From Nitrospirota bacterium (GTDB taxonomy: Bacteria > Nitrospirota > Thermodesulfovibrionia > Thermodesulfovibrionales > Dissulfurispiraceae), in assembly GCA_004321915.1 (NCBI GenBank), contig SCQE01000084.1:1-32554 (forward strand): DNA of 32,554 nt, given 5' to 3'. The notes below the pieces were generated by a model. It had not been told where the DNA came from and made no database searches. It saw only the letters and a list, made by a program, of their open reading frames with translations. Position 1 is the first letter of the stretch. Each line of letters begins with the position of its first letter. The position numbers and the translations under genes were made by a program. Below are positions 1 to 32,554 of this stretch, piece by piece.

Positions 1-10
1 CCTCATATCT

Positions 11-40
11 GTCATCCTCGGGCTTGACCCGGGGATCCAG
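11..40. repeat. REP-like hairpin repeat, copy 1
   Basis: A short imperfect hairpin (CTCGGGC facing GCCCGGG-like sequence) has the outer ends GTCAT and ATCCAG. The same outer ends occur at 57-84 in inverted orientation and at 11270-11300, which defines a dispersed family of palindromic repeats. It lies just downstream of the minus-strand TPR gene and could also act as a transcription end there. Confidence 0.6.
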
Positions 41-56
41 TATTTTCAAGATATTT

Positions 57-84
57 CTGGATTCCCGCCTTCGCGGGAATGACA
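57..84. repeat. REP-like hairpin repeat, copy 2 (inverted)
   Basis: The core has an 8-bp perfect stem, ATTCCCGC (61-68) and GCGGGAAT (73-80), with a 4-base loop. It is flanked by CTGGAT on the left and AATGAC on the right, the reverse of the copy 1 ends, so the two copies face each other as an inverted pair. It ends three bases before the stop codon of the minus-strand gene at 87, a position consistent with a terminator. Confidence 0.65.
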
Positions 85-86
85 AA

Positions 87-1673
87 TCATGTGGCATTGT
101 AAATGTATTCCTTAGTAAATCCTTCTAGTTGGCAATTTGCCATATCAATATACAGGGAATGAACTCGCCGGAGTTCATTAGTTTTAGGCGTAATTTTGAT
201 AAGATTCTGAATTAATGCCTTGTATTTTGGAAGAACTGTAGTTTCAAGAACCCGCGCTGTAATGAAATCATTCCTGAAATTCGTGCCTGTAACTCCCGCA
301 TACGCTTCCAAAACTTCTCTCTCAAGGTTGCCTAGACTATTTAAATCCTGTCTAAGAACCATATAATTACTAGGTAATCCGTTAGCAAAGAGTTTTTTAT
401 ACTGTGCCAATTCGCCTATTTGGCAGACTCCTAAATCACAAGCTGTTTTTATATCAGCACAGCCCTCATTTCCTTTGCCTAAATCAAGGTAGGAGGCCCC
501 TCTAACGCCATAAGGCAAAGCAAACTCGGGGTCTATTTTAATCGCGTTATTAAGGTCTTCGATGCCTTTGTCGTAATTTTGTATGGATACATAAGCTGTG
601 CCCCTAAAAGCATATAGCTCTGACATATAAAACAATATTGTTTGATCGTTCAACCTATTGGGAATTAGCCTAAATTCTTTGTCCATATGGTCTATGTTTA
701 AAGGCCCTGAGGTCTTAGGAGTAAACGGCAGAGCCATATCAAGAGCTTGGTTGAATTCCTTAATAGATTTATCATATTCTGCTCGCAAAAAGTACACTCT
801 CCCCCTAAAATAATAATTTCCAGCAACATAGAGGGTAGCAGTCTTGTGGTCTAGATCTGGATCATTACCATAGCCAATTTCAATAACACGGCTAAAGCCC
901 TCAATAGCCTTCTCATATTCTTTCATGCTTATATGCATCATTGCTCTATTGGCAATTGCCCTTGTATATTTAGAATCAAGCTCAATCGCCTTACTAAAGT
1001 CATCTAGTGCCTTGCGGTAGTTTTGCAAGGCATCGTAACTTGCACCCCTATAATTATATGCTTTGACATATTTAGGGTCTAACTCAATAATATCGTCAAA
1101 CACTTTCACGGCTTCCTTATATTGTTTTGTTGCCAATAAAGCATACCCTTTCTGGAATAGCCCATTTACAGTTAGCCCATTCACTACAGAAGCGTACTCT
1201 TTCCACTTGTCTCTATCCTTTCTGAGCGCTACTAATTCCTTGCTTAAACTTTCGATTTTATCATTAGCCGATTGCAGTGCTTTTCTATCTTCATAATTAG
1301 ATAGGAGTCTTTCAACTGATTTAGATACTTCATCTGGATCTGCCGAAACCTTAGCTTTAAGCCAGTAATTCTTGCCATCCCATTTTTCATCTATTACTTC
1401 AGCGAATACTATCCCGGCAGAATATGTTGTTACTTGGTCTTTCGTTAACTGCATGTTTTTTACTTCAGTTTCGCTGATAAGGAATGTTCCCATCTCTTCA
1501 AGGAGTTGTCGTTTTACAAATTCAAGAGCAATGGTTCTACTTGAGGCTTTGGAGTCAAATTCACTTGCTTGATAGGTGTACTCTTTGGTAAATGTTACGA
1601 CCTCAGCCGAAGCGTGGCCGCATATCGATAGAACAATAAATACGAGGACCGAAATAATGAGACAACGCCGCAT
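87..1673 (-). CDS. Exported TPR-repeat protein
   Basis: Encodes about 528 residues with an N-terminal signal peptide: a basic MRRC start, a hydrophobic core of about 16 residues and an ASA|E-like cleavage site. The Cys in the core is not in a good lipobox, so type I secretion signal cleavage is more likely than lipoprotein processing. An alpha/beta region of about 110 residues follows, then a short coiled segment (about 125-155), then several TPR units (about 180-420) with the usual A-YNYRG-AY and AL-DF-KAIELD patterns. The ATG at 1673 is chosen because AGGGGGAG sits 5 bases upstream. The longer start at 1700 would add nine residues and overlap the upstream gene. It is probably a periplasmic scaffold or adaptor, but no specific partner or function is recognised. 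Confidence 0.75.
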   Translation of the reverse strand: MRRCLIISVLVFIVLSICGHASAEVVTFTKEYTYQASEFDSKASSRTIALEFVKRQLLEEMGTFLISETEVKNMQLTKDQVTTYSAGIVFAEVIDEKWDGKNYWLKAKVSADPDEVSKSVERLLSNYEDRKALQSANDKIESLSKELVALRKDRDKWKEYASVVNGLTVNGLFQKGYALLATKQYKEAVKVFDDIIELDPKYVKAYNYRGASYDALQNYRKALDDFSKAIELDSKYTRAIANRAMMHISMKEYEKAIEGFSRVIEIGYGNDPDLDHKTATLYVAGNYYFRGRVYFLRAEYDKSIKEFNQALDMALPFTPKTSGPLNIDHMDKEFRLIPNRLNDQTILFYMSELYAFRGTAYVSIQNYDKGIEDLNNAIKIDPEFALPYGVRGASYLDLGKGNEGCADIKTACDLGVCQIGELAQYKKLFANGLPSNYMVLRQDLNSLGNLEREVLEAYAGVTGTNFRNDFITARVLETTVLPKYKALIQNLIKITPKTNELRRVHSLYIDMANCQLEGFTKEYIYNAT

Positions 1674-1696
1674 TTTGCTCCCCCTGTTAAAAAAAC

Positions 1697-1948
1697 TCAA
1701 CGACCGGCAATAGCCCGCTTGTGCTTCGTTAAGCGCTGTGTTGTTTTTGTCAAAGCAAGCAGTGACCTAAGCGCATCGTTTACAGCCTCTGAGCCTATAA
1801 ATGCTTTTGCTACATCCGGTTCAAGCATGACAACATTGGCGCCTTCTGCTAAAAGACGTTTGTAATACTTTCCACGTACTGCTTTGGAATAGTCAAAATC
1901 GTATTCGCTGCGTAATTCGTCTTGAACTCTTTTTGTTTTAGCCTTCAT
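1697..1948 (-). CDS. Antitoxin partner of BrnT-like toxin
   Basis: A small basic protein of 83 residues with the segment SEYDFDYSKAVRGKYYKRL followed by an ANVVMLEPDVAKAF block. This is typical of a family of short antitoxins encoded directly after DUF497/BrnT toxins. The ATG at 1948 is preceded by AAAGGA at proper spacing; an upstream in-frame ATG at 1984 is possible but lacks a comparable site. The gene overlaps the end of the toxin gene by 11 bases, which suggests translational coupling. It is expected to bind and neutralise the toxin and to repress the operon. The assignment rests on pattern and context. Confidence 0.7.
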   Translation of the reverse strand: MKAKTKRVQDELRSEYDFDYSKAVRGKYYKRLLAEGANVVMLEPDVAKAFIGSEAVNDALRSLLALTKTTQRLTKHKRAIAGR

Positions 1949-2207
1949 GTTTTTTCCTTTCATGCGCGGTCGCAAGCCGTGCACTAATTATTCGTATTAC
2001 ATGTCCTCTCTCTGTATGGGATATCAGCAGCAAACGACCACGAGAGGAATAACCAATAGTTATAAACCTTTGTTCCTCAATTGAATGATCGGTATCGTTA
2101 AAAGTTGCAGATAAAGGATCATAAAACACAGTCACTGCCTCATCAAACGACACTTTGTGCTTGCTGTTGTTTCCCTTTGCTTTATCCCTATCCCATTCAA
2201 ATCGCAT
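1938..2207 (-). CDS. brnT: BrnT family (DUF497) ribonuclease toxin
   Basis: This 89-residue protein has the BrnT layout: an N-terminal FEWDRDKAKGN-KHKVSFDEA block, a central YDP...D segment, a GYSSRGRLLLISHTER strand pair and a C-terminal RIISARLATAHERK helix. BrnT proteins are RelE-fold RNases that arrest translation and are held in check by a downstream antitoxin. The toxin-first order with an overlapping antitoxin matches the family. The start ATG has only a weak ribosome binding site. A candidate promoter lies at 2269-2295. Confidence 0.85.
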   Translation of the reverse strand: MRFEWDRDKAKGNNSKHKVSFDEAVTVFYDPLSATFNDTDHSIEEQRFITIGYSSRGRLLLISHTERGHVIRIISARLATAHERKKHEG

Positions 2208-2268
2208 ATGTTCAATATTATCATAAAATAAACAACACGGCTTTCTGTGAAAACACTTGTACTGGTAA

Positions 2269-2295
2269 GTTATAGGATAATGCGTTTGCTGTCAA
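2269..2295 (-). promoter_or_regulatory. Candidate promoter of the BrnT module
   Basis: Reading the minus strand, TTGACA (2290-2295) and TATAAC (2269-2274) are separated by 15 bases, shorter than the optimal 17, about 60 bases upstream of the toxin start. The match is by eye only. Confidence 0.35.
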
Positions 2296-2337
2296 GGTAA
2301 AAGTACCAAACAAATTTTTGAAAAATTCGTCCGCCCA

Positions 2338-3060
2338 TTACATGGTTGCGACAGTTCTTTTTCTGCTGCCTGCCAGTATGTTGAGGGTTTCCACTGCGCC
2401 CGAGAAACCCATAGCAAAATATATATAACCTTTGGGGATATGGAAAGCGAGCCCTTCGGCAATCAAGGTGACCCCGACCATCAGAAGAAAACTCAGCGCG
2501 AGCATTTTGAGCGACTGGTGTTTGTGAATAAAAGAGCTTATGGTGCCTGAGGCCACAAGCATAATAAAAACGGCTATGATGACGGCCGCTATCATGACCC
2601 CTGTCTGCTGCGCCATGCCGACCGCGGTTATCACGGAGTCGAGAGAAAACACAATATCCATCATGACGATTTGCGACACTATCACAGAAAACGTATGACC
2701 GGCCCTTTCCTTCAGGTTGTCCTCCGGGACCTCGAATACACAGTGAATCTCATGTGTGCCCTTTACAAGAAGGAATAGTCCGCCGCCTATCATTATGAGA
2801 TCTCGAATGGATATGTCGCGGCCCAATACGCTAAACAAGGGCGCGGTAAGCCCTGCAAGCCATACAATACTTAAAAGCAGCAGCAAACGCGTTACAAGCG
2901 CCAGACTTATGCCCACAAATCTCGCCTTTTTCTGCTGATCGTGGGGTAGCTTGCCCGCAAGTATGGATATTACGACGATATTGTCTATGCCCAGTATAAT
3001 CTCCAGCGCCGTAAGAGTAATAAGGCTTATCCATATATCCGGATCAGTTACCCATTCCAT
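2338..3060 (-). CDS. TerC family integral membrane protein
   Basis: A 240-residue protein with about seven hydrophobic segments and the TerC signatures: an acidic first helix ending in LEIILGIDNIVVIS and a second conserved acidic helix MDIVFSLDSVITAVG. TerC proteins are linked to manganese export, metal loading of exoproteins and tellurite resistance. AAGGAGAG lies 7-8 bases before the ATG. It is encoded downstream of a beta-carbonic anhydrase and the fragment of a GDT1-type transporter, another manganese-linked family, which supports a metal-homeostasis role. Substrate specificity cannot be read from the sequence. Confidence 0.88.
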   Translation of the reverse strand: MEWVTDPDIWISLITLTALEIILGIDNIVVISILAGKLPHDQQKKARFVGISLALVTRLLLLLSIVWLAGLTAPLFSVLGRDISIRDLIMIGGGLFLLVKGTHEIHCVFEVPEDNLKERAGHTFSVIVSQIVMMDIVFSLDSVITAVGMAQQTGVMIAAVIIAVFIMLVASGTISSFIHKHQSLKMLALSFLLMVGVTLIAEGLAFHIPKGYIYFAMGFSGAVETLNILAGSRKRTVATM

Positions 3061-3130
3061 TAATGTCTCTCCTTGGTCTGATATATCTGTTCATGTTATT
3101 CATTATTTGATGTAATGGCTTCATGGATAA

Positions 3131-3232
3131 AATGGTATTGTATTCTACAGCAAAGGCAATGTTTGCAAGCTATGCTTTGCCGCCCATTTCTGCAAACACC
3201 ACAAATATAAGCGAAGCTATAAATGCGGTCAT
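3131..3232 (-). pseudogene. Decayed N-terminus of a GDT1/UPF0016 transporter
   Basis: Two bases after the carbonic anhydrase stop, an ATG opens MTAFIASLIFVVFAEMGGKA and then meets TAG at 3170-3172. Reading through gives LANIAFAVEY. The whole aligns by eye with the start of UPF0016/GDT1 (TMEM165) cation transporters, whose hallmark is E-x-G-D-K-[ST]-Q-L followed by A-x-A-F-A. The conserved Asp is Gly here, the Thr is Ala, and the stop falls where Gln is normal (CAG to TAG). Similarity fades after about 34 codons, so the rest of the gene is missing. These proteins export manganese or calcium, and an intact copy may exist elsewhere in the genome. Confidence 0.65.
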
Positions 3233-3234
3233 AA

Positions 3235-3876
3235 TTATTTCCCCATATTGCGTTCGCGGATAAGCTCGAAAACATCTTCTTCTGAGTTGTAATAATAAAT
3301 AAATCCTATTCCTATATCATAATACCAGCCATGAAGATGTAGAGCTTTTTCATCTAATGCCTGCCTCACAAAAGGGTATGTCTGTATATTATTCAATTGT
3401 AAAAGGATATTTTCCTCCTCGGTAACCCGATGACGGATTTCTTCAGGAGCCGTTATATAATGTTTTAGAATAATATCTTTCACTGGCTCAGCCATTTGAA
3501 GCCACTCTTTCAAATGTGGCATGTTACAAAATTTACTTTCCTCTCTATAAAGCGCCTGCATTGCCCCGCAGTTAGAATGCCCGCATATGATAATGTCTTT
3601 TACCTTTAAATCCAACACCGCAAATTCAATTGCCGCAGCAACACTGTTTTTATCCTTTATAGAGCCGTAGGGAGGTATAATGTTGCCTACATTGCGAACA
3701 ATAAAAAGCTCCCCCGGCCTGCTCTGAGTGACTAAGTTAGGATCAACCCGCGCGTCAGAGCATGTAATAAAGAGAACTTCCGGCGACTGCCCTTCGGACA
3801 GTCTGCGGAAGAAATCTGCTTCCTCTCTGAAGTGTGATTTTTGGAAATTCCAAATGCCTTTGTAAAGTCTATCCAT
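3235..3876 (-). CDS. Beta-class carbonic anhydrase
   Basis: A cytoplasmic enzyme that interconverts CO2 and bicarbonate. The 213-residue protein shows the zinc ligands Cys39 (in ITCSDARVDPN), His100 and Cys103 (in ICGHSNCGAM), and the catalytic Asp41-Arg43 dyad. The length is normal for the family. The gene sits between a methyltransferase gene (63 bases upstream) and the GDT1 remnant/terC pair on the same strand, so it may belong to a longer transcript. It could supply bicarbonate for carboxylation in an autotrophic or anaerobic metabolism. Confidence 0.93.
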   Translation of the reverse strand: MDRLYKGIWNFQKSHFREEADFFRRLSEGQSPEVLFITCSDARVDPNLVTQSRPGELFIVRNVGNIIPPYGSIKDKNSVAAAIEFAVLDLKVKDIIICGHSNCGAMQALYREESKFCNMPHLKEWLQMAEPVKDIILKHYITAPEEIRHRVTEEENILLQLNNIQTYPFVRQALDEKALHLHGWYYDIGIGFIYYYNSEEDVFELIRERNMGK

Positions 3877-3939
3877 ATCGTGATCGCATGCGCATTGCTT
3901 TCAACCGCACACTACTCCCTTCTATATTATTAAAAGATA

Positions 3940-4602
3940 TTATACTGGTTTAGTTGCTTCGTGTATATAAACGTTTCCGAAACAGAGGGGTGTTTTTTTG
4001 CAGACCGTAAAGCCCGTCCCCTCTATCAACCGGCAGAGCTCCTCCGGACTGTGAAAGGCCTCGATGGATTCTGCAAGGTACAAATAGGCGTCCCTTTCGG
4101 AAAACATGGCCGCAATCGCAGGCATGACCCGCTTTAGATAGAAACTGTACGGTACCCTTATAAAAGAGCGGGGCATCGAAAATTCGAGGAGCACGATCCT
4201 GCCGCCTTTTTTCATCACGCGAAATATTTCATCAAGGGCCTTTGCGGTCTCGTGCATATTGCGTATGCCGAAGGCGCATGTCAGCCCGTCGAAGGTTCCC
4301 GTCCTGAAAGGGAGCGAATAGACGGTGCCTGCGGCCAACTGATATATGGGATTTCGGATCTTTTGTTTTGCCCTCGCAAGCATATTAAGGCTCAGGTCGA
4401 AGCCTACGACACGGGCCCCTTTTCCGAGGATGCCGCTTGCGCTGTCGCCTGTGCCTGTTGCAAGGTCCAGCACAAGCATATCTTTTGACGGAGCAAGTTT
4501 TCCGACCATCCTTCTTCTCCACCAGATATCGAGACAGGCGGAGAAGAGGCGGTTCAGGAAGTCATAGCGTTCGTCGATACCGTCAAATAATGTTTTCCCC
4601 AT
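3940..4602 (-). CDS. ubiE: Demethylmenaquinone/ubiquinone C-methyltransferase
   Basis: A 220-residue class I SAM-dependent methyltransferase of the UbiE/MenG family. It shows the family N-terminal FDGIDERYDFLNRLFS block, SAM motif I VLDLATGTGD, the GFDLSLNMLARA motif and the CAFGIRNMHE segment. It is expected to methylate the quinone ring, making menaquinone in an anaerobe. The ATG shares its A with the TAA stop of the preceding NuoG-like gene (TAATG), so translation is probably coupled. That places quinone synthesis next to an NADH-oxidising complex. The N-terminus is slightly shorter than in many homologues but keeps the core. Confidence 0.9.
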   Translation of the reverse strand: MGKTLFDGIDERYDFLNRLFSACLDIWWRRRMVGKLAPSKDMLVLDLATGTGDSASGILGKGARVVGFDLSLNMLARAKQKIRNPIYQLAAGTVYSLPFRTGTFDGLTCAFGIRNMHETAKALDEIFRVMKKGGRIVLLEFSMPRSFIRVPYSFYLKRVMPAIAAMFSERDAYLYLAESIEAFHSPEELCRLIEGTGFTVCKKTPLCFGNVYIHEATKPV

Positions 4603-7064
4603 TAAGCCGGTTCTATTCTCACCGGCACGAGGGGAATGCCTCCATTCACGGCAGGATAGGTAAGCGTGTTGACCTTGGCATGTGCGAAATGTATCGGCAC
4701 GAATACCGTTTTTTCCGGCACCTCGTTCGAGATGATCGCCTTAAGGAGGATCTCCCCCCTTTTCGAAACGACCTTAACGAAGCTCTCGTTTTTGATCTTG
4801 TATTTCTCCGCATCGGCCGGGCTCAATTCCAGATACGCATCCGAGACCACGGAATCGAGGTTTCGCGAAAGGGATGAGAGCGCACCCGAATGTTGAAGTA
4901 TATTGGCGGTCACGAGAAGCATCGGGAATTCGTTGTTCGAATTCTCTATCAGCTCGTATAACGCAGGGTTGAATGAAAGTTTTAACTCTTTTTTGCCGAG
5001 GGCGGAAAGTCTTTCGTTGACCTGAGCGGTTATCTCCTTGAGAGAATTCAGCCCTAAATCTTTGCCCATGGCCTTGGAGAGCCTCAGCAATATTTCCCAG
5101 TCAGGGACCGCTTCTCCGGTCTCCTTAACGATTTTATTTATCTTTTGAACAGCGCCCGTAGCGGACATAAAGGTCCCGTCCTTCTCCGCCCAACTGCATG
5201 CCGGCAGCACAACATCGGCGAGCTTTGCGGTGTCGGTAAGGAAAATATCCTGCACCACAAGCAGCTCCATGCTCTTGAGCGTTTTTTCGACGGTAGTAAC
5301 GTCGTGGAAAGTGACCAGCGGATTTTCTCCCATTATGTACAAGGCCTTAAGGCTTCCGTCGTTGGCATAAAGCATCTCCTGCATTTCTTTGCCCTGCCCT
5401 GCCGGTCTTACCCCTGCGGACCACATGCCGAGGGTGTTCGAAAATTCTGCGGGGATCTGCAAACTACCGGGCCCATCGCCTAGAAGCATTACAAGATTGG
5501 CGCCAGCAAGCATCGTGTTAAGGCTTTTTATGTTTTCGGAGGCGCCCGATGTCATAGCAACCAATCTGCTTTTTGCAGAGGCATACTCGCGTGCAAGGTT
5601 GCGTATCTCGTCTTCGGAAACCCCTGTTATGGCTGAAACGGCCGAAGGAGTATAATTCTTGAGAGAGCTTTCGAGGGCGACGAAATTTTCTATGCCTTGC
5701 GCTTTTTCTTTGTCGTAAAGTCCTTCGTCGATAATGACCTTCATCATGCCGTTCAGGAGCGCCACGCCTGTTCCGGGCACCAGACGCAGCCATTGGCTGC
5801 TGTTTCTGACGAGTTTTGTTTCCTTCGCATCCGCCACCGCGAGATACGACCCGTTGTTCTTGGCGAGTATGAAATTCAACCCCCATACCGGCATGGCCGA
5901 TGTTATGTCAGACTCTATTACCAACAGGAACTTGGCGTCGAGCGGGGCCTCCCACCCGATAGGCAGGAAATCCGAACCGAAAGCCGCTTCCATGGCCTTG
6001 TGCGCCTTTGCGTAACCGAAGCGCGCTGCCGAATCTATGTTGTCTGTCCCGACAGCTTCGCGCATGAATTTCTGGAGCATGAAGTTATCTTCTATAGAAC
6101 ATCTTTGAGAGCCTATGGCCCCTACGGCCGACGGCCCGTGTTTTTCGATCACACCGCTGATGCGTTCTGCCACATATTTGAGGGCCTCGTCCCATGAAGC
6201 TTGTACCAGATTGCCGTCCTTTCTTATCAGCGGGGTCTTGAGCCTGTTTTCCGAATAAATATAATCGAACCCGTATCTGCCTTTTCCGCACAGATTGCCG
6301 TCGTTTATCCCAATACCTTCCTTGCCCCTGCCCCTGACGATCTTTCCCTGACGAATGCTCAGGTTTGTGGTGCAGCCGCAGCCGCAGTAAGGGCATACGA
6401 TCGCTTCTTCATTCATATACCAGACCCTCGACATGAACCTGTAGGTCTTGCTGCCCAGAGCGCCCACCGGACATACATCTATGCACTGACCGCAGAATTC
6501 GCAGTCGAGCGTCTCTTCAAACGCGGGGCTTATCTTGGTTTTGAATCCCCTGCCTATGAAATTAATGGCCCCCACTCCCTGATGGTCCTGACATATCCTC
6601 ACACACAGACCGCATAGTATGCAGCGGTTAGGGTTGCGTTCGACAACAGGGGCGTCGAGGCGTTCGGGCTCATTTTTCCTTGAGGCCGAAAACCTGTTGC
6701 GGGTCGAGCCGTACTTGTAGGCCAAATCCTGCAGTTTGCACTCGCCGGCCTTGTCGCAGACAGGACAGTCGAGCGGGTGGTGCAACAGCAGAAGTTCGAG
6801 GACAGCCTTGCGCGACTTGGCCACGCCCGGAGTCTCGGTATGCACGATCATACCTTCCCTGATCTGCGTGGAGCATGCAGCGGACAGCCCTTTCTGGCCC
6901 TCTACTTCCACAACGCACATCCTGCAGCCGCCGTAAGGCTTAAGCCTGCTGTCGTAGCAAAGGTTGGGTATATATATCCCGTTTTTCAGCGCGGCCTGAA
7001 GTATGGTTGCGCCTCTTTCAGCTTTTACGGTTTTCCCGTTTATCGTAAGTTCAACAAGATTCAT
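4602..7064 (-). CDS. NuoG/FdhA-like iron-sulfur molybdopterin-fold subunit
   Basis: This 820-residue subunit has an N-terminal [2Fe-2S] domain (Cys36, 47, 50, 64) and a His-Cys3 [4Fe-4S] site (His96, Cys100, 103, 109). Two ferredoxin clusters follow (Cys148/151/154/158 and 188/191/194/198), then a further [4Fe-4S] site (Cys224/227/231/259) and a molybdopterin-oxidoreductase fold with a C-terminal dinucleotide-binding domain. In NAD-linked formate dehydrogenases the motif after the VD/ID-xxAR segment carries catalytic Cys or Sec. Here the aligned segment is AARFGYAKAH, with Gly350 at that place and Tyr instead of the following His. It is therefore more likely an electron-transfer NuoG-type subunit than a formate dehydrogenase. 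It follows nuoF by 3 bases and overlaps ubiE by one. Confidence 0.88.
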   Translation of the reverse strand: MNLVELTINGKTVKAERGATILQAALKNGIYIPNLCYDSRLKPYGGCRMCVVEVEGQKGLSAACSTQIREGMIVHTETPGVAKSRKAVLELLLLHHPLDCPVCDKAGECKLQDLAYKYGSTRNRFSASRKNEPERLDAPVVERNPNRCILCGLCVRICQDHQGVGAINFIGRGFKTKISPAFEETLDCEFCGQCIDVCPVGALGSKTYRFMSRVWYMNEEAIVCPYCGCGCTTNLSIRQGKIVRGRGKEGIGINDGNLCGKGRYGFDYIYSENRLKTPLIRKDGNLVQASWDEALKYVAERISGVIEKHGPSAVGAIGSQRCSIEDNFMLQKFMREAVGTDNIDSAARFGYAKAHKAMEAAFGSDFLPIGWEAPLDAKFLLVIESDITSAMPVWGLNFILAKNNGSYLAVADAKETKLVRNSSQWLRLVPGTGVALLNGMMKVIIDEGLYDKEKAQGIENFVALESSLKNYTPSAVSAITGVSEDEIRNLAREYASAKSRLVAMTSGASENIKSLNTMLAGANLVMLLGDGPGSLQIPAEFSNTLGMWSAGVRPAGQGKEMQEMLYANDGSLKALYIMGENPLVTFHDVTTVEKTLKSMELLVVQDIFLTDTAKLADVVLPACSWAEKDGTFMSATGAVQKINKIVKETGEAVPDWEILLRLSKAMGKDLGLNSLKEITAQVNERLSALGKKELKLSFNPALYELIENSNNEFPMLLVTANILQHSGALSSLSRNLDSVVSDAYLELSPADAEKYKIKNESFVKVVSKRGEILLKAIISNEVPEKTVFVPIHFAHAKVNTLTYPAVNGGIPLVPVRIEPA

Positions 7065-7067
7065 CGT

Positions 7068-8942
7068 CTATTCCTCCTTGCCTGCCATTGCTACCGTTTT
7101 GTTCGAGGCGCTGACCCACTGTTCCAGAAGCTGGTCTCTCATCCCGCGCGGCCCTATCTTCACACAATCGAATTTGCAGGCCTCGTAGCAGGAACGGCAC
7201 TGAACGCAGAGCGACTGGTCAACACGGTGCGCCTGTTTCTTCTCTCCGGTAATCGCCTTTTGAGGGCAGACCCTTTTACACGCGCCGCAGCCTTTGCATT
7301 TTTCCTCTTCGATATAGAAGGTGCAGAGGTCTTTGCATACCCCTGTCCTGCACCATTTGTCCCTTATGTGCTCTTCGAATTCGCTCCTGAAATATTTTAT
7401 CGAGGTCAGGACGGGGTTAGGCGAAGTCTGCCCCAAGCCGCAGAGAGAGGTCTTTATGATCTCTTTGGATATGTCCTCGATGAGTTCGATGTCGCCTTCC
7501 TCTCCCTCACCTTTTGTTATCTTGTCCAAAAGGTCTTCCAGCACCGTGTTGCCTATCCTGCACGGCGGGCATTTGCCGCACGACTCTTCTGTCGTGAATT
7601 CAAGGAAGAACTTCGATACGCTGACCATGCAGTTGAGATCGTTCATTACCACCATTCCGCCCGAACCTATAATAGCTCCGGTTTTAACGATGTCCTCAAA
7701 AGTAACGGGCGTGTCTATCAGCGATTCGGGTATGCACCCGCCCGAAGGCCCGCCGAGCTGCACTGCCTTGAATTTTCTTCCCTTGGGAACGCCGCCGCCT
7801 ATATCGAATATTATTTTTCTGAGCGGGATGCCCATAGGCACCTCGATAAGTCCTATATTGTTTATCGCGCCGCTGAGCGCAAAGACCTTGGTGCCGGTCG
7901 ATTTCTCCGTTCCGAGGCTTGTGTACCATGAAGCGCCGTTCAGGATTATCTGAGGTATGTTTGCGAAGGTCTCGACATTGTTCAGGACCGTGGGCTTGTC
8001 CCATAGGCCCTTGACTGCCGAACGCCAGAATTTGGGCCTCGGCATACCGCGCTTGCCCTCTATCGACCTCATCAAAGCGGTCGCCTCGCCGCAGACGAAT
8101 GCGCCCGCGCCCTGATAAATCTCGATGTCGAAATTGAATCCCGAACCGAGGATATTGTCGCCTAAAAGGCCGAACTCCTTGGCCTGATCTATCGCTATCT
8201 GGAGTCTTTGGACTGCAAGGGGATACTCGGCCCTGACATAGATATATCCTTTGTTTGCTCCGATCGCTCTTGCTCCTATCAGCATGCCTTCGAGCACTAC
8301 ATGCGGGTCGCCTTCCATAATGCTTCTGTCCATAAAGGCCCCGGGGTCGCCCTCATCGCCGTTGCAGATGATATATTTTTCGTCGCCCTTGACCTTTCCG
8401 CTCAGTTCCCATTTGAGTCCTGTGGGGAACCCTGCTCCGCCGCGTCCCCTCAGCCCCGAGCGTTTCATCTCGTCTATGATCTGCTCGGGTGTCATTTCGT
8501 TCAGCGCCTTGGCAGCGGCCATATAGCCGTCCCTGGCAATGTACTCTTCTATCTTTTCCGGGTCTATAAGGCCTTTGTTCCGCAATGCCCGCAAGACCTG
8601 AAGGCTGAAGAACGGTATGTCCTTCATAAGAGGTATCGCGCTCTTCTTCGTAAGTTCTTTGTACATGAGCCGCTCTACGGGCCGTCCCTTGATAAAATGC
8701 TCTTCGATTATCACAGGAACATCGCTGACCGTTACCTTCTCGTAAAAGATGTCATCGGGGAATACCGTCATCACCGGGCCCTGCGCGCAGAAGCCGTTGC
8801 AGCCGGTGATCACCACGTTTACCTCATGGGACATGCCCCTGTTCTTCAACTCATCGACAAGCGCGTCTTTTATTTTCAGGCTGCCGCCGGCCATACAACC
8901 GGTCCCGCCGCACAGCATAACACTCGCACGATAATTTTCCAT
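7068..8942 (-). CDS. nuoF: NuoF/HndC-like NADH-binding flavoprotein subunit
   Basis: A 624-residue FMN/NAD(H)-binding subunit. Its parts in order are an N-terminal thioredoxin-like [2Fe-2S] domain (Cys11, 16, 48, 52), the FMN/NADH site (GRGGAGFPTGLKW at about 166-178 and CNGDEGDPGAFMDR at about 193-206), a SLBB region, the N3 [4Fe-4S] site (Cys455, 458, 461, 501) and a C-terminal 2x[4Fe-4S] ferredoxin domain (Cys549/552/555/559 and 579/582/585/589). This extended form is typical of HndC/HydB-type soluble, often electron-bifurcating, complexes rather than respiratory complex I. AGGAGGA precedes the ATG. Partners are the NuoE fusion and HndB-like genes upstream and the NuoG-like gene downstream. 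Confidence 0.92.
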   Translation of the reverse strand: MENYRASVMLCGGTGCMAGGSLKIKDALVDELKNRGMSHEVNVVITGCNGFCAQGPVMTVFPDDIFYEKVTVSDVPVIIEEHFIKGRPVERLMYKELTKKSAIPLMKDIPFFSLQVLRALRNKGLIDPEKIEEYIARDGYMAAAKALNEMTPEQIIDEMKRSGLRGRGGAGFPTGLKWELSGKVKGDEKYIICNGDEGDPGAFMDRSIMEGDPHVVLEGMLIGARAIGANKGYIYVRAEYPLAVQRLQIAIDQAKEFGLLGDNILGSGFNFDIEIYQGAGAFVCGEATALMRSIEGKRGMPRPKFWRSAVKGLWDKPTVLNNVETFANIPQIILNGASWYTSLGTEKSTGTKVFALSGAINNIGLIEVPMGIPLRKIIFDIGGGVPKGRKFKAVQLGGPSGGCIPESLIDTPVTFEDIVKTGAIIGSGGMVVMNDLNCMVSVSKFFLEFTTEESCGKCPPCRIGNTVLEDLLDKITKGEGEEGDIELIEDISKEIIKTSLCGLGQTSPNPVLTSIKYFRSEFEEHIRDKWCRTGVCKDLCTFYIEEEKCKGCGACKRVCPQKAITGEKKQAHRVDQSLCVQCRSCYEACKFDCVKIGPRGMRDQLLEQWVSASNKTVAMAGKEE

Positions 8943-8953
8943 TTATCCTCCTG

Positions 8954-9043
8954 TTAAAAGACAACCGCAGAGAACACCGGGTCGTTAAAAGACCTGAAAA
9001 GTTTTTTCTCCGGGACCCCTGCGGTCAATTTTTTTATTTTCAT
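8954..9043 (-). CDS. Possible 29-residue small protein
   Basis: An ATG at 9043 opens a 29-codon frame, MKIKKLTAGV...DPVFSAVVF, whose stop abuts the ribosome binding site of nuoF. It fills nearly all of the 116-base gap between the HndB-like gene and nuoF, in the same orientation, in an otherwise tightly packed operon. The upstream Shine-Dalgarno match (GTGAG) is weak. It may be a real small subunit, a coupling peptide or chance. No family is recognised. Confidence 0.3.
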   Translation of the reverse strand: MKIKKLTAGVPEKKLFRSFNDPVFSAVVF

Positions 9044-9058
9044 CGACTAAAACTCACA

Positions 9059-9442
9059 TTAATATGAAGACTCGTTGCCCGCTACAAGGGCGCAGTCCTC
9101 GACGATCTTGCCGCCCAATAAATGCTCCTGCACCACCTTCCGCATCTTGTCTTCGTTCATGGATATATATTTCACGGGCGAAGAGCCGAGCAGTTCGACC
9201 GTGACCATAGGCTCCTTGCTGCAAAAACCGGCGCAGCCGCTGGTGGTGACTATAACGTCCGCAATGCTGTTTTTATTTATCTCGTCAAGCAGCGATTCCA
9301 TGACCTTCCGCGCCCCGGCCGTGATCCCGCATGTCCCCATATGCACCGTGACCTTGGCGCGGGCCCCGCCGTCCCTTACCGTCATCGCGGCCTTGTAGTT
9401 GTCTTTTATTTTTTTTAAGTCATCGACCGTAAGCTTAGGCAT
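9059..9442 (-). CDS. HndB-like thioredoxin-fold [2Fe-2S] ferredoxin
   Basis: A 127-residue protein. After a helical lead it has VTVHMGTCGITAGARKVMESL and TTSGCAGFCSKEPMVTVE. Cys38, Cys70 and Cys74 are visible, while the usual second Cys position of NuoE-type domains is replaced within GITAGA, as is common in the HndB family. It probably transfers electrons between the NuoE and NuoF subunits or docks an external partner. It lies 17 bases after the receiver-NuoE gene. A ribosome binding site (AGGAGGACTT) precedes its ATG. Confidence 0.85.
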   Translation of the reverse strand: MPKLTVDDLKKIKDNYKAAMTVRDGGARAKVTVHMGTCGITAGARKVMESLLDEINKNSIADVIVTTSGCAGFCSKEPMVTVELLGSSPVKYISMNEDKMRKVVQEHLLGGKIVEDCALVAGNESSY

Positions 9443-9459
9443 AAGTCCTCCTGAATTTT

Positions 9460-10320
9460 CTATTGATAATCTTTAAGCAGGTCCATCGTTGCCACGGGGT
9501 TGACCGAACCGTGCGTGTCCTTATTTATTACAACGACCGGCGCAAGTCCGCAGGCCCCCAGACAACGCACGGATTCGAGCGAAAATTTCTTGTCCTCGGT
9601 AACGCTGCCGACATCGATATGAAGGGACTCGGTGAGCTTCTTTACGATTTCTTCCGCGCCTTTTACATAGCACGCCGTTCCGAGGCATATCCTGATATTA
9701 TGTTTGCCCCTCGGCTTCATCGTGAAGTAGGAATAAAATGAGACCACGCCGTGGACTTCGCTCAGCGGGATCCTGAGCCCCCTCGCTATATGCCTGAGGA
9801 CCACCGGCGGCAGGTAGCCCACAAGTTCCTGCGCTTCCTGAAGCACGGGTATGAGGCTGCCCGGCCTGTTCCTGCACTTCTTGATGATCTCGTCCAGTTT
9901 TGCAGCGACCGCTTCCGTATAGTCTTCCACGCCCGGCTGGGGGGCCGCGCCGATTTTCTTCATCTCCATCGCCCGGGTAACGACATCCACAAGGATGGTG
10001 GGGGAGAAGGGTTTAGGCAGGTAATCTACAATCCTAAGACTCAGGGCCTCTCTTATGCTTTCTTGGGAAGGATATCCGGTTATTACCACTATATTTATAT
10101 CCGGGTTCTTTTTTCTGGCCTGCTTCATGAACTCTATGCCGTCCATCTCCGGCATTTTAATGTCCGTTATCACGAGATCATAGCTGTTTTTGTCGAGCAG
10201 GTCGAGGGCCTCTCTTGCAGAAGTGACCGTAGAAACCTTGTAGCCTTCCGGCGCGAGCACCTTCTCGCAGCTTTTCAGCACGATCTTTTCATCGTCAACA
10301 ACAAGGATATTGCCGTCCAT
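9460..10320 (-). CDS. Receiver domain fused to NuoE-like [2Fe-2S] subunit
   Basis: Residues 1-120 are a CheY-like receiver domain with the acidic pair Asp9/Asp10, the phosphoacceptor Asp53 (VITDIKMPEMDG), Thr81 and Lys103 (LPKPFSP). Residues 135-286 are a NuoE/HndA domain with a helical bundle (IPVLQEAQELVGYLPP) and a thioredoxin-like [2Fe-2S] site at Cys212, 217, 253 and 257. All residues needed for phosphorylation and for cluster binding are present. NuoE normally passes electrons from FMN to the other clusters, so the fusion suggests direct allosteric or assembly control by a phosphorelay. A second receiver fusion lies 31 bases upstream. No histidine kinase gene is in the window. Confidence 0.9.
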   Translation of the reverse strand: MDGNILVVDDEKIVLKSCEKVLAPEGYKVSTVTSAREALDLLDKNSYDLVITDIKMPEMDGIEFMKQARKKNPDINIVVITGYPSQESIREALSLRIVDYLPKPFSPTILVDVVTRAMEMKKIGAAPQPGVEDYTEAVAAKLDEIIKKCRNRPGSLIPVLQEAQELVGYLPPVVLRHIARGLRIPLSEVHGVVSFYSYFTMKPRGKHNIRICLGTACYVKGAEEIVKKLTESLHIDVGSVTEDKKFSLESVRCLGACGLAPVVVINKDTHGSVNPVATMDLLKDYQ

Positions 10321-10351
10321 CCTTTGTCCTCCTTAGTATTGGTCCAAACTT

Positions 10352-11128
10352 TTATTTTGTGGAAACAGGGCTTATCTTTGCGAGCCAGATAAACCAGCTT
10401 TCACAGACATACTCTTTTAACAGCGAGCTTATCGCTTCGTTCGCCCTTTGGTTTGTTTCTTTTATTATTCCGGTCATAGGCGAGTTTACCTCATATGTCG
10501 CGCCTGTTCTGCCGTCGTTGGAAAGCAGCTTGGCGAAAGGCTCTCCGCTCATAACGGCCTTAAGTCCCGCAATATGCTCCACAAAAAGGAGCTGTCCGGC
10601 CGCAAGAAAATGTCTTACATCCACGCCTATCTCCCAAACGTCGGCGCTCAAAGGCCGAGCCCAAGTGCCGTCTTTGTAATATACGACCTTATCGTCGAGT
10701 TCGGAGGGGCAGACCACATAATCTTTAAACTGGTCCACATAAGATTTTCTCAACACCCAGCCGCGCGTATCGAAAACCCGCTTGGCCGCGTTGAGCATAA
10801 AATCCGGGGTAAAGGGTTTTTCCAAATATTCGAAGGCGCCGAGCCGTATGGATTCTTTTGCGTCATCGAGCGACGGGTAGCCGGTTATGACGAGGACATC
10901 CGACTGCGGCTGGACCGTTTTCGCCTCTTTGACTATGGTGAGCCCGTACACATCGGGCAGCCTGACATCGGTTATGACAAGATCGAACTCTTCCTTTGAT
11001 ATCTTGTCTATAGCGCTCTCTCCGTCTTTGACCGTAAAAACAGAAAAGCCCTCGGAGCCGAGCATTCTCTTACAGCTCAGACCTATTACAGGGTCGTCAT
11101 CCACCACCAATATGCGGTTCTTGGTCAT
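10352..11128 (-). CDS. Receiver domain fused to degenerate GcvH-like domain
   Basis: Residues 1-122 are a receiver domain (Asp10/Asp11, Asp54, Thr82, Lys104). Residues about 148-255 follow the glycine cleavage H-protein pattern: EIGVDVRHFLAAGQLLFVEH, a SGEPFAKLLS strand, then NSPMTGIIKETN and a C-terminal ESWFIWLAKISP. In GcvH the lipoylated Lys lies in ESVKAASDVYSP. The aligned stretch here is TGATYEVNSP with Gly209 at the Lys place, so it probably cannot be lipoylated there. It is the first gene of the redox operon and may be a regulatory or docking subunit. GGGAGAG precedes the ATG. The GcvH assignment is from pattern, not a search. Confidence 0.8.
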   Translation of the reverse strand: MTKNRILVVDDDPVIGLSCKRMLGSEGFSVFTVKDGESAIDKISKEEFDLVITDVRLPDVYGLTIVKEAKTVQPQSDVLVITGYPSLDDAKESIRLGAFEYLEKPFTPDFMLNAAKRVFDTRGWVLRKSYVDQFKDYVVCPSELDDKVVYYKDGTWARPLSADVWEIGVDVRHFLAAGQLLFVEHIAGLKAVMSGEPFAKLLSNDGRTGATYEVNSPMTGIIKETNQRANEAISSLLKEYVCESWFIWLAKISPVSTK

Positions 11129-11269
11129 CTCTCCCTCTATGCAGGAGTCTTTGCAAATATTATGGTCTTATAAAAATAGTTAATCGTGATAGTTTACACA
11201 TTTGACACAAAAAAGTGTATAGGCGGATTGCATGGCTTCTGTTCTATGTTTCAGGGGGGCATATTCTTT

Positions 11270-11300
11270 GTCATGCCCGAAGATTTTTATCGGGCATCCA
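11270..11300. repeat. REP-like hairpin repeat, copy 3
   Basis: TGCCCGA (11274-11280) and TCGGGCA (11290-11296) form a 7-bp perfect stem, bounded by GTCAT and ATCCA exactly as at 11-40. It lies just downstream of the RelE-like gene on its minus strand and may end that transcript. The adjacent 11160-11225 stretch is AT-rich with several ACAC/GTGT elements and probably contains the redox-operon promoter, but no clear -35/-10 pair could be chosen. Confidence 0.6.
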
Positions 11301-11304
11301 TTAT

Positions 11305-11568
11305 TCAAGGTTTTTTTAGGATATCGTGCGTGCCCACTTTTCTCAGCACATAAAAATCACCGTCCAGTTCGAAGGTGAAGCGGTAATGATAGTCTATGTA
11401 GCCCTCCCATATGCCCCGAGTACCCTGAACAGGATGCAGATTCAGTGATGGATGGCCTGGATTGTTTAAAAGAAACCCTAACTGTTTGTCCGTTTTGTCT
11501 TTTATACCGGAAGGAAGTTTTTGATAGTCACGCTTGAATGTGCTGAGAATCCTCAGCTTCTTAGCCAT
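11305..11568 (-). CDS. RelE/ParE-superfamily toxin
   Basis: An 87-residue basic protein with the RelE-fold layout: FKRDYQKLPSGIKDKTDKQLGFL helices, then LNLHPVQGTRGIWEGYIDYHYRFTFELDGDFYVLRKVGTHDIL strands. It probably cleaves ribosome-bound mRNA, as members of the family do. It overlaps the upstream AbrB-type antitoxin gene by 16 bases and forms a two-gene operon with it. Confidence 0.8.
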   Translation of the reverse strand: MAKKLRILSTFKRDYQKLPSGIKDKTDKQLGFLLNNPGHPSLNLHPVQGTRGIWEGYIDYHYRFTFELDGDFYVLRKVGTHDILKKP

Positions 11569-11825
11569 TTTACAGCCTCGTCAGCCTTTTTGAATTCCTT
11601 TGAATCGCCCTTTTTCTTGGCAGCTTCAGCGTCTTTTTCGCCTTTCTGCCACTCATCCGTCCAGAAGTAGGCCTGAGCTTTATCCACGACAATGACCGGT
11701 CTTACAAGCAATGTGCCGTCTTTTTCATCTATCTGAAGGGTATCACCCACATTCACCTTAAGTTTTTTTCTCACGTCATCAGGTATCACTATCTGAAACT
11801 TGCTTTTGACTTTGACCAATGACAT
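11553..11825 (-). CDS. AbrB/SpoVT-type antitoxin
   Basis: A 90-residue protein with an N-terminal swapped-hairpin AbrB domain (KVKSKFQIVIPDDVRKKLKVNVGDTLQIDE) that binds DNA, and a charged helical C-terminus (DAEAAKKKGDSKEFKKADEAVKWL) expected to wrap the toxin. AAGGAGG precedes the ATG and a good promoter lies at 11858-11887. Such antitoxins usually autorepress their operon. Confidence 0.85.
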   Translation of the reverse strand: MSLVKVKSKFQIVIPDDVRKKLKVNVGDTLQIDEKDGTLLVRPVIVVDKAQAYFWTDEWQKGEKDAEAAKKKGDSKEFKKADEAVKWLRS

Positions 11826-11857
11826 AAAACCTCCTTGTTGGAAAGTTCAACTGTTTT

Positions 11858-11887
11858 ATTGTAGGAACACAGACAGCAGAATGTCAA
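11858..11887 (-). promoter_or_regulatory. Sigma70-type promoter of the AbrB-RelE pair
   Basis: On the minus strand, TTGACA (11882-11887) and TACAAT (11858-11863) are 18 bases apart, about 33 bases upstream of the antitoxin ATG. Confidence 0.6.
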
Positions 11888-11909
11888 TGAGTTATGGCAA
11901 GAATAGGTG

Positions 11910-12044
11910 CTATTCCGGCTTTCCTGTCATCACGAACGCACCCCAATAAAACGGGTTCTGTTTCTTTTTCATCATATTCAGTTTTGCCTGCCTTAATGCT
12001 TCGCTCTTGGATTTGCCCTTAGTCTTTGCGAAGTGCAGCATAAA
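11910..12044 (-). pseudogene. C-terminal remnant of a CHAT-domain protein
   Basis: The minus-strand frame ending at TAG 11910-11912 reads FAKTKGKSKSEALRQAKLN followed by PFYWGAFVMTGKPE. This matches the end of CHAT (caspase-like) protease domains as found in TPR-CHAT proteins: a KSKAEALRxAQL helix and a P-Y-W-A-x-F-V-x-x-G strand. No His/Cys catalytic region or start codon is found upstream, so only the end survives. The 450-base stretch 11826-12276 holds otherwise only the two promoters listed. Confidence 0.6.
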
Positions 12045-12199
12045 CAGCCGCAAGTGTCTGAGCCGAGGGGTGAGTTTTACGGTTGTAGCGAAACAAGCAT
12101 GTAGAACTGTCCAAACGAAGCCCTGAACGGAAGAAACCTATCACTGTTGCAGATTATCTGTACCTGATTTGTTTGTCCTTTACAAGGCTGCGACTGTGT

Positions 12200-12229
12200 T
12201 TGACAAACTATTTTCTGAAATTTTAAAAT
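12200..12229 (+). promoter_or_regulatory. Promoter of the glutamate synthase operon
   Basis: TTGACA (12200-12205) and TAAAAT (12224-12229) are spaced by 18 bases. Transcription would begin near 12236, giving a leader of about 40 bases with AGAGGA before the ATG at 12277. Confidence 0.6.
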
Positions 12230-12276
12230 TTAGGTTCAAAAAATTTCCATCTTACAGGTAAAAGAGGATTACGACT

Positions 12277-13386
12277 ATGTGCAGACTTGCTGCGATAACA
12301 TCCGGAAGCTATTTTTCGCCTATGGAGCCGGTCTTAGCGCTCGAAACCATGAAAGAAGGCCATGACGGCTCCGGCCTCGGGCTTACCATGAAAGACCTCG
12401 GCGGAAGTTTCGAGTCCCTGAAAAAATACCCTATTCTTTCGGGTATAAGCTCAAAGGCCGGCGCGAAGGTGCTTGATTCCTACATGAAAAAGGAAGGCTT
12501 TAAACTCAAACATCTCTGGACACCGAAAATTAAATCTGTAAAAGGCATAGCAGCAAGGGAGCATTATTTCGCAAGGGCCTATGAGTATCCGGCCGCTTAC
12601 AAAAACAGGAGCATGGAGGAAAAAGAAGCCCTGCTGATGAATACTCGTCTGGCGCTCAGGAAAATAGGCGAGCCGGACCAGTCGATCTTCGTGTTCTCTT
12701 TCTATCCGGATGTGCTTACCTTAAAAGAGGTCGGGGACCCGCTCGAAGTGGCGGAATTTTTCGGCCTCGACAAGGACAATATAAAGGCAAAGATAATCCT
12801 GGCCCAGGGAAGGCAGAATACAAACTATGCAATCTATTTATATGCCTGCCATCCTTTCTTTATTCAGGGCTACTGTACGATGACGAACGGCGAGAATACG
12901 GCCTTCGTGCCTATACGCGAGTTCCTTTCGGGCCGCGGCCTTCCCGGATACATGGGATACAACAGCGACAGCGAGGTCTTTACTCACATCCTTCACTACA
13001 CGGCAAGGGAGTTGAAGTTTCCGCTCAAATACTACAAGGACGTAATAACCCCGATGAAGGACGCCGAAATCGCAAAGCGAAGCGATGCGGAGGCTGTAAG
13101 GCTTATGAAGAAAACCATGCGGCCGCTCTGCATCGACGGGCCCAACATGATAATAGGTTTTACCCCTGACGGGACCTGCTTTATGGTGCAAGACTCGAAG
13201 AAACTCAGGCCCGGCGTAGTGGGCGGAATAAAAGGCAGATATGCGTTGATGTCCGAGGAGTGCGGGGTCGACAGCGCAGTGCCTAAGCGGGACAGGACAC
13301 AAGACATATTCCCTATGAAATACGACATGGTCATCATTTCCCCGCAGGCAAAGGAGGTCAAGGTATGGAACCAGCTGCACGGTTAG
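12277..13386 (+). CDS. Glutamate synthase amidotransferase (class II) subunit
   Basis: This 369-residue protein corresponds to the N-terminal glutaminase domain of GltB as a separate gene. It begins MCRLAAIT, so removal of Met exposes the nucleophilic Cys2 that hydrolyses glutamine to give ammonia for the synthase subunit. Downstream features include EGHDGSGLGL and GRQNTNYAIYLYACHPF. The ATG has AGAGGA at 8 bases. It overlaps the next gene by 22 bases. Three-gene glutamate synthases of this kind are common in anaerobic bacteria and archaea. Confidence 0.9.
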   Translation: MCRLAAITSGSYFSPMEPVLALETMKEGHDGSGLGLTMKDLGGSFESLKKYPILSGISSKAGAKVLDSYMKKEGFKLKHLWTPKIKSVKGIAAREHYFARAYEYPAAYKNRSMEEKEALLMNTRLALRKIGEPDQSIFVFSFYPDVLTLKEVGDPLEVAEFFGLDKDNIKAKIILAQGRQNTNYAIYLYACHPFFIQGYCTMTNGENTAFVPIREFLSGRGLPGYMGYNSDSEVFTHILHYTARELKFPLKYYKDVITPMKDAEIAKRSDAEAVRLMKKTMRPLCIDGPNMIIGFTPDGTCFMVQDSKKLRPGVVGGIKGRYALMSEECGVDSAVPKRDRTQDIFPMKYDMVIISPQAKEVKVWNQLHG

Positions 13387-15026
13387 ACAGCAACCACAAG
13401 CTCACCGTAAAAGAGCTTCCATATATAATCCGCTGGCGCGACGACAGGTGTAAGCGCTGCGGCAGATGCACCGCGGTATGCCCTGTAAAGGCCATAGTCG
13501 CTGCGGTCAGAGTGCAGCGTTCTGTTCGCTCCGAAGGCGCAGTCCCTACACCGACCGCAAAAAGAACTATAGTGCATGTTGTGGAGCAGGTTACGGACAT
13601 AGAAAAATATTGCACGGGCTGCGGAACTTGCACTCTCGTCTGTCCGAACGAAGCCATAGAGCCTGAATTAAATCCCCAGAACAAATTCCTTCATTATAAG
13701 AATAAAGGCGGAGACGGATACAAAAGGGGCGGAAGGAGAAACGACCCCTCGATATCTACGCTCGACAAACTCAAATTCACAAGGATATCCATGCTCACGG
13801 ACCCGGCGCTCGATGCGGGCAGGCATGAGTTCAGGGTAAGGACGCTCTTGGGAAGGGTCCTTCCTCCCGAAGAGATGCCTCTTACACTCGTCAACGGAGA
13901 ACTTGTTGTGGACAAAAACAGCGGCAAGTTCATTCCTCCTGTCCGCGAGATATATCCGATAATGATAGGCAGCATGTCGGTCGGCGCGCTTTCGCCTCCG
14001 ATGTGGGAAGGCCTCGCGATGGGCATCTCGTACCTGAATGAGGTGGAGGGAATGCCTGTCGTAATGTGTTCGGGCGAAGGCGGCATGCCGCCGAGGCTCT
14101 TGAGGTCGAAGTATCTCAAATATTTCATCATACAGATAGCGTCGGGCTATTTCGGCTGGGACGAGATAATACATTCGCTTCCGCACATGGTCGAAGACCC
14201 GGCTGCCATAGAGATCAAATACGGACAGGGCGCAAAGCCCGGAGACGGCGGCCTTTTGATGGCGCAGAAGGTGCTTAAGCTTATCTCCGGGATCCGCGGC
14301 GTGCCGCAGTTTGTTGACCTTGCATCGCCGCCTACACACCAGACCAAATACTCCATCGAAGAGGCTGTTGCCAAGATGATACAGTCCATGTCTATGGCAT
14401 GGGGCTTCAGGGTCCCTGTGTATCCGAAGATCTCGGGCACCAAAACCGCAAAGGCGGTTTTGAATAACTTGGCCAGAAACCCTTATGCAGCGGCGCTTTC
14501 TATTGACGGCGAGGACGGCGGAACCGGCGCGGCGTACAATGTCTCGATGGACAAGATGGGACACCCGATCGCTTCAAACCTGCGCGAATGCTACCTTGAC
14601 CTTGTAAAGCAGGGCAAGCAGAACGAGCTTCCTTTAATCGCGGCAGGCGGTGTGGGCAAGAAAGGCAATTTGGCGGCCAATGCTGCGGCATTGATAATGC
14701 TCGGCGCATCGGCCGTATCTATCGGCAAATACATAATGCAGGCTGCGGCAGACTGTTTCGGAGACGAGTACAACCGCTGCAACCTCTGCAATACAGGAAA
14801 ATGTCCGCGCGGCATAACAACTCAAGACCCGAAGCTTTACAGGAGGCTCGACAGCGACAAGGTGGCCGAGCGTGTGGTCGAGGTGTTCAAGGCCGCAGAC
14901 GTCGAGCTTAAAAAGATATTCGCTCCTATGGGCAGAAGCACCGAACTGCCGATAGGCATGTCCGACGGCCTGAGCGTTGACGATCCGGCGATAGCGGAAA
15001 GGTTGGGTATAAGCTATGCGTGCTAA
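13365..15026 (+). CDS. gltB: Glutamate synthase FMN domain with N-terminal ferredoxin
   Basis: A 553-residue protein. Residues 20-100 are a 2x[4Fe-4S] ferredoxin module (Cys29/32/35/39 and Cys83/86/89/93) with a long insert between the clusters. Residues about 160-500 are the FMN-binding glutamate synthase barrel (GSMSVGALSPPMWEGLA, SIDGEDGGTGAA, PLIAAGGVGKKGNLAANAAAL) with the [3Fe-4S]-type Cys472, 475 and 480. It makes glutamate from 2-oxoglutarate and ammonia using reduced FMN. The added ferredoxins suggest ferredoxin as an electron source. AAAGGAGGT precedes the ATG. It overlaps its neighbours on both sides. Confidence 0.93.
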   Translation: MEPAARLDSNHKLTVKELPYIIRWRDDRCKRCGRCTAVCPVKAIVAAVRVQRSVRSEGAVPTPTAKRTIVHVVEQVTDIEKYCTGCGTCTLVCPNEAIEPELNPQNKFLHYKNKGGDGYKRGGRRNDPSISTLDKLKFTRISMLTDPALDAGRHEFRVRTLLGRVLPPEEMPLTLVNGELVVDKNSGKFIPPVREIYPIMIGSMSVGALSPPMWEGLAMGISYLNEVEGMPVVMCSGEGGMPPRLLRSKYLKYFIIQIASGYFGWDEIIHSLPHMVEDPAAIEIKYGQGAKPGDGGLLMAQKVLKLISGIRGVPQFVDLASPPTHQTKYSIEEAVAKMIQSMSMAWGFRVPVYPKISGTKTAKAVLNNLARNPYAAALSIDGEDGGTGAAYNVSMDKMGHPIASNLRECYLDLVKQGKQNELPLIAAGGVGKKGNLAANAAALIMLGASAVSIGKYIMQAAADCFGDEYNRCNLCNTGKCPRGITTQDPKLYRRLDSDKVAERVVEVFKAADVELKKIFAPMGRSTELPIGMSDGLSVDDPAIAERLGISYAC

Positions 15027-17445
15027 GAAAGGACAAGTCAGAAGTAAGAAGTCGGAAGTCAAAATAAAAAAGCCGACAGTCAGTATGAAGAAGAAAGAAG
15101 AAAAGATTATAGAGATAACCGGAACTAAGGCTGTTCTTCGCGGAAGTATCAACGGCGGCAGGGTGTCGTCCCGCATCCTCGAAGAACAGATACAGCAGGC
15201 TGTTCAGGAAGGCGCAAGAGAGCTCCACATCCAAGCCGACGGTCAGCACGGAATAGGCGGAAGGATATGGCCTAAAAATGAAACCGTAAAAATTTATGTA
15301 GAAGGTCCTGCAGGACAGAGGCTCGGCAGCATGGGCATGCCCGGCACAGAGATTGTGCTGAAGAACAGCTCCTCCGACGACGTGGGCTGGATAAACTGCG
15401 GCGCAAAGATAACCGTCTTGGGCGATGTGACCAACGGGGCCTTTAACGCAGCGGCTCAGGGAATACTCTATGTTCAGGGCAGCGGCGGCGCAAGATGCGA
15501 AACAATGACCAAGAGGAACCCGCGTTTTGAGCCTCCTCAATCGTGGTACTTCAGAAATGTTGGCGATTCTTTTGCCGAGTTCAAGGCAGGCGGCATTGCG
15601 GTCGTGTGCGGTGTCGATCCGAGAAATCCGGAAAATATCCTCGGCTATCGTCCATGCGTTGGAATGGTCGGAGGCACAATATATTTCAGGGGCCCGATTC
15701 AGGGCTACAGCGAGCGCGACGTGAAGCTGCTCGATCTCACGCCTCAGGACTGGGAATGGCTCACAACCAACATGAAGCCGTACCTCGAAGCAATCGACAG
15801 GATGTCCTATTACAAAGAGCTTACACGCTCGATGGACGACTGGAAAAAACTCATCGCATATACGCCGCAGGAAAAGGCAAAGAAAAGGCCTTTAAAGATA
15901 AGCACAAGCGAATTCAGAAAAAACAACTGGGAAAAGGCCGTAGGTCAGGGCGGCATATTTGCGGAATACCTCGACCACGATTTGACCATACTCCCTTACA
16001 TTACAACAGGCAAATTCAGAAGGAACAAACCGGTCTGGGCGAATGAAAAATATGCGCCGCCATGCGCTTACGCCTGCCCGACCTACATCCCGTCGCACAA
16101 ACGCGCAGCGCTTATCAGGGAAGGCAAGCTGAACGAGGCGCTCGAACTTGTGCTACAGTACAGCCCGCTTCCTGCAACGGTTTGCGGAGAAATATGTCCG
16201 AACCTCTGCATGACCAGCTGCACGAGAGGCCAGCTCGACAAGCCCCTTGCGATAGACAAATTAGGCAAGCTTTCGCTCGATCTGCCCGCCCCTAAAAAAG
16301 CTGCGGCTACGGGCCATAAGATTGCGATCATCGGAGGCGGCCCCGGCGGCATGAGCGCAGCGTGGCAGTTGGCGATAAAAGGGCACACCGTAGATCTTTA
16401 CGAGGCCTCGGCCAAACTCGGCGGAAAGTTAGAGCTATGCATACCGCATGAGAGGCTTCCGCGAGAGATTATAGAGAAAGAGACCGAACGGTTCAGGCAA
16501 CTCGGAATCAATTTGCACCTGAATACAAAGGTCACAAAAGAGCTGTTCGATAAAATATACAAAGACCATGAAGTGGTTGTTCTGGCCTGCGGCGCGCACC
16601 AGCCGAGAAAAGTCTCTTTCCCCGGCTCGGACGATATAGCCTCGGCTTACGAATTCCTCAGAGACATTAACCTCGGCAAACACCCGGATTTAAAGGGTAA
16701 GAAAGTCGTGATCATAGGTGCAGGTAATGTCGGCATGGACGTTGCATCGGAGGCATACAATTACGGCGCCGAATCTGTGACTGCCGTGGATATTCAGAAA
16801 CCGGCCGCCTTCGGCAAAGAGATGGATATAGCAAAGGCAAAAGGCACGCAGATAGCATGGCCGAAATTCACCGACAGGTTCGACAAAAAGGAAAGGAAGC
16901 TCATCTTCAAAGACGGCTCGTCCCTCGATGCGGATGTGGTGATAATGTCGATAGGCGATGTGCCGCAGCTCGATTTCCTCCCTGCGAGCGTACATAGCGA
17001 GCGCGGCTGGCTGACCGTCAATGACGACTTTCAGACCTCCGACGTAAAGGTCTATGCAATAGGCGATGTTACCGGACTCGGCCTTGTAACGCATGCTATC
17101 GGGCACGGAAGGCTGACAGCCGAAAACATACACTACCAGTTGATGCACGCCCCGAGACAGCCTGAAGCAAGACAGGTCATACCCTACGAGAGAATAAAGA
17201 CCGAATATTACGAGGCCTGCAAAACAGCCTTTTCGCCTGAGGAAGAAGGCAACAGATGTATGTCCTGCGCCACATGCCGCGATTGCCATATGTGCGAGGC
17301 CACCTGTTACTGGGACGCTATCACCCGCAACGACCTCGGAAACGGAAGGTATGAATATGTTGCGGACGATGAGAAATGCATAGGCTGCGGCTTCTGCGCC
17401 GGGATTTGCCCCTGCGGTGTATGGGAGATGACAGAGAATATTTAG
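15016..17445 (+). CDS. GXGXG domain-GltD-ferredoxin fusion of glutamate synthase
   Basis: An 809-residue fusion. Residues about 30-250 are the right-handed GXGXG helix domain of GltB (GAKITVLGDVTNGAFNAAAQ). Residues about 345-735 are a GltD/NfnB-like oxidoreductase with an Fe-S entry domain beginning at Cys350 (CAYACPTYIPSHKRA ... CGEICPNLC), an FAD site (GGGPGGMSAAW near 440) and an NAD(P) site (GAGNVGMDVAS near 567). Residues from 748 form a C-terminal ferredoxin with clusters starting at Cys748 and Cys788. It passes NAD(P)H electrons to the FMN subunit, possibly with ferredoxin. The first 23 residues are encoded partly by heptamer repeats, so Met24 (15085) is an alternative start; the RBS is weak for both. 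Confidence 0.9.
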   Translation: MRAKKGQVRSKKSEVKIKKPTVSMKKKEEKIIEITGTKAVLRGSINGGRVSSRILEEQIQQAVQEGARELHIQADGQHGIGGRIWPKNETVKIYVEGPAGQRLGSMGMPGTEIVLKNSSSDDVGWINCGAKITVLGDVTNGAFNAAAQGILYVQGSGGARCETMTKRNPRFEPPQSWYFRNVGDSFAEFKAGGIAVVCGVDPRNPENILGYRPCVGMVGGTIYFRGPIQGYSERDVKLLDLTPQDWEWLTTNMKPYLEAIDRMSYYKELTRSMDDWKKLIAYTPQEKAKKRPLKISTSEFRKNNWEKAVGQGGIFAEYLDHDLTILPYITTGKFRRNKPVWANEKYAPPCAYACPTYIPSHKRAALIREGKLNEALELVLQYSPLPATVCGEICPNLCMTSCTRGQLDKPLAIDKLGKLSLDLPAPKKAAATGHKIAIIGGGPGGMSAAWQLAIKGHTVDLYEASAKLGGKLELCIPHERLPREIIEKETERFRQLGINLHLNTKVTKELFDKIYKDHEVVVLACGAHQPRKVSFPGSDDIASAYEFLRDINLGKHPDLKGKKVVIIGAGNVGMDVASEAYNYGAESVTAVDIQKPAAFGKEMDIAKAKGTQIAWPKFTDRFDKKERKLIFKDGSSLDADVVIMSIGDVPQLDFLPASVHSERGWLTVNDDFQTSDVKVYAIGDVTGLGLVTHAIGHGRLTAENIHYQLMHAPRQPEARQVIPYERIKTEYYEACKTAFSPEEEGNRCMSCATCRDCHMCEATCYWDAITRNDLGNGRYEYVADDEKCIGCGFCAGICPCGVWEMTENI
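15034..15061 (+). repeat. Four tandem 7-bp repeats (GAAGTCA type)
   Basis: CAAGTCA, GAAGTAA, GAAGTCG and GAAGTCA follow one another without gaps, inside the first codons of the GXGXG-GltD gene. Seven bases is not a multiple of three, so gain or loss of one unit shifts the frame upstream of Met24. Confidence 0.75.
17385..17411 (+). repeat. 27-bp direct repeat, copy 1 (in gltD-like 3' end)
   Basis: This segment encodes CGFCAGICP of the last ferredoxin cluster. The same 27 bases recur without mismatch at 17781-17807, with different flanks. Confidence 0.9.
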
Positions 17446-17465
17446 TTTTTTAGCGATTTGATTTT

Positions 17466-17504
17466 AAAGGGCGGTGGATGAAATGTTCACCGCCCTTTGT
17501 TTTT
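17466..17504 (+). terminator. Intrinsic terminator of the glutamate synthase operon
   Basis: AAAGGGCGGTG (17466-17476) pairs perfectly with CACCGCCCTTT (17488-17498), and a T-rich tail (TTTGTTTTT) follows. It begins 21 bases after the stop codon. Confidence 0.92.
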
Positions 17505-17553
17505 AACTATAATTACGTTGCGGACAAAAAGTACTGAAAAAGAGGGTGCAAAT

Positions 17554-17778
17554 ATGAAAAAAACAGCATTTGTGAAGCCCAAAGACATTACTCCTGTATT
17601 GGATGAACTGGAACAGGAATGTCTCACGGCAGTCAAATATATTGAGGCTTTAAAAGTTGACCGACTTTCGAAAAACCAGAAAGAGGACATACTGGGAGAG
17701 TTGTCGGCCTCCATAACTCATCTGAGAATTCAGACCGAAAAACTGGATAGGGATTTTGAAAAGATGATTAGCGGCTAA
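17554..17778 (+). CDS. Hypothetical helical protein (74 residues)
   Basis: A small protein, MKKTAFVKPKDITPVLDELE..., predicted to be all helical with a heptad-like C-terminal half (ITHLRIQTEKLDRDFEKMISG). GAGGGTG lies 5-6 bases before the ATG, preferred over a TTG start at 17497 inside the terminator. A TATAAT at 17508-17513, 17 bases after a poor -35 (GTTCAC), may drive it. It lies between the two copies of the 27-bp repeat. No family is recognised. Confidence 0.55.
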   Translation: MKKTAFVKPKDITPVLDELEQECLTAVKYIEALKVDRLSKNQKEDILGELSASITHLRIQTEKLDRDFEKMISG

Positions 17779-17780
17779 AA

Positions 17781-17807
17781 CTGCGGCTTCTGCGCCGGGA
17801 TTTGCCC
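17781..17807 (+). repeat. 27-bp direct repeat, copy 2 (out of gene context)
   Basis: An exact copy of 17385-17411, starting three bases after the stop of the 74-residue ORF and not part of any ferredoxin gene here. It marks a recombination or insertion junction. Confidence 0.9.
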
Positions 17808-17817
17808 AACCACGTTT

Positions 17818-17968
17818 TTATATTATCGTGAGCTTTTTTAGCTCTCTGCCATTCAGTTTCAGAATGTTCTTCTCTGACATAACATCTCCTTTTAGGGGGA
17901 ACGTTACGCCCTTTGCAAAAACAAAACTACTTCATTCAGAAGAGGACATTTCTACTTTGCTGTGACAC
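17818..17968 (-). mobile_element. Probable truncated insertion-sequence end
   Basis: On the minus strand a strong AAAAGGAGATGTT ribosome binding site precedes an ATG (17880) and 20 codons, MSEKNILKLNGRELKKLTII, then TAA. This resembles the start of helix-turn-helix transposases of ISNCY/IS481-like elements (M-x-LS-x-REL-x-RL-x-VI). Upstream, GTGTCACAG followed by an AAAGTAGAAATGTCCTC segment resembles the termini of such elements. GTGTCACAG occurs again at 18024-18032, so the terminus may extend that far. The rest of the transposase is absent. The identification is by memory of the family pattern. Confidence 0.45.
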
Positions 17969-18062
17969 ATGGATAGCGCAGTTATCCCTAACCCACTAAT
18001 TATGTTATATTGTACTTACATAACTGTGACACCAATTGGCGTATTTCATAGGGGAACGTATA

Positions 18063-18248
18063 ATGTATCGTGAGGCGGAGAGAAATGTTATCGGCTATCA
18101 GGCCTTTAAGCATGAAATATGGACAGTAATTGAATTGTGGGAGGCGATGGAAACAAGTGGGCTACTAACAGCAGCATATCAAGGGGGCTTGATATGGCTA
18201 TTTCAAATTTTCATGCCTGACACTCCCATCCCTGTATCGGAGACATAG
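18063..18248 (+). CDS. Hypothetical protein, first gene of the methyltransferase island
   Basis: A 61-residue ORF, MYREAERNVIGYQAFKHEIW..., with one hydrophobic stretch (GGLIWLFQIFM). AGGGGAA lies 8 bases before the ATG. A TTG start 27 bases earlier is possible. Its stop is two bases before the methyltransferase ATG, so it probably shares the transcript. Similarity to known regulators or toxins is not evident. Confidence 0.5.
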   Translation: MYREAERNVIGYQAFKHEIWTVIELWEAMETSGLLTAAYQGGLIWLFQIFMPDTPIPVSET

Positions 18249-18250
18249 AC

Positions 18251-19138
18251 ATGAGACATTTAAGTCCTTTGCGATATCCGGGCGGAAAGAGTGTTTTGGC
18301 TAATTTCTTGACAAATATAATTGACTTAAATGATCTCAGAGGGTGTGCGTATTTTGAGCCCTATGCGGGTGGGGCAGGGGCTGCCTTGAGTCTCGTTAGA
18401 GATGATGTTGTTTCCGAAATATATCTGAACGACGCCGATGACCGTATTTACGCATTTTGGCGTTCAGTCCAGCTTTATCCAGAGCGGTTTATTGAGAGGA
18501 TTATTACAGTACCGCTTACAATTGAAGAATGGTACCGGCAACATGAAATCTGTTCGAATACTTCCAAATACTCACAGTTTGACGTTGGATTCGCAACTTT
18601 TTTTATGAACAGATGTAATCGCTCTGGTGTGTTGAGCGGCTCAGGTCCGATTGGCGGATATGAGCAGCGAGGCAAATGGCGAATTGACGTACGGTTCAAT
18701 CGTGAAGGCCTTTCACAACGCATAATCGCCCTGAGCCGCTATCGAGGGCGTATTCATGTGTCATGCAAGGATGCCATAGCTTTTCTAAAAACGAGTCTTC
18801 CCCGTGGACGCGGAAGGGATCGCAATTTCATCTACCTTGATCCGCCCTATGTGAACAACGGGCAGCGCCTTTATCTTAATGCATATAGCGCTAATGATCA
18901 CGTATTACTAGCTAAGTATCTGTGCGATCAACGGTCTTTGCCATGGGTCGTATCTTACGATGACAGTGGATTAATACGAGAACTTTACACATCTCTAAAG
19001 ATTGCTCTCCTTCCTATAAAATATACGCTTCAACAGAAGCGCTCAGCCCATGAGTTAATTATTGCCCCGCATCACCTCTCGATGCCTTCAGCATGCAGGT
19101 TGGGCGGTCGTGAGAGTTTTTTGCGGAAAATTGCATAA
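18251..19138 (+). CDS. D12-class N6-adenine DNA methyltransferase
   Basis: A 295-residue Dam-like enzyme with the order-alpha motifs: PLRYPGGK (residues 6-13, SAM binding), FEPYAGGAGAALSL (about 35-48) and the catalytic DPPY at 197-200 (FIYLDPPYVNNGQR). It transfers a methyl group from SAM to adenine N6. The recognition sequence cannot be read from the protein. GGAGA lies before the ATG. It is followed after nine bases by the ParB-like gene. Together with the nuclease-like third gene it looks like the modification part of a restriction-like system rather than an orphan housekeeping Dam. Confidence 0.93.
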   Translation: MRHLSPLRYPGGKSVLANFLTNIIDLNDLRGCAYFEPYAGGAGAALSLVRDDVVSEIYLNDADDRIYAFWRSVQLYPERFIERIITVPLTIEEWYRQHEICSNTSKYSQFDVGFATFFMNRCNRSGVLSGSGPIGGYEQRGKWRIDVRFNREGLSQRIIALSRYRGRIHVSCKDAIAFLKTSLPRGRGRDRNFIYLDPPYVNNGQRLYLNAYSANDHVLLAKYLCDQRSLPWVVSYDDSGLIRELYTSLKIALLPIKYTLQQKRSAHELIIAPHHLSMPSACRLGGRESFLRKIA

Positions 19139-19147
19139 GGAGGCCAC

Positions 19148-20251
19148 ATGACTACAGCAAGTGCAATCAAACTATTGCCTGTGAATACCCTTCACTTCGA
19201 CAAGAAGAATCCGCGACTTGCCGAATACGGCATATCACTAAAATCGATTGATGAGGATATCATTACTGTGCTGTGGGATGCAATGGATGTCAGAGAATTG
19301 GTTCAATCAATTGCAGCCAGTGGTTTTTTTCCGCATGAACCTCTCATTGTGACGGAAGAAGAAGGTAAATATATAGTCATAGAGGGAAACCGACGTTTAG
19401 CTGCCGTTAAAGTGCTCCTTCATGAAACGATTGCTGAAGGCAATGGATGGGATATTCCCGAAATATCGGAAGAAGCAAAAAACGAGCTCGGAGAACTGCC
19501 GGTTACATTTGCACAGCGTGAGGAATCTTGGCGGTATCTTGGATTCAAACATGTCAATGGACCGGCAAAGTGGAGTAGCTATGCTAAGGCCAAATATATT
19601 GCCGACGTACACAAAAGCTACAGAATTCCTCTTGACGATATTGCTAACCAGATTGGGGACAGACATCGGACAGTGCAGCGTCTATACAGGGGCTTAATGG
19701 TTATCGAGCAAGCGGAGAGGGAAAAAGTTTATCACAGAGATAACAGGTTCCGCCAGCGGTTCGCCTTTTCACATCTTTATACTGGATTGGATTATGAAGG
19801 AATCAGCACCTTCATAAGCTTGAAAGCAGAAGACGAGGAAGCAGAATCTCCCGTCCCAATAGATAAGATAGAACAGCTTGGAGAGTTGTGTGTCTGGCTT
19901 TACGGCAGCAAGTCTGACAAGCTTCCACCAGTTGTGGAATCACAAAATCCGCATCTCCGTCAACTGGATGCTGTCCTTAAGAGTCGTGAAGCAGTTGCGG
20001 CGCTTAGGGGTGGGGAAGGCCTTGAGTCGGCTTATGAAATTAGCAGACCAAAGGCTGTGATTTTCGAAGAAGCTCTAATGGAAGCTAAACGTGAGTTGAC
20101 ACGCGCACGCGCCCATTTAACAGAAGGATATGATAAATCTGAAGACTTGCTGAGACTCGCTGGAACGGTCGCTGAGCTTGCTGACGACCTTTACAGCGAG
20201 ATGGTTCGTAAGCGTAATCCTGAAAAGAAGCGTATAACAGAGGAAAAGTGA
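19148..20251 (+). CDS. ParB/sulfiredoxin-fold N-terminal domain protein
   Basis: A 367-residue protein. Residues about 8-95 form a ParB-N domain (LPVNTLHFDKKNPRL ... VRELVQSIAASGFFPHEPLIV ... YIVIEGNRRLAAVKVL), with EGNRRLAAV (79-87) replacing the GERRxRA box of ParB. ParB-N domains bind CTP/ATP or act as nucleases. A helix-turn-helix-like region (IPLDDIANQIGDRHRTVQRLYRG) follows near 170-195, and the C-terminal third is charged and helical. It is not accompanied by ParA, so plasmid partition is unlikely. Its tight packing between a methyltransferase and a nuclease-like gene suggests target recognition or regulation. Its stop overlaps the next start (TGATG). Confidence 0.85.
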   Translation: MTTASAIKLLPVNTLHFDKKNPRLAEYGISLKSIDEDIITVLWDAMDVRELVQSIAASGFFPHEPLIVTEEEGKYIVIEGNRRLAAVKVLLHETIAEGNGWDIPEISEEAKNELGELPVTFAQREESWRYLGFKHVNGPAKWSSYAKAKYIADVHKSYRIPLDDIANQIGDRHRTVQRLYRGLMVIEQAEREKVYHRDNRFRQRFAFSHLYTGLDYEGISTFISLKAEDEEAESPVPIDKIEQLGELCVWLYGSKSDKLPPVVESQNPHLRQLDAVLKSREAVAALRGGEGLESAYEISRPKAVIFEEALMEAKRELTRARAHLTEGYDKSEDLLRLAGTVAELADDLYSEMVRKRNPEKKRITEEK

Positions 20252-21174
20252 TGTTCAAATTACCGAATCCTCCGTCACCTCAGGCAGACGTTCATGAACT
20301 TGCAGACTTTGCTGAACTCTTAAGTTGGGATCGGGGTACAGTATCTGAGCGTGAGTTAGTTGCCTATCTTGGCCGAGTTGACGATAACGATAGTAATATT
20401 GGCTGTGATGACAATGATGATGAAAATGCTGAAACGCTTGATGAGGTAATGAACGAGATTGAACGACGGGATGGCGCATGTGGCCGTGGTTATCCATTTC
20501 AGCTCTCACGCGAGGGGACAGTACTTCATTACGACAACGCGCTCGAAGATGATCAACGTTCATTGGTTTATAGATATCTTCTGCTCAGCACACGGCTTAA
20601 CATGAGGGATAATCGAGTTCACGAAAATATCGATGGAGCTAGTCTTCTTGAAAGCCTTTCAGCACATGTATTAAGAATCTATCTCGGAGCGGCAAGGGCA
20701 AAGGCTATAGTATTTGGCACTTCGATTGGCGGTGGATTTGCAGAACGCGTTGAAAATCTTTGTAGAGATTTATGTGAGGGAGCGGGATTTAGAAGTTTAG
20801 ATAATGCATCGGTGCAAGCCAACGATGACAAGCTCGATACAGTGGCTTGGATCCCTTTCTCTGATTGTTTGCCTGGACAACTTATTATTTTTGGTCAGTG
20901 CAAGACCGGAACAAATTGGGATGAGCTTGTTACACAGCTTCAACCAATAGATTTTGTCAAACGTTGGATGCGTGAGCCAATTCTTGTCGATCCTATTCGG
21001 GCATTCTGTATTTCTGAGGCTGCAGATAGGACGCGGTGGCGCAGCACATGTGTATCTGCAGGCATTCTTCTCGATCGCTGTCGTATAGTGGATAACAGCG
21101 ACGGTATTGAGTCAGCCACGGAAGAGCGCATAAGAAAATGGACGACTGCCGCGAAATTGTCTGTAAAATTCTAA
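20251..21174 (+). CDS. Putative PD-(D/E)XK nuclease of a restriction-like island
   Basis: A 307-residue protein. The N-terminal half has an acidic linker (DDNDSNIGCDDNDDENAE). The C-terminal half contains ERVENLC (Glu166), DDKLDTVAW (Asp193/Asp196) and GQLIIFGQCKTGTNWDE (Gln216-Cys-Lys218). That spacing fits a PD-(D/E)XK fold with a Q-x-K active site, seen in some restriction and recombination nucleases. It is the likely effector of the cassette. ATG 20251 overlaps the ParB-like stop and has AGAGG upstream; GTG 20248 is an alternative. No named family could be assigned from memory. Confidence 0.65.
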   Translation: MFKLPNPPSPQADVHELADFAELLSWDRGTVSERELVAYLGRVDDNDSNIGCDDNDDENAETLDEVMNEIERRDGACGRGYPFQLSREGTVLHYDNALEDDQRSLVYRYLLLSTRLNMRDNRVHENIDGASLLESLSAHVLRIYLGAARAKAIVFGTSIGGGFAERVENLCRDLCEGAGFRSLDNASVQANDDKLDTVAWIPFSDCLPGQLIIFGQCKTGTNWDELVTQLQPIDFVKRWMREPILVDPIRAFCISEAADRTRWRSTCVSAGILLDRCRIVDNSDGIESATEERIRKWTTAAKLSVKF

Positions 21175-21247
21175 AGCAAATCGCAGGGCGATGGCATCGT
21201 GTTATGCAGTAGTAGACAACACATTTTGAAAAGGGAAAACGCCTGTT

Positions 21248-21412
21248 TTAGGATCGCAGAGAGGTCGGGCTTGGAAATAGGAATTTAGCTTTCGTAATCA
21301 TATCACCACTCCCCGGCTCCGTCACCATCAAAATCTTATCCTTCCACTGCGGTCTCTTGCTCCTAAGCAGAATCTTCGACACATCGGACAACCATATCTT
21401 TTGCACTTTCAT
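21248..21412 (-). CDS. Hypothetical 54-residue ORF
   Basis: A minus-strand frame, MKVQKIWLSDVSKILLRSKR..., with a basic first half and GGAAAAT six bases before the ATG. It lies downstream of the MqsA-like gene in the gap between the island and that gene. It may be a decayed gene or chance. The other bases of 21175-21456 show nothing recognised. Confidence 0.25.
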   Translation of the reverse strand: MKVQKIWLSDVSKILLRSKRPQWKDKILMVTEPGSGDMITKAKFLFPSPTSLRS

Positions 21413-21456
21413 CTATTTTCCAACGTTGCTCACAGTATCTAGGGACTCTCTCCCCA

Positions 21457-21666
21457 TTACGCCGCTTTCAATTTATCGATTTGCTGCTCAAGTGTCTTTA
21501 TAACCGACTGAATGGCATCCACCTCGTCTTCGGGAAAATACTTTTCCCCGCACTGAGAGCAGACAAAGGCTGGAATGTCGCGGAGATAAAGATGATAGCC
21601 TTTCCTGTCCACGGAATAAGGCACGGTACCTTTTTCCATTTCTCCGTTGCATTGCAGGCACTTCAT
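21457..21666 (-). CDS. YgiT-type zinc finger (MqsA-like) protein, orphan
   Basis: A 69-residue protein with two CxxC pairs (Cys3/Cys6, Cys36/Cys39) and the block VCSQCGEKYFPEDEVDAIQ, as in the N-terminal zinc domain of MqsA antitoxins. The helix-turn-helix half of full MqsA is absent, which is normal for the short YgiT class. No MqsR- or DUF4258-like toxin gene is adjacent: upstream is pdxA, 75 bases away. AGGAGG precedes the ATG. It is either an orphan antitoxin or a standalone metal-binding protein. Confidence 0.8.
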   Translation of the reverse strand: MKCLQCNGEMEKGTVPYSVDRKGYHLYLRDIPAFVCSQCGEKYFPEDEVDAIQSVIKTLEQQIDKLKAA

Positions 21667-21740
21667 ATCGTTTTCCTCCTAGTCCTGAAATCATCCTCCC
21701 ATTTTTCGGATGACGGAACATATGTTGTTATAATTAGCAG

Positions 21741-22718
21741 CTAAATTTTTGCTTTTACGAAGGCGGCAGGCTGGAAGCCTGCCGCCTTTTTTATCGCCTC
21801 TATCATGCTCGATGGGCTTGCAATGCCCTTCCAAGCTATGTCATAAGCGGTCCCGTGGTCGGGCGAAGTCCTGACAAAAGGCAGTCCGACGGTCACATTC
21901 ACGCCCCTGTCGAAGGCTATCATCTTAAGCGGTATCAGCCCCTGATCATGGTACATGCAGACCACAATGTCGAACTCTTTTTTGTAAGCCTTGTGAAACA
22001 GCGTGTCCGGCGGATAAGGCCCTGATACAGGCACGCCCTGTTTCTGCGCTTCTTCGACTGCAGGGATTATCGCATTTTGCTCTTCATCGCCGAACATTCC
22101 CGATTCTCCGGCATGCGGGTTCAATCCTGCTACCGCAATTTTCGGCTCTTTGATGCCCATCATGCCGCAGGCTTTTTGGGCGAGCATAATCGTTTTCAGT
22201 ACAGAATCTTTGGTAATCAGCAAAGGCACATTTTTTATTGCGGTGTGTATTGTGACAAGCACAACATTGAGCGGCCCGCCGCAGAGCATCATCGCGTAAT
22301 CTTTTGTGTTTGTAAGCTCAGCGAGCATCTCTGTGTGGCCCGGCCATGAATATCCGGCCATCTTGAGAGACTCTTTGGTGATGGGCGCCGTAACAATCGC
22401 GTCAGCTTTATTCGACAATGCAAGTTCGACAGCTTTCTTTATATACGAAACCGCTGCCTTGCCTCCTTCTGCGGAAGGTTTATTCTTGAGAAAAATTTCG
22501 GAGTTTATCGCGCCGGTCTCAACAATCTCAATCGGAAATTTATCGAGCGAAACGCTTAAGAGCTTGGCTGCGGTATTAAGCAGAGCGGTGTCGCCTACGA
22601 GAACAGGTTTGCAAATTCCGCACACCTCTTCCGAAAGCAGGGACTTAAGAACAACCTCGGCCCCGATTCCTGCCGGGTCTCCGAGAGTTATGGCGATCTT
22701 TTTCTTCTCTATCATCAA
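21741..22718 (-). CDS. pdxA: 4-hydroxythreonine-4-phosphate dehydrogenase
   Basis: A 325-residue NAD-dependent enzyme of pyridoxal 5'-phosphate synthesis (DXP-dependent route). It has ITLGDPAGIGAEVVLK at the N-terminus, GHTEMLAEL, the metal-site segments GLNPHAGE and MYHDQGLIPLKM, and RTSPDHGTAYDIA. The length is normal. It could start at the first or second Met; neither has a clear ribosome binding site. Its last codons contain a terminator that acts on the opposite strand (21760-21792). Confidence 0.95.
   Translation of the reverse strand: MMIEKKKIAITLGDPAGIGAEVVLKSLLSEEVCGICKPVLVGDTALLNTAAKLLSVSLDKFPIEIVETGAINSEIFLKNKPSAEGGKAAVSYIKKAVELALSNKADAIVTAPITKESLKMAGYSWPGHTEMLAELTNTKDYAMMLCGGPLNVVLVTIHTAIKNVPLLITKDSVLKTIMLAQKACGMMGIKEPKIAVAGLNPHAGESGMFGDEEQNAIIPAVEEAQKQGVPVSGPYPPDTLFHKAYKKEFDIVVCMYHDQGLIPLKMIAFDRGVNVTVGLPFVRTSPDHGTAYDIAWKGIASPSSMIEAIKKAAGFQPAAFVKAKI
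21760..21792 (+). terminator. Plus-strand terminator inside pdxA 3' coding end
   Basis: AAGGCGGCAGGC and GCCTGCCGCCTT form a perfect 12-bp stem with a 5-base loop, and a run of T continues to 21792. On the plus strand this is a textbook intrinsic terminator. On the minus strand it encodes the codons around GFQPAAF of PdxA. It would stop transcripts leaving the island before they run antisense through pdxA. Confidence 0.8.
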
Positions 22719-22797
22719 AATAAACCGGATTATCTGTTTTTAGCTTCACATTTTCTTATTCTTTGCGGCTTTGTTCAAAAAAATATCGCCGGTTATT

Positions 22798-23199
22798 TCA
22801 GCGTGCTGCTTTCCGGCCAAGCCCTTCGGACAGCAGCGCAACCACAAGTGTATTGAGGCTTACGCCTTCGGCTCTTGCCTTTGCAGTAAGGCGTGAGTGC
22901 ACAGATTTAGGTGTGCGGGTTATAAAATGGCCTGAGGCTTCTGCAACAACGGCGTCATCAGGCACAAAGGCAGGCTGCGGCACGGTGCGTCCTGAATCAA
23001 TCCAAGCAGACATCCAGCTATGAAAGGCGTCTCGTCCGTTTTTCATAGCCTCCCTAATAGTGGCGCCGTCCGACATGCAGCCCGGCAGATCGGGAAAAGT
23101 TATTAAAAACCCGCCTCCGTCTTCAGATCCCAGCGGACTGATGATATGGGCGTAAGCCTCGAAAGGATAAGTGGTCTGTATGCGGTTAATTTTTTTCAT
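22798..23199 (-). CDS. hicB: HicB family antitoxin
   Basis: A 133-residue protein with the HicB RNase H-like degenerate fold (GGGFLITFPDLPGCMSDGATIREAMKNGRDAFHSWM) and a C-terminal ribbon-helix-helix region (ITRTPKSVHSRLTAKARAEGVSLNTLVVALLSEGL) for DNA binding. It neutralises HicA and is expected to bind the palindrome at 23443-23472. Its ribosome binding site AAGGAG lies in the last codons of hicA, which couples their translation. The 79-base gap to pdxA holds nothing recognised. Confidence 0.93.
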   Translation of the reverse strand: MKKINRIQTTYPFEAYAHIISPLGSEDGGGFLITFPDLPGCMSDGATIREAMKNGRDAFHSWMSAWIDSGRTVPQPAFVPDDAVVAEASGHFITRTPKSVHSRLTAKARAEGVSLNTLVVALLSEGLGRKAAR

Positions 23200-23201
23200 G
23201 G

Positions 23202-23423
23202 CTATAACTCCTTTGTTTTTTCGATCAGCTCAACTATTTTTTTTATATACACCGGCTTTATGGGCCTGTGCGCCGGTACTGTAACCGCTTCGGCAATCTC
23301 CGGATGTGAAAAAACATTGTGACTGCCTCCGTCGTTTCTGCATTCAATTCCGTGCCTGCCGGTAACTGTTATGATATTTTCAATGCTCCAGTCACGCGGG
23401 TTGTTTTTCATCTTTTGCAGCAT
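23202..23423 (-). CDS. hicA: HicA family mRNA interferase toxin
   Basis: A 73-residue dsRBD-fold RNase with the catalytic-His segment GGSHNVFSHPE and VPAHRPIKPVYIKKIVELIE. The ATG at 23423 is chosen because AGGAAG lies five bases upstream. Longer in-frame starts (23441, 23468) would lie at or upstream of the predicted transcription start and inside the operator. Toxin-first order is usual for hicAB. Confidence 0.92.
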   Translation of the reverse strand: MLQKMKNNPRDWSIENIITVTGRHGIECRNDGGSHNVFSHPEIAEAVTVPAHRPIKPVYIKKIVELIEKTKEL

Positions 23424-23442
23424 CTTTTCTTCCTGACTCATA

Positions 23443-23475
23443 ACAAATGATACTATGTGTAGTATCATTTGTCAA
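23443..23475 (-). promoter_or_regulatory. hicAB promoter overlapped by a 13-bp palindromic operator
   Basis: ACAAATGATACTA (23443-23455) and TAGTATCATTTGT (23460-23472) are perfect inverted repeats separated by TGTG. On the minus strand, TTGACA (23470-23475) and TATCAT (23447-23452) are exactly 17 bases apart, so the palindrome covers the whole spacer and both boxes. This is the expected layout for autorepression by the HicB ribbon-helix-helix domain. Confidence 0.85.
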
Positions 23476-23508
23476 CATGTAAGCATGAACTGTACCGTAA
23501 TAGAAGAA

Positions 23509-23537
23509 TTGTGACTATGAGAAAATAGCTGTATAAT
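23509..23537 (+). promoter_or_regulatory. Candidate promoter of the rseC-like gene
   Basis: TTGTGA (23509-23514) and TATAAT (23532-23537) are 17 bases apart. The predicted leader is about 170 bases long, and no riboswitch was recognised in it. Confidence 0.5.
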
Positions 23538-23712
23538 GCTTTAAAACCGACTCTATTTTGCGTTTGTAATACATGTGCAAATTTACTGTCTGATAGAATA
23601 ATTGCACAGCATTAATATCCGAATTTAGTTGCCCGCCTCAATTAGTGACATTATATCCTGATTTGTTTTAAAATTTCTGACTTTCGGCGCTCGTATAAAA
23701 AACCGGCAAATT

Positions 23713-24144
23713 ATGGAAGAAACAGGCGTTGTAAAATCACTCGACGGCACAAAGGCGTTCGTAAGCCTTAAGAAACAAGGAGGCTGCGAAGGCTGCTCGG
23801 CCGGTTCCATATGCAAGAGCATGAGCGGAGGAGACGCGGAGATCGAAGCCCTTAATCTTGCAAACGCGAAAGCCGGAGATACCGTGAGGATAGCCTTCAA
23901 GCCATACACCTACATGAAAGGGGCGCTGCTGGTTTACGGAATCCCTACGCTCTTTCTGGTAATAGGGGCTGTGCTCGGTAAAGAATATTTTAGCCGACTT
24001 GTCCCCTCCATCGAACCTGACACACTGTCCGCTTTGGCCGGATTCGGATTTTTTGGCCTGAGCTTTGTTATTATCAAGACCATATCGAACCGTTTTGACA
24101 AAAAGCGGGACCTGATGCCTGTAATCGAGGAAGTAATAAAATAA
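23713..24144 (+). CDS. RseC/MucC-like membrane redox-regulatory protein
   Basis: A 143-residue protein. The N-terminal domain has a Cys-rich box GGCEGCSAGSICKSM and a beta-rich segment (GDTVRIAFKPYTYMKG). Two membrane helices follow (about 75-93 and 107-125), then a basic tail. RseC-family proteins assist sigma-E signalling, or SoxR reduction as part of the Rnf-type system; here no rpoE or rnf gene is near. It precedes the EF-G-like gene by 12 bases. The ribosome binding site is weak. Confidence 0.85.
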   Translation: MEETGVVKSLDGTKAFVSLKKQGGCEGCSAGSICKSMSGGDAEIEALNLANAKAGDTVRIAFKPYTYMKGALLVYGIPTLFLVIGAVLGKEYFSRLVPSIEPDTLSALAGFGFFGLSFVIIKTISNRFDKKRDLMPVIEEVIK

Positions 24145-24156
24145 AGGGGGACAATC

Positions 24157-26253
24157 ATGTCGAGAATCGAAACCGAGAAGATAAGAAATGTGGCTGTAAT
24201 AGCCCACAGCGGCGCAGGCAAGACCTCGCTGACAGAGGCTATGCTGTTTGTGTCAGGGGCTATCGACAGAATGGGGAGCATCGAAGGCGGCAATACAACA
24301 ACAGATCACGAACCCGAAGAAACGACAAGAAAGATAAGCGTTACATCGGCGATGGCCCACTGCGACTGGAAAAATACAAGATTGAACCTTATAGACACCC
24401 CCGGCTTTATCAATTTTATAGAGGATACGAGAGGCTGCCTGAAAGTGTCTGACGGCGCGGTCGTTATCGTAAGCGCGATATCCGGCGTAAAGGCGGAGAC
24501 CGAAAAGATCTGGAAGTATGCCTGCGAATTCGAGGTCCCGAGAATCGTTTTTATCAACAAGCTCGACAAGGAATCGGCGAACTTTGCGATGGCCATAGAT
24601 GAACTCGAAAAATCCTTTGAGGCAGAAGGCATCCCGCTTTTCATCCCCATAGGCGAAGGCGATAAATTCAAGGGTGTGGTTGACCTTATAGCGATGAAGG
24701 CGTTCATAAAAGAGGGCAATGCGGTAAAAGAGTCCGAGATACCGGCCGATATCAAGGCATCCGCCGAAGATTACAGAAAAAAACTTGTAGAAAAAGTTGC
24801 GGAGGCCGACGACGCGCTGCTCGAAAAATATCTCGAAGGCACAGAGCTCACCCCAGACGAGATAATAAAAGGCGTGCGTGAGGCATCCCTTACCAGACGG
24901 TTCATACCGGTCATCTGCGGCGCGGCAACCCTCAATATCGGCACTGAGCAGCTTTTAAATTCGATACTTCTCTGCCTGCCCTCGCCGATCGAAATGAGCA
25001 GGATATCGCCGATACGCGGTAAAAACCCGAAAGACGGGAAGGAGATAGAGAGGAAGCCTGTTGATTCGGAGCCTCTCACAGCCTATGTTTTCAAGACGGT
25101 GGCAGACCCGTTTGCAGGGAAGATGTCTATTTTCAGGGTCTATTCCGGAGTGTTGAAGGCCGACTCAACGGTGTTGAATGTGAACACAGGGACCAAGGAA
25201 AGGGTCGGACAGGTCTTTTATCTGCTCGGCAAAAAGCATGTGCCTGTCCAGTCTGTCGGTCCGGGCGAGATCGCCGCGGTCGTAAAACTGAAGGACACCA
25301 ATGTAGGCGATACGCTATGCGAGGAGCACCACCCGCTGCTTATCGAGAAGGTGAAATTCGCGGAACCTCTGATCTCGTATGCGATGGCGCCGAAGAGCAA
25401 AGGCGACGAAGACAAGGTCAGCATCGGACTGCACAGGATACTCGAAGAAGACCCCACGCTGCGTTTTACAAGGGACGAGGAGTCCCGTGAAATGATACTT
25501 TCGGGAATGGGGCAGGTGCATCTCGAAGTATCGCTCGAAAAACTCAAGAGAAAATTCGGCGTCGAGGTCGTGATGAAGACGCCCAAAATACCTTACAGGG
25601 AAACCATCAAGGCCTCGACCAAGGTCCAGGGCAGGTACAAGAAACAGTCAGGGGGCCGCGGCCAGTTCGGCGACTGCTGGATAGAGATCGAACCGCTGCC
25701 GAGAGGCGGGGGCTATCAGTGGATGGATAAGATTGTGGGCGGCGTTATCCCGCAGCAGTACAGGCCTGCGGTAGAAAAAGGCATTGTCGAGACTATGCAC
25801 GAAGGCATACTCGCCGGCTACCAGATAGTAGATATGAAGGTCACGCTGTATGACGGCTCATATCATTCGGTCGACTCTTCTGAAATGGCGTTCAAGATTG
25901 CCGGTTCCATGGCGCTCAAAAAGGCGTTTATGGAAGCCAAACCCGCTCTGCTCGAACCCATCATGAAGGTCGAGATCGTTGTGCCTGAAGACACTCTCGG
26001 CACGGTCATAGGAGACCTGAATTCGAGGAGAGGCAAAGTACAGGGGGTTGATGCGCAGGCAGGCAGCAACCAGAAAATACTTGCTGTGGTCCCGATGTCC
26101 GAAATGCTTACCTATGCAAACCAGCTCCAGAGCATCACCTCAGGACGAGGCCTTTATTCGATGGAGTTCTCGCATTACGAAGAAACGCCCGGCCACATAT
26201 CGCAAAAGATTATAGCCGAAAGACAGAAGCTGAAAGCAGAGGAGCACGCTTAG
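24157..26253 (+). CDS. Elongation factor G-like GTPase (EF-G-2 type)
   Basis: A 698-residue five-domain translational GTPase. The P-loop is AHSGAGKTSL rather than the AHIDAGKTT of canonical EF-G. The switch I region reads EGGNTTTDHEPEETTRKISV, and G3 (DTPGF) and G4 (NKLD) are intact. The EF-G domain IV and V pattern follows (GGRGQFGD, ...ITSGRGLYSMEFSHYEETP). This combination marks the EF-G-2/FusA-like paralogue group, whose role in translocation or recycling is not settled. AAAGGGGGA precedes the ATG, and argH follows after three bases. Confidence 0.9.
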   Translation: MSRIETEKIRNVAVIAHSGAGKTSLTEAMLFVSGAIDRMGSIEGGNTTTDHEPEETTRKISVTSAMAHCDWKNTRLNLIDTPGFINFIEDTRGCLKVSDGAVVIVSAISGVKAETEKIWKYACEFEVPRIVFINKLDKESANFAMAIDELEKSFEAEGIPLFIPIGEGDKFKGVVDLIAMKAFIKEGNAVKESEIPADIKASAEDYRKKLVEKVAEADDALLEKYLEGTELTPDEIIKGVREASLTRRFIPVICGAATLNIGTEQLLNSILLCLPSPIEMSRISPIRGKNPKDGKEIERKPVDSEPLTAYVFKTVADPFAGKMSIFRVYSGVLKADSTVLNVNTGTKERVGQVFYLLGKKHVPVQSVGPGEIAAVVKLKDTNVGDTLCEEHHPLLIEKVKFAEPLISYAMAPKSKGDEDKVSIGLHRILEEDPTLRFTRDEESREMILSGMGQVHLEVSLEKLKRKFGVEVVMKTPKIPYRETIKASTKVQGRYKKQSGGRGQFGDCWIEIEPLPRGGGYQWMDKIVGGVIPQQYRPAVEKGIVETMHEGILAGYQIVDMKVTLYDGSYHSVDSSEMAFKIAGSMALKKAFMEAKPALLEPIMKVEIVVPEDTLGTVIGDLNSRRGKVQGVDAQAGSNQKILAVVPMSEMLTYANQLQSITSGRGLYSMEFSHYEETPGHISQKIIAERQKLKAEEHA

Positions 26254-26256
26254 CAG

Positions 26257-27630
26257 ATGAAAAAGCCTTGGGGCGGCAGATTTACAGGCAATACCTCTAA
26301 AATCGTGGAGCAATATACAGAGTCTGTTTCTTTTGATCAAAGGCTCTGGAAATACGATATCGAGGGAAGCATCGCGCATGCAAAAATGCTCGGCAAACAG
26401 GGCATCATACCCAAAAAAGACGCGGACAAAATTGTCGCGGCGCTGAAAGATATTTACAGAGAGATAGAAGCCGGCAAGTTCAGGTTCAGTATCGAACTCG
26501 AAGATGTTCACATGAATATCGAGGCGGCGCTTATCAAAAAGATCGGGGATGCGGGCGGCAGGCTTCACACCGCCCGTTCACGCAACGATCAGGTTGCGCT
26601 CGACCTTAGGCTGTATTTGAGGGAAGAGTCCAGAGAAATAATCGGCCTTCTGAAAAAGCTTGCCGATGTTTTATGCTCTATGGCCGGGAAAAAATCAGGA
26701 ACTATTATGCCCGGCTATACGCACATGCAGAGGGCCCAGCCTGTGCTTCTGTCGCACCACCTTCTTGCTTATGCGCAGATGTTCAGCCGCGACAGAGAGA
26801 GGTTTGCGGATTGCCTTAAACGGATCAACGTCCTGCCGCTCGGCTCATGCGCGCTTGCAGGCACTAGCCTGCCGATAGACAGGCAGTATGTCGCGAAGCT
26901 TTTGGGCTTTGACGCTGTTTCGGAAAACAGTCTGGATAGCGTTTCCGACAGGGATTTTGCGGTCGAGTTCCTTTCTGCGTCTGCGATGCTGATGATGCAT
27001 ACATCGAGGATGGCCGAAGAGCTTGTCCTCTGGTCAACCGAGGAGTTTTCATTCATAGAACTTCCGGATGCCTTCACAACCGGATCGAGCATAATGCCGC
27101 AAAAGAAGAACCCTGATGTGGCTGAGTTGGTGCGAGGAAAGACAGGCAGGGTTTACGGGAGCCTTATGAGTCTGCTGACCTTGATGAAAGGGCTTCCTCT
27201 CGCGTACAACCGCGACATGCAGGAAGACAAAGAGCCTGTGTTCGATACCGTTGACACGGTCAAGCTTACGCTGAATGCGCTTATACAGATGCTGCCTGAA
27301 GTCAGGTTCAATGCAGCGCGTCTCAAAGACACTGCAGGCGCTGCATTTTCGACCGCTACGGACCTTGCAGAGTACCTTGTGCGCAAAGACATACCGTTCA
27401 GGACTGCTCACGAAATAACCGGAAAAATTGTGCGCTACTGCATTGACAACAAAAAAGACCTTAAAGATTTGGGTCTGGCAGAGTATAAAAAGTTTTCGGC
27501 CAAGATCGAAAATGACATATTTTCCTGCCTCAAAACAGAGCAGTCGGTCAGATCAAAGATATCTTTCGGCGGAACTTCTGTTTCAAAAGTCAAAGAACAG
27601 CTTGCGCGATTCAAAAAGAAAAACAGCTGA
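26257..27630 (+). CDS. argH: Argininosuccinate lyase
   Basis: A 457-residue enzyme of arginine biosynthesis that splits argininosuccinate into arginine and fumarate. It shows the N-terminal [42 protein letters not shown] and the superfamily signature [12 protein letters not shown]. The length is normal. It is directly downstream of the EF-G-2 gene on the same strand and its end overlaps the next reading frame. Confidence 0.96.
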
Positions 27631-28300
27631 TCCCCTCGCGACACCACATTATCTTGTCCGAAGGCTGTCATCCCCGCATGAACACGAAGCCGGATGGATA
27701 GGCAGCAATAAAGACTGCGTTGAAATCTCCAACTTCCGCATAGAAGGTTCGGACCACCGCCCTGCGACACAAGCAAAACTCTTTTATTCGGATGAAGGCT
27801 TGCATGGTTTTTTCAGGGTGGAGGACAACTATATCAGGTGCCTGCATACAAAGATAAACGCTCCGGTTTATAAAGACAGCTGCGTCGAATTTTTCGTGAA
27901 ACCTAAAGAAGACAAGGGCTATTTTAATTTTGAGTTCAATTGCGGCGGGGCGGTATCATGCAGTTACATAACGGATCCGACCCGCGTATGTGGCGGGTTT
28001 AAGAGCGCAAAGGCTTTAGCCGGGTCTGAACTCAGCCGGATAAAAATAAATCATTCGATGCCGCGCATTGTAGAGCCTGAAATAACAAAACCTACAACAT
28101 GGTCCCTCGATTTTGTTGTCCCGTTTTCGATTTTAGAAAAACATATCGGCCCGCCCGGTAAGTTGAGCGGGCAGGTATGGACCGCTAATTTTTATAAATG
28201 CGGCGATGACACTTCGCACCCTCACTGGGCGTCATGGGCTCCGCTTACAGCCCGCAATTTTCATCTGCCCGGATGTTTTGGGACAATTACATTCGAGTAG
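27602..28300 (+). CDS. CBM9-like (carbohydrate-binding family 9-like) protein
   Basis: About 232 residues. The recognisable part starts at [11 protein letters not shown] and continues with [59 protein letters not shown] and [22 protein letters not shown]. This pattern belongs to the CBM9-like/DOMON-type family of small sugar- or heme-binding-like proteins. The start is uncertain. TTG at 27602 is the only canonical start near the conserved region, while the frame is open back to an ATG at 27428, which would overlap argH by about 200 bases. No signal peptide is seen. The end overlaps the convergent SprT-like gene by 40 bases. Confidence 0.7.
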
Positions 28301-28983
28301 AATTTTCTTTCCCATTCGGTCGCCCGCTCATAATCGTTAAACAGTTTTTCTTTGTTTTTGAACTCCTTTGAATGCAACCTGCGTCTGCCCCCCTGAAGGC
28401 CTTCACCGAGAACTTCATGCAGCATTTCGTGATAGATCACAAAGGATATAAAATAGTCAGGCACATTTTTTTTATCGAGCACAGGGTTGATCCTTATGAT
28501 GTTGGAGCTTCCGGTGTAACTTCCGAGGGTCCTTTTTCTACAAGTGCGTCTTGAACTTTTTATGCCCCATGTAATCCTCGCTTTTATCATGCCGCCAAAA
28601 TATTCCGCATTGATCCGATCGAACAAAGGCCGGAGGTCATGATGTCTTCCTGCGGTATTTATGGATACGGTCTTCGGGCATTTTCTGCGAATATGTTCCC
28701 TATTCTCCCGGATAAAATTCCTGAAATTGGGCATAGAAGATTTTTTGTTCTTTAAAAACAGAACAATTTCGGCAATCACATCATTGCCGGCATCGAGAAA
28801 CATCCGCTGGAGCCTTACATTCATGACGCCGTTAATCACTTTGGCGGAAAGCATGTTCGTCGAGTTTTCCGTAAGAACGAGCGAGACATGTCTGTCGAGG
28901 CCCTTTTCGAAATGCCGTCGAAGCGACGCTTCGTCATGACCGAAATGAATACTAAGCTGGCCCGAATCGAACAATTTTCCCAT
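28261..28983 (-). CDS. SprT-like zinc metalloprotein
   Basis: A 240-residue protein whose C-terminal half carries HEMLH (185-189, in FVIYHEMLHEVLG) and a downstream His204 (RRRLHSKEF), fitting the SprT/Spartan HExxH...H zinc site. LRPLFDRINAEYFGGMIKARITWG is the usual start of that domain. The N-terminal 110 residues are unrecognised. SprT-like proteins are linked to DNA-protein crosslink repair, but many bacterial members are uncharacterised. It is convergent with and overlaps the CBM9-like gene. Confidence 0.8.
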   Translation of the reverse strand: MGKLFDSGQLSIHFGHDEASLRRHFEKGLDRHVSLVLTENSTNMLSAKVINGVMNVRLQRMFLDAGNDVIAEIVLFLKNKKSSMPNFRNFIRENREHIRRKCPKTVSINTAGRHHDLRPLFDRINAEYFGGMIKARITWGIKSSRRTCRKRTLGSYTGSSNIIRINPVLDKKNVPDYFISFVIYHEMLHEVLGEGLQGGRRRLHSKEFKNKEKLFNDYERATEWERKFYSNVIVPKHPGR

Positions 28984-29020
28984 GCTTTTATATTGTCATA
29001 TACGCTCCAGACCGTTCAAT

Positions 29021-29049
29021 TTGATAATTTGCATTCTGCATGCTATCCT
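29021..29049 (+). promoter_or_regulatory. Candidate promoter of the GNAT-like gene
   Basis: TTGATA (29021-29026) and TATCCT (29044-29049) are 17 bases apart. The predicted transcript start near 29056 favours the 29112 ATG over the 29040 ATG. Confidence 0.4.
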
Positions 29050-29111
29050 CTTTTTATGATTACAGGCCGTATTTCAGGACGCGAAATTTTGCAAGCTTTC
29101 GTTGGCGGCGT

Positions 29112-30167
29112 ATGCAGCTGAACGCAGACGGGGGCAATTATCGTATCTGCCCGCCCGGAAAGCAGAACGAAGGTCTTGCAGTGCCTCTGCATTTAACAAT
29201 GGAGGAACTGGACCATCCGCATTCTTTGATGAACCTGATTGCCGGAAATACCGAACAAGCCGATCCGTTTTGCTGCCGGACCGAATGGCAGTTTTCTTTT
29301 CATGAAACTTTCAGTCCCGCGAGAACGCTTTATTTCCGGAACTCCAACGACAGCATGATCGCCTTTGCGGGATACGAGTATCCTGACACCGGCTTTGTAT
29401 TGGAACCGATAGAATCTTACTGGCTCTTTGGCAATCCGCTGCTCGGACCTAATGCGGTCGAGCTGCTGAAATCCCTGCTGAGCGAAGGACCTTTTTGCGG
29501 TTCCCGGCCTTTAGTAGTTCTGAGCGGGCTTGTCCGGGGCTCTTCCCTGTTAAGAGAAGTACTGCTGGCTTTTAAAGATCAATATGAAATTATCCGGCTC
29601 GAACCGTCCGGCTTCAGATGCGCCTCTCTCTCCGGCGGTATGGATGGATATTTGTCACGGCGCTCGGCAAAGCTCCGCAGGAACCTCAGGCGGACAAGCT
29701 CTCAGCTGGCAGACAAAGGGGTTGTTTTCGAGCGCTGCATACCCCTTTCTATAGAGCAGTCGGACGATGCTTATGCCCGGATGCTCTATATCGAAGAGAC
29801 CAGTTGGAAAGGCATCGGTCAATGCGGTATGACGATACAGCCTTCGTTGGATTTTTATCGTCTCATGCTTAGGCGCATGAGCTGTTCAGGCATAGGCAGA
29901 ATAATTTTTGCAAGACACGAGGGGAAGGACATAGGTTTTATCTTCGGAGGGATAACCGGCAGTTATTACCGGGGGCAGCAGTTCAGCTATTCCGAAGAAT
30001 GGAGCAAGTACTCTATCGGAAATATTTTGCAGCTCGAACAGATACGCTGGCTGTGTGAAGAGGGCATTGGCCGGTACGACATGGGGCAGACTCTGGATTA
30101 CAAGGCGCATTGGACGGAGATAGAACTGCAAACGGAAAACCTTCTGCTGCGGCCAATGGAAAAATAA
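29112..30167 (+). CDS. GNAT/FemAB-like acyltransferase (CelD/BcsL-type)
   Basis: About 351 residues. The C-terminal half has the Acetyltransf_6 pattern: YLSRRSAKLRRNLRRTSSQL, EETSWKGIGQCGM, GRIIFARHEGKDIGFIFGGITGSYYRGQQFSYSEEWSKYSIGNILQLEQI and GIGRYDMGQTLDYKAHWTE. Such proteins act in envelope polysaccharide or peptidoglycan modification in the cytoplasm. The start is uncertain: ATG 29040 would add 24 basic residues but lies upstream of the predicted transcript start, and neither start has a good ribosome binding site. No operon partner is on its strand. Confidence 0.75.
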   Translation: MQLNADGGNYRICPPGKQNEGLAVPLHLTMEELDHPHSLMNLIAGNTEQADPFCCRTEWQFSFHETFSPARTLYFRNSNDSMIAFAGYEYPDTGFVLEPIESYWLFGNPLLGPNAVELLKSLLSEGPFCGSRPLVVLSGLVRGSSLLREVLLAFKDQYEIIRLEPSGFRCASLSGGMDGYLSRRSAKLRRNLRRTSSQLADKGVVFERCIPLSIEQSDDAYARMLYIEETSWKGIGQCGMTIQPSLDFYRLMLRRMSCSGIGRIIFARHEGKDIGFIFGGITGSYYRGQQFSYSEEWSKYSIGNILQLEQIRWLCEEGIGRYDMGQTLDYKAHWTEIELQTENLLLRPMEK

Positions 30168-30279
30168 GCCGTTTATTTGCCGTAGCGCCGCGTCTTTTTT
30201 ATTGTCCCGCTTTCGAACACTGAACTCTGATAAAATACAAAGAGTGGGAAGGGGAGCGCACGTAGATGTTCAAACATTG

Positions 30280-30288
30280 TGGTATAAT
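30280..30288 (+). promoter_or_regulatory. Extended -10 promoter of the TPR-HExxH gene
   Basis: TGGTATAAT is an exact extended -10 (TGnTATAAT) about 30 bases upstream of the ATG at 30318. No convincing -35 box is seen, as is usual for this promoter type. Confidence 0.5.
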
Positions 30289-30317
30289 TCTTTGACCTTA
30301 GAACTTGCTTGAACTAT

Positions 30318-32286
<1,969 letters not shown>

Positions 32287-32303
<17 letters not shown>

Positions 32304-32382
32304 AACGGAGATAGAAGAGATAACCGATTTACTGATCAAGTTCAGGGACGAAAGAAATTGGGAACAGTTTCATAATTTGTGA
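32287..32382 (+). pseudogene. Truncated MazG-like pyrophosphohydrolase start
   Basis: A TTG at 32287 with AAGGAG five bases upstream opens a 31-codon frame overlapping the end of the TPR gene by 17 bases. It reads TEIEEITDLLIKFRDERNWEQFHN and then Leu-stop. The pattern is that of the first helix of MazG-like/dCTP pyrophosphatases (E-E-x-T-x-x-L-x-x-F-R-D-E-R-x-W-E-Q-F-H-x-P-K-x-L). The rest of the domain, with its metal-binding EExxE/D motifs, is not found in the following bases, so the gene is truncated. Confidence 0.6.
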
Positions 32383-32472
32383 GATAATGCCACCTGCCTA
32401 GTCTAATTCAGAAAAGCATTTTGCGAGATCATAATTTACTCGACAGTGCAAAGTTCTCATAGAGATTATAGA

Positions 32473-32554
32473 CTATTTTTGTTTGCGTAGGCGAGCGATG
32501 GCGAGGGAAAGTTCGACCCAGTCATCGGTAAGTTTTTTGAATGTCTGATAGTTT
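32473..32554 (-). CDS. Partial hypothetical protein, C-terminal end
   Basis: A minus-strand frame enters from the right edge and ends at TAG 32473-32475. The visible 26 residues end in DDWVELSLAIARLRKQK, a plausible amphipathic helix. The gene start lies beyond the window. The stretch 32383-32472 holds nothing recognised. Confidence 0.4.
   Translation of the reverse strand, partial: NYQTFKKLTDDWVELSLAIARLRKQK

Follow-up and report, generated by a model that had tools for sequence, protein, structure and literature searches.

Analysis of a 32,554-nucleotide contig from a Nitrospirota bacterium (SCQE01000084.1; the whole stretch, referred to below as the window) uncovered a gene that joins a response-regulator receiver domain (REC) to a [2Fe-2S] subunit, here called REC-BfuC. 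The fusion is present in 77 genomes from 17 families of one Nitrospirota class, Thermodesulfovibrionia. On balance we favor, with modest confidence, a reading in which this protein would serve as BfuC in a Bfu-type module for NADH/ferredoxin input, with a kinase-phosphorylated receiver that modulates electron flow or docking. The usual targets of response regulators are transcription, second messengers, and partner proteins. With the receiver incorporated into a bioenergetic enzyme and the kinase travelling with it, sensed redox state would act on electron flux directly, quickly, and reversibly.

The fusion gene and its enzyme module

The gene (Table 1) is a single uninterrupted frame with an ATG start and without a stop or N, and a canonical ribosome-binding site (Shine-Dalgarno, AAGGAGGACAAAGGATG) lies 5′ of the receiver's own start. 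The Pfam domains PF00072 (Response_reg; E 3e-30, 110/111 profile positions) and PF01257 (2Fe-2S_thioredx; E 3e-49, 144/145 profile positions) cover the two halves nearly completely. The receiver has the acidic pair, phospho-Asp, Thr/Ser, and Lys that mark a phosphorylatable domain; these residues (D9, D10, D53, T81, K103) and the cluster cysteines (C212, C217, C253, C257) are all located where the original prediction had placed them. In an AlphaFold2 model both domains fold, residues 124–132 have a pLDDT <50, and how the receiver sits against the Fe-S domain is not reliably predicted.

Residue and identity statistics were taken from an alignment of 78 fusion sequences. The four cluster cysteines are invariant (78/78), and mean pairwise identity is 55% for the receiver vs. 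63% for the Fe-S half. Mean identity falls to 22% over linker residues 120–137, and the spacing from K103/P104 to G154 is 50–53 residues in 69 of the 78 fusions. Judged from this alignment, the receiver is under strong constraint and the length of the linker is fixed. Eroding receivers were also observed, with T81A at locus L156, D53N at L159, and the entire active site gone at L062 and L063.

Table 1 Features of the fusion locus in the window.
Feature	Position	Strand	Basis or remark
REC-BfuC fusion, 286 aa	9460..10320	-	PF00072 + PF01257; catalytic and cluster residues all present
Receiver domain, residues 5–114; D9, D10, D53, T81, K103	9979..10308	-	D53 in 75/78 orthologues
Inter-domain linker, residues 115–142	9895..9978	-	Variable sequence, near-constant length
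BfuC/HydC-type [2Fe-2S] thioredoxin-like domain, residues 143–286	9463..9894	-	Best PDB matches HydC
Thioredoxin-like [2Fe-2S] ferredoxin, 127 aa	9059..9442	-	Adjoins fusion in nearly all loci
BfuB, HydB-type: N-terminal 2Fe-2S, FMN/NADH domain, C-terminal 4Fe-4S	7068..8942	-	PDB matches
BfuA, NuoG/formate-dehydrogenase-like, catalytic Cys-His -> Gly-Tyr	4602..7064	-	Alignment
MenG/UbiE menaquinone methyltransferase	3940..4602	-	TIGR01934, 199 bits vs. cut-off 158
REC + GcvH-like protein, 258 aa	10352..11128	-	Phospho-Asp conserved, lipoyl Lys not

The best structural matches of the Fe-S half are HydC chains (7t2r_C and 8a6t_C, 152 bits), with NuoE at about 99 bits or less. BfuB matches HydB (7t2r_B) over its full length with 804 bits, vs. 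365 bits to complex I NuoF. It contains an N-terminal thioredoxin-like domain, NADH_4Fe-4S, and two C-terminal 4Fe-4S motifs, and is co-linear with HydB over 592 residues; its cysteine motifs predict Fe-S clusters beyond those of non-bifurcating NuoF (N-terminal 2Fe-2S and C-terminal ferredoxin-like). Since a BfuB nearest to HydB and an Fe-S half nearest to HydC are marks of the Bfu family (PMC9304861), the subunit is assigned as BfuC. By these comparisons, the “NuoE” half of the fusion is more precisely the BfuC (HydC) of a Bfu-type (bifurcation-type) module. The original prediction of an intact NuoE therefore holds as to the intact [2Fe-2S] domain and fails as to the subunit: HydB and HydC are far better matches than NuoF and NuoE, and in the window's genome the standard complex I has a separate, true NuoE-F-G (L209:9095–13539), so that REC-BfuC is rejected there as a canonical complex I NuoE.

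The closest solved structures for BfuB and the BfuC half are the bifurcating hydrogenases HydABC and HydABCSL (PDB 7t2r, 7q4v, 8a6t, 7p5h). Unlike the module described here, these lack a receiver, and the A subunit here is FDH/NuoG-like, without the hydrogenase H-cluster domain. BfuA shares its architecture and Fe-S domains with the alpha subunit of NAD-dependent formate dehydrogenase (PDB 6tg9, 9wxb), whose ARVCHSP aligns to ARFGYAK in BfuA, the active-site Cys/Sec and His being gone. Because Gly-Tyr replaces the catalytic Cys-His, an active formate dehydrogenase is ruled out and BfuA fits the role of an electron conduit. The next gene, menG, shares a single base with the 3′ end of the BfuA gene. 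From the nuo and menG neighbors we infer that menaquinone would be the third substrate of the module, and its coupled bifurcation or confurcation with NADH and ferredoxin is putative.

Distribution and origin of the fusion

A cross-genome search for the REC plus NuoE-like architecture, proposed along with the original prediction, recovered full-length fusions from 75 of the 117 class members sampled, and a separate search added two (G008 and G016) to give the total of 77. Four of the carriers are single-contig assemblies (G006, G035, G044, G284). The fusion is absent from all 179 Nitrospirota genomes outside the class, and a fusion profile recovered none from 395 Desulfobacterota genomes (the phylum of G343) or 398 Bacillota genomes (the phylum of G344); rare fusions elsewhere, beyond the sampled Desulfobacterota and Bacillota, are possible. 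A mobile, plasmid, or phage origin was rejected, as no plasmid or phage record carries the fusion; the sole plasmid match covering >80% of the REC-BfuC query proved to be a response regulator with 26% identity. The Fe-S halves of the fusions form one clade (SH-aLRT 90), and so do their receivers in the receiver tree, one copied receiver apart. Because both halves are each confined to one clade in this way, the trees indicate that the fusion arose once, in the class Thermodesulfovibrionia.

Genomic context and the kinase cassette

Gene-order maps of ~80 loci revealed a recurrent cassette that comprises a histidine kinase, DRTGG, an anti-sigma-type ATPase, DRTGG, PHP, an ATPase, a free receiver, an NtrC-type regulator, REC-GcvH, REC-BfuC, ferredoxin, BfuB, and BfuA, with the NtrC-type regulator missing at many loci. 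In the near-complete genome G054, the operon reads nuoA-B-C-D-kinase-REC-[REC-BfuC]-Fd-BfuB-BfuA-DRTGG-ATPase-DRTGG-PHP-ATPase-nuoH-I-J-K-L-M-N, the Bfu module replacing NuoEFG. The closest other NuoF-like protein of this genome is only 49% identical to canonical NuoF, and from this operon REC-BfuC is the obvious candidate for the NuoE of complex I. The same replacement of NuoEFG by BfuABC in the middle of the nuo operon was found in sister lineages. In the window's genome, the Bfu module lies on one contig (C4) and a complete nuoA to N with its own nuoEFG on another (C95), while in G050 both input modules are encoded consecutively in one operon. The sister Nitrospirota lineage f23 encodes DRTGG/ATPase/PHP genes and an unfused BfuC-Fd-BfuB-BfuA within the nuo operon. 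Because these signaling genes accompany the unfused module, they were probably tied to the enzyme before the fusion. Two further arrangements were observed: at L044:14776–18828 and similar loci, a heme-sensor-type kinase, DRTGG, anti-sigma-type ATPase, DRTGG, PHP, and ATPase track Bfu/nuo loci, and at L058 the cassette ATPase has itself gained a receiver.

Cassette-type kinases, defined by E at most 1e-80, which is a threshold and not a strict orthology test, occur in 73 of the 77 fusion genomes. The four genomes without one are G022, G014, G023, and G198; in G022 the kinase may be off the contig, because its PHP gene sits at a contig edge. The other three are the genomes of the only D53-less fusions, an association with a Fisher's exact p of 5e-5. 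Two of them, G014 and G023, belong to one genus, and the co-loss of Asp53 and kinase therefore amounts to two independent cases. Beside its cassette, G023 still has a soluble kinase that is short and diverged. The CxxCH motif is a mark of c-type heme, and it occurs in the sensor region of nearly all full-length cassette kinases; the G054 kinase has CX4CH only.

The receivers of the cassette also resemble one another. In the window's genome, the three cassette receivers found (those of REC-BfuC and REC-GcvH and the free receiver) have in common an 'SC' pair in alpha1 that 25 further receivers encoded there do not have, and the pair is usual in these cassette receivers across the class. In G050, the cassette ATPase carries a copy of the REC-BfuC receiver, 82% identical to it. 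Together, the kinase-linked cassette and the correlated erosion of kinase and phospho-Asp make phosphorelay input the likely purpose of the conserved receiver, in agreement with what was first proposed for this gene from its sequence. This correlation supports a predicted phosphorylation of Asp53 by the cassette kinase; any effect on electron flow is putative.

The companion REC-GcvH protein forms one clade and is better conserved than the REC of REC-BfuC. Its receiver is intact in all 57 orthologues having that region, and the PF01597 (GCV_H) match was found in the orthologue at L044. No conserved Lys is present at the GcvH lipoyl site in 58 orthologues. The protein is therefore rejected as a lipoyl-carrying GcvH, the resemblance being one of domain only, and with the lipoyl Lys lost this domain looks structural.

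Proposed role of the receiver and relation to known systems

In the mechanism that we propose, the cassette histidine kinase, in most cases with a periplasmic c-type-heme sensor and thus probably reporting periplasmic redox state, would phosphorylate Asp53. The phosphorylated receiver would then make altered contacts, with the alpha4-beta5-alpha5 face and the fixed-length linker as the presumed route, and these contacts would raise or lower electron transfer by the Bfu module, or its docking. Electrons from NADH and ferredoxin would end in menaquinone, directly or via complex I. Two observations count against parts of this scheme. The kinase cassette of the window's genome occupies a separate contig (C132, L207:2232–5882) and its kinase has no sensor domain, which weighs on the kinase link. 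In three genomes of one genus (G024, G015, G028), REC-BfuC lies directly 5′ of a menaquinone methyltransferase gene (L046, L053, L064) and BfuB/BfuA are elsewhere in the genome (L210–L212), which weighs on the link to the module. The small number of lineages with co-loss, the diverged kinase of G023, the non-strict kinase threshold, and the unreliable domain placement in the predicted model count against it as well.

The receiver could instead be a docking or assembly module, to complex I, REC-GcvH, or a kinase complex, with phosphorylation mattering little or not at all. The conserved linker length, the presence of REC-GcvH as a conserved neighbor, and the three fusions that hold the receiver domain despite loss of the phospho-Asp would all agree with such a role. 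However, the phosphorylation site is complete in 75 of 78 sequences, Asp loss accompanies kinase loss or erosion, and a pure docking domain is not expected to keep Asp, Thr, and Lys so strictly, and we regard this explanation as unlikely.

Information might also flow in the reverse direction, the Fe-S subunit reporting the NADH/ferredoxin redox state to the cassette through a change in receiver phosphorylation or in the activity of the kinase or phosphatase, with transcription through the NtrC-type regulator as the output. The cassette does contain an NtrC, a free receiver, and two ATPase-domain proteins, and the DRTGG/ATPase/PHP genes also stand beside the unfused module in the sister lineages. 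Yet response regulators normally take their input at the receiver and act through the domain fused to it, the Fe-S domain here retains every feature of a working subunit and is the sole NuoE-like partner in the G054 nuo operon, and the loci without NtrC are many. These points make reverse flow distinctly improbable. We find it very unlikely that the receiver serves as a phosphate sink or competitor, tuning how the kinase signals to its other receivers (free receiver, NtrC, REC-GcvH) without acting directly on the enzyme: several cassette receivers with a common alpha1 signature would suit a sink, but it would need no covalent attachment to a redox subunit, no fixed linker, and no retention across 17 families. 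A frameshift, an assembly join, or a chance event in one contig, any of which would have undone the original prediction, can be dismissed with near certainty: chance receiver junctions are conceivable in principle because the window's genome holds ~150 receiver domains, but both halves and the operon context are conserved across the 77 genomes, single-contig assemblies included.

A more specific form of the phosphorelay reading is that a two-component kinase whose heme sensor is periplasmic directly controls electron entry into complex I, or into a Bfu-type menaquinone reductase, through the built-in receiver. We put this forward tentatively, as a possibility with the balance somewhat against it. 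If it is true, genomes with two input modules would make a post-translational choice between NADH-only and NADH-plus-ferredoxin input. More generally, the class-wide fusion and its accompanying kinase suggest that cells may tune an electron-entry gate by phosphorylation, besides gene switching.

The Bfu family of electron-bifurcating enzymes (Schut et al. 2022, PMC9304861) includes the Nuo-Bfu enzymes of Nitrospirae, a 14-subunit complex I with Bfu input, with BfuB in clade 39. Nuo-Bfu combines BfuC and BfuA with a HydB-type BfuB that has additional Fe-S clusters at both termini, as in the module reported here, and its BfuABC replaces NuoEFG in the nuo operon, as in the sister lineage (L194–L202) and in G054 but not in the window's genome. 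Unlike Nuo-Bfu, BfuC here has an N-terminal receiver, and in most fusion genomes complex I is complete, with its own NuoE-F-G, and the module lies next to it or elsewhere. The main text of PMC9304861 mentions no receiver or response regulator.

A second precedent is the mycobacterial orphan single-domain response regulator Rv3143 (MSMEG_2064), which binds Nuo and has been proposed to modulate its activity (PMC9274095). It is likewise a CheY-like protein tied to complex I, with its gene near or in the nuo operon; unlike REC-BfuC, it is unfused and acts in trans on NuoD, alongside a canonical NuoEFG and not a Bfu module (PMC9274095). Rv3143 is reportedly not phosphorylated by the kinases tried or by acetyl phosphate, according to work cited in the discussion of PMC9274095. 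Thus the Bfu enzyme family and a Nuo-bound regulator acting in trans are known, whereas a search of the open-licence literature found no description of a REC-NuoE or REC-HydC fusion, including the class-wide cis fusion to BfuC with its kinase cassette. The fusion would make the idea behind Rv3143, a receiver modulating Nuo, testable in a single polypeptide, and the lost-Asp variants, the eroded-kinase variants, and the unfused sister lineage provide natural controls.

Other genes were noted in the window. A MazE/AbrB-type antitoxin and, after it, a RelE-like 87-aa protein (11305–11825, minus strand) probably form a toxin-antitoxin pair. Divergent glutamate-synthase-type genes on the plus strand (12277–17445) encode a glutamine amidotransferase, an FMN synthase domain, and a GltB-alpha-type protein and FAD oxidoreductase with ferredoxin motifs. 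Further along the same strand (18251–21174), a D12-class adenine DNA methyltransferase precedes a ParB-like protein and an unknown one, and the three could form a restriction-modification or defence cassette.
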